Shown: piece after piece, positions 1-64,000 of the stretch
How the letters are laid out: each line of letters begins with the position of its first letter
Position numbering within the stretch: the stretch's first letter is position 1
Virus record (IMG/VR): IMGVR_UViG_3300024239_000014
Span: 124,001-188,000 of that record
DNA length: 64,000 bases
Strand: one strand, 5' to 3'
From: a virus
Notes under the pieces: model-generated
What the model saw: the letters and a program-made list of their open reading frames with translations, nothing else
The model's database searches: none
Told to the model about the DNA's origin: nothing
Position numbers and translations under genes: made by a program

Positions 1-2
1 AA

Positions 3-833
3 GTCGCTCTGGAAGGTTTCAAGGAAATGGCCAGCAAACTGGCCGAAACCCTGAAAGCTCTCTGGGCCAGAATGAAAAACATGCTGGTCGGCTTCTGGAA
101 GAAACTGACTGACTGGTCTGGCATCCAGATCAAGCGTGTTGCTGCGCTGAAGAAGAAAGTTGAAGCCGCCAAGCCGGTGAACGGTAAGGTCGACTCCACC
201 AAGCTGGCGGGTATTTCTTCGTTCGTTGGTGGTAACCTGTCTTCCAGCAACGCAGCGGGCGCTGCTGCCACGCTGGCTTCTGTTACTAACGAAATTCTGA
301 ACGGTTACGGCAAGAACCTGGTACACGCGTTCCGCGCCGTGGTCACTGCTGAAGGTCAGCAGTCTGACCTCCCCACGCTGTCCGTAAATCTCGGCACTAT
401 CACCGGTCTGAAGATTGTCGAAAAGGATGGTGCCTACGCCATCGAGACCGTTAAGACCGGCGAAGTCAAAGGTGCAGTACAGGTCGATAAAGCCGACCTG
501 GAGAAGATCTGTACTTCCCTGGAAGCTGCACTGAAGGCCGTTCAGGCCTACCGCGCGATCTGGAAGGAAACCGAAGGCGCCGCTGAAGCCGCGATCAAGG
601 CCGTTGAAAACTACGGCAAGAAGACCGAAGGCGAAGCTGCCGGTAGTGCTCTGGCCAAAAACATGGTTAGCGACACCAAGAAGGCAATGAGCGCTGCCAG
701 CAAACTGCCCGTCTCCTGGGGTAAGGTAGTGACCAACGGCACCAACGGCTTTATTAAGTACGTTGAAAAGGCCCTGAAAGCTACCGGCAAATCTCTCGGT
801 GAAACTGAAGGCAAAGAGCTCGCTACTGCCTAA
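3..833 (+). CDS. Inner-head (ejected) protein paralog, 5'-truncated
   Basis: The reading frame is open from the first bases of the window, so the true start lies upstream; the ATG at 27 is internal. The first visible residues (ALEGFKEMASKLAETLKALW) match the module found after the last processing site in the genes at 908 and 2388. That module is an LE-G-F-K-E cleavage-type site followed by an amphipathic helix ending in LWARM. The rest is Ala/Lys-rich and helical. In phiKZ-like phages such proteins form or fill the inner body of the capsid, are trimmed by the prohead protease and are injected with DNA. The role is inferred from this architecture and the tandem paralogs. Confidence 0.75.
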   Translation, partial: VALEGFKEMASKLAETLKALWARMKNMLVGFWKKLTDWSGIQIKRVAALKKKVEAAKPVNGKVDSTKLAGISSFVGGNLSSSNAAGAAATLASVTNEILNGYGKNLVHAFRAVVTAEGQQSDLPTLSVNLGTITGLKIVEKDGAYAIETVKTGEVKGAVQVDKADLEKICTSLEAALKAVQAYRAIWKETEGAAEAAIKAVENYGKKTEGEAAGSALAKNMVSDTKKAMSAASKLPVSWGKVVTNGTNGFIKYVEKALKATGKSLGETEGKELATA

Positions 834-857
834 GGCGGACTGATACGTCAGTAACAG

Positions 858-883
858 TACAGGAGGCCGTTAGGCCTCCTGTA
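858..883. terminator. Intergenic hairpin
   Basis: Perfect dyad TACAGGAGGCC-gtta-GGCCTCCTGTA between two inner-head genes. There is no T-run on either side, so it may end, attenuate or process the message. It belongs to the family of purine-arm hairpins seen throughout the window. Confidence 0.6.
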
Positions 884-907
884 TTTCCGTCATCAAGGAG
901 TTACGTT

Positions 908-2188
908 ATGTTGAAAGAATTATTCGCGCAATCTGGATTAACTCTGGAAGGCGATGTTCCTGACAGCGCCCCAATTGCCTTGGCGGTGCAAGAAGGCTCG
1001 AATGCGATTGATGCTGAATACGATGACGGTGAAAAGGTTATTGATAACCTCGTCGCGCTTGAATCATTGATTATCGATTTTACCGATCGTGGCCAGGCGA
1101 CGCCTGACCAGACTCAGCGTTTCCAGGTAGCCTGTGAAGGCTTCTTTAAAAACCTGACACCGGAAATGACACCGGTCGACCCCGTTGCTCTGGCGTCTGG
1201 TGGGTTGGTTAAAACCGGTTCTCTGGATCAAGGCTACGGTCTGTCCGTAGAAAGCTTCCGTGAATCCGCTCGTCAAATCTGGGAAGTGGTCAAGAAGTGG
1301 TGGGTCAGCTTTAAGACCATGATCAAAGACTGGTGGGTCAGATTGTGGGACGTCGAAGGGCGTACACGGGCTCGTCTGATCAAGGCTCACGAGAACGTTC
1401 ATCGAAGCGGCAAACACTTTCGCGACGGGATAACCATCCCGGAGTCTTTCTTCAAGTCCCATTGCCGGATTGGTTGGGGTGACATTACCGACGGCCGTAA
1501 GTTCACTGATAAAGTGTACGAAACCGGTAAGGCATCGCACTACATCTTCAATGACTACATGAAGGAAATGGAAGAATTCACCGATGGTTGGATACAGATC
1601 CTCAAAACCGGTAAAGACTTCTTGGGTCGTGATGTAATCAAGAATTATCGGGTACGACATCCTAGAGCTTTCGGCTTTGACGTCGAATTCGAACGTGTGC
1701 CGTACATGCCGAAGATTATGAATACTGTCCAGGAACATTGGAAACTGCCGAAATACAAACTTATCATGATGGATGCAGAGGAATCGAAGATTGCCGATGT
1801 AACCATCGATGAAGCGTTTGTGAAGCTGTGCTTTAATGCAACGGTTGCACTGCTCGATTGGGTATCGGGTTTCCGCAAAGATTGGCGCGCTAAGGAAGAG
1901 CGTTTGGATCGCATGTTTAAGGCCGCTGAAGCTGAATTCAATGAAGCCATGAAGGAATTTGGTGCCACGACCCGCACCATGACCTTCGAACAGACGGCTT
2001 ATATGAAATCCATTGCTCAGTTGGTGGAAGCCGTACCTCGTCAGTGGTGTAGTTTCGTTATGCGTATCTGCAACGTCACTGTGGCACTGCTGGAATCTGC
2101 TGTACACCAGGCCAAACCCAACACCGAAAAAGACGTGAATGGGCCGGCTACGGTCAAAGAACCTGGTACTGAAATGGTACCGGCATAA
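908..2188 (+). CDS. Inner-head (ejected) protein paralog with N-terminal propeptide
   Basis: A 426-residue protein with SD AAGGAG 8-9 bases before the ATG. The N-terminus MLKELFAQSGLTLEG parallels MLKDFLKANGLALES of the gene at 2388. The first ~120 residues are acidic and contain several S/A-x-E type sites (LTLEG, VALES, LSVES). The sequence SVESFRESARQIWEVVKKW then begins the conserved amphipathic module. Pattern and synteny indicate a precursor cleaved by the prohead protease during capsid maturation to give a packaged inner-body protein. The C-terminal 250 residues are mixed helical and match no enzyme family that I recognise. It is the second of three tandem paralogs. Confidence 0.75.
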   Translation: MLKELFAQSGLTLEGDVPDSAPIALAVQEGSNAIDAEYDDGEKVIDNLVALESLIIDFTDRGQATPDQTQRFQVACEGFFKNLTPEMTPVDPVALASGGLVKTGSLDQGYGLSVESFRESARQIWEVVKKWWVSFKTMIKDWWVRLWDVEGRTRARLIKAHENVHRSGKHFRDGITIPESFFKSHCRIGWGDITDGRKFTDKVYETGKASHYIFNDYMKEMEEFTDGWIQILKTGKDFLGRDVIKNYRVRHPRAFGFDVEFERVPYMPKIMNTVQEHWKLPKYKLIMMDAEESKIADVTIDEAFVKLCFNATVALLDWVSGFRKDWRAKEERLDRMFKAAEAEFNEAMKEFGATTRTMTFEQTAYMKSIAQLVEAVPRQWCSFVMRICNVTVALLESAVHQAKPNTEKDVNGPATVKEPGTEMVPA

Positions 2189-2196
2189 ACGACATA

Positions 2197-2221
2197 CAGG
2201 GAGAGGAATCCCCTCTCCCTG
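2197..2221. terminator. Intergenic hairpin
   Basis: CAGGGAGAGG-aatcc-CCTCTCCCTG followed by CTTATG, nine bases after the stop at 2188. The bases before it include GCATA, part of the CGGCATA/TATGCCG flank seen at other hairpins. Confidence 0.6.
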
Positions 2222-2387
2222 CTTATGTTCGCATTTAAAAGAACGAGTTAGAAGTAATGGTCATCTTATGAAAATCGCCCATCGAGAACAGTGGAACGCA
2301 CTTCTCGGCGTGCTACTCGCTGTACAGTTAACGGTGCGGCGGGTGGTGTAATGAAAATCACCATCTCTACGTAGAAAGGAAAATGTC

Positions 2388-3389
2388 ATGTTGAAAGATT
2401 TTCTGAAGGCTAACGGCCTGGCTCTGGAAAGCGAAGAACTTCTGCCGGAAGTAATCCAGAATGATGTGCAGGCGGTTGTTGATGATGTTGAAAAAGCCAA
2501 CACCAGCGCCGACGAAGTCGTGGCTACCGACGACGCAGCCGTCGCCCTCGAATCACTGGTAGCGACCCTCGAGTCTTGCGGTGGCGCCAAGACCGCACTG
2601 GAGAAACACCTGGTTATGACTCAGGCTGCCATGCTTTACAAGAGCATGGGTCTGGCCGCTCCGGTTGTACCCGCTCTGGAGTCTGCTGATTCGTTCGAGC
2701 TTTCCCTGGAAGGCTTCAAGGAAACTGCGCAGAAAGTCGTGGCCGCCATCAAAGCTGCCTGGGAAAAGCTGGTCAAGATGTTCAAAGATCTGTGGGCGAG
2801 AATCGGCGATACCGCCGGTCGGCTGCACAAAGCATTGTCAGCGAAGTTGAAGGAAACCGAGAAAACAACGGTATCTTTCAAAGCCCCAATGTTGAATTTA
2901 GGTACTGAAACGGTAAATGACAGCAACCTTAACGAGGTGTTTACCCGGAACGACATCAAAGAAACCGTCGAGTTCTGCGACAACTTCATGCGCGATCTTT
3001 CGGAAAAGCTGAAAGCTGGAAAGTCTGACACCGTAGGTCAAGAGATTGCAGACCTTGATAAGAAGCAAGCCAACCAGGCTAGCGAGACGAAAGAAGTTAC
3101 TTTCGAAGTAACTGTCTCGAAAGCAGGGCCGGTAATTCTGAATCAGCTCAACCAGATTTCGAAGTACCATCGTGATTGGGCCGGTCGTAATGCTCGTAAA
3201 GAAGCCCTTCTGAATGAATATACAGAAGCGCTCAAGAAAAGTTCAATCGATTCTGACATGTACCCAGAATGGTTTCTTCGCAGGGCAGCAAACGCTATCA
3301 TGAAAGCCGCCAAAATGGAAGAACGTACCATGACCATATGTTCTACTCAGACTATTCGCGTCGCGAACAAGTTCATGGCTACTCTGTAA
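2388..3389 (+). CDS. Inner-head (ejected) protein paralog with N-terminal propeptide
   Basis: A 333-residue protein preceded by AAAGGAAA. The N-terminal ~105 residues are acidic and carry repeated cleavage-like sites (LALES, VALES, ATLES, PALES, LSLEG). The last, LSLEGFKETAQKVV, opens the shared amphipathic module that runs to the LWARI segment. The mature part is Lys-rich and helical. This is the phiKZ-type inner-body precursor architecture: the prohead protease cleaves after Glu in S/A-x-E. It gives the clearest view of the module that is truncated at the left edge and diverged at 6234. Confidence 0.75.
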   Translation: MLKDFLKANGLALESEELLPEVIQNDVQAVVDDVEKANTSADEVVATDDAAVALESLVATLESCGGAKTALEKHLVMTQAAMLYKSMGLAAPVVPALESADSFELSLEGFKETAQKVVAAIKAAWEKLVKMFKDLWARIGDTAGRLHKALSAKLKETEKTTVSFKAPMLNLGTETVNDSNLNEVFTRNDIKETVEFCDNFMRDLSEKLKAGKSDTVGQEIADLDKKQANQASETKEVTFEVTVSKAGPVILNQLNQISKYHRDWAGRNARKEALLNEYTEALKKSSIDSDMYPEWFLRRAANAIMKAAKMEERTMTICSTQTIRVANKFMATL

Positions 3390-3395
3390 CAAACA

Positions 3396-3429
3396 GCATA
3401 AAGGAGGGTCATTCGACCCTCCTTTATGC
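3396..3429. terminator. Intergenic hairpin with full GCATA/TATGC dyad
   Basis: GCATAAAGGAGGGTC-attc-GACCCTCCTTTATGC is a perfect 15-bp stem directly after the last plus-strand inner-head gene. It shows the complete symmetric form of the element whose half-sites flank many other hairpins here. Confidence 0.7.
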
Positions 3430-3449
3430 CACTTATGCATGCAATCAAA

Positions 3450-3475
3450 AAAAGAAAGGAGTGGCCCTTTCTTTT
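3450..3475 (-). terminator. Rho-independent terminator, minus strand
   Basis: On the minus strand AAAAGAAAGG-loop-CCTTTCTTTT is followed by further T residues. It ends the minus-strand unit whose last gene stops at 3482. Confidence 0.75.
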
Positions 3476-3481
3476 AGGCTA

Positions 3482-3715
3482 CTAGCCTTCTTCACGTTTA
3501 ATGTTCCTGATGGTGTACAAAATCACCACCAATAAGACGAGAAACGTGGATTGAGGTTCGAGTTGTGCAAACTGGTAAATCTCACGTGCGATGACGCTCA
3601 GGCCGTAGAACAACCCGTAGGTCATGGTACCTAACCCGATAAAGATCAGAAGCAAGATAACCGCGGTGATAATAAAACCAGCAATGGTGGTTTCCATACT
3701 GCGACGACGTAACAC
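3482..3715 (-). CDS. Small two-helix membrane protein
   Basis: A 77-residue protein starting at GTG; AGGAG six bases upstream supports this start over the internal ATG seven codons in. It has two hydrophobic segments, roughly residues 10-33 and 54-68, separated by a short polar loop, with a basic first stretch (LRRRS). It is probably an inner-membrane protein. It is the last gene of the minus-strand unit that begins near 6054. No family recognised. Confidence 0.7.
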   Translation of the reverse strand: MLRRRSMETTIAGFIITAVILLLIFIGLGTMTYGLFYGLSVIAREIYQFAQLEPQSTFLVLLVVILYTIRNIKREEG

Positions 3716-3728
3716 AGTGTTCTCCTTT

Positions 3729-4217
3729 CTAACTGTTATCCCAAATGAGTTTCATAAATTCATCCTCGTTCAATCGAGGGATCATGAACTCCATCGCACT
3801 GACGATCTTGTGCTCTGTTGGCAGACGACCGCAGACCAGATAAGTCGTGGTAGCTCTGACTTGAGTGGAGATTGCAAAGCCGGCAGCTTTAGCCGCTTCG
3901 ATGGCTTCTTTACGAGTCATGGTGCTCAAGGTGCCGGTGATCACAATCCGCGGGGCCTTATCAGACGACAACTTACCGTAGATCAGCTCCAGGAGCTCTT
4001 CAGCGTTGTATACGGTCGTTGGCGCATACTGGCGAAAGGAAGGTAGCTTCTTGACCTCGTCGTCTCCTAGCGCGTAATAGCAGCCTTCCTGAGGACGGTC
4101 TACAACCGTACCGCCAAGGAACTCCAAGAGCTCCTTAGCACCGGATTGCGTGAGGTAGCCAAAGACGTTACCAACCAGGAAGAAGGACTTACCTGCTAAG
4201 CTGTGTTTCTTGGCCAT
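3729..4217 (-). CDS. Tandem BRCT-domain protein
   Basis: A 162-residue protein; GGAGG precedes the ATG. Residues ~92-160 form a clear BRCT domain like that at the C-terminus of bacterial NAD-dependent DNA ligase: IVITGTLSTMTRKEAIEAAK, then AGFAISTQVRATTTYLVCG. Residues ~5-75 (GKSFFLVGNVFGYLTQSGAK, LLEFLGGTVVD) look like a second, diverged BRCT. BRCT modules bind DNA ends, nicks or partner proteins. No ligase or nuclease domain is attached, so this is a stand-alone binding protein, perhaps an adaptor in phage replication or repair. The second domain is confident, the first moderately so. Confidence 0.8.
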   Translation of the reverse strand: MAKKHSLAGKSFFLVGNVFGYLTQSGAKELLEFLGGTVVDRPQEGCYYALGDDEVKKLPSFRQYAPTTVYNAEELLELIYGKLSSDKAPRIVITGTLSTMTRKEAIEAAKAAGFAISTQVRATTTYLVCGRLPTEHKIVSAMEFMIPRLNEDEFMKLIWDNS

Positions 4218-4245
4218 TTAATCCTCCCGTTGATGTTGTAACGAA

Positions 4246-4968
4246 CTACTTCACCACCCGCAGATGGCTTCGTTTTTCTTCGGCGACTTCTGGGAAGTTG
4301 TACTTCTCAGACATTTCTATCTGGTAGGATAAGTCAGAACTCCTACAGGCAACGGTATATAAAACCTCCATGGGTTCGTCCGACGGTGTAGAAGTAAAAC
4401 AGAGTAAAAAGTCTTTGTTTGTAACTGTGACTTGTGTTAGCGCTTTCACTTTACCGGACGTTAGTCGTCTAAAACGATCAAAAAAACGATTGACACTATC
4501 GATATCTACGTGGCGGACTTTTCCATCGCGCTGTGTAGCAAAGTAACGAAAACCGTCAGTCAAAGGTGAGTCAACCAACCTTTTGTAGACTCCTTCTCTT
4601 GGTGGGGAATTTTGGTCATAGAAGCAAGATATGCCCATACCCGTATACGCTGCAATTGAGGTAGAACCAACCTCTATAACGTCAAATCCCACGATACATT
4701 GGATGATGACGACAGAATCATTTACCTTTAAAGTCAATTCGTCGATATTTTGACTGCGAGGTAGCGGAGTATACCCAGAGATGATGTCGCGACCATCCTG
4801 AATAATCGCATCCATGTCATTCAAGACAATCAACGCCGGTGCCAACTTACCGCCGAAAATATCGACCAGAGCGTTTGTCATCTCCCGTCTTGTTTTTGAT
4901 GACACGCCGCCTGCTACAGTTTCTGCATAATAGCAGGCTGCCAGTTCAGTGTGAGTACGATCATCCAT
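4246..4968 (-). CDS. Conserved-looking hypothetical protein
   Basis: A 240-residue soluble protein with GAGGATATAT directly before the ATG. It has mixed alpha/beta composition, several Cys, no signal peptide and no membrane segment. It sits between the BRCT protein and the P-loop kinase in one minus-strand run, so it is co-transcribed with them. No family recognised. Confidence 0.7.
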   Translation of the reverse strand: MDDRTHTELAACYYAETVAGGVSSKTRREMTNALVDIFGGKLAPALIVLNDMDAIIQDGRDIISGYTPLPRSQNIDELTLKVNDSVVIIQCIVGFDVIEVGSTSIAAYTGMGISCFYDQNSPPREGVYKRLVDSPLTDGFRYFATQRDGKVRHVDIDSVNRFFDRFRRLTSGKVKALTQVTVTNKDFLLCFTSTPSDEPMEVLYTVACRSSDLSYQIEMSEKYNFPEVAEEKRSHLRVVK

Positions 4969-4976
4969 ATATCCTC

Positions 4977-5408
4977 CTACAGCAACCCTTTCAGTACCAC
5001 CTGACGACCAATGAGTTCTTCTGACTGCCTGACCTTCGTTTCGCGCGATACACCATGTACATCATTCGACCCGTGTGTATTGAGCACCACGAGATCAAAC
5101 ACCTGGTACCCGTACTTCTCAGCCAGGTCACGATACGGATTCGTGTGAATCTCACGGGTGAAGGTGTTGGTCACAAAGATGCGACCATCGCTGATCTTCA
5201 TGGCAGATTCAACGCACTTGATGCACCAGTTATGGGCTTCCTGAATTTCAGCTGGTTCGAACTGATACGCACCGTTCTTGTTGAAGTAATCGTCAGCTGC
5301 CAGTACCACATCGTCTTCGTGCGTGGCCAGGAGTTTAGCCAAGGTGGTCTTGCCGCTGCCAGATACCCCAGCAATCAGAAACAGAATCTTCTCAGCAGAC
5401 TTAGCCAT
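4977..5408 (-). CDS. P-loop kinase, N4BP2L1/polynucleotide-kinase-like
   Basis: A 143-residue compact P-loop NTPase. Walker A GVSGSGKTT lies at ~12-20, ADDYFNKNGAYQF at ~38-50, and EIQEAHNWCIKCVESAM follows. This order (GxSGSGKST, D-D-x-F, H-x-W-C) is typical of the AAA_33/N4BP2-like kinases related to T4 polynucleotide kinase. Substrate unknown: a 5'-OH nucleic acid or a small molecule. The ATG at 5408 is chosen because AGGTG lies just upstream; an in-frame GTG one codon earlier is less likely. It is in one unit with the BRCT gene, which suggests nucleic-acid end handling (inference). Confidence 0.75.
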   Translation of the reverse strand: MAKSAEKILFLIAGVSGSGKTTLAKLLATHEDDVVLAADDYFNKNGAYQFEPAEIQEAHNWCIKCVESAMKISDGRIFVTNTFTREIHTNPYRDLAEKYGYQVFDLVVLNTHGSNDVHGVSRETKVRQSEELIGRQVVLKGLL

Positions 5409-5439
5409 CACACACCTCGGTTAACATAGGGAATAAGTA

Positions 5440-5459
5440 GGGAGTCCTAATGGACTCCC
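5440..5459. terminator. Intergenic hairpin
   Basis: GGGAGTCC-taat-GGACTCCC between two minus-strand genes, with no T-run. A purine-arm hairpin of the recurrent family. Confidence 0.5.
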
Positions 5460-5468
5460 CGTATGGCG

Positions 5469-5846
5469 TCAAAGGTCTTCAAACTGTGGTACAAAGCTCG
5501 TACCGCGACGGGCGTTATACCAATCCAGCAGGTCCTTGGTCTTGCCGCTGCGTAAGGCCTGACCGCAGATTCTGATCCGCCCGCCAGCCAAGTCATCAAA
5601 CACGCACTCCTGGTCTTCACTAAGCAGATAGCGTTTTAACCTGATACCGTATTCGTACTTCCGCACGATCCGTTTACCGGGGCCGCGTTTACGCTTCACT
5701 GCATGTAAACAATGAATGGAGAATAAGGCCTTATACGCACCGCGCACCGAAGGGGGTTGTATCTGACAGCCATTTTCCCATTCGATCTTTTCTTCAGGTC
5801 CCCAACTGTACACGCCTGCAGTTCCCAATTGACCTTTAGTTTTCAT
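5469..5846 (-). CDS. Hypothetical basic protein
   Basis: A 125-residue protein with AAGGAAGACACC before the ATG. It is rich in Lys and Arg in the middle (KRKRGPGKRIVRKYEYGIRL) with Cys at scattered positions, suggesting a nucleic-acid- or ribosome-binding role, but no domain is recognised. Confidence 0.65.
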   Translation of the reverse strand: MKTKGQLGTAGVYSWGPEEKIEWENGCQIQPPSVRGAYKALFSIHCLHAVKRKRGPGKRIVRKYEYGIRLKRYLLSEDQECVFDDLAGGRIRICGQALRSGKTKDLLDWYNARRGTSFVPQFEDL

Positions 5847-5856
5847 GGTGTCTTCC

Positions 5857-6054
5857 TTACTGGATCAGACCCTGCTTGCGGAAACGACGACGCCATTCGC
5901 GGTTCATGTACCGCTCGAGGTTCTCGCTGTCATTGATTTCAAACGGATTGCGCGGCGCTACATGGCGCGGGTATAAACCCGTCACAATCGGGTTACCGAG
6001 AGTTAGCAGTGGAAAGAGGGCACACAAAGCAGCTTTACCGATAAAACCAAACAT
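5857..6054 (-). CDS. Small membrane-anchored protein
   Basis: A 65-residue protein with GAGG before the ATG. The first ~27 residues are hydrophobic (FGFIGKAALCALFPLLTL) and could be an uncleaved signal anchor. The rest is Arg-rich (MNREWRRRFRKQGLIQ). It is the first gene downstream of the early-type promoter at 6141-6157, so probably made early. No family recognised. Confidence 0.7.
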   Translation of the reverse strand: MFGFIGKAALCALFPLLTLGNPIVTGLYPRHVAPRNPFEINDSENLERYMNREWRRRFRKQGLIQ

Positions 6055-6140
6055 GATGTTAACCTCGAAACAGGGTGTGGATAAACTAGGATAGAGGGTC
6101 TTCTATAAGGTACCTTTTACGGTACATTTTAACGGATGTG

Positions 6141-6157
6141 CACCGAAGTGATATAGG
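6141..6157 (-). promoter_or_regulatory. Early-type phage promoter
   Basis: Minus strand reads CCTATATCAC-TTCG-GTG, one of seven copies with identical spacing. The TATATCAC core is one base from the TATATTAC core reported for phiKZ early promoters recognised by the virion RNA polymerase. The leader to the gene start at 6054 is about 88 bases. Confidence 0.75.
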
Positions 6158-6233
6158 TATCAAATTGACTCGTTTTATATGATCTTGCCTTTCTTATTTC
6201 CATAATTTGCGTTACCGTTAGAGGATGAACGAC

Positions 6234-7337
6234 ATGCTCAAGGACCTACTTGCGCTTCGAGGTATTTCGACTGAGTCGGAAGAGCTCGAGCAACCTTACG
6301 ACATTGAAGCTGTGCATGATGCCATTACGTCAGACGTGGCTGACACCGAAACTGCAGAAGGCGTGGTTTCCACTCTCGAATCGCTGGTAGTAGTTCTTGA
6401 AAGCCAGTCGACGCTCTCCGATCGCGAAATCAAATACATTCGCTATGCTGCTGAGGCTGAAGTCTCGTGCCACCTTTTCGGTAAGGCCAAGCCACTGGCG
6501 CTGGAATCAGACGAACCGGCAGACCGTGAAGAAGTCAAGTCTGGCATCGGTGACAAAATCAAAGCCATTGCCAAGACCGTGGTAGACTTTATCCGTTCCA
6601 TTTACGCCAAAATCCGTGGATTCATTGCCAGCCTTGTGGACGGTTGTAAACGCCGTATCGCAAGAGCGCGTGACATGATCCAAAAGCTGCGCGCTAAGGG
6701 CGATAAAGACCCTCAGAACGATCCGGTCGCCAAAGAAGATGCTGGGGTACCCGTTCACAGCTACACACTCGTCATCGGCGATAAGCCGCACGAATACGAG
6801 CACATGCTCAAGGCAGCCAACGATACGGCCAACCACGTTCTGGACGTCAAGAAGTACGAGGCGGTCGTGAAGACCTACGTGGAACACGATCAGCTTGGTG
6901 AACACGCCCTGCCGTTGATTTCACCAATGCAAGCACGTTACCTGCCTGGTCGTCCGACCATTGATTACGATGAGGATAACAAAACCCTGAAGTTCCGGTT
7001 GACGGAAGACATGTTTGATCACGCCGCAGTAGGTGTACCGATGATGGACACCCGTACGCTGATTCGACTGACTGACCTCATTCAGGATATCTCATCCCGG
7101 GTTGGTGAGTTTGGTGATTCGTGGCGTCAGTTTGATCACTACGTTGAACATCAACTGGTGGAGATGTTGCACCACGTCGCCAATGCCGCGAAGGGTGAGA
7201 GTATCGATGTGAAGTACCGTAAGGTGCGCAACCTCTTTACCAGCTTTGCGCAAGCTCCTCGCAGTTTTGGTTTGTACGTGTTGCGTTTGGCTGACGCCTC
7301 GTATGACTATGTGAAGTACTGCTACAGTCGGTATTGA
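6234..7337 (+). CDS. Inner-head (ejected) protein paralog with propeptide
   Basis: The ATG at 6234 gives MLKDLLALRG, matching MLKDFLKANG and MLKELFAQSG of the paralogs, and has GAGG nine bases upstream. The ATG at 6225 overlaps the SD and is rejected. The protein has 367 residues. The N-terminal ~110 residues are acidic with cleavage-like sites (STESE, STLES, VVLES, LALES). An amphipathic module follows (VVDFIRSIYAKIRGFIASL), then a basic stretch and a long mixed C-terminal region. It is an island on the plus strand between minus-strand early units, probably a relocated late gene of the same family. Confidence 0.75.
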   Translation: MLKDLLALRGISTESEELEQPYDIEAVHDAITSDVADTETAEGVVSTLESLVVVLESQSTLSDREIKYIRYAAEAEVSCHLFGKAKPLALESDEPADREEVKSGIGDKIKAIAKTVVDFIRSIYAKIRGFIASLVDGCKRRIARARDMIQKLRAKGDKDPQNDPVAKEDAGVPVHSYTLVIGDKPHEYEHMLKAANDTANHVLDVKKYEAVVKTYVEHDQLGEHALPLISPMQARYLPGRPTIDYDEDNKTLKFRLTEDMFDHAAVGVPMMDTRTLIRLTDLIQDISSRVGEFGDSWRQFDHYVEHQLVEMLHHVANAAKGESIDVKYRKVRNLFTSFAQAPRSFGLYVLRLADASYDYVKYCYSRY

Positions 7338-7340
7338 GGC

Positions 7341-7371
7341 AAAAAAAGAGGAGGACCACTCGGTCCTCCTC
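7341..7371 (-). terminator. Terminator, mainly minus strand
   Basis: GAGGAGGACC-actc-GGTCCTCCTC. The left flank is seven A, so the minus-strand transcript ends in U7; the right flank is TATGCCGTTAG. It lies between convergent genes ending at 7337 and 7388 and can serve both. Confidence 0.85.
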
Positions 7372-7387
7372 TATGCCGTTAGTACAG

Positions 7388-7768
7388 TTACTCGTCGTCG
7401 CTGTCTTCAGGTTCCTCGAGTTCATCGCTGAACACGAAGGACATGCTTTCACGTTCGACCACATCCACTGCCAAAGCTTCAGCCACTTCTTCGGCGTAAC
7501 CGGTGGCCATTGGACGGTTATCGAACACACCGAGCAAGTCGTCGTCAGCACGAACAGGCTCGCCGCTTTCACCGCAGCTTTCACAGTAAGTCAGGATGAT
7601 GCCGAAGCGGGTACATTCACCGTCAAGCGGCTCAACCAACGGTGCAGGTGTTTCGCCGCGATCAAAGGCCTCGAGGTCGACAGATTCAACGCCTTCGGCT
7701 TCGATTTTCTGCCCATACTTCTCGAGCACTTCCTCAGGCGTCGGCGCTTCGTTGATTTTCGTAAACAT
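7388..7768 (-). CDS. Acidic hypothetical protein
   Basis: A 126-residue, strongly acidic protein with a C-terminal EEPEDSDDE tail and one CESC pair (residues ~82-85) that is too isolated to call a zinc site. AGAGAG precedes the ATG. Acidic small early proteins of phages often mimic DNA or bind host machinery; that is only a suggestion here. Confidence 0.65.
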   Translation of the reverse strand: MFTKINEAPTPEEVLEKYGQKIEAEGVESVDLEAFDRGETPAPLVEPLDGECTRFGIILTYCESCGESGEPVRADDDLLGVFDNRPMATGYAEEVAEALAVDVVERESMSFVFSDELEEPEDSDDE

Positions 7769-7800
7769 GGTGGTGTCTCTCTGGTGTGGAGGTTAAAACA

Positions 7801-8307
7801 TCAGACTTTGGCCATCAGCACCGTGATGCCGCTGTCCTGGTAGTGCTTGAGCAACAGCTCGTACAGCTTCATCGGCGATTCGGCAGCCAGGTAGGTGTCG
7901 GTCGGCTTGTCAAACGCTACGTAGTAGTCGTTGGTCTCACCGGCTGGGGTGGTACGCCCTTTGGCCAGTGGGTTGTAGTGACCGAAGGCCACCAGACGTT
8001 CGTCTGCGAATTCGACCTTCCAGCCGGGAGTAGCCGAAACCTTCAGAGATGCCAGATAGCCCGCCATGGCGGCAGTCCGGGCATTGTAGGTGCCAGCCGC
8101 TGTATGGAAGACCCCTTTCGGGAAACGACCTTCAGCACCCATGGTATCGACCAGACAATCGAGATGGACGATCTTTTCCACGTCTGCCACGAACTTCTCG
8201 GCAGCGCGGGTCAGCAGCTTGAGGCTGCTATCCAGCACGATATTCTGGGCACCTGCCAGGGCTTCATTGGTCTTTTGGACCACATTCGACAAAATAAGCT
8301 TAGCCAC
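7801..8307 (-). CDS. Hypothetical protein
   Basis: The GTG at 8307 is preceded by AAGGAG at 5-base spacing; an ATG at 8352 has no SD and is less likely. The 168-residue product begins VAKLILSNVV, is helical in its first half and mixed alpha/beta after, with no membrane segment. No family recognised. It lies between the acidic protein and the lipoprotein in the same orientation. Confidence 0.65.
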   Translation of the reverse strand: MAKLILSNVVQKTNEALAGAQNIVLDSSLKLLTRAAEKFVADVEKIVHLDCLVDTMGAEGRFPKGVFHTAAGTYNARTAAMAGYLASLKVSATPGWKVEFADERLVAFGHYNPLAKGRTTPAGETNDYYVAFDKPTDTYLAAESPMKLYELLLKHYQDSGITVLMAKV

Positions 8308-8376
8308 TTGAGCTCCTTGTTGGATGAAAACGGATACCGATACCTTACGCATACTAGCACCGGTACCCGTTAATTT

Positions 8377-9843
8377 TTACTGAATGGCACTAAAGGCAAT
8401 CCGCTGGGCCACTTTGTTCACTTGTTGGTCAGCCAGATCGACTTTAGCGTTGACGTACTGCAACGACCACTTAGCTGTCGTCACACCATCACCACCCGCG
8501 GCCTTACAAACTGCCATCTGGACGTAGATTTCGTCATCAGACAGCGGTACCACCGCCACAGGCTCACCCAACAGCTTTACCGCTGGACGGGTCGCCTGAT
8601 CAGTCATCGCAACGTCGTACAGTTCCCAGTACTGCTGATAGCCGCAATAGCCATCCACGTACAGAGGATTGATGTCACGATCACCAATCGGTGGCGGATT
8701 ACCATTACGGACTGTACGAATACAGACCAAACGATCACCGGCGACCCAGCCGTCGATTTTGCTATCAGGCTCCAGATGCGTCATAAAGAGGCTATCGGCC
8801 AGCTGGTGAATCCCGCACTCAATGGTGTAGAGAAACCCCTCACTGGCCAGCAAGACCTCCGTCATCCGTCGGGCTGGTGGCATGGTGCGAGCATCGTCTG
8901 CCAGCTTCACCAGTTCTTCACCCATGATCTCATACAGCGTGGCTTCGTCGTAGAAGTAGTTACGACCATTCTCCTGCCAGAAGATTGCGTGATCAGTGAT
9001 GTCGGTCACGACCGTCTTATCGGCAAACAGCGAACGCTTACTACCGTTTTGTCCCAGTCGGTAGACTGTGCCATCTTCAGCCAACAAGATCAGGCTAACG
9101 CCATCGAGTACCCCACGAGAATCGTTCCATGTCGACAGAACGGTCTTCTGGACGGTTTCCTTCTCCCAATTCGGTATCAGCCGCGTCCAGCCAACACCCT
9201 TGAGAAACACTACCGGGTAGGCCAGTCCATTGTGAGGCGATTGTGCAGGGATTACGTATTTACGCATCCCGGTTTCAAACGCTTCATTGAGCTGGTCCAG
9301 AGTTTGCACCAGAATCAGCTTCCCGGTTTCCGGCTGGAACAGGTACTGCCAGGCTTCAATGGCCGCGGGACTTTCTGTGCGGACAAAGAACTCCAGATAG
9401 AGGGTCTGGGCATCCAGCCACATGGCACCCGTAGGACGTACCGCATCATTAACGACCACGGTCTGGCCTTGCTCATTGGTGTAACTGACGGTCAGGGTAA
9501 ATTCAATCCCCTGATCATCCGTGCCGATGAACTCCAGATCAGGGTCAATGGCAGGTACTTCTTCTTGGTCACCGTCATCGACTTCAGGTCGTTCGATCTT
9601 GCGACCTTCGAGTTTATCAATCAGTACCGCCTGGGTACCGATGGTCTTACCGCGAGGTAGGATCGTGGCAGTCAACACCGGTTCTTCCGGATCGACAGGC
9701 TCCTCAGGGTCTGTCGGTTCTTCAGGGTCAACCGGATCAGTCGGAATCTCAGGATCAGGAGTGGACGGCGTCGATTCACCACCACCACCGCCACCGCAGG
9801 CTGTCAGCAGCAGACAGAGCAACAAGACGCTAAGCTTTTTCAT
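8377..9843 (-). CDS. Large lipoprotein with Pro/Glu/Asp linker
   Basis: A 488-residue protein. The first 16 residues form a classical lipoprotein signal (basic MKK, hydrophobic core, lipobox LTAC, Cys16). Six Gly follow, then a repeated acidic linker (PTDPEEPVDPEEPV, ~30-55) and a ~430-residue globular part. Exported as lipoprotein it should sit in the outer or inner membrane facing the periplasm, or be surface exposed. The globular part resembles secreted host-type lipoproteins with repeated strands but matches no family I know. A phage protein of this kind could block superinfection or change the cell surface (inference). Confidence 0.75.
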   Translation of the reverse strand: MKKLSVLLLCLLLTACGGGGGGESTPSTPDPEIPTDPVDPEEPTDPEEPVDPEEPVLTATILPRGKTIGTQAVLIDKLEGRKIERPEVDDGDQEEVPAIDPDLEFIGTDDQGIEFTLTVSYTNEQGQTVVVNDAVRPTGAMWLDAQTLYLEFFVRTESPAAIEAWQYLFQPETGKLILVQTLDQLNEAFETGMRKYVIPAQSPHNGLAYPVVFLKGVGWTRLIPNWEKETVQKTVLSTWNDSRGVLDGVSLILLAEDGTVYRLGQNGSKRSLFADKTVVTDITDHAIFWQENGRNYFYDEATLYEIMGEELVKLADDARTMPPARRMTEVLLASEGFLYTIECGIHQLADSLFMTHLEPDSKIDGWVAGDRLVCIRTVRNGNPPPIGDRDINPLYVDGYCGYQQYWELYDVAMTDQATRPAVKLLGEPVAVVPLSDDEIYVQMAVCKAAGGDGVTTAKWSLQYVNAKVDLADQQVNKVAQRIAFSAIQ

Positions 9844-9889
9844 GGTATCACCTTTAGATGAAACTGGGTTGATGTGGTCCGACGGACGG

Positions 9890-11197
9890 CTATTCGCTCG
9901 AGCCGCGTGAAGACGCTTTCATTACTCTAATCAGCTTCCCGGCAACTTGGATGGCACCGTCTTTATCGTACACCGTATGCAGGGGATTCGGTGCGACACC
10001 GTTCTTGCCCATCGGAATCGACTGTAGTCTGCCAAGCATCTGGGTAAGAGAACTGTGCTTACTAGCCAGCACTTCGGCCGTAGACGGTGTTGCATCTGCC
10101 GTCGCTGTAGATTCGCCTGCACTGGTTGTGACAGCAGGCTCTTCTTTCACGGGGCAGTTATCACTTCTACCTGCCGCACGGTATGCCGCCTTGGTTGTAC
10201 GTAAGTCGAAGACGTAGTCTCCGCTATCCAGGCTATCGATGCATTCACCGTGAGGTTTATAGAAATCCAAGCGTTCAAACGTGTGGCTATAGCCATGATC
10301 TCCGATCACTTCGATGGTCATGAGCATGTCGGCATCGTACTTCATCTCAAACCTCATGTGCTCGTCCTCGCGCACGTCCTGTCCTTTATAGACTGCGCCG
10401 TAGAAACTGGGCCAAAGTACGGCCGGTTTAGGGACGTTGAGCAACAGTGTCTTTTCGATGTAGTCGACAGGTGACACCGCATCCAGCATGTACTTCTTCA
10501 AAGTCAGCAAGCTGTCGTAGGTCAAGGTATCGTTACCGTAAGCAGCACTCAAGAAAGTGTGCATGCGGTCGGTCAACCCCCAGCTGGTCAGGATCTCCTT
10601 AAAGACGTCCTTATCAAGCGTTTCGAACTTAACGCGGTACTTGAAGCGTCCGGGGCGGTTCAGGATGTAGCTGGTCAGCTTATCGTCATCGTTGCAGATA
10701 ACAATTGACAGAACCCCTTCATTCGACTGGTCGCTGAAAAACGTCAGGAGTTTTTCCTGGTACTCCTCTTCGTAACGCTTTTCGAATTCATCGAACAACA
10801 GCACGCAGCGGCCGATCTTGCTGACGACAAGGTCGAGTAGATTGTGCGAGTAGTTGCTGTCGATCAGGACCACCGGCAAACCTGCTTCAATGGCAGAATT
10901 GGCGATCAGTTCAGATGTCAAGGACTTACCAGACCCTTTTACCCCTTGGAAGATAGCGCCCAGCGGTTTGTTGGGGTTGGAGAAGAAATCACCGGCAATC
11001 GTGCTGGCGATCTTCTTGGCATCGCCGAGTACTTCAGCAGGCTGCTTAAATGCCAGCTGCTTCAGACAGAGGTTGACGTCTTTGTCGCTAACTTCGATCG
11101 TGTAGACGCCTGGCTCGACTGACTGAACGACGTCGGGTGCACCGGATACATTGAGCTTGTAGAAACCGCCCATGCGAATCATGTTCTTATTGGCCAT
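9890..11197 (-). CDS. AAA+ family ATPase
   Basis: The start is set at the ATG at 11197 (MANKNMIRMGGFYKL) with GAGGAAC upstream; longer readings would run through the promoter at 11245. The product has 435 residues. Walker A GVKGSGKS is at ~85-92, Walker B CVLLFDEF at ~131-138, sensor 1 Asn in VICND at ~169, and the RPGRF arginines at ~181-184. This is a classical AAA module with a short lid, followed by ~170 residues of unknown C-terminal domain. Such proteins remodel protein or nucleic-acid complexes; the partner here is unknown. It is the first gene after an early-type promoter. Confidence 0.85.
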   Translation of the reverse strand: MANKNMIRMGGFYKLNVSGAPDVVQSVEPGVYTIEVSDKDVNLCLKQLAFKQPAEVLGDAKKIASTIAGDFFSNPNKPLGAIFQGVKGSGKSLTSELIANSAIEAGLPVVLIDSNYSHNLLDLVVSKIGRCVLLFDEFEKRYEEEYQEKLLTFFSDQSNEGVLSIVICNDDDKLTSYILNRPGRFKYRVKFETLDKDVFKEILTSWGLTDRMHTFLSAAYGNDTLTYDSLLTLKKYMLDAVSPVDYIEKTLLLNVPKPAVLWPSFYGAVYKGQDVREDEHMRFEMKYDADMLMTIEVIGDHGYSHTFERLDFYKPHGECIDSLDSGDYVFDLRTTKAAYRAAGRSDNCPVKEEPAVTTSAGESTATADATPSTAEVLASKHSSLTQMLGRLQSIPMGKNGVAPNPLHTVYDKDGAIQVAGKLIRVMKASSRGSSE

Positions 11198-11244
11198 TGT
11201 CTGTTCCTCGGGTCTGTTTTTGGTTTTAGGTGATAGCCTAGAGT

Positions 11245-11261
11245 CACTTAGGTTATATAGG
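11245..11261 (-). promoter_or_regulatory. Early-type phage promoter
   Basis: Minus strand reads CCTATATAAC-CTAA-GTG, 48 bases upstream of the AAA+ ATPase start. Same spacing as the other six copies. Confidence 0.75.
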
Positions 11262-11289
11262 CGTGAGATTCGATTGTTTTGGCAAATAG

Positions 11290-11313
11290 AAGGAGAGGGA
11301 CATCCCTCTCCTT
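11290..11313 (-). terminator. Intergenic hairpin/terminator
   Basis: AAGGAGAGG-gacatc-CCTCTCCTT directly downstream of the minus-strand gene ending at 11325 and upstream of the promoter at 11245. It has only a weak T-rich tail. Confidence 0.6.
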
Positions 11314-11324
11314 TATGTTGCTTG

Positions 11325-11978
11325 TTATTGTTGGACCGCTTCGATGACCCACGCTCCTTCCGGGAACGCAAACGTCGCCGTCAACAGAACGCCAATACCT
11401 GGAGTACCAAGCTCAGCATTCGGGTAGGTGAATTCGACGTTCTTGGCAACGAAACTGTTGGGTGCTGTAGCGATGAGCTGTTGGATGTCAGTACCTACTG
11501 CCAGTTCAATCAACTTGAGCACCTGGTTAGCGGTATAGGGCCAGTCAACAAAAGTGGACGTCATCTGGATATCGCGACCATCGTCCAGACTCTCCGGTTC
11601 ATTTACCGCAAACTTACAGACCACTTCGATATCAAGACAAGGTTCACCGCCATCAACGGCGTCATTTTCCCACATCGACAATTTCAGTGTGAAGATCGGG
11701 GTTTTCGTTTCTTCATCGACACCCACAGTCATTGTTTCGGCAATGTCGAAGTCACCCATCATCCCGGCCAGAGCTGGGAGTTTCGCAAGCCGCCATGTCG
11801 CATAGCGGATAGCCGCCAATGCAAACAGTCGGTCCAGGCCGTACTTGGCAAGTACATCCGCCATTTGCGCATCGCTGACCCAGCTGTCAGGTCCGGCCGT
11901 TTCCGGAATATACAGGTTAACGCGGTCCATGTACCAGTTTTCAAACAGGCTCTGGTCTTCGGTAGACAGAGTAATCAT
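11325..11978 (-). CDS. Hypothetical protein
   Basis: A 217-residue acidic soluble protein with GAGG eight bases before the ATG. It opens MITLSTEDQSLFENWYMDRV, helical, then turns strand-rich. No motifs recognised. A hairpin terminator follows it. Confidence 0.65.
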   Translation of the reverse strand: MITLSTEDQSLFENWYMDRVNLYIPETAGPDSWVSDAQMADVLAKYGLDRLFALAAIRYATWRLAKLPALAGMMGDFDIAETMTVGVDEETKTPIFTLKLSMWENDAVDGGEPCLDIEVVCKFAVNEPESLDDGRDIQMTSTFVDWPYTANQVLKLIELAVGTDIQQLIATAPNSFVAKNVEFTYPNAELGTPGIGVLLTATFAFPEGAWVIEAVQQ

Positions 11979-12095
11979 GAGGAACCTCTTTTCAGTATTA
12001 GGTGGAAATAGTCTCTACAAGGTAGCACAAGCCAATAACAAGTAGACTTGTGTCAGAACAGTTTTGAGCTACGCCTTTTTGGCGCTATTCTCGTT

Positions 12096-12314
12096 TCATT
12101 TCCACCGTGCTCCGTAGGGCCGCCAAACATAATCCCGGGGTTTGTGTTTACCCCTACGCTCGCCCTTGGGTGAACATTTACCTGCGGTCAGCACCAGCAC
12201 CATGACTGTTAACATCAGCATCAACAGCTTCGGAAGTAGCCACCAGGCTATTTCGCGCACTGTCTTAGAGACCACCAAGGCCAGCAGGAAAACAATCGAC
12301 ATAAACACAGTCAT
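12096..12314 (-). CDS. Small membrane protein
   Basis: A 72-residue protein with GAGG seven bases before the ATG. There are two closely spaced hydrophobic segments (residues ~3-16 and ~25-43), then a basic Cys-containing tail (KCSPKGERRGKHKPRD). Probably an inner-membrane protein with a cytoplasmic basic tail. No family recognised. Confidence 0.65.
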   Translation of the reverse strand: MTVFMSIVFLLALVVSKTVREIAWWLLPKLLMLMLTVMVLVLTAGKCSPKGERRGKHKPRDYVWRPYGARWK

Positions 12315-12341
12315 CGTCCATACCTCTTTTCTTGATGGTTA

Positions 12342-12367
12342 GAGGAGAGTGGAGTTCCACTCTCCTC
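12342..12367. terminator. Intergenic hairpin
   Basis: GAGGAGAGTGGA-gt-TCCACTCTCCTC followed by CTATGCCGTTAG, between two minus-strand genes. Member of the TATGCCG-flanked family. Confidence 0.65.
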
Positions 12368-12375
12368 CTATGCCG

Positions 12376-13827
12376 TTAGATGTTACCGAGTGGCTCAAGT
12401 ACCTGGTTCAAGGTATCGAGTACAGCATTGACAATCGATGGATCGCCGGTGTTGATGTACTTCAACAGCCCACGACGCAGTTGAGTGGCCACCCAAGCTG
12501 ATGGTTTGTCGCTGTCATTTTCAGGCTGACCATTGACGTGCCCGTTGGTAACACTTAACACGTTATTGAGTGCCGCCTGCATGGCATCGCCCCACTGGTC
12601 ATGCTGATCCAGCAGTTGCAACACCCAGATTGTCACCTGTGCCGCCATCGTTCGACGAAGACACAGGACTTGCAGGAGCTTCTTGATTGGCGACACGTAC
12701 GGCGACACCTGACGACCATCTGAACCGCGTACTCCGTAACCTACATGAGGTGCAGGCATTTCCACAGGGCGATATTGAGGTTGATTCAGCAGACGATTGA
12801 CGACACAACAAGCGGCGTCATCCAACATCGGTACTGCAAACGGATTGATCACTGCCGCCTGTTTGGGTGGAGAAATCCATGCCTGCCAAGTAGACATGCG
12901 CGGCGGTGTCTCCGGGGTAAACTGATAGGGGACACCGTGCTCATGGCGAACTCGATCGTCAGGAGCAGTGGTACTATCAGCAGATGCAGCAGCACCTTCT
13001 TCATCGTTGGTTTCAAGAAGCTTCATGACTTCTTTCAGCTCAGGGATGATGGCATCGAGGAACCAGTAAAGCTGCTGATACAGTAGTTGTTCGAAGCGAT
13101 GCGGGAATGTGTCGGCTTCTGCAGTTTTGATCACCAGACATTCCATGTCTTCGGCGAAAGATTTCACCGGATCATTGACATAAGTCCGCGACAGCTGCGA
13201 CATGGCAGTGGGTGTCAGGTACTTCTCGATCCAGCTGTGCTTGAAGAGACTGACGACCAGTTGCCCCTTCGTTCTGTTTTCTTCTTTGGCGTTTGCTGTC
13301 GGTGCTTCGGCAAACGCTGAGAGCACTTCGCTCAGGACCGCTTTCACCTGATCGACCTCGGTGTCATTCGTCACGTACGGGGTGACGGGTGGTTGATCGC
13401 TGCTCACAGGCGACTCCTTCTGTTTTACTGTGGACTTCTTCATCCGTTCACCCTTACTTGAAAGGTCGGCCTTAAGCAGCGGCACGACTTCTTGGGCGAA
13501 GACATCCAGAACCATCGACAATAACTCCTCGCAGTTGGTTCTAATCGGCATTTGCAAGGGGTCATTACAGTACCCCACGTTTGGAATGCCGCTGCTCGTT
13601 TCTTCAACGAGCAGTAACCAATCGCCAAACGCATTGAAATCACTGACATCAACATTTTGACGCGCAATGCTAATCAGCCGGTTGGTCGTGCTTTTTGGGA
13701 GCATTTGAAAAGCGAGTCCTGATTTACAGAACTCCGCAATTGTCTTGATTTTGGTTTCACGAGTCACCGGAACGAGGGTATCCGTCAGCACGTCGATCAG
13801 TACGTGAACCAGGGTGTTCTTATCCAT
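12376..13827 (-). CDS. Large helical hypothetical protein
   Basis: A 483-residue protein with AAGGAG before the ATG. It is almost entirely helical with a low-complexity linker around residues 115-150. Its C-terminal part (AAQVTIWVLQLLDQHDQWGD) loosely matches TAPLQVCYWLREMLIKEGRW of the next gene, so the two may be distant paralogs. No enzyme motifs. The function is unknown; it may be a scaffold or a host-binding protein. Confidence 0.65.
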   Translation of the reverse strand: MDKNTLVHVLIDVLTDTLVPVTRETKIKTIAEFCKSGLAFQMLPKSTTNRLISIARQNVDVSDFNAFGDWLLLVEETSSGIPNVGYCNDPLQMPIRTNCEELLSMVLDVFAQEVVPLLKADLSSKGERMKKSTVKQKESPVSSDQPPVTPYVTNDTEVDQVKAVLSEVLSAFAEAPTANAKEENRTKGQLVVSLFKHSWIEKYLTPTAMSQLSRTYVNDPVKSFAEDMECLVIKTAEADTFPHRFEQLLYQQLYWFLDAIIPELKEVMKLLETNDEEGAAASADSTTAPDDRVRHEHGVPYQFTPETPPRMSTWQAWISPPKQAAVINPFAVPMLDDAACCVVNRLLNQPQYRPVEMPAPHVGYGVRGSDGRQVSPYVSPIKKLLQVLCLRRTMAAQVTIWVLQLLDQHDQWGDAMQAALNNVLSVTNGHVNGQPENDSDKPSAWVATQLRRGLLKYINTGDPSIVNAVLDTLNQVLEPLGNI

Positions 13828-13838
13828 CTGTCTTCTCC

Positions 13839-14612
13839 TTACTTAACATTTTGTCTGATGATGTTGACTATGGTGGTCAAGACATCAACGGTCGGTGTCG
13901 AAGGTTGGTCAGCGTCCCCTGAAATGCTCTCTTGCAGTTTCAGTGAGAGCATCATCGCTACCTTAAGCTGTACCGACAGGCGCTCAGACCCACTCTGGCC
14001 GCAGGTCGGATAATGCCTTTCAAGACGATTAGACGCCATGCTAAGAATTTCTTGCATCGACTGACACCACCGACCTTCCTTGATCAACATCTCACGCAGC
14101 CAGTAACATACTTGCAGCGGAGCGGTATACCGGAAATCCAGAAGGATCATCAAACGTTGGAAGTTGTCGGTATGTGGTACAGCGGTTGCCGGATCACTTG
14201 CACGAAACGCGCATTGACTATTAAGGAAGTTTACTGCATTGTCCGGTAATCGCGGCACAATGAGACTATCTTTCGGCACAGGCATGGTCAGCGTTTTATT
14301 CTGGAACTCCCGAAGCGATGGAAGGAGAATACCAACCAGCCAAGTGAGTGCCTCACGGACCAGTTCGTTGCTAAAGGCGATTTCTGACAACACGCCCAGA
14401 TAAGTACCGTACTCGCGAATATCCATAGACGAATACTTGGTACGGAATGCCTCGAAGAACGTTTCAAAGCGTTCTTCGGTTACCCACTCGGTCTTCAGGA
14501 AACGTTCCAGGACCTTAACCAGCTTGTCTGGGTAGTGGTAATCGGGATTGTCTTCAATGGCACGGATGACCTTGGCGACTTCTGCATTGTAATCGATCTG
14601 GTTAGTAGTCAC
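13839..14612 (-). CDS. Helical hypothetical protein
   Basis: A 257-residue protein starting at GTG, with AGGA upstream. It is helix-rich and weakly similar to the C-terminal half of the 483-residue neighbour downstream (12 bases away). Contains several Cys but no ordered metal motif. Probably co-transcribed with that gene. Confidence 0.65.
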   Translation of the reverse strand: MTTNQIDYNAEVAKVIRAIEDNPDYHYPDKLVKVLERFLKTEWVTEERFETFFEAFRTKYSSMDIREYGTYLGVLSEIAFSNELVREALTWLVGILLPSLREFQNKTLTMPVPKDSLIVPRLPDNAVNFLNSQCAFRASDPATAVPHTDNFQRLMILLDFRYTAPLQVCYWLREMLIKEGRWCQSMQEILSMASNRLERHYPTCGQSGSERLSVQLKVAMMLSLKLQESISGDADQPSTPTVDVLTTIVNIIRQNVK

Positions 14613-14692
14613 GGTGGAATCCTGTTAACTAGGGTGGATAAGCGCCAGCGGTGTAAACCGCTGGCTACACAAACGGAATGTAGGTCTGAAAG

Positions 14693-14926
14693 CTACTGGG
14701 ATCGACCTTTTGCTTCCTTCAAGGCGCGGTTAACCGACGTAGCGTAGGCGTTCAGTCGAGCAGCTGTACTTAACTGAACCAGTGCTTTATACACCGGTAC
14801 GTTCATTTGGTTGTAGACAATCTTTTTGATCTTCGCCCAGAGATTGGAGATCTCGTCTACCAGCCATTTGGAAAAACCCTTTACCGCTTCTACCACTTCT
14901 TTGATTGCCGGATTAAAGTCTTTCAT
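14693..14926 (-). CDS. Short protein with an inner-head-like amphipathic module
   Basis: A 77-residue protein; GAGGGAG precedes the ATG. The first 40 residues (FNPAIKEVVEAVKGFSKWLV, then LWAKIKKI) closely follow the post-cleavage module of the inner-head proteins at the left edge. There is no propeptide and no cleavage site. It may be a minimal paralog made ready-processed, or a fragment of one that keeps its own start and SD. Confidence 0.65.
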   Translation of the reverse strand: MKDFNPAIKEVVEAVKGFSKWLVDEISNLWAKIKKIVYNQMNVPVYKALVQLSTAARLNAYATSVNRALKEAKGRSQ

Positions 14927-14949
14927 TACTCCCTCTTTTTTGCTGTAGG

Positions 14950-15999
14950 TTACTTATCGTCGGACACCTTCGCGATTTCATGGACTCGCCATTGCGTAAA
15001 GCCAGAGCGAGTAGGTTGCTGAGACCTCTCACTCTTATGCCTTTTCAGGATCTGGCTGATTCGGCCTTTAGAAAGGTCCCAACGAATAGCCACATCTTTC
15101 TGCGGTGTCGTTTCGCATTCCTGCACGATCAGCTTATCGCGCATCTTGCGCAGTTCTTTCGAAACGAGCTGATGCGTTTCAGCATCTTTCACGTAGTTCC
15201 TGATAAACTCCTGTACAGGGACTCCGTATTCGAGCTCGAAACGATTGGCATCCATAGCCGCCAGGAAATCCCTATTGTGATCATTCACAATCCGCTCGAG
15301 CTGAATACCGACGTCTGAAAGAGAATGCACTTCATCCTCTTTGGCGACGTGACGTGTAGGGTCGATGACGTATTGGAAGGCAACATCGACTGCCCGGTCG
15401 TACACGTCCTTAATTCGCTGTTTCAATGACGCGTCATCAAAATCCGAAATCGGGATTACTGACACCTTACGAGCCTTGACATCGTAGGTGTAGATATCGC
15501 CCCCGCAGGTCTTTGGATTAGTAATCTCCGTAATACGGACCGCTTCGACGGCTGACAAATCAGCACTCGTTGCCTTTATAAGCGTACTACAGTAGCTCAG
15601 GTGGTCGCCTGGTTTCATTTCGACCAGGGTGGAGTAGCCAAGACCCTTTAGGTGATAACAGACCGGAACACCTTCACACAGCCCGACAAACGCCAGAGAC
15701 ACTTCCGTACGTCCCAGCGTCATGCCGGTTTCCTTCACCATCTGAAGATGTTCGTTTAACGTACGCCCTTTCTTACCGCAGCTATTTTTCAATGCTGAAA
15801 TGAAGAGCTGACCATGGCGACGGTTTCCTGACGCACTGACGGCATAAAACTCGCAGGTCTTGTTATCGGCATTCTGCCACACTACCGGTTTATCAAACTG
15901 TCGAATTTTGATGGAATCGGCAGTGAAGTCTTCGTCGGATGGCATAGTACCTAGTGAGTCTGCAGCCAATACTTGACCGTCCCAGAAAATCGTCGTCAT
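14950..15999 (-). CDS. Proteasome-like Ntn hydrolase fused to a helix-turn-helix
   Basis: A 349-residue protein; GAGGT precedes the ATG. It opens TTIFWDGQVLAADS after the initiator Met, the signature of proteasome/HslV-type N-terminal-nucleophile hydrolases. After Met removal Thr1 would be the nucleophile, with Asp13 (AADS) and Lys30 (SIKIRQF) in the places of the HslV Asp17/Lys33 pair. Residues ~1-190 fit that fold. The C-terminus (~295-330: KDVAIRWDLSKGRISQILKR) is a clear helix-turn-helix. Stand-alone proteasome-like proteins are known in phages; the HTH fusion is unusual. It could be a DNA-tethered or self-regulating peptidase, or a dead Ntn fold used as a sensor. Confidence 0.7.
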   Translation of the reverse strand: MTTIFWDGQVLAADSLGTMPSDEDFTADSIKIRQFDKPVVWQNADNKTCEFYAVSASGNRRHGQLFISALKNSCGKKGRTLNEHLQMVKETGMTLGRTEVSLAFVGLCEGVPVCYHLKGLGYSTLVEMKPGDHLSYCSTLIKATSADLSAVEAVRITEITNPKTCGGDIYTYDVKARKVSVIPISDFDDASLKQRIKDVYDRAVDVAFQYVIDPTRHVAKEDEVHSLSDVGIQLERIVNDHNRDFLAAMDANRFELEYGVPVQEFIRNYVKDAETHQLVSKELRKMRDKLIVQECETTPQKDVAIRWDLSKGRISQILKRHKSERSQQPTRSGFTQWRVHEIAKVSDDK

Positions 16000-16017
16000 A
16001 GTGACCTCTTAAAAGCT

Positions 16018-16656
16018 TTAGCTGGATTGTTCTTGCACGACACTAAACCCGCGAGCCAAAACCGAACGGTAAAACCGCACAAGCTCGATGGAGCGCAGAA
16101 CGTCGTCCATTGCACGATGTGGACGATTGGGCTTCGGTACGACTTTATCAGCTTCACCCTCCATACCCAGCGTCTTGCACATCTCGTAGAACGCCGAAGC
16201 ATCGACGTTACGGTGGCCAAAACGTTTGGCGAGTTCAGGCATTTTGTGCTCAATAAAGCCACGATCAAAGTGCACCGAATTACCAACCAGATGCGGTTTA
16301 CGTGCACCGAAGTGCTTGTCCATGAAGTACAGGAGAGCGCTCTTGGATATGTAACCGGATTCCCGACACCACCCGCAGTTGTGACCTAAGTCGGTTCCGA
16401 TGGTTGCTGCTGTAAGTGCGGCAACTTCGGCCAGTAGACCGTTGTTAGTGTGCATTTCCACGACAACCTGATCAAACAACGTTACAGGATGAACATTGTG
16501 AATGCCATTAAACGCGAAGATCATCTGGATGGAGTCGATAACATTGAACTCCTTATCCAGCGCCACCATGGCGATTTCAAGGAGCGGGTATTTTTCTGGG
16601 TCAAAGCCGCCGGTTTCAATATCGACAGCCAGGTATTCGGCAGGGAGTTGTTCCAT
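16018..16656 (-). CDS. DEDDh 3'-5' exonuclease, oligoribonuclease-like
   Basis: The ATG at 16656 has GAGGAA upstream and puts the first catalytic motif at the expected place. The product has 212 residues. Exo I is LAVDIETGG (Asp/Glu ~11-13); Exo II is LVGNSVHFDRGFI with HRNVDAS following; Exo III is PHRAMDDVLRSIELVRFYR with His and Asp. These match oligoribonuclease (Orn) more closely than DnaQ. Orn degrades 2-5-nt RNA to mononucleotides. A phage copy would recycle host or phage RNA, or clear short cyclic-nucleotide breakdown products. It is ~30 residues longer than typical Orn. Confidence 0.85.
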   Translation of the reverse strand: MEQLPAEYLAVDIETGGFDPEKYPLLEIAMVALDKEFNVIDSIQMIFAFNGIHNVHPVTLFDQVVVEMHTNNGLLAEVAALTAATIGTDLGHNCGWCRESGYISKSALLYFMDKHFGARKPHLVGNSVHFDRGFIEHKMPELAKRFGHRNVDASAFYEMCKTLGMEGEADKVVPKPNRPHRAMDDVLRSIELVRFYRSVLARGFSVVQEQSS

Positions 16657-16676
16657 GACATTATTCCTCAGGAGTA

Positions 16677-16704
16677 AGTGTGTGGAGTTACTCCACACAC
16701 ACTT
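16677..16704. terminator. Intergenic hairpin
   Basis: AAGTGTGTGGAG-tta-CTCCACACACACTT between the gene ending at 16708 and the exonuclease start. Perfect stem, no T-run. Confidence 0.55.
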
Positions 16705-16707
16705 GGT

Positions 16708-17415
16708 TCAGTCAAAGAAGACCTGATCGTAAAGCTTCTTGTAAGCCGCATCAAACCCTTCAGATTCAAACAGGTTGACGTAGTCCTTAAATGCACCCAG
16801 GTCTTCAAACAGCAACTGTAGACCGTCGTTATCTGACCCATTGAAGTCTTCAACCACCAAGACGCCGCGGCGTTCGAGGTATGCCTTGTTTGTCTTCGCA
16901 TTGAAGATAACGGGAGTAGCGAGACCGAGCGTACCGTTACCGCGAGCACGACGGTAGAACAGTCGCAGGTGTTCGTAATCGCTCTTATGCGACTTTAACG
17001 CTCTGAGGATATTACGATCCATCAAGTTACGAAAACCGCCTTCAAGAATGCGTGTGAACACATCAAACCAGTCGACTTCATTGGTATCGACCATGGCGGC
17101 GATGTACTTGTTGAGAGGTTGGCCATCGCCACTACGATAGCGTTTGACTACGCCATCAAGGTCGAGTAACGCGTTGTCGATACCGGTGTATACACTGGCA
17201 AATTTGTAGCGACCAGGCGGTACGAGCACCTCGTCTTTACATGCGACCTGTTTGGTCAGCGTCAGCGTCACAGGTTCTGAAGAGTGGTTGCAATACTCGT
17301 TCAGGAGTACGGTAAGGTCTGCCGGGTCGTTCAGCAGGAGGTTGTAAGGAAGGCGTTTCAGCGGTGCGAGGGTGTTCATGAGAACCTCTACGGAATATTG
17401 GGTTGGTGTTTCCAT
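16708..17415 (-). CDS. Hypothetical protein
   Basis: The ATG at 17415 has GGAG eight bases upstream and lies two bases after the upstream stop, so translation is likely coupled. The product has 235 residues, acidic, with helical segments (YNLLLNDPADLTVLLNEY; LFYRRARGNG). No family recognised. Confidence 0.65.
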   Translation of the reverse strand: METPTQYSVEVLMNTLAPLKRLPYNLLLNDPADLTVLLNEYCNHSSEPVTLTLTKQVACKDEVLVPPGRYKFASVYTGIDNALLDLDGVVKRYRSGDGQPLNKYIAAMVDTNEVDWFDVFTRILEGGFRNLMDRNILRALKSHKSDYEHLRLFYRRARGNGTLGLATPVIFNAKTNKAYLERRGVLVVEDFNGSDNDGLQLLFEDLGAFKDYVNLFESEGFDAAYKKLYDQVFFD

Positions 17416-17417
17416 GG

Positions 17418-17792
17418 TTAGCACTCCGATGCGTCAATCGACAGCTTCAGTGTGCAAACACCTGAGTTCACCGAAAACTCGTAATTGGTGCCGGTATCAC
17501 TGTCGATTGTTTCAAATTCGATCGCACTGGCGGCAGTACTCAGGTAACCGAAGTACCCGGCAGCACGTTTCACGTATTTTTCACCGCCAGGCTGAGTATG
17601 TATCAGTTGTTCACCGAAACGCCCCAACCATGCGCGAAGTACATCTTTGAAGTGCGGTACGGTAAAGACTTTATTCACCTCCATTGATTGGATATGTTCG
17701 CCAGGACGATTTTCAATCTTTACGAGATCACTCCAGAAGTGCAGGCGTACGTAGATGCACTTTTCCGGGATGATCACTTGTTTGACTTCCAT
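17418..17792 (-). CDS. Hypothetical protein
   Basis: A 124-residue strand-rich protein with GGAGAAGG before the ATG. It is one of a string of ~120-residue genes (17418-19358) on the same strand, probably one operon. No motifs. Confidence 0.6.
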   Translation of the reverse strand: MEVKQVIIPEKCIYVRLHFWSDLVKIENRPGEHIQSMEVNKVFTVPHFKDVLRAWLGRFGEQLIHTQPGGEKYVKRAAGYFGYLSTAASAIEFETIDSDTGTNYEFSVNSGVCTLKLSIDASEC

Positions 17793-17804
17793 AGCCTTCT
17801 CCAG

Positions 17805-18179
17805 TTAACGTTGTTGTTTGATGTCGAGATTCAGATACTGGGTATGCTTGACGTAGAGGCGGGTCGTCAAGTCAGCAGCAGGGATCTTCGTTGAAAGCAA
17901 GCTCATTGCCTGATTAAAGAACCCGGGCAGCTTTTCGAGCACTGCTGGTGCGGTGGTTTCTTTGGTATGTACCGCCAGGAATTGGTCGAACAGCAGTCTG
18001 ACGTCGGTCAGTGACAGGTCTTTGTACGTGAGCATAGTGGAGTGTTCGCCAACCAGCTCACCTGAAACAACGACCGTGTAGCGCGTAATCGCGGGTCGCA
18101 CAGACACGTCCTTTTTATCGGGATCGTAGCCGACGGCTCTCAGGAAACGCCTGGTGTGCTCATTCATCTCCATGGTCAT
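17805..18179 (-). CDS. Hypothetical protein
   Basis: A 124-residue protein starting at the ATG at 18179 with AAGGAG seven bases upstream; a second in-frame ATG two codons later is possible. Mixed alpha/beta, part of the run of ~120-residue genes. No family recognised. Confidence 0.6.
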   Translation of the reverse strand: MTMEMNEHTRRFLRAVGYDPDKKDVSVRPAITRYTVVVSGELVGEHSTMLTYKDLSLTDVRLLFDQFLAVHTKETTAPAVLEKLPGFFNQAMSLLSTKIPAADLTTRLYVKHTQYLNLDIKQQR

Positions 18180-18190
18180 CAGAACACTCC

Positions 18191-18550
18191 TTACGTCGTA
18201 GCAGTGATAACGATCAATACCGTAAAGATTTCGGTCTTGCGCTCAAGTGACGCACGGTTATCACGATGGAGGTGACGGCAAAGCATCTTTGCACTGTCGA
18301 ATACGTCGTCGAATTCGGTTTTCCCGCTAAAACGCAGGAAGCTGAAACGGCGGCGTATGAGGTTAATGGTTTCGTTGAGCTCTTTGACGTCGATGCCGTA
18401 TTCGGTGAAGCCGTAGGTATCCGTTGGCACGCCATTATCAGTAACCGTGACAGTAATGTCGAATTTATCCGACACAAGTTCTCGGATTGCCTCGCCAAAC
18501 GCCTTCATTGCATCGCAATTCGCGTCAATCGAATCAGCTTGTTCAGTCAT
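18191..18550 (-). CDS. Hypothetical protein
   Basis: A 119-residue protein, GAGG before the ATG. It has an acidic N-terminus, a strand-rich middle and a hydrophobic C-terminal strand (IFTVLIVITATT). Length and order resemble the neighbouring ~120-residue genes, but clear identity is not seen. Confidence 0.6.
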   Translation of the reverse strand: MTEQADSIDANCDAMKAFGEAIRELVSDKFDITVTVTDNGVPTDTYGFTEYGIDVKELNETINLIRRRFSFLRFSGKTEFDDVFDSAKMLCRHLHRDNRASLERKTEIFTVLIVITATT

Positions 18551-18579
18551 GGTAAATACCTCTGATGTTTGGGAATAGG

Positions 18580-18603
18580 GCGAGGGAGGAAAACCTCCCT
18601 CGC
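18580..18603. terminator. Intergenic hairpin
   Basis: GCGAGGGAGG-aaaa-CCTCCCTCGC followed by TATGCCG, downstream of the minus-strand gene ending at 18620. Member of the recurrent family. Confidence 0.65.
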
Positions 18604-18619
18604 TATGCCGTGATGCTGG

Positions 18620-18982
18620 TTACGTAACAGTATCCGCTACTTCGATGGTCACGTAGAGTTCGCAAGCGTCGTCGTAGTGGCTGTATTTCCGTTTAGCTGC
18701 ATTCGGGTCGTTGTAGTCGTAAGACTTAACGAGGTGTGCCATTTCAAGAAAGCCGGCAATTGCCTTCTTGACGTATGGTTCATTGCTGGTCAACCGGTCA
18801 CCAGGGTACAGACGATTTTTCATGCCGAGCAGCATGGTGTTCAGGTCATCCCACGCCTCACCTGGCGGGAATTCACCGCTGGCTACGTAGTACTTACACC
18901 AGGACCAGTTATCGATGTCGTAAGCGACTTTATCGCTCTTGAATTCGACTGTGACGCGATGAACGATTCCAGATTCAGCCAC
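18620..18982 (-). CDS. Paralogous hypothetical protein (pair member 1)
   Basis: A 120-residue protein starting at GTG, with GGAGG five bases upstream. It is clearly paralogous to the next gene: YYVASGEFPPGEAWDDL aligns with SYDVTGEFPPGKTKDRL, and NEPYVKKAIAGFLEMA with NQPYVRPCHAAFLEIA. Predicted alternating strands and two helices. The invariant GEFPPG and PYV motifs may be structural. No known family. Confidence 0.7.
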   Translation of the reverse strand: MAESGIVHRVTVEFKSDKVAYDIDNWSWCKYYVASGEFPPGEAWDDLNTMLLGMKNRLYPGDRLTSNEPYVKKAIAGFLEMAHLVKSYDYNDPNAAKRKYSHYDDACELYVTIEVADTVT

Positions 18983-19001
18983 TGCGGCCTCCGTACCTGT
19001 A

Positions 19002-19358
19002 TCAGGTTTCGCTGCCGACGTAAACGGTTTCCACCGTCAGGTCGAAGTTCCGGCTGCGGTTACTGAAAATCGCCCGCTTACCGTTCTCGGTGTCATCGAA
19101 CTCGTGACGCGAGATTTGGCTTGCGATTTCAAGGAACGCAGCATGGCAGGGTCGCACATACGGTTGGTTTTCTGCCAAGTTCTGACCTGGGACGACCTGT
19201 TCTGCCAACAGTTTCAGTTTGGCGACCAGGCGGTCTTTGGTCTTACCGGGCGGGAATTCGCCGGTAACGTCGTACGATGATTGCCAGAAGCCATTGTCAT
19301 TGAGGCCGACAGTTTCACCCTTGAAGTTGATGGTGACCTGATAAATCGGATTAGACAT
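19002..19358 (-). CDS. Paralogous hypothetical protein (pair member 2)
   Basis: The second ATG (19358) is chosen because AAGGAG sits seven bases upstream; the first ATG is one base from the SD. The 118-residue product is the tandem paralog of the previous gene, sharing the GEFPPG and NQPYV motifs. About 35-40 percent identity is judged by eye. Duplication within the phage is the simplest reading. Confidence 0.7.
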   Translation of the reverse strand: MSNPIYQVTINFKGETVGLNDNGFWQSSYDVTGEFPPGKTKDRLVAKLKLLAEQVVPGQNLAENQPYVRPCHAAFLEIASQISRHEFDDTENGKRAIFSNRSRNFDLTVETVYVGSET

Positions 19359-19378
19359 TCTCATTCTCCTTGGAAGTT

Positions 19379-21337
19379 TTACAAACGAACACCACCGCCA
19401 CGCTGACGCGGTTTGAAGTTAAACTGGTTCACCGAAGCCACCAGCTCCTGAGCGGAACCCGTCAACACTTCAGAGCCCTTCCCTACTTGTGTCAGGCTTT
19501 CAGCGTTGGCATCGGACATCGCATTGATGCGGTTCATGTTCCGGGTGATTTCTTCAGCCACATGAGCCTGCTCTTGAGCCGCAGTGGCAATCATGGTGGA
19601 TTGGTCGGCCATCTGACGGACATTGCTGACGATGTCAGACAGCGCGCCAGAAACCTGCACCGCGCCTTCTTTGGTATCCTGCACTGTTTGACGGACAGAA
19701 TCCACGGCACGAACCGCGTTATCAGTCACCTGCTGCAGGGCTTCCACTGTACCGCGAATGTCAGCGGTAGATTGCTGAGTCTTCGCAGCCAGGCTACGGA
19801 CTTCGTCAGCCACCACCGAGAACCCGCGACCCGCTTCACCGGCGCGCGCTGCTTCAATCGCAGCATTCAATGCCAGCAGGTTGGTCTGGTCGGCAATTTG
19901 ATTAATTGCCTCAGCCGCACGTCCAATGGACACCACCTGGTCCACCAGCAAGCGCATTGCAGCTTCAGTCTGCGTGATGTTTTCCACGCCGCGTTCTGAC
20001 CCACGTACCGTCTGCTTGACGATGACGGCAGCATCGTTTACCAGCTTCTCCACACTACCGGCTAAGGCGCATGAGGTTTCGGTATTACGAGCCACTTCCA
20101 GTACCGTCTGTTCCATCTCCGTGATGGCTGTGGCGGCGGATGCGATCTCCTGTGCGGCAGTCGATGTATTGGCAGCGGTCTGCGTGGCGATTGAGCGATT
20201 CTTCTCCGCCGTCACCTTCACTTGGTCGGCGACGTCCGACACTGTGGCCATCTGACGCCGCAGGCTGGCCAGCGTTTGGTTCAGCGACGCCTTGAGCTCC
20301 CCCAATTCAGCTTCAAACTCCGCATCCACATCCCAGAGGTCGCCGCGACTCACGCGTTGCAACTCTGCTTGAATTTTACCAAGTGGTGAGGTCACCTGGC
20401 GTTTCAGGACAGCGATGACTGTAAAGGCAACTGCTATCATGGCGACTACGAAAATACCGCCGAATAGCTTTACCAACAACCACCCTTGAGTGAAGAGTTC
20501 ACTGCCGACTTCAGCAGACACCAAGAGCCAGCCCAGACCTTCGAGTTCCGATTGCTGGTACTGGTAATCCGGTGACGTACCTTGTTTCCTGCGGACATCG
20601 TAAAACGGCGCTTCTTTCCCGACCCACTGTTTGTTCTTCAGGTCGTAAACGTAAATACCGCCAGACTTGCCAATCTTGACATTCGACAAGGTAGTTACCA
20701 AGTCGTTCAAGGATTGGGTAATGTCCTGGCCTACGAAGGTAGCACCGACCACGTTGCCGTAGGCGCTAATCGGGCTGTAGGAGACCACGTACGGCGTTCC
20801 GAACAAGTACGTGATACCCTGGTAGTTCTGATTCGCCAGAAGTGCAGGATAAGCCGGAGATTCACGGCTGAGCATGGTACCCACGACCCGTTTACCGGAA
20901 GTATCCTTCAAGCTGGTACTGATGCGGATAAAGTCATCGCCATCGCGGACCACCAAGGTGCTCACCACGGAATCATCCATGAGTTCACGGAAACGGTCGA
21001 CGTAGAATTCGTCATTATTCATCCGTTCGCCATTGACGGCCATGATGGGTGTTTGGACGCCGTTGACGTCTTCCTTGGTTGCTTGGTTGACAATAGCAGT
21101 GTCAATTTCGATGAAGTTCCTGAACAGGACCTCAATCTTCTTGGCGCTATTGGCCATGGAGAACTCGTAGGTCTTAATCAGGTCACGTGCCTGGTCTACG
21201 AGCTGTTGTTGGGCTCCATGGGTTTCTTCTTTGAGTGACGTTTCCGTCACCTGGTACGATACTGCGGCGATAGCGCCGAGTACCAGTATCAGCACAGGGA
21301 TGACCCGTGCCAGGATTTTACTGCTAATTTTAGTCAC
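19379..21337 (-). CDS. Methyl-accepting chemotaxis protein (complete chemoreceptor)
   Basis: A 652-residue protein starting at GTG, with GGAGG six bases upstream. TM1 is at ~12-28. A long periplasmic region at ~30-284 resembles the Cache3-Cache2 fusion sensor (VSTLVVRDGDDFIRIS; VVSYSPISAYGNVVGATF). TM2 is at ~285-312, HAMP at ~313-365 and the MA signalling domain at ~370-640. The conserved hairpin tip is IADQTNLLALNAAIEAARAG then GRGFSVVADEVRSLA at ~481-516, which contacts CheA and CheW. All parts of a working receptor are present, without a CheR-binding pentapeptide at the C-terminus. In bacteria these receptors steer flagellar movement; a copy in a phage genome is exceptional. It shares 8 bases with the upstream gene. 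Confidence 0.95.
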   Translation of the reverse strand: MTKISSKILARVIPVLILVLGAIAAVSYQVTETSLKEETHGAQQQLVDQARDLIKTYEFSMANSAKKIEVLFRNFIEIDTAIVNQATKEDVNGVQTPIMAVNGERMNNDEFYVDRFRELMDDSVVSTLVVRDGDDFIRISTSLKDTSGKRVVGTMLSRESPAYPALLANQNYQGITYLFGTPYVVSYSPISAYGNVVGATFVGQDITQSLNDLVTTLSNVKIGKSGGIYVYDLKNKQWVGKEAPFYDVRRKQGTSPDYQYQQSELEGLGWLLVSAEVGSELFTQGWLLVKLFGGIFVVAMIAVAFTVIAVLKRQVTSPLGKIQAELQRVSRGDLWDVDAEFEAELGELKASLNQTLASLRRQMATVSDVADQVKVTAEKNRSIATQTAANTSTAAQEIASAATAITEMEQTVLEVARNTETSCALAGSVEKLVNDAAVIVKQTVRGSERGVENITQTEAAMRLLVDQVVSIGRAAEAINQIADQTNLLALNAAIEAARAGEAGRGFSVVADEVRSLAAKTQQSTADIRGTVEALQQVTDNAVRAVDSVRQTVQDTKEGAVQVSGALSDIVSNVRQMADQSTMIATAAQEQAHVAEEITRNMNRINAMSDANAESLTQVGKGSEVLTGSAQELVASVNQFNFKPRQRGGGVRL

Positions 21338-21809
21338 GGTCTTCCTCCGGGATGCGGATGGGATTTACAAGGTAATCCAGCAGCAATGCTCGATTAACCT
21401 TTACGTCGGTGGGGTCGAGACTGAGGTCTATCAGAGACGGTACTCGAATAGCTACCTCATGTCGACCAGTCCAGGTTACAATTCGCGCCAATGGGATGTA
21501 GCGCAAGTTAGATGGAAGAGACTGGATGATTAAACCCGACCCCTTGCAGCGATAGCGGATTTCATACCGCACCAGCTCCACAGTATTCGTCAGTACTCGC
21601 TTAAGAGTCAGGACGTTCATGGGGTCTGAGACCAGTATCAACTTCGTCAGCGGCGGCGTGAGCCGAATGTCATTGAGCAGGAGGTTATGGACAGCACATT
21701 CCACAATGACACGAAAGTCCTGGAGTTCATGCCAGAAGAATTCGCGTAATGCCGGAAGGTACTGCTTTTCCAAGTCGTCTGTTCGCACGATGAAAACGGT
21801 ATCGGTCAT
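21330..21809 (-). CDS. Hypothetical protein coupled to the chemoreceptor gene
   Basis: A 159-residue soluble protein whose stop lies inside the first codons of the chemoreceptor gene (8-base overlap), so translation is probably coupled. The start has only a weak SD. It has alternating strands and helices, with no CheW, CheR or response-regulator motif seen. Whether it works with the receptor is open. Confidence 0.65.
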   Translation of the reverse strand: MTDTVFIVRTDDLEKQYLPALREFFWHELQDFRVIVECAVHNLLLNDIRLTPPLTKLILVSDPMNVLTLKRVLTNTVELVRYEIRYRCKGSGLIIQSLPSNLRYIPLARIVTWTGRHEVAIRVPSLIDLSLDPTDVKVNRALLLDYLVNPIRIPEEDRD

Positions 21810-21872
21810 GACAAGAGTACCACGTTTTCGTTAATCACACATGAGGGTGTTGCGTTCTAATAAACGCTACAG

Positions 21873-22028
21873 TCACTGTGTGATGTCGCAGTCGCAGTCC
21901 TCTTCGATAGAAGCGGCGGGAGACATTGACAAGACATCGGTGCTGTGGAGTACTACGCAGCCAATGATAGTGACGGCCAACAACACAATAGCCAGAAGGG
22001 TGGAAAGGGTGAGAGTGCGCTTAGCCAT
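21873..22028 (-). CDS. Small early membrane or lipoprotein-like protein
   Basis: A 51-residue protein starting MAKRTLTLSTLLAIVLLAV. The basic N-terminus and one hydrophobic segment (~5-25) end in IIGC, a poor lipobox. An acidic Cys-containing tail follows (EEDCDCDITQ). AGGTAA precedes the ATG, and an early-type promoter lies 33 bases upstream, which makes it a strong real-gene candidate despite its size. Function unknown. Confidence 0.65.
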   Translation of the reverse strand: MAKRTLTLSTLLAIVLLAVTIIGCVVLHSTDVLSMSPAASIEEDCDCDITQ

Positions 22029-22060
22029 TTGGTTTACCTGTCGGTTAATGGGGTTAGGTC

Positions 22061-22077
22061 CACGTAGATGATGTAGG
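22061..22077 (-). promoter_or_regulatory. Early-type phage promoter
   Basis: Minus strand reads CCTACATCAT-CTAC-GTG, right after the terminator at 22101-22130. It serves the small gene at 21873 and the genes downstream, possibly as far as the chemoreceptor. Confidence 0.7.
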
Positions 22078-22100
22078 TGTACAAGATAGTTGGTTTACGG

Positions 22101-22130
22101 CAAAAAAGAGGAGGGGGCTTCCCTCCTCTT
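22101..22130 (-). terminator. Rho-independent terminator, minus strand
   Basis: AAGAGGAGGG-ggct-TCCCTCCTCTT type stem with an A-run on its left side, giving U6 on the minus strand. It closes the unit ending with the 34-codon gene at 22133. Confidence 0.8.
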
Positions 22131-22132
22131 AA

Positions 22133-22237
22133 TCATCTCACGGCTCTATCGCGGGCTTCCACGGCAAGTATGCATTGACGAATTGCCAGAATTTTACTAT
22201 TGCCGTCCAACACATCAAGGTGTTCGCAGTAAATCAT
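22133..22237 (-). CDS. Very small hypothetical protein
   Basis: A 34-residue frame whose ATG overlaps the stop of the upstream gene (TCATGA). AGGAAGG lies six bases before it and its stop is next to the terminator. The position fills an otherwise empty gap between stop and terminator. Product begins MIYCEHLDVLDG. Function unknown; supported by start signal and context only. Confidence 0.5.
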   Translation of the reverse strand: MIYCEHLDVLDGNSKILAIRQCILAVEARDRAVR

Positions 22238-22914
22238 GAGAAGCCTTCCTCAAATCGTGGTGGCAGTTGATCGTACCGGGTCGCCAAGGTTTCGATTTCA
22301 TCCGACATGTCGTCGATCGTCGAACGCCAGTTACAGACACGTCCTTGTACCGCTCCGCGATTGGATCCCAGTTCAGGTACAACCTGGTAATGGTAGAATA
22401 CAGCCTTAGCGACAGACTTGAGGTTGTCGGCTGTCAGGTGCCCCTGAAACCTCAGTAACGTGTATAGTTCATCGATCTCACTTTCAATGGTGTGTTGAGT
22501 GATGTCGTCACGGTCCAAACGCCATTTCATCGGGTATAATGCCGCAAGGATAGCTGCGACGGTGCGGTAGACCATGAGGTCAAACCCAAACCGCCCCATA
22601 GACGAATCCGACAGCGAGAAACCTCTCAGCGGCAGAACCATCTCCAGTTTATAAAGCAGGGAACTTGCCTCGTTATCACACACTTTTGCCGTTACAGGAC
22701 TTCCTGATTCACGCGAAGTGAAGATCTTACTTTCTAAATAGTCGGGGATAGACTCATCACGGCACTTAAAAACGTACCATAACCACAGAAACAACATTTT
22801 AGTGGCAGGTGTGAATTGGACATAACCAAATTCAACCAGTTGCTTCAGGTAGCGTTCAATCATATCCAACTTGAAGCTGTTGGTTGCTTTCTGGTAATCC
22901 GGAAAATAAATCAT
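22234..22914 (-). CDS. Hypothetical protein
   Basis: A 226-residue protein, AAGGAAA before the ATG. It has an aromatic-rich helical segment (MLFLWLWYVFKC) that could be buried or membrane-associated, the rest soluble. No family recognised. Its stop overlaps the start of the 34-codon gene. Confidence 0.65.
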   Translation of the reverse strand: MIYFPDYQKATNSFKLDMIERYLKQLVEFGYVQFTPATKMLFLWLWYVFKCRDESIPDYLESKIFTSRESGSPVTAKVCDNEASSLLYKLEMVLPLRGFSLSDSSMGRFGFDLMVYRTVAAILAALYPMKWRLDRDDITQHTIESEIDELYTLLRFQGHLTADNLKSVAKAVFYHYQVVPELGSNRGAVQGRVCNWRSTIDDMSDEIETLATRYDQLPPRFEEGFS

Positions 22915-22933
22915 GACAGGTTTCCTTGTTAGG

Positions 22934-23512
22934 TTAGTCGTGTTCTGGGACGTGATCCAACATCCCAGAAGGAACTACGCCGTACTTCGCCAGAAATTCA
23001 CGGATGAGTCGTTTTCCGTAATTGTCGTACGGCACCCACTCCTGGATGTACTGTTCGGCACTCCAAGAGCGTGTGAAAAAGCGATTAATTCGGCCTTCTT
23101 CATGACCAAGCATTTTAAAAAGACCTTCAACGCCATTAGGAGTCAAGGTATCAAAATGCCGACCGAGTGCTACGAACCAACCGTGATGGTAGTTGTTGCA
23201 GAAGGAGACTGGTATGTTGTACAGCCCGTAAACCGTCAAGCCGATCGCAAGTGCTGCAACGTGACAATCGCCGTTATTGATGTTCAGCAGCGCTCTTCTT
23301 TCGTCTTCGGAGAGATCGCCAAGCTGGTTAATACGCTTGACCAAGAAACTGCCGATCTTGTAGTCGGCGATTCCGCGCATCTTCCCGATTTCTGGGTTGT
23401 CCTGACGAAACTTTCCGTAATGCTGAACGAAATCTTTGATGATGCCTGGAATGGACATCAAAATAGCGGTCTCGATACGATCTGCCGCTGTGGTGCACTG
23501 TTTGGTATTCAT
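22934..23512 (-). CDS. Putative papain-fold (Cys/His/Asp) protein
   Basis: The ATG at 23512 has AAGGA upstream; the longer reading lacks an SD. Product 192 residues. A central NNGDCHVAALAIGLTVYG segment is followed ~30 residues later by YHHGWFVALGRHFDTLTPNG. The order Cys-helix, His-strand, Asp fits a papain/transglutaminase-like fold. The genes at 57245 and 57751 show the same layout with the Cys replaced. If real, it is a small phage cysteine peptidase or amidase; the assignment rests on pattern only. Confidence 0.6.
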   Translation of the reverse strand: MNTKQCTTAADRIETAILMSIPGIIKDFVQHYGKFRQDNPEIGKMRGIADYKIGSFLVKRINQLGDLSEDERRALLNINNGDCHVAALAIGLTVYGLYNIPVSFCNNYHHGWFVALGRHFDTLTPNGVEGLFKMLGHEEGRINRFFTRSWSAEQYIQEWVPYDNYGKRLIREFLAKYGVVPSGMLDHVPEHD

Positions 23513-23546
23513 CGTGATATTCCTTACGATTCTGTCAGACGTGGGT

Positions 23547-23882
23547 TTATTCCACGAGTTTATCGAGCCACCCCATGACGAGGCGTTCTCTTCTGCCATC
23601 GGGGAGTGTGATCCACAGAGTCGCGAAATGACATGACCATTGGCAACGCTCGTCTTCACCGTAGTACTTTATTTCCACGGAAAACTGTCCTACATCAAAC
23701 ACTGTGCGATCGAGCCACGTGCTGACTTCTTCGACCATGTGCTGCTTCACAGCTTCCGCTGTTGGTTCAAGGTACACCGTCGTTTCCAGAGATTCAGCCA
23801 GCAATCCGCGTTGCCAACGGAAACGTACCTTGTCGTCACGTGGCGATAGTGGACAGGTGTATGTAGGTAGTTCCATGGTCAT
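23547..23882 (-). CDS. Hypothetical protein
   Basis: The start at 23882 is supported by GGAG five bases upstream, overlapping the end of the preceding gene. Product 111 residues, acidic, strand-rich, with WQRGLLAESLETTVYLEP and a C-terminal YYGEDERCQWSCHF segment. No family recognised. Confidence 0.6.
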   Translation of the reverse strand: MTMELPTYTCPLSPRDDKVRFRWQRGLLAESLETTVYLEPTAEAVKQHMVEEVSTWLDRTVFDVGQFSVEIKYYGEDERCQWSCHFATLWITLPDGRRERLVMGWLDKLVE

Positions 23883-23883
23883 T

Positions 23884-24546
23884 TTAGCTCCGTAGTAAAG
23901 CGTCAAGAAATTCACGGTAGTCACTGGTGAGTTCTATCTTGAGACAGGTGACGACACCGGCTTTGATGTCTTTGTCGGTGAGTTCCGCTGCCGGTTTCAA
24001 TGGATAACGCGTACCGGACAACATAGCTGCACCGTAAAGCCGGTGATGCTGACGGTTATCAAACTGGAGACGGCGCGCTATCGACAGGATGGTCATCAAC
24101 TCAGCTGCTAACCCAAGCGACGACTTCACAACGATCGACCGGCTGCCGTGACGATGTGCTGAAATCAGACACAACATCTTGAACAGCTTCATGGTGACGT
24201 CGACCTTATCCGTAATGAAGTGCTTGAGGTTCGACTTCAAGGTGTAGACGTAGTAGGTTTCATCGCCATCGCCTCGAAACGGTATGCCAGCGAAGTATTC
24301 CTTGTAGGGGAGCTTACTCGATGACACCACGGCAATAAGTGGCGCGTAATTAAGAAAGGTGTCAAGGTCATCTGGGCGAGATTCCGGATTGTAAATGCTG
24401 TCGAAGTCTTCATCGCAGAGTTCAAACTCGGTCAAGATGTCTTTGAACGTCTGGCCAGTGATAGCTGAAAATACACCGGTGTTCACGAAGTGATCGATGC
24501 TGTTGAAGTAACGGGTTACCAGTTCGCTGTCTGTATTAGAAGTCAT
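23884..24546 (-). CDS. Hypothetical protein
   Basis: The ATG at 24546 (MTSNTDSELV) has GGAG nine bases upstream; upstream ATGs at 24561 and 24576 lack an SD. Product 220 residues, helical, acidic N-terminus. No motifs. Coupled to the next gene by a one-base gap. Confidence 0.6.
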   Translation of the reverse strand: MTSNTDSELVTRYFNSIDHFVNTGVFSAITGQTFKDILTEFELCDEDFDSIYNPESRPDDLDTFLNYAPLIAVVSSSKLPYKEYFAGIPFRGDGDETYYVYTLKSNLKHFITDKVDVTMKLFKMLCLISAHRHGSRSIVVKSSLGLAAELMTILSIARRLQFDNRQHHRLYGAAMLSGTRYPLKPAAELTDKDIKAGVVTCLKIELTSDYREFLDALLRS

Positions 24547-24614
24547 TTCTCTTTTCTCCATCGTAGAGGTATTCATGGTGGTAATAAAGGTCTAAAACTT
24601 AATGGAAGATAAGC

Positions 24615-24638
24615 GGCAGGAGGGAATTCCCTCCTGCC
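24615..24638. terminator. Intergenic hairpin
   Basis: GGCAGGAGGGAATTCCCTCCTGCC, a perfect palindrome followed by GTATGCCGC, downstream of the minus-strand gene ending at 24649. Confidence 0.65.
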
Positions 24639-24648
24639 GTATGCCGCT

Positions 24649-25053
24649 TTAATAGCCAACCAAGGTACGTCGAGATACCATTTCCCCAACCATACACCCT
24701 CGATTTTTATCGGCGCGGAACATACCGCGACACTTTCTGTCACTGACGTAGATGCGGTCAGCTGACAGATACATCTCCATTGGCAGAAGGAACCCTTCAC
24801 CTTCGCCGACAACATCGGCCGTCATCCCACCGTTCTTCAGTCGCCGGTAGTTCGTGTAGACGAATACCGAACCATACGGACACGCCAATATCTGATCGCG
24901 AACTTCGCCATACGGCATGGGGATAAATGCACGGTTGATGAACAGTCGTTCTTTATCCACGTTCTTTTTCAGACGGTACAATGTATCCTTGTCCTCACCT
25001 TCGATAAACAGTACCGTGATATTGCGGTACTGTGAAACTACTGCATCGGTCAT
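24649..25053 (-). CDS. Hypothetical protein
   Basis: A 134-residue protein, AAGGAAGAG before the ATG. Alternating strand/helix pattern (NITVLFIEGED; GSVFVYTNYRR). Compact soluble fold, no known motif. Likely the last gene of the unit from ~27.8 kb, since a hairpin follows. Confidence 0.65.
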   Translation of the reverse strand: MTDAVVSQYRNITVLFIEGEDKDTLYRLKKNVDKERLFINRAFIPMPYGEVRDQILACPYGSVFVYTNYRRLKNGGMTADVVGEGEGFLLPMEMYLSADRIYVSDRKCRGMFRADKNRGCMVGEMVSRRTLVGY

Positions 25054-25083
25054 CGTCTCTTCCTTATCGGTTCTGAATGGTTC

Positions 25084-25272
25084 TCAAGGTTCAAGCCAGA
25101 TTGGTTTAACGGGGTCGCCAGAAGACCGTTTTGACATCCACTTACGGAAGCTGTCGAACACGTCCACTTTATCCGAGTGTCTCACCATGACTTCGGTGTA
25201 GTTACCGTCGGGTTCTACAGTAGCGGTGATCGCAAAGTGAAACTGGCTTTTTGGCAGGTCTTCTTGAGACAC
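25084..25272 (-). CDS. Small hypothetical protein
   Basis: The GTG at 25272 has AAGGAG five bases upstream and overlaps the end of the preceding gene. Product 62 residues, a short beta hairpin pattern (HFAITATVEPDGNYTEVMV) then basic. Function unknown. Confidence 0.55.
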   Translation of the reverse strand: MSQEDLPKSQFHFAITATVEPDGNYTEVMVRHSDKVDVFDSFRKWMSKRSSGDPVKPIWLEP

Positions 25273-25274
25273 GG

Positions 25275-25643
25275 TCACTCCTTATCTAGAATATTGTCAG
25301 TACCTAGAATCGATGCTGCCGTATCATCGATTTCTCGCGAATGAACGTAGTTATTCGACGATTTCTTCCGCACAGAAGGTTTGCAGTAGGCAGCAGGTAT
25401 AACGATCCTGTTGCCGTTGTCGTCCCAGGCAAGCCATCCACTACCTTTACCTCCGCTCATGGGCGGTCCTTCATACGGCCCGTAAGACCAAATACCCGAT
25501 GGGTAATCACAATGGAACGTGTGCTCAATCGTACGTTCCACTGCTCTGCGCGCATCGATGCTTTGCTTGGCTTTATACAGAACACCGCCAGCAATAACTA
25601 CAGCTACCAGCGTTGAGTACAAAAAGAAGGTTTTATTATTCAT
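25275..25643 (-). CDS. Membrane-anchored hypothetical protein
   Basis: Starts at the ATG MNNKTFFLYS (25643), GAGG ~11 bases upstream. Product 122 residues with one N-terminal membrane helix (~5-23) and a Gly/Pro/aromatic-rich segment (GPYEGPPMSGGKGSGWL). Probably anchored in the inner membrane facing the periplasm. Confidence 0.6.
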   Translation of the reverse strand: MNNKTFFLYSTLVAVVIAGGVLYKAKQSIDARRAVERTIEHTFHCDYPSGIWSYGPYEGPPMSGGKGSGWLAWDDNGNRIVIPAAYCKPSVRKKSSNNYVHSREIDDTAASILGTDNILDKE

Positions 25644-25658
25644 TGTCCACAATACCTC

Positions 25659-26630
25659 TCATTCAAACGTAGCGGTGCGAATCACCGTTTCGATAAAGTC
25701 CACGTAAGCAGACGTTTGCTCAGCGGCTTCTACGTAGAAGTCATTCTCCAAGAACCGCCATTCGTTACCCTGAAACATCCCGACCATGTGTCCATTGGCG
25801 TGAGAATGTCTCAGGGTAGGGCAATCATCGGAGAATTTAGTAGACCCCACGATGGTTATACCGTCTTTTGGCTGAACATGTGTTTCCAGTTCGCCAAACA
25901 GGTAAGCGTGACCAACATTGGATGTAATAACCCCTACGGTTTCAATTTTGGACGTGATGATCTGTACCACCTTATGGTCTGGACTCACGATGAACGGACC
26001 CATCTTGCGATACGCCCAACACCGGGTGTCAGTGACTTCAAATCGCCACGACGGTGGGTTGGTATTGGCGTCAAGGATTGGTATGACCGACCGTTTAAAA
26101 TCGTCGCATAGGGTGTATATTGGAAGCCTATTGGACGCCACCCAACCAATCAGCTTACGCTCTGCTTCTTCGACCGATTCAGCAGTTTCACCAACAGGTA
26201 TCTCCGTAGACATCCACTCATTCTTCTTGGTCCTGTATGTCACGATGATTCCAGGAGACAAATACGGAGGGTTCAGTATACCTACTTGAAAGCCAAATCC
26301 GTCGATATACAGCCGTGGAAAGCTATAGGTGTCTCCAGAAACCGTTACGGCTCTATCCCACATCTTCTGACCAAGCACGGAGGCGACATACGTGAAGGTG
26401 TTATCCAGAGATCTCAGTGCTTGTCTACCGTAATAAGAGTCATCGAGCTTTTTGATATCGATAACGCCGTTGTTGTGAAAATACTCGAGAATAGTCGACT
26501 GGGTCCAGTTCTTCTTTGCGTTCTCGAGTTGAATTTTCAGTTCATCATCCTGAGATGTCGACGATACCTCAGATGCAGAATTTGCATCGTGCTTACCAAA
26601 CAGCTGTTTCAAACGTTCAATGAATCGCAT
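25659..26630 (-). CDS. Hypothetical protein
   Basis: A 323-residue protein, AAGGAAGG before the ATG. The basic N-terminal helix (MRFIERLKQLFGKHD) and Ser-rich linker (~16-28) are followed by a large strand-rich domain. Contains SPDHKVVQIITSKIE and a His-rich HSHANGHMVG segment. No family assigned. Confidence 0.65.
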   Translation of the reverse strand: MRFIERLKQLFGKHDANSASEVSSTSQDDELKIQLENAKKNWTQSTILEYFHNNGVIDIKKLDDSYYGRQALRSLDNTFTYVASVLGQKMWDRAVTVSGDTYSFPRLYIDGFGFQVGILNPPYLSPGIIVTYRTKKNEWMSTEIPVGETAESVEEAERKLIGWVASNRLPIYTLCDDFKRSVIPILDANTNPPSWRFEVTDTRCWAYRKMGPFIVSPDHKVVQIITSKIETVGVITSNVGHAYLFGELETHVQPKDGITIVGSTKFSDDCPTLRHSHANGHMVGMFQGNEWRFLENDFYVEAAEQTSAYVDFIETVIRTATFE

Positions 26631-26641
26631 AGTCCTTCCTT

Positions 26642-27097
26642 TTAATTACGAAGCCGGTCTTTGATCAGTTGCAGTGCTTCTTCGAGAGTGACGGCGCGCC
26701 CAGGCTGGTTGACTTTGTCCAACTCGACTTTGAATACAGCGACGTTAGCGCCTGGTGACGATTTGTAATCGCGGGTAAACGCCAGGTCTGTACGGAACCG
26801 CCATGGTAGCGTTTCCTGCGCCCAGCCGAACACCAGCGCAGGTTGTTTCATTTCAGTATAAACTTTGATGTCACTGACTTTATAAACCGCCAGTTCCGGA
26901 ACTTCATTCTCGCAAAATTCCTTCACTTGTCGCTCTATGTCGCCGCGTTCATCTGCGGCAATGTGAAAGAGCTTAATATCACCCTCCATCGCCGATACAA
27001 GACGATTAAGGTACCGGAGACGTTCGTTATGTTCGACCACCATCTTGTTGTGGGCGATGATCGACTCGCGAGAATCATTGAGATACGGAAAAGACAT
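26642..27097 (-). CDS. Hypothetical protein with helical N-terminus
   Basis: A 151-residue protein; GAGGT precedes the ATG. The first ~60 residues look like a coiled coil (HNKMVVEHNERLRYLNRLVS), the rest alpha/beta. Close spacing (6 bases) to the PHP gene upstream suggests one operon. Confidence 0.6.
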   Translation of the reverse strand: MSFPYLNDSRESIIAHNKMVVEHNERLRYLNRLVSAMEGDIKLFHIAADERGDIERQVKEFCENEVPELAVYKVSDIKVYTEMKQPALVFGWAQETLPWRFRTDLAFTRDYKSSPGANVAVFKVELDKVNQPGRAVTLEEALQLIKDRLRN

Positions 27098-27103
27098 AAG
27101 GAC

Positions 27104-27850
27104 TTACCTCGTTTTACGTAGATCTGGCGAATGAATGACATTAAGACCCAATTCTTTTGCACGGGACTGTAACGTCAATACGTGTTTGTCGCACAACGCG
27201 TTTACCGCGTGTGCGTCAGAATTGATGATCACCTTAGCACCGGCTTTAGCAACCATTTCCCAAAAGAAGGGTCTGGGGTAATTAACCCCTTTGCGTAAAC
27301 CGTGTGCGTTGAGCTCAAGCGGTAGGTCTAACGCTATTGCTTCGTTGATGATTCGCTCTGACAGCAAAATGGCTTGCGCTGTCTTTTCCTTGATCCACAG
27401 ATCGGGGTGGGCCAAGAAGTCAAAGTAACCAGTACGCATGGCCACGAGCAAGTCGTCTACGTACTGAACGTGGTGCTCTTCTTTAGCATTCGGAACGTAC
27501 AATTGCCGCCCGTTCACTTTCGCACAATGCTGACCGAGTACCAGGTAATCAATCCGCGTATCATTGCTGAGCAGATCGTAGTACCAGTCATGCTCTGGGA
27601 CGTACTCAAGTTCAAGACCTGCGTACAGACTGATTCGATCTTGGTACTTTTCTTTGGCTTGATAAAATGATTCCAGGTATTCACGCAACTGATTGCGTTT
27701 CAACCGATGGTATTCGTTGTCAATCAAAGGACCGTGCTCAGAAAACCCAAGTGCCGTATAGCCGTGCTTAATGGCTTCCTCGATGTAATCCTCGAAGTCA
27801 CCGGTTGCATGGCTGCAACGATACGTGTGGGTGTGCCAATTGGTTTTCAC
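27104..27850 (-). CDS. PHP-domain phosphoesterase, histidinol-phosphatase-like
   Basis: The GTG at 27850 has AAGGA eight bases upstream and gives the usual N-terminus for the family. Product 248 residues. Metal-site motifs occur in order: WHTHTYRCSHATG, GFSEHGP, GLELEY, LGQHC, FLAHPDLW and NSDAH. This is the PHP fold of the HisK/HisJ histidinol-phosphate phosphatase group, which use a metal cluster to remove phosphate. In a phage it more likely acts on another nucleotide or sugar phosphate; the substrate cannot be told from sequence. It lies between the thymidylate synthase gene and a small-gene operon. Confidence 0.85.
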   Translation of the reverse strand: MKTNWHTHTYRCSHATGDFEDYIEEAIKHGYTALGFSEHGPLIDNEYHRLKRNQLREYLESFYQAKEKYQDRISLYAGLELEYVPEHDWYYDLLSNDTRIDYLVLGQHCAKVNGRQLYVPNAKEEHHVQYVDDLLVAMRTGYFDFLAHPDLWIKEKTAQAILLSERIINEAIALDLPLELNAHGLRKGVNYPRPFFWEMVAKAGAKVIINSDAHAVNALCDKHVLTLQSRAKELGLNVIHSPDLRKTR

Positions 27851-27876
27851 AAACAAGGTCCTTAAGTGAAATAGAA

Positions 27877-27902
27877 CGGGTGGGAGGAATCCTCCCACCC
27901 CG
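27877..27902. terminator. Intergenic hairpin
   Basis: CGGGTGGGAGG-aat-CCTCCCACCCCG followed by TATGCCG, between the split thymidylate synthase and the PHP gene. Confidence 0.65.
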
Positions 27903-27909
27903 TATGCCG

Positions 27910-28209
27910 TTACACGCTGATCGGAAACTCGATCTTGCCTTGGTGGTTGTAATCGATCAACTCGATGTCCTCCCACTTGATGTCAAAGATCGACGTACCG
28001 ACCGGCACCTTGAGTCTCAAGCGCGGTCCTTCGGTCGGAGTGCGTGACAGCTGTTCTTCCACACCAGCAAACTGGTTGCTGTAGATGTGGACATCGCCGC
28101 CCGTCCAGATAAACTCACCAGGCGCATAACCGAGCTGGTTAGCGATCATGATGGTCAAAAGAGCATAGCTGGCGATGTTGAACGGCACACCGATTGGAAA
28201 ATCTGCACT
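27910..28209 (-). CDS. thyA: Thymidylate synthase, 3' exon
   Basis: Encodes the C-terminal 99 residues. It opens SADFPIGVPFNIASYALLTI and continues GEFIWTGGDVHIYSNQF, both hallmark ThyA segments (folate and dUMP site). Joined after ...YQR of the upstream exon it restores an uninterrupted ThyA. The exon boundary is set just after an intron-terminal G, as in group I introns. Confidence 0.9.
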   Translation of the reverse strand, partial: SADFPIGVPFNIASYALLTIMIANQLGYAPGEFIWTGGDVHIYSNQFAGVEEQLSRTPTEGPRLRLKVPVGTSIFDIKWEDIELIDYNHQGKIEFPISV

Positions 28210-29310
28210 CAGATCTGTTCCTACGACTCGTGACGTCGCAGCGCACCATTACGTGCTGCCGGTATCACTACCGGTGTCGGTATACATCACAGTCTCCGTC
28301 CTTAGAGACTCTCTCCTGTTTCGGTTCCACTTAGAACCTACTCTACTCGCTTCTCGCTGTTAGTCCTGCGAGGCTTTCGATATACTCTGGGCATTAAGCG
28401 TAAGTCCAGTCTTTAAACCTTTCGCTTTTAGAAGCAATTCTGAAGACCACAGTTGCCGGACAAACGTCAAACTGCCGTGCTGCTTCAGTTACAGAATCGT
28501 AAACACATCCGTCGATTACGACTTTGCGTAGGTTAGTGGGCAAGATGCCTAATCTCTTCTCAGAAAGACGCTCTTTGGTTTCCTGACTGTGTTTTTTACC
28601 GAAGAAAGGATTTTTATCTCCTATCCGTAAAATACCCTTACGGCGGAGTTTTTCCTTCGTTTCTTCAGATAGTGATCTACCCTTACTCCAGGGTGTTCTA
28701 CCTATCCCGGCTAGTCTTAAAGCCTCGATAACGTGCTGAGGTCTTTTCTTACCGTAGTTATGGTTTAATGGACCACTCCTACCGTAGACTTTTCGCCGTT
28801 CTTCTTCGGTTAATGTTTTTGCGAAATCAAGTAGCCTATTTTTAGCTAATTCCTTGATCTCAGCACAGTCGGGATGGTTTGAGTAGGTATCGCCACCACT
28901 CGCACCATCTAGGATGTTGTACACGCTTTTGTTAGCTAGGCCTTCTTTAATGAGTTCTAGCTCGCGTGCTCTAGCATCCTCTTCGGTGGAAAATTGTGCT
29001 ACTTGGAGGATGTTCCAATCCGCCATGTTGCCAGTCCAATCATCCAGCATCTTTCTATTGTGGTGGGTTCCGTTAGCCAATTCCCTAAAATGTCTTTTTA
29101 TCCTTAGGGAAAAGTTTCCAGTACTACCGTAATAGGCTTTCTTCGTCCGCACGTTGTAAAGACAGTATACTTTATATTGCATGTAAACCTCTATTAAAAG
29201 GTAGTCCATACAATAAGTCGCTCTTAGCAACGGATAGCGTCTTTTCGACATTTCCCGTTTTAAGGAGAGTTATTCGACTAGGGTCACCCCTAGAAGGCGC
29301 AGTGTGGTTT
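28210..29310 (-). mobile_element. Group I-type self-splicing intron with GIY-YIG endonuclease
   Basis: 1101 bases interrupt the thymidylate synthase frame. The upstream exon ends in ...CAGCGT (U before the splice site) and the intron ends in ...CAGATCTG, fitting the U/G rule of group I introns. Joining the exons at these points gives YQR-SAD in frame. A hairpin CTAGGGGTGACCCTAG follows the 5' splice site, and ~180 structured bases follow the endonuclease gene. The internal catalytic core was not folded here. The arrangement parallels the T4 td intron with I-TevI. Confidence 0.85.
28394..29182 (-). CDS. GIY-YIG homing endonuclease (intron-encoded)
   Basis: The ATG at 29182 has AGAGG five bases upstream; earlier in-frame starts lack an SD. 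The product has ~262 residues. The GIY-YIG domain is at ~1-90 (YKVYCLYNVRTKKAYYGST, the catalytic Arg in LRIKRHF, then ELELIKEG and YNILDGASGG). NUMOD3-type modules follow (HNYGKKRP, NPFFGKKHSQETKERLSE), then a C-terminal NUMOD1/HTH DNA-binding element (YDSVTEAARQFDV). It cuts intronless thyA alleles to spread the intron. Inserted in the intron outside its folding core. Confidence 0.9.
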   Translation of the reverse strand: MQYKVYCLYNVRTKKAYYGSTGNFSLRIKRHFRELANGTHHNRKMLDDWTGNMADWNILQVAQFSTEEDARARELELIKEGLANKSVYNILDGASGGDTYSNHPDCAEIKELAKNRLLDFAKTLTEEERRKVYGRSGPLNHNYGKKRPQHVIEALRLAGIGRTPWSKGRSLSEETKEKLRRKGILRIGDKNPFFGKKHSQETKERLSEKRLGILPTNLRKVVIDGCVYDSVTEAARQFDVCPATVVFRIASKSERFKDWTYA

Positions 29311-29931
29311 ACGCTGATACAATTGGCAACTCAATCTCAGCGTCGGAATACCAGCCTCGTCCAACTCCTGCACGGTCGGCATGAAGTCTTCGTCTTTGTA
29401 CAGACGCCACTCCACCACCCGCTCTTCGTGGGTCATTTCTTCCACGATGAACTGGAACAGACAGTGGCACGGAGCCAGTGCCATATTGCCGTTGGCGACG
29501 TTCAGATGGGGAAGAATTGATTCGTCCGGCAGTTCAGCTGGATTCCAGGCAGTTACAACGTGCCGCCGCGAAAATGGTTTTTGATTCAGCTGGGTCAGCA
29601 GTTCCGTAATCTGGTCTACCCCGTTGAAATCGCGCCACTGGGCGCCGTAGATAGGACCAAGACGCCCTTCGGCATCTGCCCAGTCGTCCCAGATGTGGAC
29701 ACCCTTGGCGACTAATTCGTTGTTGTTAGTGCTACCGCGGAGGAACCAAAACAGTTCTTCTGCCAGGCCGCGGAGGAAAACCAGCTTCGTGGTCAGGAGC
29801 GGGAACCGTTGAGCAGACAGGTCAAAGCGCATCTGAGCACCGAAGACTGAACGAGTGCCGGTACCAGTACGGTCTTTCTTGTCGCGACCGGCGGTGTAGA
29901 TGTGGCGCATGAGTTCGAGGTATTGTTTCAT
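29311..29931 (-). CDS. thyA: Thymidylate synthase, 5' exon
   Basis: Encodes the first 207 residues, from [20 protein letters not shown] to ...RLSCQLYQR. Shows the [12 protein letters not shown] loop, [14 protein letters not shown], the catalytic Cys in [10 protein letters not shown], and the [11 protein letters not shown] segment. With the 3' exon the enzyme has 306 residues, ~40 longer than E. coli ThyA, the extra lying between the catalytic Cys segment and RLSCQLYQR. It converts dUMP to dTMP with methylene-tetrahydrofolate and feeds phage DNA synthesis together with the thymidylate kinase at 45403. Confidence 0.93.
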
Positions 29932-29994
29932 GGGTTACCTTGTGGTTGTGTGGATCAAAGATGTGACAGTACCGTATTAGTTAACGGCGGTTGG

Positions 29995-30351
29995 CTACTT
30001 AGCCCAACGGAGCGTAAAGGAATGCCCTTTCTTACAAGGACAACCTTTGAGGTGACGAATCGGTTTGACCACGTACTGGTCTTTACTGCTTTCCAGGAAA
30101 TCCGCTAACTGTCGGTTCAGTTCGGTCAAGGAAGCCGCTTTGAGGATCTTCTTGCGCTTGATCGAAGCGTACCATTGGTCATTGGCAAAACCGATGGAGA
30201 GCAGCTGAGTAGCCTGCACGGTAGGTTCGTCTTCATCAGAGGTGACGATTCCTTCGGTGCAGAACATCGTCTGACGGATCAGCAGTTTCCCACTAGCTGC
30301 TACCACACGGACGATGCGGTAGTCAGATGGAGTCGTGAAACGATTGGTCAT
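29995..30351 (-). CDS. Hypothetical protein
   Basis: A 118-residue basic protein, AAAGGAAA before the ATG. Two C-terminal Cys (GCPCKKGHSF) with a following His could bind a metal but are too few to call a zinc ribbon. No family recognised. Confidence 0.6.
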   Translation of the reverse strand: MTNRFTTPSDYRIVRVVAASGKLLIRQTMFCTEGIVTSDEDEPTVQATQLLSIGFANDQWYASIKRKKILKAASLTELNRQLADFLESSKDQYVVKPIRHLKGCPCKKGHSFTLRWAK

Positions 30352-30385
30352 GGGGAATTTCCTTTATGCCGGCGATAGGGTCATA

Positions 30386-30409
30386 GAGCCGTACCGCGCG
30401 GTACGGCTC
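30386..30409. terminator. Intergenic palindrome/hairpin
   Basis: GAGCCGTACCGCGCGGTACGGCTC is a perfect 24-base palindrome before GTTATG. Unlike most hairpins here its arms are not purine-rich. Confidence 0.6.
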
Positions 30410-30423
30410 GTTATGCAGTTAAC

Positions 30424-30930
30424 TCACGCTTCATCGATCGTGTGGTCCCAGACCAGTTTACACCAGCGTAGGCCGGCTTCTTCTAAGCGACTGGCGAACC
30501 ATTTAGCAATCGCACCAAAGACAATGGCCAAGAGGCCGGCTATGAAGAACATCGCACCCCATTGCGGATGACTATGTCCCAACGGATAGAGCGTAGCAGT
30601 ACCGGAAGAAAACGACAGGATACAGAACACCATGATCATGGTTTTAGGTGTTCTAGTAGACGTATCGTAGATCTCCATGAACTGCTTTGAAAACCCGTGA
30701 CCGAAGTGGGCAATGCGGTTGTAGTGTTTATCCAGATGGACGTGATCAAAGACCAGTAACACCAATGCCGAGTACACCACGAAATAAGCCGCAATGGCCA
30801 CAAAGAGCGCCACCAGGTAAACCAGCGGTGACATCTTCGGAATGAAGTAGCTGTAGGTTAGGCAGGTACCGACATACAGCACAATGCTGTACAACAGTGC
30901 GGCAAGAAACCGCTTATGTCTGGGGTTCAT
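30424..30930 (-). CDS. Four-helix membrane protein
   Basis: Starts MNPRHKRFLAAL at 30930 with GAGGA upstream, overlapping the end of the upstream gene by 17 bases. Product 168 residues with about four hydrophobic segments (~8-29, 35-59, 98-115, 126-145). Inner-membrane protein of unknown role, one of three membrane proteins in this neighbourhood. Confidence 0.7.
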   Translation of the reverse strand: MNPRHKRFLAALLYSIVLYVGTCLTYSYFIPKMSPLVYLVALFVAIAAYFVVYSALVLLVFDHVHLDKHYNRIAHFGHGFSKQFMEIYDTSTRTPKTMIMVFCILSFSSGTATLYPLGHSHPQWGAMFFIAGLLAIVFGAIAKWFASRLEEAGLRWCKLVWDHTIDEA

Positions 30931-31372
30931 GTGCAGGGTCCTCGGTGGTGTGTTCTTGTAAGCACAGCTCACACTGACAACCAGTCAACTTCAATGGCCA
31001 CTTGGGGCCAAAGACGACGTACGGTCGCAGGTGTCTGGAACAGAAAAGTCGTGCAGGTGTCTTGTAGTTCAGCAAGACGAGCTTCAGGCGTTCATAATCA
31101 ACCGTAAAATACCGCGATGTTTCGATATGCGAGACATCGTCGTCTCTTGAACCAACCTTACCACAGATGTCGCAATGATAACTCGGCTTGTGGAACACCT
31201 TCTGCCTAACGTCAACATTGACTTTACCTGTCTCGTTATTCATCGAGTTCCTGTCGACGTCTACAAGTACGGCTTCGTATTTGATCACTTCTTTTTCGCC
31301 AGACCATATACGCATTTGAGAAGGGTGCGAACACTGCAACCGTATCAGCCAATCCTTCAGAAGCTGTAACAT
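30914..31372 (-). CDS. Zinc-binding hypothetical protein
   Basis: The start MLQLLKDWLIRLQC at 31372 is preceded by GGAGG and overlaps the upstream stop (TGATG), so it is coupled. Product 152 residues. Two CxxC pairs (YHCDICGKVGS and CQCELCLQEH), plus FCSRHLRP between them, fit a zinc-binding fold. May bind nucleic acid or a protein partner. Confidence 0.65.
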   Translation of the reverse strand: MLQLLKDWLIRLQCSHPSQMRIWSGEKEVIKYEAVLVDVDRNSMNNETGKVNVDVRQKVFHKPSYHCDICGKVGSRDDDVSHIETSRYFTVDYERLKLVLLNYKTPARLFCSRHLRPYVVFGPKWPLKLTGCQCELCLQEHTTEDPAHEPQT

Positions 31373-31950
31373 CACAATCCCTCCAATACTTTTGCCGCAT
31401 CTTGCTGGAGCCAACCGGGAATGACTCCGCTACTGTGGTAGAAGTCCTGCTTCTGACAATCCCGCATCCGGAAGTTACGCGGCCAGTAACCCGTGGTCGT
31501 TAGACCCAAGGCTACACCGGCTACCAGTCCTGCCCAGTCCACACCCGTTTGACCGCCACTGCGGATAGACAGTTCTGGATGGTCAATACGACTCACCAAA
31601 AGACGCAGAGTGCTGAACACAAAGAGGTTAATGCGCTCTTGTGACCATCCATACTTCACCAGGGTGTAAATCCCGTTACCGGCGATATTGATGCACTTGA
31701 CATCGTATTGACCCATGTAGTCCACGATGCGGCGTGCTGCGGTCTCAGGGGTGTCTGAGTGCAGGTTAATCGATACGTACTTCCCGGCAGCAGCTTTGTA
31801 CGTCGTGATTTCACCGGCTGAGGTAAAGTCGACTGCAAAGGCAACCGTCAGGTCGGCGCTCTTGGCATTAACATACGTCCGAGGACCATAGCCTGGGCGC
31901 ATGTCTTCTGCAATGGTCAGCTTATCCAGCGCTATGGTCTTATTGGTCAT
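31372..31950 (-). CDS. SLOG-like Rossmann-fold protein
   Basis: A 192-residue protein, GGAGGAAGG before the ATG. The C-terminal SIRSGGQTGVDWAGLVAG, then GYWPRNFRMRDC, match the nucleotide-binding signature of SLOG/YpsA-type and putative molybdenum-carrier proteins (SGGQTGxDxAxL, WxPxxxRxxD). The N-terminal DLTVAFAVDFTSAGEITTYK fits the second half of such folds in permuted order. SLOG domains bind ADP-ribose or nucleotide signals and are frequent in conflict systems. It could sense or remove a defence signal (inference). Confidence 0.7.
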   Translation of the reverse strand: MTNKTIALDKLTIAEDMRPGYGPRTYVNAKSADLTVAFAVDFTSAGEITTYKAAAGKYVSINLHSDTPETAARRIVDYMGQYDVKCINIAGNGIYTLVKYGWSQERINLFVFSTLRLLVSRIDHPELSIRSGGQTGVDWAGLVAGVALGLTTTGYWPRNFRMRDCQKQDFYHSSGVIPGWLQQDAAKVLEGL

Positions 31951-32411
31951 GTTCCTTCCTCCAGGATGTAGGTAAAGACAACCCCGTCGCTATTCGCCCA
32001 ACCCTTCTCAAGGCTATTGGGGCGATACGAGTGTGCATACAGCACACCGCGAACGATGTCACCGGCTTTGCATTCTTCAAACGCATCGCCGGCACGATAG
32101 AGTTTGATCCACTCCAGACCTGCTGCCTTAGCCACGTCTTCTTCTGTAGCGTAAGGATTGGTCTCAAGAGCGATCTTCACGAGGTCAGTCTGGTCTCGTG
32201 TATGCGGATGGGTTTGGTAAAAGGCATTACGCCACGGATACCGGCCCTTGTGTCGCCACTGATCGAACACCAGCTGCTTGCACACGGTATTCGGGAGATT
32301 GACGAAGCCAGGGATCTTCCAGACCCGTTTCGCACGACGAATCACAAGGCGGTTATCCATGACCCGGACAAAGTTCACATAAACGACATTGAACTTAGTG
32401 TGCTTGCTCAC
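31947..32411 (-). CDS. Hypothetical protein
   Basis: A 154-residue protein starting at GTG, GGTGA upstream, and overlapping the end of the next membrane gene by 17 bases. Basic, aromatic-rich, alpha/beta. The stop overlaps the SLOG gene start, so all are one operon. Function unknown. Confidence 0.6.
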   Translation of the reverse strand: MSKHTKFNVVYVNFVRVMDNRLVIRRAKRVWKIPGFVNLPNTVCKQLVFDQWRHKGRYPWRNAFYQTHPHTRDQTDLVKIALETNPYATEEDVAKAAGLEWIKLYRAGDAFEECKAGDIVRGVLYAHSYRPNSLEKGWANSDGVVFTYILEEGT

Positions 32412-32856
32412 GTGCTTTCACCGTCTTCGTTGCTTTCTCAAGAAGGTCATTCAGGTCTTGGTTATTGTGCACCGGGTAGTCGTGTATAGACCACTCGCCC
32501 GTAAGGATCTTGCGTGTAGCGAAGTAAAAGGCAATGGTCGCACCTAATTCCACACACGCAACGTATACGACGATGTCAGAAAGTTCGGACAGTTCGCTGA
32601 AATAAGACGCACCGTAAGTGAACACTGAGAGGCAAGTGAGTCCGGCAATGAGCCCTTCGGCTATACCTGACACCCACCCTCTGGAGTGTGATGAGGGGGG
32701 TAAGAAAAAGAGCACCTGGATGGCCATCAGTACGGTCCATAAAGCACCTAGCACTATGCCGCTGAATTTGTTGTCCGTCAGGTATACCCCGACTGACAAT
32801 ACCGAAGTGATGGCCTGAATCATCAGACAGATAACATACCAAGGTTGAATCTTCAT
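32395..32856 (-). CDS. Multi-pass membrane protein
   Basis: A 153-residue protein, GAGGA before the ATG. Four hydrophobic segments (~7-26, 32-53, 63-83, 92-112) and a soluble acidic/basic C-terminal tail. The ATG overlaps the stop of the preceding membrane gene (AATGA). The pair probably acts together in the inner membrane. Confidence 0.7.
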   Translation of the reverse strand: MKIQPWYVICLMIQAITSVLSVGVYLTDNKFSGIVLGALWTVLMAIQVLFFLPPSSHSRGWVSGIAEGLIAGLTCLSVFTYGASYFSELSELSDIVVYVACVELGATIAFYFATRKILTGEWSIHDYPVHNNQDLNDLLEKATKTVKAREQAH

Positions 32857-33290
32857 TTTCCATATCCTCGTTTGCGTGCCAATTTAACGACGTAGCACGC
32901 TACGCCAGTGCAGCATACCTGCCAGATAAATAGCTGGAGCGATATCTCCGTTTCCTTACTTATCGGGTCAGCCGTTTGACCGTAGAATCCCAGTCCTGAC
33001 ATAGCGAGCATGAAGAACGCAAAGTACAGCAGGATGGCAATACGGGTCGCTTCTTCTCGGCGTATACGCGTTTCGGCGTGCCAGAGAAGATCGCAACCGC
33101 TGATAGCAGCTTTGTGAAGAGTGTAGGCATTAAGCCCAAGCAACAACGGTGATGCCACTATTGGCACTGCCTGCCATACACCCGACCCATGAAAGGTCGT
33201 AAAGATCATGGCCAGGAAACCGATCTTTTGGAAGATGACGGAGATTATCATCAACCAGAAAAAGTCTTGCTCGTAAACTGGGTCTTTCAC
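32853..33290 (-). CDS. Multi-pass membrane protein
   Basis: A 145-residue protein starting at GTG, AAGGAG five bases upstream. Four hydrophobic segments (~10-32, 39-58, 83-102, 117-136) separated by a charged segment (HAETRIRREEATR). Coupled to the following membrane gene. Same size and topology as its neighbour, but no sequence similarity that I can confirm. Confidence 0.7.
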   Translation of the reverse strand: MKDPVYEQDFFWLMIISVIFQKIGFLAMIFTTFHGSGVWQAVPIVASPLLLGLNAYTLHKAAISGCDLLWHAETRIRREEATRIAILLYFAFFMLAMSGLGFYGQTADPISKETEISLQLFIWQVCCTGVACYVVKLARKRGYGK

Positions 33291-33310
33291 ACGGACTCCT
33301 TAACAAAAGG

Positions 33311-33661
33311 TTAATCGTACTTCGATGGTGACCAAACGCACTCCGGCTCCACAATACAGCGTTTATCCCTACCTGGCCAACGATGGGGTTTATCCTGTCG
33401 TCTAAACATCGATGACATGGACTCCATGGTCACAGTAGGTTTGAATCTCACACCACGAATGTCGTACCAGTATCGACCGATCTTGCTGTAGACATGTCCC
33501 TCGTGATAGTCGTACCAAGCTTCTGCTTCAGGAAACACTGTACGAAGAATCAAGAAGAACTGGTAGCACTGGCCGTTGGTGTAGAGTTCAGTGGTGAGGG
33601 TATTAGGACCCCTCACCGTTGCAATGAACCGCATCACCCGAACATGAAGGGAGTTATTCAT
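33311..33661 (-). CDS. Hypothetical protein
   Basis: The start at 33661 (MNNSLHVRVMRF) has GAGGA upstream and overlaps the upstream gene by 8 bases. Product 116 residues, basic, strand-rich, aromatic (YYDIRGVRF-like segments). No family recognised. Confidence 0.6.
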   Translation of the reverse strand: MNNSLHVRVMRFIATVRGPNTLTTELYTNGQCYQFFLILRTVFPEAEAWYDYHEGHVYSKIGRYWYDIRGVRFKPTVTMESMSSMFRRQDKPHRWPGRDKRCIVEPECVWSPSKYD

Positions 33662-34031
33662 CGTCCTCGTCTGCCATGTCAAGGGCTTTGAGTCGGTTGG
33701 ATTCTCGCACCCGTCTACGGTGTGCCTTCCCTTCGCGACAATTGGGACATACGGGAATGGGCGGATCTTCTGAGGCGTCACCCCAATAACTGAAGTACAA
33801 CAAATCCTTGACCTTGAATTCACCGTCGCAGTCGTTGCAGTAATCAGTCAGATTTTCAGCTGCCTCCACATTCGATTTATGACAGTCAGCACAACTGGCA
33901 TTGATCTCAATAGTACCGCAGCTATCAGATACGATCGTGATGACTGGTGCAACATCACCCATTTTCAAATGTGGGCAGAGGTCAGCATCTGGAATGTCGA
34001 TGACTTTATTGAAAACGCGTTCGATGCCCAT
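33654..34031 (-). CDS. Zinc-ribbon protein, early
   Basis: Start at the ATG at 34031 (AAGG ~9 bases upstream). Product 125 residues with three CxxC pairs (CADCHKS, CNDCDGE, CPNCREGK) and more Cys before (ADLCPHL), fitting one or two zinc ribbons. It has an acidic C-terminal ADEDDE. First gene after an early-type promoter whose likely +1 lies 30 bases upstream. Such small zinc proteins often bind RNA polymerase or nucleic acid. Confidence 0.7.
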   Translation of the reverse strand: MGIERVFNKVIDIPDADLCPHLKMGDVAPVITIVSDSCGTIEINASCADCHKSNVEAAENLTDYCNDCDGEFKVKDLLYFSYWGDASEDPPIPVCPNCREGKAHRRRVRESNRLKALDMADEDDE

Positions 34032-34058
34032 GTGCAATTACCTTTGTGAGTACAGGTC

Positions 34059-34075
34059 CACGCTAGTGATATAGG
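34059..34075 (-). promoter_or_regulatory. Early-type phage promoter
   Basis: Minus strand reads CCTATATCAC-TAGC-GTG, the best match to the consensus, placed between a T-run terminator and the zinc-ribbon gene. Confidence 0.8.
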
Positions 34076-34090
34076 TGTTTAAAATTTTAG

Positions 34091-34123
34091 CAAAAAAAAA
34101 AGAGGAAGGGTCTCCTTCCTCTT
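34091..34123 (-). terminator. Rho-independent terminator, minus strand
   Basis: AAGAGGAAGG-gtct-CCTTCCTCTT with a long A-run at its left, giving a U-run on the minus strand. Ends the unit whose last gene stops at 34140. Confidence 0.85.
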
Positions 34124-34139
34124 TTATGTCGTTTTCAGG

Positions 34140-35078
34140 TTAGTCTTGCTGGTTCGGTTCACCGGCTTCATCGACAGGTTTTGTCGACTCGAGATGACTG
34201 AGCAATTTATCGACAATGCGCGGGAGCTTGCCTTCTGGCTGATGCGGTATTGCGATACAGCGCTTGCTGTACTCTGAGTCAACCAGATCTGAGCCAAGGA
34301 AGAATTCCCAGCGCGGAATCACATCACCGAAGTGGGTACTGAGCACATTAGTCATCGACTTCGCGACAACGTCCGCATCGACGTACTCTTCAACGTCAAT
34401 AGTGCGCACCATTCTCCAACGATCGTCTTCGATGGTTTGCGCTACCCAGTATTCCTTGACTGCAAACGGGTACAGGTTGCCGGGTTCTGACTTGTCCCAA
34501 ATTACGCGAACATGAACCTGGATGCCAGGTGAAACCGAGCCGCGTAATACGATAACATGACACGGTTTCGGATAACTGTTGTCCAGATAGATTCCGGGTT
34601 GCACGTAATCGCCGCGACCGCGCGGTTGTACATATTCCTCAGTCGGCATAGAACCAACAAAGCGTTCGCCGTATTCGTTGTAGAAGACGAGTTCACGTTC
34701 TTCGCCGTTCACCTCGATCAACAACCCAAGGTGACCGATCAGTTCTCCTACCGGGTCGGTGCCACTGATTTCATACACAGCGCCAGCAAGGTAAGAGATG
34801 CGTTCACCTGCTGCCAGCAACCCAGTGGTTTCATTCTTCACGAGGAGTCGTCGGTTAGCCGGCGCGCGCATCTGCGGACGATAGCGACCTTCAATGATAC
34901 CACGGACCGCTTCGTAGAACTCGAGGTCGCCGCCGTACTTAACCACCTGTTGGATAAACTGGTAGTTGGCTTTGTCGGTCTCATGAATGATGGCCGCCTG
35001 CTTATCTTCAGGACGCACCGCGTTGTTCACAGCTTCGCTGAAGTTCTTTACGTAGTTAACGAGACGTTGAAACAGCAT
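34140..35078 (-). CDS. Hypothetical protein
   Basis: The ATG at 35078 (MLFQRLVNYV) has AAGGAAA upstream. Product 312 residues. A helical N-terminus (~1-60) precedes a strand-rich domain containing LLAAGERISYLAGAVYEISG and LPRIVDKLLSHLEST at the end. No family recognised. Confidence 0.65.
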   Translation of the reverse strand: MLFQRLVNYVKNFSEAVNNAVRPEDKQAAIIHETDKANYQFIQQVVKYGGDLEFYEAVRGIIEGRYRPQMRAPANRRLLVKNETTGLLAAGERISYLAGAVYEISGTDPVGELIGHLGLLIEVNGEERELVFYNEYGERFVGSMPTEEYVQPRGRGDYVQPGIYLDNSYPKPCHVIVLRGSVSPGIQVHVRVIWDKSEPGNLYPFAVKEYWVAQTIEDDRWRMVRTIDVEEYVDADVVAKSMTNVLSTHFGDVIPRWEFFLGSDLVDSEYSKRCIAIPHQPEGKLPRIVDKLLSHLESTKPVDEAGEPNQQD

Positions 35079-35079
35079 G

Positions 35080-35415
35080 TCAGTTTCCTTTGAATTTGAG
35101 GTGGTCTTTGTAGCTTTCAGGGGAGAGGGACGGAGAAACAACGATCGCTACAGCAACATCAGCGCTATAACGAAGGACCTTGCGGTAATCGTCTTCTGTC
35201 TCAATCCAGAGCAGTTTGCTACCTGAAAACACGGTCTTGGGTTTGTCTTTGAGAAGCTGTTGCGCCGCTGGGGTTAAGTGAGCAGGCATCGTCACTGCAA
35301 TGCGGCAAACATCGCGTTTACAGACGACGGGATACTTAGGCCACCCCAGTAGCTGTTTGGCGCCAGCAAGCGCTTCCTCGCGCTTTTTGAGGGCTTTGGT
35401 GTTAGTCATCGCCAT
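35080..35415 (-). CDS. Hypothetical basic protein (start uncertain)
   Basis: The frame reads MAMTNTKALKKREEALAGAK from 35415, but no good SD is seen; the TTG at 35475 is an alternative that would overlap the upstream gene. The product is 111 residues from the ATG. The C-terminal half (KPKTVFSGSKLLWIETEDDY) resembles HVFQSNEVMWVEVGEEWYG of the next gene, so the two may be paralogs. Confidence 0.55.
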   Translation of the reverse strand: MAMTNTKALKKREEALAGAKQLLGWPKYPVVCKRDVCRIAVTMPAHLTPAAQQLLKDKPKTVFSGSKLLWIETEDDYRKVLRYSADVAVAIVVSPSLSPESYKDHLKFKGN

Positions 35416-35452
35416 GGCCGCAAGATGGTGACACTGTCTACGAACTGCGGAT

Positions 35453-35713
35453 TTAGCAGGTTCTTTTTTTGTCAAAGATGATTGCTGGTCGGTCTTCGTA
35501 ATGATGCATACCGTACCACTCCTCTCCTACTTCCACCCACATTACCTCGTTACTCTGGAAGACATGATTGGGGTCCTTGTCCAGTATGGCACCTGCCGCC
35601 GGATTGACGTACACCTTCATGTTTTTGTAGAGCCCATGTATAGAGATAAACGACGCGATACGTCGTGAATTAGGGTCATCCAAGTTAAACTTGTATTCAG
35701 GTAGAGTAGGCAC
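35453..35713 (-). CDS. Small hypothetical protein
   Basis: An 86-residue protein starting at GTG with GAGG eight bases upstream, coupled to the preceding stop. Shares a K/H-x-V-F-x-S-x-x-x-x-W-x-E segment with the next gene downstream. Alpha/beta, function unknown. Confidence 0.6.
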   Translation of the reverse strand: MPTLPEYKFNLDDPNSRRIASFISIHGLYKNMKVYVNPAAGAILDKDPNHVFQSNEVMWVEVGEEWYGMHHYEDRPAIIFDKKRTC

Positions 35714-35715
35714 CT

Positions 35716-36291
35716 TTATTTACCTCGGTTCTTGATCGGAAAACATTCGTCCATCGAATGTTCCTCGCGAACACCCTTGCGACGAGATACGAAGTTTTGC
35801 ACAATGTTGTGCCAGCAGACCATCAGTTCAGCGCGCTCATCGTCACTAATCTCGGTAATCATCGCTGTACCGAGAAAACGCTTTAGCAGGGTATTCAGTA
35901 GCGGTGCAAGCTCGTGGGCCGACGTGTTACTGAAATACATCCCTCTAAGGTATTCGCAGATGACGTCCGTAAACGGGATCAGTCTGTTCATGCGTAAGAG
36001 TTCTGATGGTCCAAACCAATTGCGATCGCAGATGCTCGCGTATTCAGAATTGAACCAGGCGAACATGATGTACTTGCGGTTAGTGCTGCTGCTTTCTTCT
36101 GCGGCTGCTGGCTGTTGAACGGGCAATTCATTCAAGACACCTGCAACGACAGATTTGGCAAAAGGCGGTAGCAGCTGAAACAGCTTCTTCAGTTCATCTT
36201 TGATGTTATCGGGCAACTCGTGACGAGAAGCGAGATTACTAACAGTTTCAGCCAGTTCGGCCAGTTTCTTCGGATCGTCTGCAATAGTCAT
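35716..36291 (-). CDS. Helical hypothetical protein
   Basis: A 191-residue protein, AAGGAG before the ATG. A helical N-terminus (DPKKLAELAETVSNLASRHE), an Ala/Glu/Ser linker (~75-88) and an aromatic helical C-terminal domain. General style recalls the 12376 and 13839 proteins; similarity not proven. Confidence 0.6.
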   Translation of the reverse strand: MTIADDPKKLAELAETVSNLASRHELPDNIKDELKKLFQLLPPFAKSVVAGVLNELPVQQPAAAEESSSTNRKYIMFAWFNSEYASICDRNWFGPSELLRMNRLIPFTDVICEYLRGMYFSNTSAHELAPLLNTLLKRFLGTAMITEISDDERAELMVCWHNIVQNFVSRRKGVREEHSMDECFPIKNRGK

Positions 36292-36302
36292 GGGTAGCTC
36301 CT

Positions 36303-36581
36303 TTAGCGACGCCAGCTGCGTCGTCTCTTTTGTTCGTTAAGGGTCTCGTAAAAGGGTTTCGGCTTCTCGGCACTCTTGAGCATTTCGGCGTTAACTGATT
36401 TTACTAAAGCTTCTACGAACCTGGCACTGAATTCGATCTTCCCCGTTCGCCGACCATTACTAGCCACGATCCTGCGGTCGATAGTCATTATCGAAAGGAG
36501 TTGTTTCTCGGTGAATGAAGCGCCGTCGAAGATGATGATCGGTTTATCCTCGCCGGAGTCAGAACTATTTTCCTTAGCCAT
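36303..36581 (-). CDS. Small hypothetical protein
   Basis: A 92-residue protein, AAGGAC before the ATG. Acidic Ser-rich start and very basic end (EQKRRRSWRR). Part of the same operon as the helical protein downstream. Function unknown. Confidence 0.6.
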   Translation of the reverse strand: MAKENSSDSGEDKPIIIFDGASFTEKQLLSIMTIDRRIVASNGRRTGKIEFSARFVEALVKSVNAEMLKSAEKPKPFYETLNEQKRRRSWRR

Positions 36582-36613
36582 GATATTATTGTCCTTTACT
36601 AACGGTATAAGAA

Positions 36614-36635
36614 GGGAGGACCGATCGGTCCTCCC
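36614..36635. terminator. Intergenic palindrome/hairpin
   Basis: GGGAGGACC-gatc-GGTCCTCCC, with imperfect GTATAA/GTATGC flanks, between two minus-strand genes. Confidence 0.6.
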
Positions 36636-36668
36636 AGTATGCTGTTACGTCTTTCCGTGACTACATCG

Positions 36669-37229
36669 TCAACCAATATCAATAAGGAACAATGACGACT
36701 GATGCAACGCTCCCAGCCATTCAACCAGCTTGGCGAATTCGGTGTCACTGGTCGCAGCTGGGTATACGTAGTTCACCGGTGCGGCTGTGGGTTGCACAAA
36801 CGACACTGTGAACGCCTGGCCCGGATGCTCTTGGATGTATGTCGCCAAGGCATACGTGATTTCATTCAGCGTGTGGTTTCTGAACTGGATAACGCCATCA
36901 CCCGTAGACACCCAGACCACATACGGCGGATGTGGTAGTCGCCGCGGGTTGATGATCGATTCGTCCAGTTCAGCTGTGCGCTGACGATACAGTCGGTCCA
37001 GCATAGCAGACAGTTCGGTAATCGCCGTATTGCGGTCAATCCCCGGGATCAATCTCTGCATCTGAAGGACATATTGGTCCACCCGTTCAGCATCGGCGTA
37101 AATCGCCTTAGGGTTGACTTCCACTAACTGATCAGGAATCGCACCTGGATCAGTACTGGCCAGCTCACCCAGTGAAGCTGTACCATCTCCTTCGCCCAAC
37201 ACTGTCGCCAGATCGGTTTCACCGCTCAT
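36669..37229 (-). CDS. Hypothetical protein
   Basis: The ATG at 37229 has AAGGG eight bases upstream and overlaps the upstream stop region. Product 186 residues, acidic N-terminus, helical middle (QRLIPGIDRNTAITELSAML), then alpha/beta. No motifs recognised. Confidence 0.6.
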   Translation of the reverse strand: MSGETDLATVLGEGDGTASLGELASTDPGAIPDQLVEVNPKAIYADAERVDQYVLQMQRLIPGIDRNTAITELSAMLDRLYRQRTAELDESIINPRRLPHPPYVVWVSTGDGVIQFRNHTLNEITYALATYIQEHPGQAFTVSFVQPTAAPVNYVYPAATSDTEFAKLVEWLGALHQSSLFLIDIG

Positions 37230-37231
37230 GT

Positions 37232-37801
37232 TCAAAACCCTTCTTGCTTTTCGGGGATGACGATATAATGCGGATGTTCATCCGCACAGATTTGCGCCAG
37301 GAAGATCGGAGCCGCTTTCGGGTAGCTAATCGAATAGATACATTTACCCGATGGCAACTCAATCAACTGGTGTAGCAGCTCGCCGGTGTAGATTTCACTC
37401 AAACCAGTGAGGAGTTCTTCAGCAAAGAGCGATACTGCTGAGATGGCTGCATTCTGCGGGGAACCATCGTTCTCCGGACGCTGACGGTTCATCACCATCT
37501 CCACCATTTCCTGAGTACGGATAGCTTCCACACCAGGGATATCAAACAGATGCATCAGGGTATCGCCAGATTGATCCGCCAGAAGCGGTTTATCTGGAGT
37601 CATCTTCACCAGCATGGCAAAGATATTGCCAACAAGGTTGCAGTGGATCACCGAGACCTTGTAATCGTTGTGCGGCAGGTGTGGAGTGATCGACTTAATC
37701 AGCGGCATGATAGAATGGGTCATGCCCGTCAGGTCGACATCGCTATTGGTCGGACCGCAACGCGGGAGAGATGCAGTGGTGGTCACGTAGTAGAACAGCA
37801 T
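37232..37801 (-). CDS. Hypothetical protein
   Basis: The ATG at 37801 (MLFYYVTTTASL) has AAGGA upstream. Product 189 residues, mixed alpha/beta with several Cys. It lies in an operon with five similarly sized unknown genes (36669-39384). Function unknown. Confidence 0.6.
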   Translation of the reverse strand: MLFYYVTTTASLPRCGPTNSDVDLTGMTHSIMPLIKSITPHLPHNDYKVSVIHCNLVGNIFAMLVKMTPDKPLLADQSGDTLMHLFDIPGVEAIRTQEMVEMVMNRQRPENDGSPQNAAISAVSLFAEELLTGLSEIYTGELLHQLIELPSGKCIYSISYPKAAPIFLAQICADEHPHYIVIPEKQEGF

Positions 37802-37812
37802 GGGGAAGATCC

Positions 37813-38013
37813 TTATTGTTTTTGGGGTAAGTGAGGACAAAAGGCAGTGACGAAATACGGGTAGCCGCCTAAGTCGGTCAAATCGTTGTCAATGGTTTCA
37901 CACAACGACTCAACCGACTCAATGGTAGCAGTGATAGAAAGCCGCGTTTCATCACACAGGGTCTGCGCTTTCAGAAACAGGTTCTGAAGCGTCGTTTTCT
38001 GCTTGGGCTTCAC
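37813..38013 (-). CDS. Small helical hypothetical protein
   Basis: The GTG at 38013 (VKPKQKTTLQN) has AAGG six bases upstream but lies inside the end of the upstream gene (62-base overlap). Product 66 residues, helical with an aromatic end. Supported by the SD and the otherwise empty gap; the start is moderately sure. Confidence 0.5.
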   Translation of the reverse strand: MKPKQKTTLQNLFLKAQTLCDETRLSITATIESVESLCETIDNDLTDLGGYPYFVTAFCPHLPQKQ

Positions 38014-38803
38014 GGGTCGCCTTGGTGGTATCAAAGTCAGGCCAGGTCGGTACAGCAGTGAACATGATGTTCATTTCAAACTGGTTCAGATACTTGAGCC
38101 ATTCTTCCTTGGTCTTGTTCAAACGACCCGGATTGATGACTTCGATATCCACCAACGTCATTGGCACATTGGCTGATACCGCATCAGTAAACGGCGAGCT
38201 TTGTTTCCACACGTCAAACCAGAAGTCAAACGTGACGGTGAGCTCCAGTTCCGCACCAGTTTGCTTAATCAGCTGCAGTGCTTTAATCGGTGATTTACCA
38301 GAAACAATCACCTTACCGGTAGCTTTACCTTCTAACCGGAGCTCATTATCCTCGATCGGTTTCAGGACAATGAACGACGTCTCTGTGATCGTGCTGAACA
38401 GTTCGCGGGTATTGCTGCTCTTACCGGTAGCATAGCAGCGCGCTTTATCGATCAAAGCTACCTTTGGCAATAGTTGGCCGATGTCTTCATCTGGAAAGCG
38501 TTCGTGTCCCATCCGCCCAGCAGCTTGGTAGTTAATCAAGGCTTCACGATTTGCTGTGCTCTTCAGACGACTACCTGGCAGGTACATGCAGATGCGCGCT
38601 ACGTCTTCTTTGGCATAGCTCACTTCTTTGTTTGACATCGACTGGTGATGAGGTGCCCAGTGATTTTCAGCTGAGATGAAGTCACAGGGGCCAATATGTC
38701 GACCATTCTTCAATTCCAGGCTGTATGCCGAAGTGGGGTAAACTGGTGTATCCGCATCGACCCAAACGCCGAAGTCGTAACACGCGTGATTAAAGGTAGC
38801 CAT
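37952..38803 (-). CDS. Hypothetical protein
   Basis: The ATG at 38803 (MATFNHACYDFG) has AGGAAG upstream. Product 283 residues: alpha/beta core, several His in NHWAPHHQS, an acidic disordered tail (EAQAENDASEPVSES). Composition suggests a DNA- or nucleotide-related soluble protein, but no family is recognised. Confidence 0.65.
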   Translation of the reverse strand: MATFNHACYDFGVWVDADTPVYPTSAYSLELKNGRHIGPCDFISAENHWAPHHQSMSNKEVSYAKEDVARICMYLPGSRLKSTANREALINYQAAGRMGHERFPDEDIGQLLPKVALIDKARCYATGKSSNTRELFSTITETSFIVLKPIEDNELRLEGKATGKVIVSGKSPIKALQLIKQTGAELELTVTFDFWFDVWKQSSPFTDAVSANVPMTLVDIEVINPGRLNKTKEEWLKYLNQFEMNIMFTAVPTWPDFDTTKATREAQAENDASEPVSESADPV

Positions 38804-39209
38804 ATCGTTTCTTCTTCCTGTATTCAACAAGGTGGTTAAGGTAGGTTTCAAAAAGGTCGACGGTTTCGGCTGTATACGTCAAAACCATAAACACACCTTT
38901 CTCAGCGAAGCTTTCGCCAAGAAAAACACTACCTGTTTTTAATTGTTGGCTGTCTCGAGGTAACTTGTAACGGATGACAAACTGTCCCGATACCGGTACT
39001 TTCTGAGGCCCGTAGATAATGGTCTGCGTGAATGCACCCGTTCCCACAAAGTGGATAGGCATTACCACTTCGCGAGGGATTGGGTAACGTTCGGTGTACA
39101 GGATTTCGCCATTACCGTCGATGAGGTCGAGTGCCTCAAGCTTGATCGGCGGAGGTGGTAACCTTCGGTGCCCGACACGGAGTGTCACAGACCCATTCGA
39201 GTGCGTCAT
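38790..39209 (-). CDS. Hypothetical protein
   Basis: A 139-residue strand-rich protein starting at the ATG at 39209, with AGGT four to five bases upstream. Its first ~25 codons overlap the end of the upstream gene, so a later start is possible. Ends KKKRYGYL. Function unknown. Confidence 0.55.
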   Translation of the reverse strand: MTHSNGSVTLRVGHRRLPPPPIKLEALDLIDGNGEILYTERYPIPREVVMPIHFVGTGAFTQTIIYGPQKVPVSGQFVIRYKLPRDSQQLKTGSVFLGESFAEKGVFMVLTYTAETVDLFETYLNHLVEYRKKKRYGYL

Positions 39210-39384
39210 ATTTACCTACCAACACCCCGAAGGCGAGCTTGATGCGAAACCAAAGACCATCGAAACGGTGATTTACGGGACGGGCTGCACACCAGACGTC
39301 GTGCAACTCACCGTTCGCTGCCTTTCGTTTGTAGCACGTTTGCACCGACCAGTTCACCATTTCATCTGCGTTATACAGCGCCAT
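39136..39384 (-). CDS. Hypothetical protein
   Basis: An 82-residue protein whose ATG lies inside the end of the upstream zinc gene (14-base overlap). Aromatic and Cys-containing (WSVQTCYKRKA, VWCAARP, EWVCDTPC) with a possible metal site. Overlaps the next start by 74 bases. Confidence 0.55.
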   Translation of the reverse strand: MALYNADEMVNWSVQTCYKRKAANGELHDVWCAARPVNHRFDGLWFRIKLAFGVLVGKYDALEWVCDTPCRAPKVTTSADQA

Positions 39385-39586
39385 CGGCCTGCCCCTCTTC
39401 CTTGGTTTCGATCAGGTTGTTGACTTCGGTGATGCTGTAGTCGCAACCGCAGTACGCACAGCCATCAGGACACGTGGTGGATTCGGGCAACAACTCCTTC
39501 GAATACTCCAGACGATTCCCTTGAAAACCGTTGCAGTACTCGCACCAGCCATTGTAGAACTTGTCTACGCGATATACGTAAATCAT
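39371..39586 (-). CDS. Small zinc-binding protein, early
   Basis: A 71-residue protein, AAAGGAG before the ATG. Two Cys pairs, WCEYCNGF and CAYCGCDY (with an extra Cys at CPDGC), fit a small zinc ribbon. First gene after the early-type promoter at 39643, so probably expressed early. Role unknown. Confidence 0.7.
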   Translation of the reverse strand: MIYVYRVDKFYNGWCEYCNGFQGNRLEYSKELLPESTTCPDGCAYCGCDYSITEVNNLIETKEEGQADGAV

Positions 39587-39642
39587 GAGTAGGCTCCTTT
39601 TGCATACATGGGAATGATACGTTTGTATTGACAGCGTCAGTT

Positions 39643-39659
39643 CACAGCGGTAATGTAGA
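39643..39659 (-). promoter_or_regulatory. Early-type phage promoter
   Basis: Minus strand reads TCTACATTAC-CGCT-GTG, 57 bases upstream of the zinc gene and directly after the terminator of the AcrIII-1-like operon. Confidence 0.7.
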
Positions 39660-39668
39660 TCTTAAATA

Positions 39669-39740
39669 ATTTAGCAAAAAAAAATTCTACCGACGCACGT
39701 CTACCTACAGACCGGAGTCTGGGTTACATGCGTCGGATTA
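39669..39740 (-). terminator. Complex terminator with nested hairpins
   Basis: On the minus strand an outer stem CCGACGCA/TGCGTCGG encloses CAGAC-tccg-GTCTG, which overlaps an alternative GTCT/AGAC pairing. It is followed by TAGAA and a run of nine T. It closes the operon with the AcrIII-1-like gene. Differs from the simple purine-arm hairpins elsewhere. Confidence 0.75.
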
Positions 39741-39750
39741 TAACGGCCTT

Positions 39751-39825
39751 TTACCGGGCCGGGACGGTCGGGTAGTCGCCCTGGCGTACAGGGTCTACCC
39801 GGCGGAGCACTTCATCCCACTCCAT
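39751..39825 (-). CDS. Very small protein (24 codons)
   Basis: ATG with a perfect AAGGAGG seven bases upstream, open for 24 codons (MEWDEVLRRVDPVRQGDYPT, then VPAR). It sits last in the AcrIII-1-like operon, just before the complex terminator, in an otherwise gene-free 310-base stretch (39587-39897). Real expression is likely from the SD; function unknown. Confidence 0.55.
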   Translation of the reverse strand: MEWDEVLRRVDPVRQGDYPTVPAR

Positions 39826-39845
39826 AATTACCTCCTTAGGCTAAA

Positions 39846-39897
39846 GTTAAGAAACACCCCCCGGAATTGTTTTACTAGCCTCCGCGGACTAGGACCC
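39846..39897 (-). promoter_or_regulatory. Structured 5' leader element, copy A
   Basis: Minus strand: a CTAG...GGCTAG hairpin followed by GTAAAACAATTCCGGGG. The same layout, hairpin plus GTAAAAYAATTCYGGGG, precedes the AcrIII-1-like gene (copy B). A likely cis element for promoter, processing or translation control. Confidence 0.5.
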
Positions 39898-40131
39898 TTA
39901 CGCCACGAGGTCGGTGTGCTCTTCCAGAGCTGCGAGTAGGTCAACCAACTTCATGTTGTAACCCACTTCGTTCCGCGTCCATACGGAAAAAACATAGCGC
40001 TCTTCCTCCACCAGCGCAACATCCGTATTCTCCGTCCCGTCTGGTGTGAACATCCGGGATGTCTGCAGGCGGAACAGGAAAGTCCAATCATCCTTGTCAA
40101 ACGTATCGGCGTTGGCTTTAGTGATCAACAT
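39898..40131 (-). CDS. Hypothetical protein, operon partner of AcrIII-1-like gene
   Basis: The ATG at 40131 has AGGAGG upstream; longer readings lack support. The product is 77 residues (MLITKANADTFDKDDWTFLF...): acidic, with a strand-rich middle (YVFSVWTRNEVGYN) and a helical end. Third of four genes in a closed early operon. A counter-defence role is possible by association only. Confidence 0.65.
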   Translation of the reverse strand: MLITKANADTFDKDDWTFLFRLQTSRMFTPDGTENTDVALVEEERYVFSVWTRNEVGYNMKLVDLLAALEEHTDLVA

Positions 40132-40277
40132 GCTGGCCTCCTGGGCTCCGGGGAATTGGTTGGTACACCGTGTTTCTCTGTTCTGTTTCCAAGTCGCCCG
40201 CCACGTGCGGTCACCTGCGCTTTTCAGCAGGTGCAAGACTCAGCCCGACTTTACGGGTAGGTGCTCTGTCGGTCCGC

Positions 40278-40577
40278 TTACTGGCGTTCGATCAGCATCG
40301 CAGTTACACCGATGGCCAGAATTTCTTCTGCGGTGTACTCACGGCCGAACTCCGTGCGACCCATGACTTTAAGGCTCAGAGCCTGGTCATAGCCGTCACA
40401 GACAGAACGATCAGCAGTCGGCTCAATCCCCAGAACCCGCACAGTGGAGTGACCCACGTAGTTCTTAGGATTGTGGGTTTTCACCCACTCCGCAGCTTCC
40501 TCGAGGGAAATGTAGCGCATGGTGTACGCACCTTCCTCGAGCAGCATCGGAGTCGACAGAATGACGTTTCGGGTCAT
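40278..40577 (-). CDS. acrIII-1: AcrIII-1-like (DUF1874) viral ring nuclease
   Basis: A 99-residue protein, AAAGGAAA before the ATG. It follows the DUF1874/STIV B116 pattern end to end: ILSTPML at the start, YISLEEAAEWV, then YVGHSTVRVLG with the conserved His (His43 here). Next come a charged DRSVCDGYDQALSLK strand, GRTEFGRE and TAEEILAIG. In AcrIII-1 this His is catalytic and the dimer degrades cyclic tetra-adenylate, switching off type III CRISPR effector nucleases. The operon has an early-type promoter, as expected for an anti-CRISPR. Recognised by pattern, without a database search. Confidence 0.75.
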   Translation of the reverse strand: MTRNVILSTPMLLEEGAYTMRYISLEEAAEWVKTHNPKNYVGHSTVRVLGIEPTADRSVCDGYDQALSLKVMGRTEFGREYTAEEILAIGVTAMLIERQ

Positions 40578-40602
40578 GTCGCTTTCCTTTGTTGGTTAAT
40601 CT

Positions 40603-40655
40603 TCCTCTTGCGAGGGCCCCAGAATTATTTTACCAGCTTCCGTGGGCTGGGGTGT
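40603..40655 (-). promoter_or_regulatory. Structured 5' leader element, copy B
   Basis: Minus strand: CCCCAGC...GCTGG hairpin then GTAAAATAATTCTGGGG, where CCCCAG could instead pair with CTGGGG. It lies 26-80 bases before the AcrIII-1-like start. Nearly the same as copy A at 39846. Confidence 0.5.
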
Positions 40656-40661
40656 TAGCCT

Positions 40662-41159
40662 TTAGTGGAAAGATGATGGCCCGCGCGACACAAGCTCGCA
40701 GAACATGGTGAAGGCACCATCCTTGGAGAAGAAGATAGGAGAGATAATCTCCTTGATTTTCTCCCCCTTCTCGGTAATCTCGATAATCTCTTCATGCGAA
40801 GACCGGTAAGCGTCCATGCTCTCGAAAAAGGCCTTGAACTTCTCGGTTTCAACAACCGAGAGTTGACCGAGCACCCCACCGGCCAAGGCGGCGACCGCCG
40901 CCAGCTCGGCGTCCATGACAGGGATTGCCTGGAAGGCGATGCACGCCTCCAGGTTATCGGCCAACTCTGGGAACAACTCGCGAGAGCTGTTCACCCACAG
41001 CTTGGCTGCTTCCAAGTCAGAGCTGGTGTACACCAGCTCTTCTGGAACTACCAGCTCACCCATGAAGGGGGTGAGCTTGGCGACGGCGTCATCGCCGTAG
41101 GTGGCGGCGATGGCGGTACGGAGCGCGGCGATGGTGGTAGTGGTGTCGATAGTATTCAT
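40662..41159 (-). CDS. Hypothetical protein, first gene of the AcrIII-1-like operon
   Basis: The ATG at 41159 has GAGGA eight bases upstream. The product has 165 residues, acidic and helical, starting MNTIDTTTTIAALRTAIAAT. It is a paralog of the next upstream gene: YGDDAVAKLTPFMGELVVPE aligns with FGADSIERLAKVLPSLIIPE. First gene after the early promoter at 41224. Confidence 0.7.
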   Translation of the reverse strand: MNTIDTTTTIAALRTAIAATYGDDAVAKLTPFMGELVVPEELVYTSSDLEAAKLWVNSSRELFPELADNLEACIAFQAIPVMDAELAAVAALAGGVLGQLSVVETEKFKAFFESMDAYRSSHEEIIEITEKGEKIKEIISPIFFSKDGAFTMFCELVSRGPSSFH

Positions 41160-41223
41160 GTCGTAATCCTCTTTTTTGTTCACGTTGTGGAAGCGAGTTT
41201 CCAGTGCACTCGAGCTTCCGGCT

Positions 41224-41240
41224 CACCTTAACGATATAGG
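41224..41240 (-). promoter_or_regulatory. Early-type phage promoter
   Basis: Minus strand reads CCTATATCGT-TAAG-GTG, 65 bases upstream of the first gene of the AcrIII-1-like operon, right after a T-run terminator. Confidence 0.75.
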
Positions 41241-41270
41241 TTTGAGATTTTTTGGGATTCGATTTTGATG

Positions 41271-41301
41271 AAAAAAAGAGGAGAGGGAAATCCCTCTCCT
41301 C
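41271..41301 (-). terminator. Rho-independent terminator, minus strand
   Basis: GAGGAGAGGGA-aa-TCCCTCTCCTC with A7 on its left side, so U7 on the minus strand. Ends the unit whose last gene stops at 41315. Confidence 0.85.
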
Positions 41302-41314
41302 CTATACCGTTGCG

Positions 41315-41794
41315 TTAACGGTATTTGCAATGTTTCACGAGGTCGTAATAAGCCATGTCGGTATACATCCCCATGTGGCAGCACAGAAAGTCCGTTTCCG
41401 ATTTAGCGTCACGAGTGACGACGCTGCAGTAAAATCCCGATGACGCCCTTTCTGCGGTTACTCTGACCGCTTGGAAAACGTCACGGTTGTTAGGTGAGTC
41501 CCCGTAGGCGCCGGCAAGTAAATGAGCAGCTGCTTTGACATTATCAATACGACCGTCGTCGTCTACCGCATCCAGTAGATACATCCCCATGAATTCCATC
41601 GCGAGTTCGTCACTACCGGAACGTTCCACACACTCGTCGATTGCATCGATTAACAGCATGCGTTCTACGACCGACAATCGCAATCCTTCCGGGATTATGA
41701 GCGACGGCAGCACCTTCGCTAATCGTTCGATTGAGTCAGCACCAAACTCAGCACGTAACCGCGAATAGAGTCGTTCTCGCAATTGAGCGTTCAT
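41315..41794 (-). CDS. Hypothetical protein, paralog of the 40662 gene
   Basis: The ATG at 41794 (MNAQLRERLYSRLRAEFG) has GAGGGAG upstream. Product 159 residues, helical, acidic; similar to the 165-residue gene over its first ~75 residues. The two copies lie on either side of a terminator/promoter pair, so one copy is read with each operon. Confidence 0.65.
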   Translation of the reverse strand: MNAQLRERLYSRLRAEFGADSIERLAKVLPSLIIPEGLRLSVVERMLLIDAIDECVERSGSDELAMEFMGMYLLDAVDDDGRIDNVKAAAHLLAGAYGDSPNNRDVFQAVRVTAERASSGFYCSVVTRDAKSETDFLCCHMGMYTDMAYYDLVKHCKYR

Positions 41795-41804
41795 ATCTCC
41801 CTCG

Positions 41805-42854
41805 TTACTTGACGATGTAGGACGTCGCTTCTCGCAGAACAGCCGCATCGGCCTCGTTCGACGAAAATATCCACCACTCACCAGGATGTGCCTCCGACAT
41901 GTCCATTATAAAGCCCGTCAGATAAGGCAAGCGATCCAGAAATTCCTTTTCGGTGCCAATTACTTGAAAGATCGGGACTTCTCCTTCTTCGGTGATCGGC
42001 AGCTCAAGTTTGCCAGTGCGCTCCCCTATAATCGAAAAACGAGTATTGTGGTGCATCAGTTTATTCCACGTTCTCTCGGACAAACTAGTTACCAAGAAAT
42101 GGACACCGCCATAGAACTGAGGGAAACTGCCGTCATCTGGAACCGACTTAGCCGCCGATTCAAGTAGAGTCTGGTAAACGCCGCGAGGAGTGTAGTTCGG
42201 CGGGACAGTCGGAATCTTCTGCGGTGCGTTAAGGTACCAGTTGGTGTTGTAATACACCCGGATGATAACCAACCCGTCGGTAGCGTACTCAATGAAGCTA
42301 AGACCACCGCCGGTTTTAGCGAGGGCTGCCACCAGCCATGTACGAATCAACTCCCCAGTGAAAGGAACGACCCCTTCCAGCCTCCAGCTGATGCTGAACT
42401 TGCCGTCGCCGATATCTGGGATTTTATCCCAGTGCATTGGCTCGTCAACAATGAACGATACAAGCGACTTGATGTCGCCAAATTCACGCGGATCGGGACA
42501 GGTGTCTGGCGATGCCTTCACTGGTCGTGAAAAACGATACGAGCTACCTTCACCATCTTCAATATCGAAGAGCTCGTTACCGCCGAGTTCTGCAATCACC
42601 TTCAGTACGCACTCTGAAGCTTGCAGGGTACCGAGGTACCACTGAGTCGTCAGCTCACGGCAACGCGACGTAGACAGACGGTTGCCCTTGTATGTCAAAG
42701 CATGCAGGGTCTGAGAAAACGCCTGGCTCAACAGCACCTGGGTTTCATTGGCATAAAAGTCGCCGGCGGTAAGTACCGCAGTGCGTTTCTTCAGATCAGT
42801 GTAGTTTTCCCAGAGCTTAACGAGGTCGGGAAGTAAGGCTTTGGTAAGTTCCAT
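41805..42854 (-). CDS. Hypothetical protein
   Basis: A 349-residue protein, GAGGAA before the ATG. Helical first ~70 residues, then a strand-rich domain. WIFSSNEADAAVLREATSYI near the end. Acidic, soluble, no membrane segment. No family recognised. Confidence 0.65.
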   Translation of the reverse strand: MELTKALLPDLVKLWENYTDLKKRTAVLTAGDFYANETQVLLSQAFSQTLHALTYKGNRLSTSRCRELTTQWYLGTLQASECVLKVIAELGGNELFDIEDGEGSSYRFSRPVKASPDTCPDPREFGDIKSLVSFIVDEPMHWDKIPDIGDGKFSISWRLEGVVPFTGELIRTWLVAALAKTGGGLSFIEYATDGLVIIRVYYNTNWYLNAPQKIPTVPPNYTPRGVYQTLLESAAKSVPDDGSFPQFYGGVHFLVTSLSERTWNKLMHHNTRFSIIGERTGKLELPITEEGEVPIFQVIGTEKEFLDRLPYLTGFIMDMSEAHPGEWWIFSSNEADAAVLREATSYIVK

Positions 42855-42878
42855 GTACGATTCCTCAGGTTACGGCAT

Positions 42879-42902
42879 AGGAGAGAGGACACCCTCTCTC
42901 CT
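42879..42902. terminator. Intergenic hairpin
   Basis: AGGAGAGAGG-acac-CCTCTCTCCT preceded by CGGCAT on the plus strand, between two minus-strand genes. Confidence 0.6.
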
Positions 42903-42912
42903 CGTGGTTGGA

Positions 42913-43167
42913 TTATTCAGCCAGTTCTACAGCTTCATTGGGGATGTGGACGAAGATCCACGATGGCTTTTCACCGCCAGCATATTTGTAGTCCTGGTAG
43001 TCGTAGTACATCTGCGTGAACTCAGGAGACTGAGCTGCTGCAGCTTCGATCTTCTTTTTGCTTTTTTGCCCTTCATTCCAAACACCGCTGCGATTGGACT
43101 TGATATAGTCCCAGTTGTGTTTGAGAAGGAGGGAAATAAACTCATTACGAGACAACCTGCGGGCCAT
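42913..43167 (-). CDS. Small hypothetical protein
   Basis: The ATG at 43167 (MARRLSRNEFISLLLKHNWD) has AAGGAG ~11 bases upstream. Product 84 residues: basic start, aromatic middle (MYYDYQDYKYAGG), acidic end. Function unknown. Confidence 0.6.
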   Translation of the reverse strand: MARRLSRNEFISLLLKHNWDYIKSNRSGVWNEGQKSKKKIEAAAAQSPEFTQMYYDYQDYKYAGGEKPSWIFVHIPNEAVELAE

Positions 43168-43204
43168 GTTAACGCGGTCTCCTTGACCAATGATGATTAA
43201 CAAA

Positions 43205-43471
43205 CTATTTGTCGACTTCAACACACTCGATGTAGAGCGTACCGCTCTCAGCAATCGAACGAGTCTTCTTGGGCAGGAACTTCACCTTGCTTCTAAAGGC
43301 GGCTAACTTACCACCAACCACCAGACTCACACGGACGGATTCGGTCAGGTTGATCGACGGGCTGAACCGATGGGTTTCTTCTTCAGAAAACACCACAGGG
43401 TCAGTTCGCGATTTCTCTTTGCCCACTTGGACGCGAATCTCCAGCAGGTAAGTGTACAATTTCTCAGTCAT
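43205..43471 (-). CDS. Hypothetical protein, early
   Basis: An 88-residue strand-rich protein with Ser/Thr-rich loops. GAGAT lies before the ATG, and the early-type promoter lies with its +1 about 27 bases upstream. First gene of a short unit. Function unknown. Confidence 0.6.
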   Translation of the reverse strand: MTEKLYTYLLEIRVQVGKEKSRTDPVVFSEEETHRFSPSINLTESVRVSLVVGGKLAAFRSKVKFLPKKTRSIAESGTLYIECVEVDK

Positions 43472-43496
43472 GGTGGTATCTCGGTTACACCTGATT

Positions 43497-43513
43497 CACA
43501 CTGGTGATGTAGG
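43497..43513 (-). promoter_or_regulatory. Early-type phage promoter
   Basis: Minus strand reads CCTACATCAC-CAGT-GTG, overlapping the region just after the stop of the tail-associated gene at 43515. Best match to the consensus. Confidence 0.75.
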
Positions 43514-43514
43514 G

Positions 43515-44348
43515 CTAAAAAGAATTGGAGTTTCGGTACCCCAACAGGAGCACTCCACCGAGATTGGTGCAAAAGTGACTGAGCAGGATTGCAAGTACCG
43601 CATGGTGATTAGGGTTACCGCCTAAGTGCTTACGTGCCTCTGGCGATAAGGGCGAACCGTTATGCAAGATGATGGAGCCAAACAGGTTAAATGGACCAGG
43701 TCGATCGGTGAAGCACCATTGGTCACCGCTGATACGCGTCAAGTCATCGGCAAAGCTTTCCACTACGGATTGCGCAGGACGCAAGAGCGGTAAGATCGCT
43801 TCAATGCCCGTGTCGGATAGGTCAAAGTCCCAGCTGTACACCGAGGCTGGTTTGCGGGTAATGTCGACACCAGTTGGGTTGATCTCATGGAACTTCGGAT
43901 AATAAATCGAGTCCAGGGCTGGAACAGATTCATCCAACACAATCTTCAAGCTCCCCGTCCAGATCAGGTTATTCGCCGTGACCTGTAAGTCCACCGTTTG
44001 AGGTACGCTTTCTACTGATACCACATCATCCACTACGTCTGTGGCTTTTAACTCAATGCCATATCGCTGCGCCAACCGAACAGCCAGTTGGCGAGTGGAA
44101 ACACTCTCTCCTTTATACGCCTTCACAATGGGTGTCATCCCAGCAAAGGTTGCAGGGAGGTTTAGTCGATCGTAATAGAACACCCCTGGGGCAAGGGGTA
44201 CTACATCACGTGTCGGTAGCACCCAACACCCGGTGTTTCTAGCTACTCGCGGCTCATTAGGCACGAACGGGTCTTCCAAAACAACGTCATGTTCTGTTAG
44301 CTGTTGGTTAAAATGAAGGTTCAGCAGATCCACGATACGATGTACCAT
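43515..44348 (-). CDS. Tail-fibre/adhesin-type paralog
   Basis: A 277-residue protein, GAGGG before the ATG. It shares a full-length architecture with the protein at 47586: YYDRLNLPATF, RYGIELKATDV, NNLIWTGSLKIVLDES, VYSWDFDLSDTGIEAIL and a C-terminal HFCTNLGGVLLLGY. The same first ~150-residue module also begins the 1174-residue protein at 48490. Strand-rich, no signal peptide. By association with the fibre protein it is probably a tail or surface component; the module is not one I can name. Confidence 0.65.
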   Translation of the reverse strand: MVHRIVDLLNLHFNQQLTEHDVVLEDPFVPNEPRVARNTGCWVLPTRDVVPLAPGVFYYDRLNLPATFAGMTPIVKAYKGESVSTRQLAVRLAQRYGIELKATDVVDDVVSVESVPQTVDLQVTANNLIWTGSLKIVLDESVPALDSIYYPKFHEINPTGVDITRKPASVYSWDFDLSDTGIEAILPLLRPAQSVVESFADDLTRISGDQWCFTDRPGPFNLFGSIILHNGSPLSPEARKHLGGNPNHHAVLAILLSHFCTNLGGVLLLGYRNSNSF

Positions 44349-44516
44349 ACAGCATCCCTCTATTACGTCCTATAATGCATTCTAACAGCAAGAGAATAAA
44401 GAACGGTAAAACCGCCAGAGGTTTTAACGAAATCTCTTAGAAAGCCATTTAGACGGCTTCTAGCAAACGCGATAAATTACGCGGTGCTACATAGCTTCCA
44501 TAACATCGAACGGCAT

Positions 44517-44543
44517 AAGGGTGAGGGGTTCCCTCACCCGCTT
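44517..44543. terminator. Intergenic hairpin with CGGCATA flank
   Basis: GGGTGAGGG-gtt-CCCTCACCC preceded by AACGGCATAA and followed by GCTTATG. It lies at the end of the gene stopping at 44542; ~170 bases to 44349 hold no gene. Confidence 0.6.
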
Positions 44544-45036
44544 ATGACACATCACTTAACGCAGTGTAAACCCGCAACTTCTTCAGGTCTTTGTAAAAGA
44601 TTGGTTCGTAGTCCGAGAAGAACTCCAACACCACTCTATCCGTAGACGGTTGACTAAACGTCTTGGCCAGGAAGGTATTAAACTCTTTGTTCGTTGCGAT
44701 TTCTTCAAGCGTTAACAATACCGCATTCTTGATTACCGGGTGGATGATGGTACCTTCGTCCGGTTCTGCATCATCGGCTGATAACGTTGAAATGATACCG
44801 TTAAGGTACTGCGGATCTGGCGATGAAATGATAAACTCAAACACTTGTTGGATGGCGCAGACTGGATGCATTGTCTTGGGTTGCATCGCAATCGACATGC
44901 GGATCTTCATGGTCCGCTGTTGAGCGGGCGGTTCAAGCAACATCTGTGGCGTCACGCTGGAGGCCATCTCCAAATTCTGCATGAAGAACCGCCACCGGAA
45001 CTTCAGCAGTGACCACCAGGTCTTGAGTTTTTTCAT
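44542..45036 (-). CDS. Hypothetical protein
   Basis: The ATG at 45036 (MKKLKTWWSLLKFRWR) has AAGGAG five bases upstream. Product 164 residues; a basic/aromatic amphipathic N-terminal helix, then Met-rich and helical. Membrane association of the N-terminus possible. Function unknown. Confidence 0.6.
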   Translation of the reverse strand: MKKLKTWWSLLKFRWRFFMQNLEMASSVTPQMLLEPPAQQRTMKIRMSIAMQPKTMHPVCAIQQVFEFIISSPDPQYLNGIISTLSADDAEPDEGTIIHPVIKNAVLLTLEEIATNKEFNTFLAKTFSQPSTDRVVLEFFSDYEPIFYKDLKKLRVYTALSDVS

Positions 45037-45038
45037 AC

Positions 45039-45398
45039 TCACTCCTTGCGTGGACGAAGTCCTAAGATCATCAGGATCCGTTTGGCTTTGCTGAGGTAAT
45101 GCATGAAGTACGCAGACACCGTATCACCCCAACGAATGTCGGAGTACGGGTTGAGCATAAACTTGTAGTTACCGCTCTCCATCGCCCGTTTGACATCAGA
45201 GCGTTTAACCACATACCGCGCCCCTGAGTGTACCAGATAACGTTGTACCTGAACGTACACCAATACTCCAGGATACTGGTCGTCCGACTGAACAGGATCG
45301 ACCAGCAATGATGGGTTAATCCGAAGGTGGAAATTCCCGTCAGTGTGGAGGATGCCTGGCTGTATCGATTCATCCGATACATACACCCAACGTTTCAT
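45039..45398 (-). CDS. Hypothetical protein
   Basis: The ATG at 45398 (MKRWVYVSDESIQPG) has AAGGAG seven bases upstream. Product 119 residues, strand-rich core (LVYVQVQRYLVHSGARYVV), basic helical end. In an operon with tmk upstream. No family recognised. Confidence 0.65.
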   Translation of the reverse strand: MKRWVYVSDESIQPGILHTDGNFHLRINPSLLVDPVQSDDQYPGVLVYVQVQRYLVHSGARYVVKRSDVKRAMESGNYKFMLNPYSDIRWGDTVSAYFMHYLSKAKRILMILGLRPRKE

Positions 45399-45402
45399 GC
45401 CA

Positions 45403-46050
45403 TCACTCCTTATTGAGGTACTTATACCGCACCGCCAGCTGGTCTCGCAACTGTTCGTCAACGCGACTGATGCTGATGTCGCTAACGTGCAGGTACAATG
45501 TCGACTTGCAGTATTTGCGATGTTCAGCCGCATTGTCATAGGCGCTTGCAACGCGTTTGAAGAAGTCCAGCGGTTCTTGCTCAAGACGATCGAGTTCGCC
45601 ACGACCACGAGAACGCGTCAGACCTACCAGTGGATCAACCAACAGGAAGATGCCATAGTCGTACGGAACGTCATCACCGAAGACGATCTCGCGCAGCTTA
45701 TCGACTTCGCGATACAACCCACGACCAGCACCCTGGTACGCATAGGTCGATACCGCAGAACGGTCTGACACCACCGTGATACCGTTATCCAACATAGTCT
45801 TGATGCGCGCGTAACTATCGGCCCGTGCCGCACCAAAGAGCAGTAGCTCCGCACGAGGATCGACGGTATCCAGACGGGGACGTTTAACGACTTCTCGAAT
45901 CTCTTCAGCCAGGACGGTGAACCCTGGTTCACGGACCACTTCGAACTTGATACCTTGGGATACCAGGAATGAGGTCACGGCGCTCATAGCCGTGGTCTTA
46001 CCGGCACCATCCATCCCTTCAACAACGATATATTGGCCTTTGGTGGTCAT
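45403..46050 (-). CDS. tmk: Thymidylate kinase
   Basis: A 215-residue protein; GAGAG lies upstream. P-loop VVEGMDGAGKTTAM at ~9-22, the VVREPG loop, and the DRS motif VVSDRSAVSTYAYQGAGRGL at ~92-111. The mobile LID segment (RSRGRGELDRLEQEPLDFF) contains the expected Arg. It phosphorylates dTMP to dTDP and follows ThyA in dTTP supply. Length and motifs match bacterial Tmk. Confidence 0.95.
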   Translation of the reverse strand: MTTKGQYIVVEGMDGAGKTTAMSAVTSFLVSQGIKFEVVREPGFTVLAEEIREVVKRPRLDTVDPRAELLLFGAARADSYARIKTMLDNGITVVSDRSAVSTYAYQGAGRGLYREVDKLREIVFGDDVPYDYGIFLLVDPLVGLTRSRGRGELDRLEQEPLDFFKRVASAYDNAAEHRKYCKSTLYLHVSDISISRVDEQLRDQLAVRYKYLNKE

Positions 46051-46076
46051 GGGATTTCTCTCGTGTGTGGTATAAA

Positions 46077-46099
46077 AGCGGGGCCACTACAGCCCCGCT
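46077..46099. terminator. Intergenic hairpin
   Basis: AGCGGGGC-cactaca-GCCCCGCT between the RuvC-like gene and tmk. No T-run. Confidence 0.55.
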
Positions 46100-46653
46100 A
46101 TCAGCTTCTTGGCTTTCCAGTAGGCCACAGCAATGGCATCGATAGCGTGCTCTGACGCCAACGATAAATCCACCACGTTTGAGCACGGTAGTTGCATAGC
46201 TAGAACAGCTTGCTTTACCGTGTCTTTGGTCGAGTCTCGACCGACCTTAGCACCTACTGCCAGCTTCGCGGTAGGTGGGTCTACCGATTCAATAAGCAGC
46301 GTTGGGTTGTACTGATCACATGCTCGTCTGATCGCACCGATACACTCGGCTAACGCCCGATACGCTTCTGGGAATCTTCCCATAAACGGTGACTCATGGA
46401 CGATAGCAGACGGCATCAGATTAACAAACAAAGACGACATGGCTTTTTCCAGATACTGAATCTGGGCGTAGCGCGATCCCCGAAACACGGATGCTGCAGA
46501 CAGCGGGTCGACATTGCGACTAGCGTGTAGGGTGTAGAGTCGGACGATTTCCACCGACCGACTCTGAACATCCACATCCAGCACTGCAATCCCCAAGGTG
46601 TCGGTACCAGGGTCGATACCAACGATCCGGTACACCGACGGGGAGGAGGTCAT
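46087..46653 (-). CDS. RuvC-like Holliday-junction resolvase
   Basis: A 188-residue protein, GGAGG before the ATG. RNase-H-like fold motifs of RuvC: VGIDPGTDTLGIAVLD (first Asp, ~12-16), AIVHESPFMGRFPEAYRALAE (Glu), SVDPPTAKLAVGAKVGRD and the end-motif EHAIDAIAVAYWKAKK with its Asp. Cuts four-way junctions in replicated phage DNA before packaging; it may also process replication intermediates. Length close to E. coli RuvC (173). Confidence 0.85.
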   Translation of the reverse strand: MTSSPSVYRIVGIDPGTDTLGIAVLDVDVQSRSVEIVRLYTLHASRNVDPLSAASVFRGSRYAQIQYLEKAMSSLFVNLMPSAIVHESPFMGRFPEAYRALAECIGAIRRACDQYNPTLLIESVDPPTAKLAVGAKVGRDSTKDTVKQAVLAMQLPCSNVVDLSLASEHAIDAIAVAYWKAKKLIAGL

Positions 46654-46663
46654 TGCGACCTCC

Positions 46664-47530
46664 TTATACGACCGTCTGGTTGCTGGCTGTGATCATCGGT
46701 TCCTTTTCACCCAGGTCGAAGTTCATGAGGAAACCGTTGTTCAGTACCGCCAGAGCGTGGAAGGTCGGGATGACCGCCGCCAGCTGCGCCGCAATCGCTT
46801 CTTGATACTGGATGTTCTCACCTGAACCACCTTGACCCGTTACCTGACGTTCCACCGCCGAAACCAACCCCACTTCCGATACGATGGCGAGTTCTTCATC
46901 ACCGTACAGTACTTTACAGACTTCTTTGAGCTCGGCCACATCAAAGGCGTCGAAGTTCACCGGTACCAGGGTGCTGGCATGGATGAAACTGCCGGTCGTT
47001 TGTGTCACGGTGGTATTCGACAGAGTCGGTTTAGCAGGCGACAGGTTCTGACTGTCGTAGACAAACGGGGTCACACTTTCCACGCCATTAACGCGGTTGA
47101 TGATGCGTTTCTGAATGGCTGCGGCACTCAGATCGAGCTTCTTCAGGTAATACGCAAAGAAGTCACCTTGACCAGGCACGTTGATTCGCTTACGCAGTGC
47201 GTAGTTGATCCGACGTTCGATCGGCAGGTCATTGAGCACCGGTCGCAGAACGAACGGCAGGTGGTCGTACAGTGCGGCATTGGAAGGGTCGTAATCGTAG
47301 TTGGCGATTTTGACTGTCCCATCAGTGCCGACTGACGCGCGGTGTCCGCCTTTACCGATGCAGAAGAACCGGATAGAAGGGATTTCGTTCGTCGACGGCA
47401 GAACACCGTTTTGGATTTCAAACTTCTCATTCAAGGTGGAATGAGCTTCAATGGTGTACGGAATACCCAGGTTCTTAGCAACCTGAAGTGCCGTACCCGC
47501 AATGGTGCGAGTAGTCTTTTGCATCGACAT
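46664..47530 (-). CDS. Virion structural protein
   Basis: A 288-residue protein starting MSMQKTTRTIAGTALQVA with GGAAC upstream. It resembles a conserved structural protein of several giant phages (TAGTALQVAKxxGIxYTIExHSTLNEKF, then a LYxHLPFVLRP segment). I recall it from jumbo-phage virions but cannot name its location; tail or baseplate is likely since fibre genes follow. No transmembrane segment. Confidence 0.65.
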   Translation of the reverse strand: MSMQKTTRTIAGTALQVAKNLGIPYTIEAHSTLNEKFEIQNGVLPSTNEIPSIRFFCIGKGGHRASVGTDGTVKIANYDYDPSNAALYDHLPFVLRPVLNDLPIERRINYALRKRINVPGQGDFFAYYLKKLDLSAAAIQKRIINRVNGVESVTPFVYDSQNLSPAKPTLSNTTVTQTTGSFIHASTLVPVNFDAFDVAELKEVCKVLYGDEELAIVSEVGLVSAVERQVTGQGGSGENIQYQEAIAAQLAAVIPTFHALAVLNNGFLMNFDLGEKEPMITASNQTVV

Positions 47531-47585
47531 TCGTTCCTATTAAAGGTACCTTCATACATCCACGAGCGGCTGTATAAAAATACGG

Positions 47586-48443
47586 TTACGCGTAATAGAT
47601 CGTCAGCTTCCCGCCAAAGTTAGAACAAAGAGTGTTCGACAGTGCGATGATGCACACCTTGGTAAAACTGGGATTGGTGATCACACCGTGAGCAGCGAGG
47701 ATCGATGCTGCGTTATTCGTGCCGTTATACAGCACGGTACCACCAGCCAGGTTGAAGTCTCTGGGCGCTGTGATGTCGTGTATCCAGGTGTCATCCACGT
47801 TATCACCGCGATTGAACGGTTCGACCATAGCTGCCAACACCGGACCTGGTACCTGGGCAGTCCAGTAAGCGATGTCGGTATCAAGACCCCGGATGGCGTA
47901 CGAGTACACCGCCGCCTGACCTTTGGTCAAGTCGCTGTTCGGGTAGTTGAAACCAAACAGAGTGGCATTCACGATCACGCTACTGAGTTCTTCACTGGAG
48001 CCCGAATACGACACGCGTACACTGCCCTTCCAAGCCGGGTTACCGGCCTTGATAAAGACCTCAATTTCACCGATACCATCGTCATGCGGAATCGCAGTGA
48101 CGACTACGTCCTGTTCTTCCAGATCCAAACCAAAACGCTGGTTCAACGGGCCGACGAGGTCTGTGGTGTAGTAGATGGCATCCACATCACCTTCAGCGTG
48201 ATCAATCACCACGCTGACTGTACCACCACCAAAGATACGGTTCAAGTCAATGCGGTTGTACCACAGGGTTGTTGGACCCTTAAACCGCTGCAAATTCTTG
48301 GAAGTAAGGGTGATGCGACTATCGCGCTGAATCCCCACATCGGGGTTATCAATCGCTTGACTGAAATCGACATCCGTGACCTTCAGGTTCAATCCAGGAT
48401 TGTCCCGGTTCACGAGGTCGACGAATTTTTGCTGAGCACTCAT
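47586..48443 (-). CDS. Tail-associated paralog
   Basis: The ATG at 48443 has AAGGAAT six bases upstream. Product 285 residues. Full-length paralog of the 43515 protein: WYNRIDLNRIFGGGTVSVVI, RFGLDLEEQDVVV, AGNPAWKGSVRVSYSG, VYSYAIRGLDTDIAYW, TLCSNFGGKLTIYYA. Predominantly beta. Immediately next to the 1174-residue fibre protein that carries the same N-terminal module, so a co-assembled tail part is likely. Confidence 0.7.
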   Translation of the reverse strand: MSAQQKFVDLVNRDNPGLNLKVTDVDFSQAIDNPDVGIQRDSRITLTSKNLQRFKGPTTLWYNRIDLNRIFGGGTVSVVIDHAEGDVDAIYYTTDLVGPLNQRFGLDLEEQDVVVTAIPHDDGIGEIEVFIKAGNPAWKGSVRVSYSGSSEELSSVIVNATLFGFNYPNSDLTKGQAAVYSYAIRGLDTDIAYWTAQVPGPVLAAMVEPFNRGDNVDDTWIHDITAPRDFNLAGGTVLYNGTNNAASILAAHGVITNPSFTKVCIIALSNTLCSNFGGKLTIYYA

Positions 48444-48463
48444 GAGCATTCCTTAATGGAAAA

Positions 48464-48485
48464 GCCGGGAGGATTTCCTCCCGGC
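48464..48485. terminator. Intergenic hairpin
   Basis: GCCGGGAGGA-tt-TCCTCCCGGC between the fibre gene and its neighbour. No strong T-run. Confidence 0.6.
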
Positions 48486-48489
48486 ACTA

Positions 48490-51400
48490 TTACACTTCCC
48501 AGGACAAACTGGAACCAACTGTTCCCGTAGCGCCGTTCACATCATCGCTCACCTGTAGGCCGGTTCCCTCTTCGAGTTTAAATCGATGCACCAGCGTAGC
48601 GCCTTCGTAATACTGAGCGCTGTACAGCGTACCGACACAACCAGAATTACCAACACCGGAGTGCATCAACAGGTTCACTTGGAGTGCCAGTCCCGTACCA
48701 TCGTACCGGCCAGCTTCTACACCATCAACCCGCACGACAATGCTGGTACCGCCGATACATTCCAGCTCGATCACTGACCGATTGGCAGTAGACAGCAGAT
48801 GTGCACCAGCAGGGCGAATCATGACAAGAGACGGCATACCTGGCATGCGTAGACCGATAGAACCGTCCTGATAGAACGCCAATACTTTGCTGGCATCGGT
48901 GCCTGTGACAAAATACCCGCACACGCCAAGCGTAGTCGCCAACGTAGACGGTTTTGCTACAAACACCCACCGTTGTGTGTTACCGGTAACCATGAGGTTG
49001 TTCAACTTGACAGCTAGTGAACTATCGTTACCGCCAGCTCGACGCAACAGACCTTTGGTATCGAGCAACATGTCCCAGGCCGGAGCTACATAGGTCCCAT
49101 CCAAGTGGATCGTAGCAACCAGCTGATTGTCGTCGTTGTAGATGAAGATGTACTTCACCTCAAAGTTGGCGACGGATTGCCAGTAATGCAAGCGCAGTCG
49201 GTTCGCTGACCAGAACTTCGGCAACAAGATAACCTGACGTTCACTCAAAGCTGGATTGGGACCAGATGCAAGCACGGCGTGAGCAAAAGAACCGCGCTGA
49301 ATCAGGATATCCGTTAGCGAAAGATCGATATTGCTTGGCTCGTAACTCCCTGCGGCGATCTGTGCTGGTGAAAAGTTGGTCGTATCAAAGTAATCCTGAT
49401 ACGAAACCCAGTTAATCCGGTTTTCCGAATCACCATCAATCACCATCAGGTTATCTTCAGCTGTCTCCAGATAACGACCACCGTCGTGTCGGTTCATGTG
49501 GGTGATGATGCGGCCATTGGTTGCATTGATATCACCCGAATCCAACATCACGCCGTAGTAACACCAACCATAGTTCACATGCGGGTGGACAATGGTGGAG
49601 TTAGTGGTCAGCCCAGTGGCATCCCACGTTAACATGGCGTTGGTGTGTTCACGGAAGCTGCGAAGGTAGCTTTCGTTGAACGTGTTGTTATCGAGTTTTA
49701 CCAAACCGCTCAGGAACCGGATGGACTTGATTTGCCAGTTCAACGGCACGCCGTCGTAATCCATCTTGTACAACTGGAACGCAGCGATCTTTTCATTGGG
49801 TCCCAGTGGTGGGTTGAGTTCATAACTCAGGATTCTACCTGCGTCTCGATCACCAGACCATGCCGATGGATCAAGTAAACGACTGGCCAGCACACGCACG
49901 CCGTCTTTAACTTCGACGCGGCGCGCACCACCCTCAGCCACATACAGCGGACCAGCTTGCTGTCCGTCCTGCAAGATGGTATTGAGTGCTGTGTTATACA
50001 GGTAGTCTTCACCAAAACCCAGTGACGCTACTTCAGTCGGACCCGTCCCGAAGTTATAAGCCCCGTTGGTTTCGACGATGATTTCATAGCCGTTGGCCAA
50101 GAGGTTGGCTCGCCAGGACAATGTTTCATCGCCGCCGGAAATCACCGTCGGTTGACGGTAGTTCACCAACTTCCCATACTGACTCAGCAGCTGATTATGC
50201 TTGTTGAAGACATAGACGTACTGCGGCCGCCCAGGTAACAGATCGCCGTTGGTATAACGACCGGTCATTTTCTTATTGGCTTCACTCCACTCCACTGGTG
50301 GACAGAGTGCCAGCGAACCACAACGGTCATAAACCGGCTTGTCACCGATCTCAACACGACACGGTGAATTTTCGCCAATGGCGACATACACGTCCCCGTT
50401 CAGGATCTGGGTGAGGCTATTCCCTTCGGTCCACTTGCCAAAAGCAACTTCGTTAAACAATGGTGCGGTAGCTTCGTTATTCAACACCGGCCCGACCATC
50501 GCCCGCTTTACATTACCGCGCGCAGAAACAATGTTGAGTTCCATTGTCCCAGCGTCCCAAGCGGCCGGGTTATGTTTAGCCCAGCAGCGGAAGAAGTTCC
50601 AGCTGTCCCAGTCCCAAGTCGATTCAGCATCGATCCCTACACTACCCCATGCATCTAGGGCATGGGAGTTACCACCGTAGTCCCAAACCTTCGATACCAA
50701 GGTCGGCATGATCAAGTCGGCCGGTTCACCGCCACCGTCGTCGACGTTAGCCCAGAACATCTTGAGCTGGCTGCGACCATTGATGACACCAGGAATCGGT
50801 GTACTGTTAGTCCAGTGTTGATTGGCCGCGCCGAGTGCCTTGCCTGGCGGAACACGCAAAGATGATGCACAAAAGAGTTCACCGAAACGAGGCGTGTGGC
50901 GTACGCTACGACGTACGATGCGACCACCATCTTCATGGTTGTAGTAGTACACCGCGGGGCGACCGTTCATCCCACCTGGCGCATACTTGCCATTATCAAA
51001 ATGACCATAGTCCCATGAGCCTAGTTCGGCCAAGGTCTGTGCCTGGTCACCAATCGTGGCGGTCGTGTAATCGTTGTATGCTTGGCGTTCTGGCATACCG
51101 CCGACAAATGCCAAGGTGGGGCTTTCGACAGTAAACAGAGACCCTTGGGTAAAATTACCCGTCACGATCAGGTCGGGACCAGGATCACCGAGCGGGAATT
51201 CACTGTCAAGCCGTCCTACAAGAGTCGGGATGAGTTGAAAGGTAAACGGCAAGAGTTCGGTATTACCAGACCCTTCAACCACTTCCAGCGTAGCGTATTG
51301 GGTAACACTACCGCCGCGCCCATCGGAGATGACGTATGTTAATCCCAGCGTACCTGTAGTGGTAGCACTGACAGTCCATGGACCGGTACCTGCAAGTGTA

Positions 51401-52014
51401 CCGTTGCCGGACGTGGTTTGAACAAATGAAACCGACAACGCGTCACCATCCGGATCCGTTGTCCCTTGCAGGAGCATCTCAGGCGTTAGGACGACACTGC
51501 CACCCTTCTCCAATTGACCAAGGTTAACCACACCTGTTGTTTGCGGCACCCGGTTTGGTACAGCGGTAGTTGAATTCAAAAAGATGACCGCAGACCCTGT
51601 CCAAACAATACTCTTAGGCTTGGCTTGCAGCGTGATGCCAACTACCGCATCAATCGCCGGCAGCGGTGCATCATAAACGTCGTTAACGGTCAACCCGAGA
51701 CCATAGCGCGCATTGAGCAAAGGGATCAGGTCATGAGTGCGGAGAGCTGCACCTTTAGGCAGCGGGAAACTGATGTTGCGTAACACCGTGCCAAGATTGA
51801 CACGATTGTAATAAATCGGCTTAAAGCCGCGGACTCTTTCACCTTCGCCCACAGTCACAACGGCACGGGTATTTTTACCCGATGAATGATTGGTGACGGT
51901 CTTTAACAAAGTTAAACGAATATCAGAAGGCAACACGGAAGCAGGAAGGCCCTGGTTCTGTGCGCGTAGTTGCGTCATGATGTTTTCCATCACCGACGTG
52001 TAAAAAAGCGACAT
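48490..52014 (-). CDS. Large tail-fibre/adhesin with cadherin-like and LamG-like parts
   Basis: A 1174-residue protein, AAGGAG before the ATG. Residues ~20-175 form the module shared with the 43515 and 47586 proteins (YYNRVNLGTVL, NARYGLGLTVNDVY, SIVWTGSAVIFL). An Ig/cadherin-type repeat follows at ~178-252 (TDPDGDALSVSFVQTTSGNG; TYVISDGRGG). A long unassigned beta-rich region comes next. The last ~170 residues resemble a LamG/concanavalin-type lectin domain (KVLAFYQDGSIGLRM; SVIELECIGGTSIVVRVDGV). Probably a receptor-binding tail protein recognising a host surface glycan. Second largest structural element in the window after the portal region. Confidence 0.75.
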   Translation of the reverse strand: MSLFYTSVMENIMTQLRAQNQGLPASVLPSDIRLTLLKTVTNHSSGKNTRAVVTVGEGERVRGFKPIYYNRVNLGTVLRNISFPLPKGAALRTHDLIPLLNARYGLGLTVNDVYDAPLPAIDAVVGITLQAKPKSIVWTGSAVIFLNSTTAVPNRVPQTTGVVNLGQLEKGGSVVLTPEMLLQGTTDPDGDALSVSFVQTTSGNGTLAGTGPWTVSATTTGTLGLTYVISDGRGGSVTQYATLEVVEGSGNTELLPFTFQLIPTLVGRLDSEFPLGDPGPDLIVTGNFTQGSLFTVESPTLAFVGGMPERQAYNDYTTATIGDQAQTLAELGSWDYGHFDNGKYAPGGMNGRPAVYYYNHEDGGRIVRRSVRHTPRFGELFCASSLRVPPGKALGAANQHWTNSTPIPGVINGRSQLKMFWANVDDGGGEPADLIMPTLVSKVWDYGGNSHALDAWGSVGIDAESTWDWDSWNFFRCWAKHNPAAWDAGTMELNIVSARGNVKRAMVGPVLNNEATAPLFNEVAFGKWTEGNSLTQILNGDVYVAIGENSPCRVEIGDKPVYDRCGSLALCPPVEWSEANKKMTGRYTNGDLLPGRPQYVYVFNKHNQLLSQYGKLVNYRQPTVISGGDETLSWRANLLANGYEIIVETNGAYNFGTGPTEVASLGFGEDYLYNTALNTILQDGQQAGPLYVAEGGARRVEVKDGVRVLASRLLDPSAWSGDRDAGRILSYELNPPLGPNEKIAAFQLYKMDYDGVPLNWQIKSIRFLSGLVKLDNNTFNESYLRSFREHTNAMLTWDATGLTTNSTIVHPHVNYGWCYYGVMLDSGDINATNGRIITHMNRHDGGRYLETAEDNLMVIDGDSENRINWVSYQDYFDTTNFSPAQIAAGSYEPSNIDLSLTDILIQRGSFAHAVLASGPNPALSERQVILLPKFWSANRLRLHYWQSVANFEVKYIFIYNDDNQLVATIHLDGTYVAPAWDMLLDTKGLLRRAGGNDSSLAVKLNNLMVTGNTQRWVFVAKPSTLATTLGVCGYFVTGTDASKVLAFYQDGSIGLRMPGMPSLVMIRPAGAHLLSTANRSVIELECIGGTSIVVRVDGVEAGRYDGTGLALQVNLLMHSGVGNSGCVGTLYSAQYYEGATLVHRFKLEEGTGLQVSDDVNGATGTVGSSLSWEV

Positions 52015-52062
52015 CCCCGCGCTCCTTATGCTTTTCGGTACGTCATAAAATGACGAAAATAG

Positions 52063-52086
52063 GGCGGGAGGGCTAGCCCTCCCGCC
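52063..52086. terminator. Intergenic palindrome/hairpin
   Basis: GGCGGGAGGGCTAGCCCTCCCGCC, a perfect 24-base palindrome before the fibre gene, downstream of the 717-residue virion gene. Confidence 0.6.
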
Positions 52087-52091
52087 TCCGC

Positions 52092-54245
52092 TTAATACCC
52101 TTCAAAATCGTTCAGCTCGTGCTTCATGACCAGTCTGGCCAAGTCAGGCGATAGCTCGACTTCGGTTGTTTCGATGAGGTCGAATCGGGGACCAGATAGC
52201 AAGACTTTATACTCGCACACCGGTACCTGGAAGATACCAATAGAAACACCTTGATCCGAGTCAACGGTCTGTCGTGCAATAACGTCGACGTTGGTCAATT
52301 GCTCACCAACCAAACCGACGGCATGTCCGCTGGTTTCTCGTTCCTTCAATCCCAGCACCCGGAACTCGGGAACCATGACCGAGAACGTATTACCCCCTTC
52401 GCTATTCACATCACCAATTCGATGAGTCGGTGTCCCTACCGGAATGCTCTTCTCGGTAGACATCGACTGAATGAACTGGATCGTGTAGCTGCTGAGCTGT
52501 GACATGAGCCTCAAGATAGCAGACTGGATGTCGCGCAGGCTGAAACGTTTCGCTGTATCCGATCCAGTGGCCTTGTTCAGGAGTTCTTTCGCAAAGAGTT
52601 CCCAATCAGCCTGTTGCAAGGAATCGAAGTTCAGCCCACGTTCATCGAACCAGCTCTCGTATGTCACAGTCTGGCCGAAATCCAGTGCATAGTGCCAGTT
52701 GTGGTGTTCAACCACTTGTTCGTACTGCGCTCTGACCTTTAAATGATCTTGGACACTGTATAAACGGAAGTGCCACAACTGATGTTGGTGGATCTGATGA
52801 CACAAGTCGAAGAAACCTTCGGTGGAAACAGTCAGTCCCACAGGCGGTAAATTTTCATACGTCTCGTTAATCATCTGATCTGTCACGTACGGTTTATCAG
52901 CCAGTACGCGCAACTCGTTGAATGACGGCACCTTGATCTTTCGCACATGTTTGGCTTGCAGTAATGGTAGGTGCGTGTGTGTGATGCCAACGGCCTTGTG
53001 CTCAGCGTAGAACCACAGCAGAAACGCATCCTTCACTGACATCGTTACGATTTCGCCGGTATTGGGATGAACCGCTGAAATCATGGCACGGTACAGGTTC
53101 TTGTGTACCATGTACATCCAGTGATTCAGCAACACATCCGGTAACGTGAATACCTCGCTATCGCTACTGTCAATGGCGTTTGATTCCACCACTTTAGTAG
53201 GCAGGCGTGAGAAGTTAGAATGCGCCATTTTAAAGGTGGCATTCTCCACTTCTTCAGCGTTGTATTCTTCGTTCTGACGCGCCAGCGCATCTTCCTGATC
53301 CACCACCTGTTGGACTGTTTTGTAGTACCCTCCTGGTGGGACGATGTGTTTGAGGTTTAGTGGCGTTGCCGCCATCTTCACCGCAGGGACCAAATCGGTT
53401 GGCAAGTTTGACGTGTCGTGTACCAACGAATACGAGGCAGCTGGAATACCGCGTTCAGTTAACATGTGCTGGATCAGCATCTTGAAGGTCGACGCTTTAC
53501 CAGCATTGTTGTTGATGTAGCGAATGTTGCGGTATAACCACAACGCCTGTTTGGTGGTCAGATAGTCGCGGTACACATCCAGATTCCCTTGGCCGGCCAA
53601 GAAGGTCCAGATATGGAAACTGTGTGCACGATTGGTGTGACAGTTCTTCAAACGGATGCCAAGGATGGTTTCTGGCAAATGACCGTACATCACTGCCAGT
53701 GCGGCACTATCGTACAGCTCATGATAAATACCATAGGCTGAAATATACCAGCGCTGATAAAAGGCGTTTATCACCAACTGGAGCTCTTCCACCAGGTTGG
53801 TTTCTTGGTCTTCCACCAGGTTGGTGTCGTACCAGAGAATTTGGTGATCGGCTGCCGCGATAGCTGTGTCCATGTCAATCGGACTCAAAATACCGCGGAT
53901 TAGCAGCTCTTGATTCGGATAACGCTCAACCAAAGCTTGATAATATGGCGTTCCGTAGACATAGGCCTTGGCGGTTGCTTTATGTTCCCGCATCGTGGCT
54001 CGTGTGAAAGCAATTTCTTCTAATGTATCGAATGACGTAATTGTCATCGGCACATCGCCTGGACCGTATTCACCGGCCAGGTTAAGATAGTATTTCCACG
54101 TCTTGGGTCGGTACAGGTCGACCTGTACGCCGACCTGCATCAAGGCGTTGTTGATGGCGTTGGCAGCAGCCTCGCTTTTAATCACAATGGTGCGGGCCAG
54201 TGCAAGCACATCCTTGAGATAAAGATCGTAAAGTTTTGAAGACAT
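52092..54245 (-). CDS. Virion structural protein
   Basis: A 717-residue protein, AGGGACG before the ATG. Helical with strand-rich parts and a coherent soluble composition typical of a large jumbo-phage virion protein (baseplate or tail sheath associated). No enzymatic motif. Divergent from the portal gene with only 32 bases between the two starts. Confidence 0.65.
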   Translation of the reverse strand: MSSKLYDLYLKDVLALARTIVIKSEAAANAINNALMQVGVQVDLYRPKTWKYYLNLAGEYGPGDVPMTITSFDTLEEIAFTRATMREHKATAKAYVYGTPYYQALVERYPNQELLIRGILSPIDMDTAIAAADHQILWYDTNLVEDQETNLVEELQLVINAFYQRWYISAYGIYHELYDSAALAVMYGHLPETILGIRLKNCHTNRAHSFHIWTFLAGQGNLDVYRDYLTTKQALWLYRNIRYINNNAGKASTFKMLIQHMLTERGIPAASYSLVHDTSNLPTDLVPAVKMAATPLNLKHIVPPGGYYKTVQQVVDQEDALARQNEEYNAEEVENATFKMAHSNFSRLPTKVVESNAIDSSDSEVFTLPDVLLNHWMYMVHKNLYRAMISAVHPNTGEIVTMSVKDAFLLWFYAEHKAVGITHTHLPLLQAKHVRKIKVPSFNELRVLADKPYVTDQMINETYENLPPVGLTVSTEGFFDLCHQIHQHQLWHFRLYSVQDHLKVRAQYEQVVEHHNWHYALDFGQTVTYESWFDERGLNFDSLQQADWELFAKELLNKATGSDTAKRFSLRDIQSAILRLMSQLSSYTIQFIQSMSTEKSIPVGTPTHRIGDVNSEGGNTFSVMVPEFRVLGLKERETSGHAVGLVGEQLTNVDVIARQTVDSDQGVSIGIFQVPVCEYKVLLSGPRFDLIETTEVELSPDLARLVMKHELNDFEGY

Positions 54246-54277
54246 AACACGTCCCTACAGTACTGAGGGTTGATTCA

Positions 54278-57199
54278 ATGACAACTGATAATCTTGGCAG
54301 CGGTGCGAAACGGATTGACCCGTTCTCGAAAGACACCGACGTTGGTGCTGTGGTAAACCTGCTGGTTCCTGCCCGCAAAACGGTAAAAGGTCAGCGCGTC
54401 GGTAATACCGGTATCGAAACACCAGACCGCGGTAGATTGGAATCCATTGGTAACGATTTGGCCAGCCAGATCACCAACTCCATGAACCTCTGCGAGATGT
54501 TGCCGGACATTGAGCTCATTAAACGACTGCTGGTTTCATCGATCATATCGCCACAGGATATGGTCTCTACTACGGTCAGTTTTGCCAGCGGTACCACAGC
54601 AATCACCGGTACGCTGTACGCTGAAATGTTGAAATACCTGACTGACTACTTCACAGAGCAGTACAAGGTTAAAGACATTCTACCGAAAGCCCTGGAAAAC
54701 GCGCTCTTTACCCATGGCTCTTATCCGCTGGCAGTAATCCCCGAAAGCGGGTTGGACAGCCTAATCAACAAGGGCGGCGAAATCAGCCTGGAGTCACTGA
54801 CGGCTTGGTACGACCCCCGTGAACATGCGGCGGTGAGTTCCGGATTGCTTGGCTACGGATTGCTGAACGCACCGACAACCAAACCAACAACTACCGTTAG
54901 TTTTGAATCGATGTTTACCACCACGGCTAGTTTGAGCGAGCAAACCGCCCAGGTCTTTAAAGGCGCGGATTTGGGTGGTAAAGTAACGGTGGTGGATAAC
55001 GTCAACGCGCTGAAATTCCCCGGCGTGGCTGAACGAGTCAGACAGAACGCTGTCACCAAAGCACTGATCAAGCAGGGGCTTGCATCGTCGTACGGTGAGA
55101 TCTCACTCGAGTCTTATCTCAGTCGTTCTAGCAAGAAAGACAAGAATGCTGAGATTGTCAACCAAGCCATCGACAAACTGACCCATAACCGTCAAATGCG
55201 CGGCAACGTGTCGGTAGCACTTTACCCGACCGATACGTATCGTCGTACCCCGGTGGGTCACCCGCTGGTAATGACTCTGCCGCCGGAATCCTTGATCCCG
55301 GTCCACGTGCCCGGTAACCCCGAGCAGCACATTGCGTATTTCCTGTTGCTGGATGAGTACGGTAACCCCATCCATCGAGCAAAAGGAAGTGACTATTACC
55401 AGAAGATGAAGACGTCTCTGGCTGATAAGAACGACGGGTCGGCTAACCACCGGATTGTTTCTACCATCTACAACCAGATTTCTGGTGGTGGTGACTGGAG
55501 TAAGGTGCGTGATTCGCAGCAGTTCTACAACAGTTATGCAACAGCAGTTCAGGCGGATTTGATCAATCGTCTGAAGACCGGTAAGTATAACACCGGTGTG
55601 GAACTGGCGAAGAACAACGAGTTGTACCGCATCATGCTGGCTCGTCAGTTGGCAAACATGGGCACCCAGATCCTCTTTATTCCTGCGGAACTGGTTACCT
55701 ACATTGCCTTTGATTACGACGATCATGGCATGGGTCGCAGTCTGGTAGACAAGGCCAAAATCCTGGGGACCATCCGCGCTGCGGTGATGTTCTCCAACAC
55801 CATGGCTGCGTTGCGTAAAGCCACACCGGCGGTGAACCTTAACATCGAACTGGATCCCGATGACCAGGCACCGCAGGAAACCGTGAATGCATTGCTACAC
55901 GAGTTTTCCAAGACTCGGTCAACGACTTTCTTGTTCGATAGCAGCAATCCGCAGGATATCGTTAATCACATCGTCAATGCGAACATCTCGACTGTGGTGA
56001 CCGGTAATCCCAATTACCCAGAAACCAAGGTATCGCAAGAAGACCGTCAACAGGTTGGTGCTGAAATCGACACCGACTACGAAGACGATCTACGGAAACG
56101 GTACATCCAAGCCATGGGGATGCTTCCTGACCTCATTGACAATTCGCAGAACGTCGAATTTGCGCAGTCCATCGTGTCGGGTAACCTCATGATGGCCAAG
56201 CAGATCAAAATGCTTCAGGACGTGGCGGTGGCAGTGTTCAGTGATCACCTGCAGAAGTACGTGTATAACTCAGGTCATCTGATGCGCGATCTGTTGGAAG
56301 TCGTGGTGCGATTCTTGAAGGAACTGGGGAGCGAGGATTATCAAAAATTCTTGGACACCTACGACCTTGAAGAAGAAAACCTTGATGACACTGAAAAAGG
56401 GCAGTCCGAGAACAAGATCCTCGCACGTTTGGCAGAAGCCATCCTCTTCGACTTTGTCGATAACTTTGGCATCACCTTACCCGAACCTGATGTGGCGAAG
56501 TTCGAATCGCAAGCAGCGGCATTGGAAGAATACATCAAAGTGCTCGACCAAACCCTGCCAGCATACGTTGAACAAGCCATGGTTCAAGGGGTGTTCCAAA
56601 ACGAAGCGGCTGACTCTGCTGAGGCGTACACCAAAGCAGTGAGGGCTTACTTTATCCGAGACTGGCTGCGTCGTAACAACATGATGCAAGAATTGGAAAT
56701 TCTCTGCAAAACGGAAGACGATGATCAGAGTGCGAAGACTGTGGCAGGGGAAGTGTTGGCGCATGCCGAATCCGTCCAGAGGTCGCTGGAGGAATTTGCA
56801 ACGCTGATGCAGAAGAATGCCCGTGACTTCACACGCCGTCTGGAAAAGGAAAAGCAATCCGAAGACGAACTGATGGGTACGACCGGTGACAGTGGGTCGA
56901 CTGATAGTTCTGACGGAATGGATGGTGGCGGTGGTGATGATTTCGGTGGGGATTTCGGTGGAGACGACACCGATTCGACAGCCGATGATACTGCAACCGA
57001 TGACGCAGCTTCTACCGACGCGACTGAAGCAGATGGTACGGAAGAAGAAAGTTCGGAAGAGCCGGCTACTGAAGAACCAGTAGCAACGGAAGAAACCGAG
57101 GAAGCACCTAAGGAAGATGGCGACGCGGCAGATACCGAGAAAGCAGAAGATGAAACTTCTGCTAAAGATACTGACGCTAAACCTGACGACAACGTGTAA
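54278..57199 (+). CDS. Putative portal protein
   Basis: A 973-residue protein, GAGGG before the ATG. Large portal-type size and a mostly helical organisation. Segments GRLESIGNDLASQITNSMN near the start and the repeated long helices DDLRKRYIQAMGMLPDLIDN, RSLVDKAKILGTIRAAVMFS and KYVYNSGHLMRDLLEVVVRF recall the portal family of large myoviruses (phiKZ gp129-like). The C-terminal ~110 residues are an acidic, disordered tail of Asp/Glu/Thr/Ser repeats. It is the only plus-strand gene between 7.3 and 64 kb. Portal is the best guess; a capsid-vertex protein is the alternative. Confidence 0.65.
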   Translation: MTTDNLGSGAKRIDPFSKDTDVGAVVNLLVPARKTVKGQRVGNTGIETPDRGRLESIGNDLASQITNSMNLCEMLPDIELIKRLLVSSIISPQDMVSTTVSFASGTTAITGTLYAEMLKYLTDYFTEQYKVKDILPKALENALFTHGSYPLAVIPESGLDSLINKGGEISLESLTAWYDPREHAAVSSGLLGYGLLNAPTTKPTTTVSFESMFTTTASLSEQTAQVFKGADLGGKVTVVDNVNALKFPGVAERVRQNAVTKALIKQGLASSYGEISLESYLSRSSKKDKNAEIVNQAIDKLTHNRQMRGNVSVALYPTDTYRRTPVGHPLVMTLPPESLIPVHVPGNPEQHIAYFLLLDEYGNPIHRAKGSDYYQKMKTSLADKNDGSANHRIVSTIYNQISGGGDWSKVRDSQQFYNSYATAVQADLINRLKTGKYNTGVELAKNNELYRIMLARQLANMGTQILFIPAELVTYIAFDYDDHGMGRSLVDKAKILGTIRAAVMFSNTMAALRKATPAVNLNIELDPDDQAPQETVNALLHEFSKTRSTTFLFDSSNPQDIVNHIVNANISTVVTGNPNYPETKVSQEDRQQVGAEIDTDYEDDLRKRYIQAMGMLPDLIDNSQNVEFAQSIVSGNLMMAKQIKMLQDVAVAVFSDHLQKYVYNSGHLMRDLLEVVVRFLKELGSEDYQKFLDTYDLEEENLDDTEKGQSENKILARLAEAILFDFVDNFGITLPEPDVAKFESQAAALEEYIKVLDQTLPAYVEQAMVQGVFQNEAADSAEAYTKAVRAYFIRDWLRRNNMMQELEILCKTEDDDQSAKTVAGEVLAHAESVQRSLEEFATLMQKNARDFTRRLEKEKQSEDELMGTTGDSGSTDSSDGMDGGGGDDFGGDFGGDDTDSTADDTATDDAASTDATEADGTEEESSEEPATEEPVATEETEEAPKEDGDAADTEKAEDETSAKDTDAKPDDNV

Positions 57200-57210
57200 A
57201 CAAAAAAAAA

Positions 57211-57236
57211 AGAGGAGGACCAAAAGGTCCTCCTCT
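57211..57236 (-). terminator. Terminator, mainly minus strand
   Basis: AGAGGAGGACC-aaaa-GGTCCTCCTCT, with A9 on its left side (U9 on the minus strand) and TATGCCG on its right. It lies between convergent genes ending at 57199 and 57245. Confidence 0.85.
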
Positions 57237-57244
57237 ATGCCGCA

Positions 57245-57745
57245 TTATTCGAGATACTGAAAATTACGACCAGTGCGGCTTTGCACAAACCACTGAATGA
57301 TCGAGTGATCTGTGTCTACTAAACAGGTGTGGTCGGTAAAGATGGTTTTAGCATCCACAATCTTGACTGTGGATTCATTGCCGCAATCGTACAAATCGGA
57401 GATATAGGCTATCCCTGAAAAGTAGAAAGGATCGAAGTACAGACCATCGACCCGTAATACAGGGCGGGCATTGGCAATAAGGTACTGTACTTGATACCCC
57501 ATTTCAGATGCCACTGCACCGATAGCGCACACAAAAAGACCAGGAGAACGCTGACAAAGGTCAGCTATGGCATTACTGTACGCCAGGTGATACGCTTCCA
57601 AATAGTCGCGTTTCTGACACATCCACTTGAAGAACGGGTGATGGGACGACAGGTGAGGTACACCCCCAAAACGTTTGGTCTGGTACTGCTCTACAAAAGC
57701 CAAAATCAGACCGGAGATTTCAGCGTATTTAGCACGATCAAACAT
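57245..57745 (-). CDS. Paralogous protein with degenerate papain-like layout
   Basis: A 166-residue protein. It aligns from the first residue with the GTG-started protein at 57751: KYAEISGLILAFVEQYQ versus CSIAAVIEEFTRFYS; KRDYLEAYHLAYSN versus RNEMLTAYHLGHLQ. The layout (helix, YLIANARPVLRVDGLYFDPF) corresponds to the Cys/His/Asp protein at 22934 without its catalytic Cys. Weak SD; probably read from the same message as its neighbour. Confidence 0.65.
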   Translation of the reverse strand: MFDRAKYAEISGLILAFVEQYQTKRFGGVPHLSSHHPFFKWMCQKRDYLEAYHLAYSNAIADLCQRSPGLFVCAIGAVASEMGYQVQYLIANARPVLRVDGLYFDPFYFSGIAYISDLYDCGNESTVKIVDAKTIFTDHTCLVDTDHSIIQWFVQSRTGRNFQYLE

Positions 57746-57750
57746 GGCGG

Positions 57751-58290
57751 TTAGTCAATCCTTTCCAGGTAGTTGATGTACTCGCCAGCGCCTGCAGGCT
57801 GACGGAACAGAAACGAAGGTACTTTGGCACGATTGACGAAACTGTGCAAAAGCAGGATGCCGTCTTCATCGTGGGTCATGTACTTTTCAAAAGCGTCTTT
57901 AAACGAGAGGGAGATCGATTTAACAGCCGGTCGATAACCGTACACATCGGTTTCACGAGGCGTACCTTTGGGATTAAGGGCGTCGTAATAATGCCCAGCG
58001 TGCGACAAGTAAACATGAGTGCCGTTGGTGACGAATTTGACTTCACTACCACGACAGTGAAGTACCCATCCAACCGCTAAGGCGGCGGTAGCTGCGTCGC
58101 GATCGACGATGGCAACGAGGTGTTGTAGGTGACCAAGGTGGTAAGCGGTCAACATCTCATTACGAACAGCGAGATATTTCACCACAGGGTTACGCGGACT
58201 GAGGTGTCCTGTTGTATGGCGTTCGACGGAATAAAAGCGCGTGAATTCCTCAATCACGGCGGCAATACTACACGTGTTGTTTGATGACAC
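57751..58290 (-). CDS. Paralogous protein with degenerate papain-like layout
   Basis: The GTG at 58290 has GGAGG six bases upstream and aligns exactly with the start of the paralog at 57245. Upstream ATGs in the longer frame lack an SD. Product 179 residues. DRDAATAALAVGWVLHCRGS aligns with the GDCHVAALAIGLTVYG helix of the 22934 protein (Cys replaced by Ala), and GHYYDALNPKG with RHFDTLTPNG. An inactive relative or a structural protein. Confidence 0.65.
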   Translation of the reverse strand: MSSNNTCSIAAVIEEFTRFYSVERHTTGHLSPRNPVVKYLAVRNEMLTAYHLGHLQHLVAIVDRDAATAALAVGWVLHCRGSEVKFVTNGTHVYLSHAGHYYDALNPKGTPRETDVYGYRPAVKSISLSFKDAFEKYMTHDEDGILLLHSFVNRAKVPSFLFRQPAGAGEYINYLERID

Positions 58291-58352
58291 GATTGTCCTC
58301 CAGATGACGTATGGGTTAACTACCATAACATTCGCCTGGAGGAACTTCGTGA

Positions 58353-58823
58353 TTAGTGCCATGATGCAAATTTCGGTAAATTCTCCTTGAGGACGTTGAT
58401 CAGTTCGAAGTACTCAACATTGGTCGTCGATGGGTTTTTCACCACAAACTCCAACAGATCGAACAACAGTCTGTTGGCACTAAACACCGGCCGCAGATCG
58501 TCAATCGACGTCATCTTAAGCCGGTCACCGGAGAGCAGCGAATGAACGTACATCAGGTGTGCTTTAGGCTCGCTCTCGCGATGTTTGATGATAAACGTGA
58601 ACCTCCCTTGGGCATTAGGCACGGATGCCTTCATGACGAGTTTAGAGAGCTTGTGGTACAGCAGCAGGTGGTGGTAGAGCCGTTCGATTTCTTGGACGAT
58701 AAATTCCGGTAAGGTCTCCCAATTCTTACCTGCGATCTTAAACACGTCGAGCACTTCCACGTAATGCGTGTTTGACCCCACCAGTGCAATTAGGTCGTCA
58801 AAGTAGGGTGGTTTATCCGCCAT
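58353..58823 (-). CDS. Hypothetical protein
   Basis: A 156-residue protein, GAGGT before the ATG. Helical with a strand-rich middle (GRFTFIIKHRESEPKAHLMY). Precedes the paralog pair. A TATGCCG element lies ~25 bases upstream. No family recognised. Confidence 0.65.
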   Translation of the reverse strand: MADKPPYFDDLIALVGSNTHYVEVLDVFKIAGKNWETLPEFIVQEIERLYHHLLLYHKLSKLVMKASVPNAQGRFTFIIKHRESEPKAHLMYVHSLLSGDRLKMTSIDDLRPVFSANRLLFDLLEFVVKNPSTTNVEYFELINVLKENLPKFASWH

Positions 58824-58850
58824 AAAACACCTCGTTAGGTTAACGGCATA

Positions 58851-58875
58851 AGAGGGCAGGGAATCCCTGCCCTCT
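58851..58875. terminator. Intergenic hairpin with CGGCATA flank
   Basis: AGAGGGCAGGGA-a-TCCCTGCCCTCT, preceded by TTAACGGCATA and followed downstream by GACGGCA on the opposite strand. It ends the virion gene stopping at 58898 and may also start the next message. Confidence 0.65.
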
Positions 58876-58897
58876 CGCGGATTTGCCGTCTGACCTA

Positions 58898-60955
58898 TCA
58901 GACCAGTACGGCGTATACACCTTCATCAAAGAAGGTTTCATTCAGGTAGAGTCGCTGACCACTCCAGTCCACCAGACAGACATCGGTGGCCGGAAGTCGG
59001 TCGTTGAAGGACCGCTTGAAGACCGAGTCGATGTACTCGTACAGGACACTGGTCGTAGCGCGGCTGATGATAGCCGGCTCAGTACCGCCGAGGTCGAGGT
59101 CGAGGTCTTCGGAGCTCATCGGCAACATAGCGACGTAATGCGTGTTGAGCATCACCACCGTATTGTCGATGAGCGCTTTGCGGTGTTCATCCGCCAGCTG
59201 TTCCTTACGCACCGCTGTCTGTGACTTGGAATCCTGGAGCACCACGGTGTGGTCTTTCACCAGGATACCGCTGTTGGTCAGCAGTTCCAGACTACCGGAA
59301 GTAAACCGCAGGTAGTGGGATTCCAAAGACGGGTCGGCCAGGATGGCAATTCGCTTGTACATGGTCTTCTGCGCCGCCAGGAACGCGTCAAAGAGTTCCG
59401 GATAGCTTTCGCGAATGTGTGCTGCCAACTCGGCCCAATCGGTCAAGAACGAATCGATGGTCAGACTCAAGCCCAGACCTGCAGTCACCGTTTCATTGAC
59501 CACTCGCGTAGCCAGCTGATTGAGCGTGTAGTGCAGTCGTTGGCTGTACGTGATGACTTCTTCGATCTGACGATGGATTTCTGTCATGGTGCACGCACCA
59601 GCACCGATGAACAGATTGGGACAGCTCTGGCGCAGGTGTTCACGATTGCTGACGATGAACGGCATTGCCGACACCGACGTGAATTCCAGCGGGACGTTCA
59701 TGTTGGGAACGCTGTGCAAAGCGCCGAGCATTTCCGTGGCCATGTCCAGGTCATCACAAACCACCACGGCTTCGAGCACTTTGGGCTCATTGACCACGAT
59801 TGCGTCGTTGACCTCTTCTTCAACAGACTCGTCGTCGACCAGCGGGGCAGTGCTGAGTTCGGTTTTCAAGAACACGCCTTCAGATGCAGGATTGATCTTT
59901 TGCAGGGCGAGGTTCAACTGATGTGCGTTGTAATCATTCATTGGCTTCTCCCGTATATTGCCATCTTCATCCAGGTAATGGGTTGTTCTGTGGAAACAAG
60001 GGCGAAGAGGAGAATCCCCTACGCGCCAGACGATAAGATCGGTGTTGGTTGACCGTTTCGGTACCGGCGCTGGTGTCGCTGCCGGGACGGGTGCTGGGGT
60101 GATTTCTTTGGTTGTGGAAGCAAACCCAGACATGAAGGTCTTGGTTTCCCCATGTTGGTTGACCGCTTCCGCACCATTATCACCCATGGTCAGTTCCATC
60201 CAATGGTCCTCGGTCGGACGACCCTTCGGCGGTTGACCGATTGAAAACGGCGCTGGAGCAACTGGAGCAGCGGGGGTGGGTGTCGCTTTAGGTACCACAC
60301 CCGGCGTACTCAAACGACCACCTACCATCCCACCCACGGGCGCTACCGGCACAGCGCTAACCGGTGCTGCCGTACCGCCGACCACAGGTGCCCACTGCAT
60401 CGTCTGCTGAGGCATCATGTTGCCAAACCCAGGTACCGCCGGAGCTGGAGTCATCATCGGTGCCATACCGACACCAGGTGTCTGAAACTGACGCTGACGC
60501 TGCAACATGTCAATCTGCTGCGCAATTGTCTCAGCCTGCTGTGCTGCAACCTGAACATCCTGTACCACCTGAGGCTGCACATAAGGCTGCAGCTGCGGGT
60601 ACTTCACCAGCTCACGATACATGTACATCTTCATCATGAGCGGACCTGCGGTCTGCAGCGCAGTCATCACGTCACGGACTTGCTGCGATGCCAACAGGAA
60701 TTCTGTCACCTCCAATGTAGCACGCACTGCACTGGCCCACATCTGGTTCATGTAGTTGTTTTGGCTGTACGTATTGAAGCTGTGAATGCCCAGATGATCG
60801 CCTGACTGGGCGTACTGCTGCAGTACAGTACGCATGATGGCTTCTGCCGCAGGCTGCCACTGGGCCTGGTGCTGCGGCAAGTTCTGGATTGGCACTACCT
60901 GACCCTGCTGGTTCATCGGGTCCTGGCGCCAGTAGGCGGTATTGATCTGGCTCAT
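58898..60955 (-). CDS. Virion structural protein with Pro/Gln/Ala-rich linker
   Basis: A 685-residue protein, AAGGA before the ATG; its start overlaps the end of the next gene by 4 bases. The first ~150 residues contain a Gln-rich helical region (QVVQDVQVAAQQAETIAQQI). Residues ~155-275 form a low-complexity Pro/Ala/Met/Gly linker. The C-terminal ~400 residues are globular alpha/beta with many acidic residues. Characteristic of jumbo-phage virion proteins; the exact location in the particle is unknown. Confidence 0.65.
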   Translation of the reverse strand: MSQINTAYWRQDPMNQQGQVVPIQNLPQHQAQWQPAAEAIMRTVLQQYAQSGDHLGIHSFNTYSQNNYMNQMWASAVRATLEVTEFLLASQQVRDVMTALQTAGPLMMKMYMYRELVKYPQLQPYVQPQVVQDVQVAAQQAETIAQQIDMLQRQRQFQTPGVGMAPMMTPAPAVPGFGNMMPQQTMQWAPVVGGTAAPVSAVPVAPVGGMVGGRLSTPGVVPKATPTPAAPVAPAPFSIGQPPKGRPTEDHWMELTMGDNGAEAVNQHGETKTFMSGFASTTKEITPAPVPAATPAPVPKRSTNTDLIVWRVGDSPLRPCFHRTTHYLDEDGNIREKPMNDYNAHQLNLALQKINPASEGVFLKTELSTAPLVDDESVEEEVNDAIVVNEPKVLEAVVVCDDLDMATEMLGALHSVPNMNVPLEFTSVSAMPFIVSNREHLRQSCPNLFIGAGACTMTEIHRQIEEVITYSQRLHYTLNQLATRVVNETVTAGLGLSLTIDSFLTDWAELAAHIRESYPELFDAFLAAQKTMYKRIAILADPSLESHYLRFTSGSLELLTNSGILVKDHTVVLQDSKSQTAVRKEQLADEHRKALIDNTVVMLNTHYVAMLPMSSEDLDLDLGGTEPAIISRATTSVLYEYIDSVFKRSFNDRLPATDVCLVDWSGQRLYLNETFFDEGVYAVLV

Positions 60956-62589
60956 TCTTGGTCCTTAGTGATCTGTTCTTGCACGCTATCAAGCAGCGGC
61001 CTGAACTCTTCTGGAATTATCAAATCGCCATGATGAGTAACCTCGCCGTATACGTTGGCGCGGCTGGTACCCACAGGCGATGCCTTTGGTAGATACAGGT
61101 AACTGCCGCACGCAGCGATCGACGCATGCAACCGCAGCGACGGATCGGAGAAGTTCTCTCCATGATCGCTACCACGGCTACTGCGCCGGGTAGTTTCGCT
61201 TTGCGGGATGACTTTGGAAGTAAACCGAATGACTTTACTGTCAGACGGCGAACTTTCGGTGGCTACTTCGCCATGGTTGGAATTGATCTGGTAGATCAAC
61301 TCGGGATTCAAGAAGCGGTTGAACCGGCTTTCGATTTCTGCTTCTGACAGCACCTTCCCTTTGTTGTCCAAACGCCAGGTTAGGTTGAAGATTGCCTCGA
61401 CGATGTTCTGGAGGACGTACTTCCAGCTCATGAGTCGTTTGCCATCCATTCGGTTGTTTTCCGATTGGTTGAGCATCGTATTCATCTTCTCCATTACGTA
61501 GGAGAACAAGTAATAGATGTTCGGGCAATTAAGGCCGTCTGCCATCAGGTTTTCCTGAGAAAGCGGATCAATGTACTGATCCAACGAACGCAGGTGTGCC
61601 TGGACCTTTTCAACCAGAGCACCTTCACTGGCTGCTGGACCAAAGATCGACAACCCCAGTAGACGCATCCACATGTGGGTATCTTCCAGGTCTTCCAGGT
61701 ACAAGATGCGGTTCGGGTAATGATCCATCACGTAGAAGAACCCAGCCACCATGGATTCCACTTTCGCTGTTACGTGAGCCCGTTTGACAGCCAAACGAAT
61801 GGTCGTAGCTGACCACGGCTTACGGCGCATGCTGGAGGGAGTTGACCCCGATGGACCGTAGATGACGTAGCTGTCAGGCGGGAAGTTCGTGGTGTTGATT
61901 TCATCCAACGTACCGACATGGACATTGGTTTCTGCAAACACGGCGAAAGCCCGGCTCAATCCGTATTTGGCGAACATGTACAGCGCCAGCGGTTCCACCG
62001 ATTTCACGAAGTCCGTGTGTTTGGTCACGGAGCGATCGGGTTTGTGGTGGTGGATGGAGCTGTGGTGGTAGAACGTGGGGCGGTGGTTACCGTCGACCGA
62101 AATGGTCCACTGCGTCTGACGGAAGATTAATTTATCGCGCGTTAGCGGTACGTACAGCAGGTTCTTGGTTACCGATACACACCGATCTGCCAATACCGGT
62201 GAAATGGTAAATACCGAGCCTCTGAGCACAATGGTGCCTGCATCGCCCAGATAGGGTAACAACAGGTACCGTGGTCGCAGCTTGGACGCGTTGTATTCGA
62301 AATTGAACTGCACCATGTACAGGTCTGAACGACTAACGTCATAAAGACTTTTGCCGGAAGGACTCCGGCTGGTACGGATGCGAGCCAACTCCATGAACTG
62401 GCGATACGGATCCACTCGTTCATAGCCGAGGTATTTCAGCCCAGGTGGGAAGCTCTGCATGGCACAGCGCCAAATCCGGTCAATATTGACTTCCGGACTT
62501 TCCATTTGTCGAGTGACAATCCCTTCTGCAATCGTTGGATTGAATTTGGGTTGTTTCGACTGGATATAGGCGAATAATCTGTCATCCAT
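60952..62589 (-). CDS. Virion structural protein
   Basis: A 545-residue protein, GAGGG before the ATG, overlapping the genes on both sides by 4-8 bases. Alpha/beta with a long Ser/Arg-rich segment (QSETTRRSSRGSDHGENF). It is one of a tightly coupled trio (58898-63616) that is probably translated together and co-assembled. Confidence 0.65.
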   Translation of the reverse strand: MDDRLFAYIQSKQPKFNPTIAEGIVTRQMESPEVNIDRIWRCAMQSFPPGLKYLGYERVDPYRQFMELARIRTSRSPSGKSLYDVSRSDLYMVQFNFEYNASKLRPRYLLLPYLGDAGTIVLRGSVFTISPVLADRCVSVTKNLLYVPLTRDKLIFRQTQWTISVDGNHRPTFYHHSSIHHHKPDRSVTKHTDFVKSVEPLALYMFAKYGLSRAFAVFAETNVHVGTLDEINTTNFPPDSYVIYGPSGSTPSSMRRKPWSATTIRLAVKRAHVTAKVESMVAGFFYVMDHYPNRILYLEDLEDTHMWMRLLGLSIFGPAASEGALVEKVQAHLRSLDQYIDPLSQENLMADGLNCPNIYYLFSYVMEKMNTMLNQSENNRMDGKRLMSWKYVLQNIVEAIFNLTWRLDNKGKVLSEAEIESRFNRFLNPELIYQINSNHGEVATESSPSDSKVIRFTSKVIPQSETTRRSSRGSDHGENFSDPSLRLHASIAACGSYLYLPKASPVGTSRANVYGEVTHHGDLIIPEEFRPLLDSVQEQITKDQE

Positions 62590-63616
62590 CTTTCCCTCCT
62601 CCTAACTTTTTCTTAAAGGTCAGAATCACAGTTGCCAGACCGATTGCCGCAGTCACGACCTTGGCTACTGTTTCAAAGGTTTTACCGGTACCTTGTACTC
62701 GCTGTTCGATCAGTTTACGTTCAGCTTGGATCTCATCTCGAGCCAGTTCGCGAGTGAGGACTTCTTTCTTCAGCTCCAGTTTTTCTTGTTCGAATACGGC
62801 TTCTGGATTGCCGTTTGCTTTCGCAAGGGCATAGGATGAATAAACCCGAATGGGGCACTTACCCTTTTCCAGATCTTCAAACGACATGACCAGGTGGGGT
62901 ACCGCATTCGGAGTACGGCGCAATCCAGAGAACTTCGTATTCCAACCGTTGGTTATTAGATGCACACCGTCCGCTAGGTTGGGGTCCGTCACTCGTGGGA
63001 TTTCAAAGGGCTCTGCTCCGAATATTGAAAACAGTCGACCATAGCGGTTAAACTGATCGACATAAAACATCCGGAACTGAGTGTCGTCCTTATTCTTCTC
63101 GACTTGGTCGTAGAAGTGATTAACGACATCTTCTACGGCATGCGGATGACTCAACAACGAATCAGCACCAACGACACTAATAACCATATCCAGGTTATGG
63201 TCGTAAATCACACCACCAAGTTCGATGATCTCATCAAACGTAACGGTGTAAATATAGCTAGCAGTCTGCGGACCGCTTTGATGCCGGCAAATCAAATCTT
63301 GTAACTTGTTTGCCAGGGAGTAGCCACTAACAGATGATACCGGTACGTCCGTTTTAACATAGTAGTTGTAGGTATCGTAATACTCAATTTCCAAACGCCG
63401 TTGAGCGTTACGCATGTCGCCGCGAATAAACTCCTGTCTGGGTGGCAGGGTAATGCGTAAACCACTACGCTCAATCAGCACAACTTCCCGGTCACTACAG
63501 TTGAGGATCTTGCGGTGAGTGCTAAATTCAGGGTTGCTGTTATTATTGCGAAAGACAGCGACTTCCGGATAATGGACAGTAACCGGGAGGCTAGCGCTGT
63601 AAGTGCGGTCGGTCAT
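62582..63616 (-). CDS. Virion structural protein with C-terminal membrane helix
   Basis: The ATG at 63616 has GGAGT upstream. Product 344 residues: an alpha/beta domain, a charged helical segment (LKKEVLTRELARDEIQAERK) and a C-terminal hydrophobic helix (VAKVVTAAIGLATVILTF) followed by KKKLGGGKDG. A tail or ejected protein that can insert into a membrane during DNA entry would fit (inference). Confidence 0.65.
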   Translation of the reverse strand: MTDRTYSASLPVTVHYPEVAVFRNNNSNPEFSTHRKILNCSDREVVLIERSGLRITLPPRQEFIRGDMRNAQRRLEIEYYDTYNYYVKTDVPVSSVSGYSLANKLQDLICRHQSGPQTASYIYTVTFDEIIELGGVIYDHNLDMVISVVGADSLLSHPHAVEDVVNHFYDQVEKNKDDTQFRMFYVDQFNRYGRLFSIFGAEPFEIPRVTDPNLADGVHLITNGWNTKFSGLRRTPNAVPHLVMSFEDLEKGKCPIRVYSSYALAKANGNPEAVFEQEKLELKKEVLTRELARDEIQAERKLIEQRVQGTGKTFETVAKVVTAAIGLATVILTFKKKLGGGKDG

Positions 63617-63652
63617 GTAGAACTCCGTAATGACAAGCACCGCACCTACAGG

Positions 63653-63907
63653 CTACGTAGATTGTCGGTGGCGAAAATAGAGGATGCCGTATGCGACTAA
63701 GGCAGCTGTGGCAGCAACTGTAACCTTAGCCAACAGGCTGGTTTTCTGAGGCGGGTACTCAGTTTCGTCAAAGAGCACTGTCTGATCGTTTTCATCAACG
63801 ACGACTGTGCGCACCATTGACTTCCCGCTGGGATACTTCGTCTGGATGCGATGACGCTTTGTGCGTTTAAGCACCAGCGGCTGCTTCGGTTCGGTCTGAT
63901 CGGTCAT
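63653..63907 (-). CDS. Small membrane protein
   Basis: An 84-residue protein, AAGGGG before the ATG. Basic N-terminus (KRTKRHRIQTKYPSGKS) and one hydrophobic helix (~60-77) near the C-terminus, like the C-terminal anchor of its neighbour. Coupled to the truncated gene at the right edge (TAAGTCATG). Confidence 0.65.
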   Translation of the reverse strand: MTDQTEPKQPLVLKRTKRHRIQTKYPSGKSMVRTVVVDENDQTVLFDETEYPPQKTSLLAKVTVAATAALVAYGILYFRHRQST

Positions 63908-63910
63908 GAC

Positions 63911-64000
63911 TTACCCCTTCTTAATGGGTAGCAAGAACGCCAACACCGCACTATACAAGACGATATCGGCATGGCGGTACAACACCTTTACAAAGTCTGG
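63911..64000 (-). CDS. Partial gene at the right edge
   Basis: The last 29 codons of a minus-strand gene whose start lies beyond the window, ending FLLPIKKG. Visible part hydrophobic (IVLYSAVLAFLL), so a membrane protein or one with a C-terminal membrane helix. Its stop is three bases before the ATG of the next gene. Confidence 0.55.
   Translation of the reverse strand, partial: PDFVKVLYRHADIVLYSAVLAFLLPIKKG

Follow-up and report, generated by a model that had tools for sequence, protein, structure and literature searches.

Bacterial chemoreceptors with a Cache_3-Cache_2 sensor include formate receptors. PacF of Pectobacterium atrosepticum and McpF/Mcp26 of Pseudomonas syringae belong to this Pfam sensor family, and altering R142, T145 and T158 of PacF affects how it binds formate (PMC12501870). 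A formate-bound sensor is also seen in 8py0, a chemoreceptor structure from Oscillibacter ruminantium, whereas 6s18, a bacterial aromatic acid chemoreceptor of the PcaY type, has a different sensor domain from the protein described here. In phages, a full methyl-accepting chemotaxis protein (MCP), composed of dCache_1, HAMP and MCPsignal domains, is encoded by the Vibrio jumbo phages vB_VmeM-Yong XC31, XC32 and MS31, where it is annotated as hypothetical. Among the papers searched, none links methyl-accepting chemotaxis proteins to jumbo phages, and chemotaxis goes unmentioned in a review of jumbo phages from 2026.

In this work we analyzed a window of 64,000 nucleotides, corresponding to positions 124001–188000 of a 249,640-base virus record, that contains an MCP gene with a Cache_3-Cache_2 sensor. 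Within its receptor family, which is a known one, the phage MCP is unremarkable; what is new is its carriage by a nucleus-forming phage, together with a predicted formate site. A receptor able to connect to the chemotaxis array of the host would be a cargo unlike the known metabolic genes taken up by phages, and the phage may alter both the sensing and the swimming of the cell it infects. With a predicted ligand, the question whether a virus redirects the infected bacterium becomes directly testable.

A complete chemoreceptor gene

An earlier note on this DNA, made from its letters without database searches, had described a complete MCP with all receptor parts present. Both statements hold. 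The minus-strand open reading frame has a GTG start at 21337 and no internal stops, the Pfam domains Cache_3-Cache_2, HAMP and MCPsignal all score above their cut-offs, and two transmembrane helices and the signaling hairpin complete the receptor:

19379..21337, minus strand: the complete gene of the MCP, encoding 652 aa from a GTG start (open reading frame and Pfam matches)
21248..21316, minus strand: transmembrane helix 1, residues ~8–30 (hydropathy; also a helix in the structure model)
20618..21247, minus strand: periplasmic Cache_3-Cache_2 sensor, residues 31–240 (Pfam, 148 bits, above cut-off)
20876..20926, minus strand: predicted formate-site residues R138 (20924–20926), T141 (20915–20917) and T154 (20876–20878), spaced as R142/T145/T158 of PacF
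20402..20470, minus strand: transmembrane helix 2, residues ~290–312 (hydrophobic segment)
20258..20407, minus strand: HAMP domain, residues 311–360 (Pfam, 27 bits; cut-off 25)
20135..20164, minus strand: methylation-type motif STAAQEIASA, residues 392–401 (sequence motif)
19517..20011, minus strand: MCPsignal domain, residues 443–607 (Pfam, 130.2 bits against a cut-off of 34.6)
19787..19906, minus strand: hairpin tip predicted to contact CheA/CheW, residues 478–517 (near-invariant positions kept)

The tip is the best-conserved part of the protein. Among signaling positions with at least 90% conservation in 112 MCPs, 32 of 34 are kept, including N491, E495, R498 and G500. In the whole record the window protein alone gives an MCP-signal match. 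Its structure model is moderate (pLDDT 68, pTM 0.34), and whole-chain fold matches are hence weak evidence.

Sensor domain and predicted ligand

The closest solved structure of the sensor is the formate-bound 8py0 (E 2e-16 over about 115 residues), which is found by the fold search as well. The distal Cache modules are homologous, and in the alignment with 8py0 the residues R138, T141 and T154 of the phage MCP fall on R, T and T. Unlike the phage receptor, 8py0 is a single bacterial sensor domain. The same residues show an R-x2-T…T spacing identical to that of R142, T145 and T158 in PacF (PMC12501870). Since the nearest structure is formate-bound and the triad is spaced as in PacF, our leading prediction for the ligand of the distal Cache module is formate or a small carboxylate resembling it. 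The triad occurs throughout the family (10–11 of 11 sampled relatives) and thus indicates a ligand at the family level rather than proving formate. The sensor also keeps most other columns conserved among its bacterial relatives, for example Y187 and P189 besides R138 and T141. In contrast to PacF and McpF, the receptor is phage-encoded, its formate site is predicted, and its second, membrane-proximal Cache module is short or diverged, with the Pfam match covering profile positions 4–217 of 299. The likely ligand class is an addition to what the earlier note had offered.

Predicted array coupling and adaptation

The signaling domain aligns with that of the 6s18 receptor over 277 residues without a gap, and we count about 20 heptads per arm from the tip. 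The heptad register is hence compatible with this receptor class, and, given this alignment and the conserved signaling positions, the phage MCP should fit the host array. A search directed at CheW found no CheW-domain protein encoded by the phage, so that the receptor would depend on its host.

The C-terminus of the phage MCP, ending in ...NQFNFKPRQRGGGVRL, is devoid of an NWETF-type pentapeptide. This absence had been correctly noticed before, together with the proposal that the receptor may be adapted poorly or be insensitive to adaptation; the latter is not supported, given the methylation-type motif at residues 392–401 and the existence of Cache-type receptor families without the pentapeptide (PMC7390727). 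Only about 10% of chemoreceptors possess it, and it is described as absent from families whose sensors are not of the Tar type (PMC7390727). A missing CheR pentapeptide is thus normal for Cache receptors, and nothing in the sequence suggests abnormal adaptation.

The phage genome and the gene neighborhood

The record ends in a 131-bp direct repeat (130 of 131 positions identical, with the mismatch near the edge) and has 233 predicted open reading frames, 74 of which match Klebsiella phage Eowyn and 61 Vibrio phage Yong XC31. Among the Eowyn homologs are RNA polymerase subunits, the PhuZ tubulin (E 1e-49) and the protein of the nuclear shell (E 4e-28); the nvRNAP matches phrog_2943 (E 1e-140). 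Because of these PhuZ, shell and RNA polymerase homologs, the genome is, by its gene content, that of a nucleus-forming, phiKZ-like jumbo phage. The MCP lies in an accessory stretch of about 60 kb (109–169 kb of the record) that holds few conserved genes and is bordered on both sides by core phiKZ-type genes. Its GC content of 0.546 compares with a median of 0.516, and GC is uniform along the record. That its codon use resembles that of the neighboring phage genes, as proposed earlier, agrees with its rank of 43 among the 86 large open reading frames of the genome. The surrounding features are:

22101..22130, minus strand: intrinsic terminator, 10-bp stem followed by a T-run, ending the preceding unit (−18.5 kcal/mol, z −3.7)
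21873..22028, minus strand: open reading frame of 51 aa, small putative membrane protein or lipoprotein at the head of the unit (sequence; no Pfam match)
21330..21809, minus strand: upstream open reading frame of 159 aa, without assigned function, its stop overlapping the MCP start by 8 nt
19002..19364, minus strand: downstream open reading frame of 120 aa, without assigned function, with an AGGAGA-type ribosome site, 14 nt after the MCP

The 8-nt stop/start overlap suggests translational coupling of the 159-aa frame with the MCP. The neighboring open reading frames tested have no known relatives, and Rfam gave no match in the window.

Chemoreceptors in other phages

The earlier note had tied its proposal to the presence of the gene in further phages, and this was found in part: MCPs exist in the three Yong phages and in a 437-kb viral contig, but the 65 relatives of phiKZ type that an RNA-polymerase alignment detected in viral contigs contain no MCP above the cut-off. 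The closest of these relatives, 59% identical in RNA polymerase, lacks an MCP and shares almost nothing with the accessory stretch, so that no empty site can be mapped. Single-protein or two-row queries against the viral contigs returned no relatives. When the tip was searched as a DNA pattern, the matches listed were mostly short contigs, plus the 437-kb contig. In a set of 50,697 phage records, no jumbo phages other than Yong XC31, XC32 and MS31 had a convincing MCP.

Yong XC31 is phiKZ-like, as is the window phage. However, its MCP has a dCache_1 instead of a Cache_3-Cache_2 sensor, its signaling domain groups with a Vibrio receptor, and its position in the genome differs. The gene, annotated as hypothetical, is located at MK308674.1 207397–209229 (locus L072:8705–10537) in an isolated phage whose host is Vibrio mediterranei. 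The third phage MCP (552 aa, L217:8927–10585) is encoded on the 437-kb viral contig IMGVR_UViG_3300031133_000383 (G001), which is unrelated to the window phage. Like that of the window phage, it combines HAMP and MCPsignal domains within a very large phage contig; it has no Cache match, though, and the contig has no phiKZ-type nvRNAP match and 31% GC. This contig is rich in tRNAs and matches phage families lacking assigned function very strongly. The family phrog_8572, listed with unknown function, matches the HAMP and signaling part of all three phage MCPs and hence is an MCP family.

A single clade for the window, Yong and 437-kb MCPs was rejected (p 0.0005), which means at least two captures, whereas grouping only the window MCP with that of Yong was not rejected on the signaling domain (p 0.16). 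Three further candidates were set aside. The record of Acinetobacter phage MD-2021a (L071, CAKLQH020000002.1) looks bacterial and mislabelled, since its MCP is surrounded by bacterial cheW-tap-cheA, proS and an efflux pump; in a P1 record the MCP is transposon cargo beside a beta-lactamase; and that of Y13, a 4HB receptor, stands in an unverified record.

Origin and proposed role of the phage receptor

Among 369 gammaproteobacterial genomes, the nearest bacterial sensor is only about 31% identical, the order of one best-matching genome contained no better sensor match than this, and plasmid matches reached 26–39% identity as the best among those listed. In a tree of 60 signaling domains the window protein forms the longest end branch (2.02 changes per column) and has no supported sister. 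Recent contamination is thus ruled out; a large part of the divergence could be older than the capture. An assembly chimera or bacterial contamination as the source of the MCP is in our view hardly credible. Viral collections can indeed hold MCPs of host DNA, as in the MD-2021a and P1 records, but here we find the terminal repeat, uniform GC, phage open reading frames and core blocks on both sides, overlapping gene starts, and no near-identical bacterial gene. The earlier note had named a chimeric contig, or near-identity to one bacterial strain combined with absence from the other phages of the clade, as what would overturn its reading: the contig is not chimeric, as repeat, GC and flanking phiKZ-type core genes show, and the 31% of the best sensor match among the gammaproteobacterial genomes rules out near-identity. 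The gene could also be a recent passenger, i.e., a host gene caught by chance and not yet lost, from which the phage gains nothing. Its absence from all 65 relatives in viral contigs, including the closest one, would fit, but the missing close bacterial donor, the phage-like codon use, the coupled operon, the conserved functional sites and the occurrence of MCPs in other large phages make a passenger unlikely.

If the receptor does act, it might do so without sensing. MCP overproduction perturbs chemotaxis in E. coli, and the phage could overproduce its MCP to saturate or jam the host arrays as a CheA/CheW sponge, changing swimming or freeing energy. The tip being the best-conserved part agrees with such a role; a sponge, however, would work with a broken sensor pocket and no HAMP domain, yet both are conserved, and we regard it as fairly unlikely. 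The MCP might instead feed a non-flagellar Che-like pathway (type IV pili, c-di-GMP, surface sensing), for example altering surface receptors and blocking superinfection. Wsp-type systems use MCPs of a similar length class, and Cache sensors serve several outputs, but the nearest structural match of the signaling domain is a chemotaxis receptor, and such a pathway seems distinctly unlikely.

On balance, we lean toward a working receptor that was captured by a phiKZ-like phage and would join host CheA/CheW arrays. Several observations argue for this reading: the residues of the sensor pocket and of the CheA/CheW contact are kept despite strong divergence elsewhere; the open reading frame is intact, with all modules, in a phage operon of a complete phage genome; and MCPs are independently present in other large phages. 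The shortened membrane-proximal half of the sensor and the lack of the gene in 65 of 65 related viral contigs speak against it. A nucleus-forming jumbo phage would have taken up a bacterial Cache_3-Cache_2 chemoreceptor gene and kept it working. Made during infection, the MCP would be inserted into the host inner membrane and may join the host's CheA/CheW arrays alongside receptors belonging to its own length class. There its distal Cache module would bind formate or a related small carboxylate, with adaptation provided by CheR/CheB of the host. As a result, the chemosensory output of the infected cell would be altered, as a swimming bias or another Che-type output. We may tentatively speculate, without giving this much probability, that chemoreceptors were captured more than once by large lytic phages as a means to reprogram the chemosensory behavior of infected cells, and that here a response to formate steers or holds the cell where conditions or new hosts favor the phage.

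Other features of the window

Thymidylate synthase is apparently split (27910–29931, minus strand), its part at 29290–29931 corresponding to profile positions 1–168 of 266. This part is followed by a GIY-YIG/I-TevI-like homing endonuclease at 28394–29251; Rfam indicated no group I intron at the split gene. The 49 bp at 29252–29300 are 94% identical to Vibrio phage phiKT1028, in which the arrangement is the same. Divergent phiKZ-like internal head protein paralogs are clustered at window positions 1–833, 908–2188, 2388–3389 and 6225–7337.

Follow-up and report, generated by a model that had tools for sequence, protein, structure and literature searches.

The nucleus built by some phages blocks DNA-targeting defenses, and phage mRNA stays open to type III CRISPR. 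The DUF1874/AcrIII-1 family, and its function as a ring nuclease, are already known: members of the AcrIII-1 family are specific for cA4 (PMC7854544, PMC12409355), the H47A variant of SIRV1 gp29 is inactive (PMC7213978), and substitution of the equivalent histidine in Csx1-Crn2 (H495A) abolishes ring-nuclease activity (PMC7293037). Nucleus-forming phages are susceptible to type III CRISPR (PMC7854544; PMC13282480). A 2026 review lists Tad1 as the sole anti-defense protein so far described in jumbo phages (PMC13282480), and our literature search turned up no previous description of AcrIII-1 in nucleus-forming jumbo phages. What appears to be novel in the locus described here is thus that DUF1874, here in the form of a divergent member, occurs in jumbo phages that encode chimallin.

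The stretch of DNA analyzed (the window) comprises 64,000 nucleotides, positions 124,001 to 188,000 of IMG/VR record IMGVR_UViG_3300024239_000014. A first-pass annotation of the window had assumed a phiKZ-like, nucleus-forming phage, and at the level of sequence this premise holds. The phiKZ-group virion families phrog_3004 and phrog_3222 were both matched (E < 1e-190), and tblastn searches with virion proteins matched 271-272 phiKZ-like records. A relative of chimallin (phiKZ gp54, the nuclear shell) is encoded outside the window at G000:C1:244132-245598 on the minus strand (27% identity, E = 6e-28, 627-aa open frame). Given this chimallin relative and the phiKZ-group virion proteins, the phage likely forms a nucleus. 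In a different contig (G027:C1:112209-114078), the phrog_3222 gene is split over several frames, perhaps because of an assembly error.

Within the window, the minus strand carries, from 41159 to 39751, a run of four consecutive ORFs (165, 99, 77, and 24 codons) with a strong terminator at either end. The first-pass annotation had described a closed unit at 39669-41301 consisting of a T-run terminator, a promoter, four genes, and a complex terminator; we located all of these parts, every one on the minus strand, as follows.

41276..41303, minus strand: intrinsic terminator at the upper border, ending the preceding 160-aa gene (41315-41797); 12-bp stem plus T-run, -22.1 kcal/mol, z = -4.3, none of 200 shuffles equally stable
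41224..41241, minus strand: early-type promoter motif ACCTATATCGTTAAGGTG, with its core ACCTATAT at 41234-41241 (genome-wide recurrence of the core)
40662..41159, minus strand: first operon gene, 165 aa, acidic, function unassigned (no relatives detected)
40617..40633, minus strand: first intergenic repeat, GTAAAATAATTCTGGGG, in the gap separating the 165-codon gene from the 99-codon gene
40278..40577, minus strand: putative DUF1874/AcrIII-1-like ring nuclease gene, 99 aa (profile, conserved residues, predicted fold)
39898..40131, minus strand: third operon gene, 77 aa, function unassigned (AGGAGG Shine-Dalgarno)
39859..39875, minus strand: second intergenic repeat, GTAAAACAATTCCGGGG, in the gap separating the 77-codon gene from the 24-codon gene
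39751..39825, minus strand: fourth operon gene, 24 aa, too short for a family test (AAGGAGG Shine-Dalgarno)
about 39676..39736, minus strand: compound-stem terminator at the lower border; interrupted long stem plus nine T, -30.4 kcal/mol, z = -5.0, none of 200 shuffles equally stable

Shine-Dalgarno-like sequences lie a few nucleotides 5′ of each ATG at normal spacing (in gene order, AGAGGA, AAAGGA, AGGAGG, and AAGGAGG). The window contains exactly two copies of the repeat GTAAAAYAATTCYGGGG, each in an intergenic gap of this operon, and the RNA fold at either copy was no more stable than those of shuffled sequences. Searches that included Pfam, PADLOC, and NCBIfam returned no convincing family match for the 165-, 77-, and 24-codon genes (the last being too short for the test), and no relative of the 165-codon gene was detected in phages, in IMG/VR, or in five related contigs. 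With neither family matches nor relatives to draw on, the joint counter-defense role once suggested for these three genes is possible but unsupported. By eye, the 165-aa gene resembles the 160-aa gene upstream of it, but BLASTP between the two was empty, and paralogy was rejected.

The early-type promoter proposed for the operon is backed by a motif that recurs across the genome. The core ACCTATAT is present in 10 copies in the 249,640-bp record, all 10 on the minus strand, compared with 1 + 2 copies of the reversed pattern that served as a control. Nine of the 10 are intergenic and precede an ORF, several of them immediately behind a T-run terminator, and most copies are embedded in a common context, TYTCARACCTATATY...GTG.

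G000:C1 27118, 31537, 67083, 105544, 130151, 158069, 165234, 189330, and 224579, all minus strand: the nine intergenic ACCTATAT-centered copies
6150, 34068, and 41233, minus strand: window positions of the three of these nine copies that lie within the window

In jumbo phages that have RNA polymerases of their own, a single AT-rich motif of ~10 nt, specific to each phage, precedes the early operons (PMC7598289). The ACCTATAT-centered motif is likely the early-promoter consensus of the present phage. From its recurrence across the genome, together with the early-promoter logic of PMC7598289, we infer with good reason that the operon is transcribed early.

To place the second gene, which had been assigned to the DUF1874/AcrIII-1 pattern at first pass, we relied on profile searches (PF08960, hhalign, and a custom HMM), all of which find DUF1874. 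The only Pfam match of the 99-aa protein was PF08960 (STIV B116-like, that is, DUF1874; E = 5.4e-5, 23.7 bits), which spans residues 12-90 of the protein and positions 11-98 of the 101 in the profile. Because this score lies below the curated Pfam gathering cutoff for PF08960 (26 bits), independent tests of membership were run. A custom HMM built from 51 DUF1874 members, with the window protein left out, scored the 99-aa protein at 30.8 bits (E = 2.8e-7), whereas the top score among 20,000 shuffled versions of its sequence was 11.6 bits and no other window ORF scored above 7.5 bits. Alignment of the 99-aa protein with 16 family members by hhalign gave 94.5% (E = 7e-8). No phage record was matched by tblastn at E <= 0.01; at E <= 10 (50,697 phage records), there were five matches, each of them to the DUF1874 gene of a Fusobacterium phage (E = 0.07, ~31% identity over 95%). 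No close relative came up when viral and genome collections were scanned by motif, and PADLOC and NCBIfam returned no match for this protein. The independent tests agree in pointing to a very divergent member of DUF1874 (PF08960; AcrIII-1/Crn2). Ring nucleases as divergent as this would score under the Pfam cutoff and so be overlooked by routine annotation.

Conservation was concentrated in the residues expected of the family. In an alignment of 37 DUF1874 members, G42, H43, R57, and R74 (numbered as in the 99-aa protein) were the only invariant positions, and the 99-aa protein has all four; a second alignment, of another 16 members, yielded the same invariant set. These residues align to G46, H47, R66, and R85 of SIRV1 gp29. 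The conserved GH motif reported at first pass (G42-H43) is present where the second helix begins, and its H43 lines up with the catalytic His of family members. Two near-invariant residues of gp29, N8 and E88, are replaced in the 99-aa protein by Ser8 and Phe77, with a Glu one position before Phe77. These two positions do not define membership, since both lie outside the absolutely invariant columns of the family. The helix that follows the catalytic His is ~5 residues shorter in the 99-aa protein, and in the tree the protein joins near bacterial YddF-type proteins on a very long terminal branch (4.23 changes per column). Given the long branch, the two replacements, and the shorter helix, its activity or specificity could have drifted. 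Identity to its relatives is 15-34%, and the residues kept at this distance are exactly the family-invariant ones, which argues for selection on catalysis.

The predicted structure is consistent with this assignment. AlphaFold2, guided by an alignment of DUF1874 members, produced a monomer model with a pLDDT of 95.6 and a pTM of 0.86; the single-sequence prediction for the 99-aa protein had a pLDDT of 49. Foldseek searches of the PDB with the model returned 16 matches at probability 1.00, and 16/16 were DUF1874 proteins (structures matched: AFV3-109, STIV B116, SIRV1 gp29 [6scf], 2x4i, and Csx1-Crn2), with the next fold (DHFR) at a probability of <= 0.10. TM scores against 2j6b, 2j85, 6scf, 2x4i, and 8y7f ranged from 0.63 to 0.79. 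The monomer is predicted to fold like SIRV1 gp29 and related proteins, in keeping with the structural comparison proposed at first pass. Because the family alignment steers, and may impose, the fold (the pLDDT without it was 49), the model supports the DUF1874 fold and is no independent proof of it.

The 99-aa protein resembles AcrIII-1 (SIRV1 gp29; PDB 6scf and 2x4i) in its predicted fold, its GH motif, its equivalents of R66 and R85, its full-length alignment, and its origin from a viral gene. Unlike SIRV1 gp29, to which it is ~15% identical, it carries Ser in place of N8 and Phe in place of E88, has a shorter post-His helix, and is encoded by a bacterial jumbo phage of the likely nucleus-forming kind. 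Its closest sequences are DUF1874 proteins of the YddF type (Fusobacterium phage FNU1 QBJ04180 and L086 from Clostridia; 31-34% identity), with which it has in common a short N-terminal half and the plan ISLEEA...GH...R...R...EEI..IG. It differs from them in its branch of 4.23 changes per column and in the PEG after the second Arg, which reads EFG. The fold of the ring-nuclease domain of Crn2 and Csx1-Crn2 (PDB 8y6z, 8y7f, and 8y7g) is also shared according to the model; whereas those proteins are a host CRISPR-associated regulator or a fusion to Csx1, the 99-aa protein is a stand-alone phage gene.

We think it probable that the operon encodes a divergent DUF1874 ring nuclease that is made early, acts as a homodimer, most likely cuts cA4, and counters type III CRISPR on behalf of a nucleus-forming, phiKZ-like phage. 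On this reading, the operon would yield an early transcript, probably made by the virion RNA polymerase that the phage injects; a host type III (Cas10) complex would recognize phage mRNA in the cytoplasm and make cyclic oligoadenylate (cOA); the homodimer of the 99-aa protein would bind the cOA, most likely cA4; and His43 would cut the bound ring, so that cOA-activated effectors stay off. A cA4 nuclease had been presented at first pass as what such a phage would need. NucC is a cA3-activated nuclease. The claim is in line with the action of type III CRISPR on nucleus-forming phages, but the type III defense demonstrated against one of them (Serratia/PCH45) works via NucC (PMC13282480). Since AcrIII-1 is cA4 specific, whether the phage gains from the enzyme would depend on its host having a cA4 effector.

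The reliance of that defense on NucC also favors a different reading, in which the DUF1874 fold was kept and the ligand changed, the protein binding or cutting cA3, cA6, or a CBASS ring, or serving as a sponge, rather than acting as a cA4 nuclease. The long branch, the loss of the N8 and E88 equivalents, and the shorter helix would fit such a change, and phiKZ itself has a cyclic-nucleotide sponge, Tad1 (PMC13282480). However, the protein retains the catalytic His together with the two invariant Arg and the known family members are cA4 specific (PMC7854544, PMC12409355), and we regard a changed ligand as unlikely. The same sequence divergence and residue changes might instead mark a DUF1874 relative that has degenerated or been repurposed and has no ring-nuclease activity; it could, for instance, have the role implied by older annotations, which label some archaeal-virus homologues "DNA binding protein." This, too, seems unlikely to us, as the residues kept at 15-34% identity are precisely the family-invariant ones and the ORF is intact and has a good Shine-Dalgarno sequence. 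That the 99-aa protein is a small early orphan protein outside the family, similar to it by chance, would accord with the subthreshold Pfam score and with motif scans that found no close relative in viral and genome collections but is highly improbable in view of the shuffle test, the profile-profile match, the specificity of the tblastn matches, the conserved catalytic residues, and the fold.

To determine how far DUF1874 extends among comparable phages, we gathered related phiKZ-like IMG/VR contigs by a phrog_3222 scan and searched 39 records for PF08960. Two of the 39 scored above the cutoff, at 42-45 bits (IMGVR 3300045125_000085, here L068, and 3300027985_001318, here L069), and both contigs are chimallin positive. 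Like the window protein, the L068 and L069 proteins belong to this Pfam family, are encoded by chimallin phages, and have the catalytic His and both Arg. Unlike it, they share the NAFS...PRLPEG subtype of SIRV/STIV and Thermoanaerobacterium, and they form a clade apart from it. Because of this difference in subtype and clade, the window copy and the L068/L069 copies likely represent separate acquisitions. A single origin of the jumbo-phage copies was rejected: the window copy falls outside the supported set that holds L068 and L069 (98/92), and its own placement, on a long branch, is unsure. The frequency of 2/39 compares with 36/28,114 phage genomes (PMC12409355; Fisher p = 0.0013), a comparison that is indicative only because detection methods and genome sizes differ.

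Among cultured phiKZ-like phages, tblastn with FNU1 and L068 queries, a search insensitive to very divergent forms, gave no DUF1874 among the matches listed. Foldseek returned weak matches (probability 0.72-0.99, TM ~0.55) to BFVD entries J7KCD4 (Erwinia phage phiEaH2) and A0A1B2IEJ3 and A0A1B2IEC3 (Erwinia phage Kwan), all uncharacterized proteins of cultured phiKZ-like phages. We do not claim the phiEaH2 and Kwan proteins as ring nucleases, since sequence gives no support: the candidate phiEaH2 CDS of 145 aa (the sole annotated one of that length found) showed no sequence similarity (hhalign probability 0.1), and the phiEaH2 ORFs did not match the DUF1874 profile.

If the reading of the 99-aa protein as an anti-type III ring nuclease is correct, the presence of such an enzyme in at least three chimallin-encoding phages, in two subtypes, would amount to a second, complementary layer of protection against type III, the host's last effective CRISPR type. 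Whether nucleus-forming phages counter type III signaling can now be tested directly. A bolder proposal is that nucleus-forming jumbo phages repeatedly acquire DUF1874 to shield their mRNA and that the present copy (short helix, N8/E88) was remodeled toward cA3 or CBASS rings; we hold this to be quite unlikely.

DUF1874 genes were also seen in other settings. The jumbo-size contig L070 (IMGVR_UViG_3300028887_000070, 231,846 bp) has a canonical DUF1874 gene, without phrog_3222 or chimallin matches, so predicted ring nucleases are present in other large phages too. On Vibrio aerogenes plasmid pLMG19650 (L019), the DUF1874 gene adjoins a long cas1 gene and is probably a Crn2 in a CRISPR locus.
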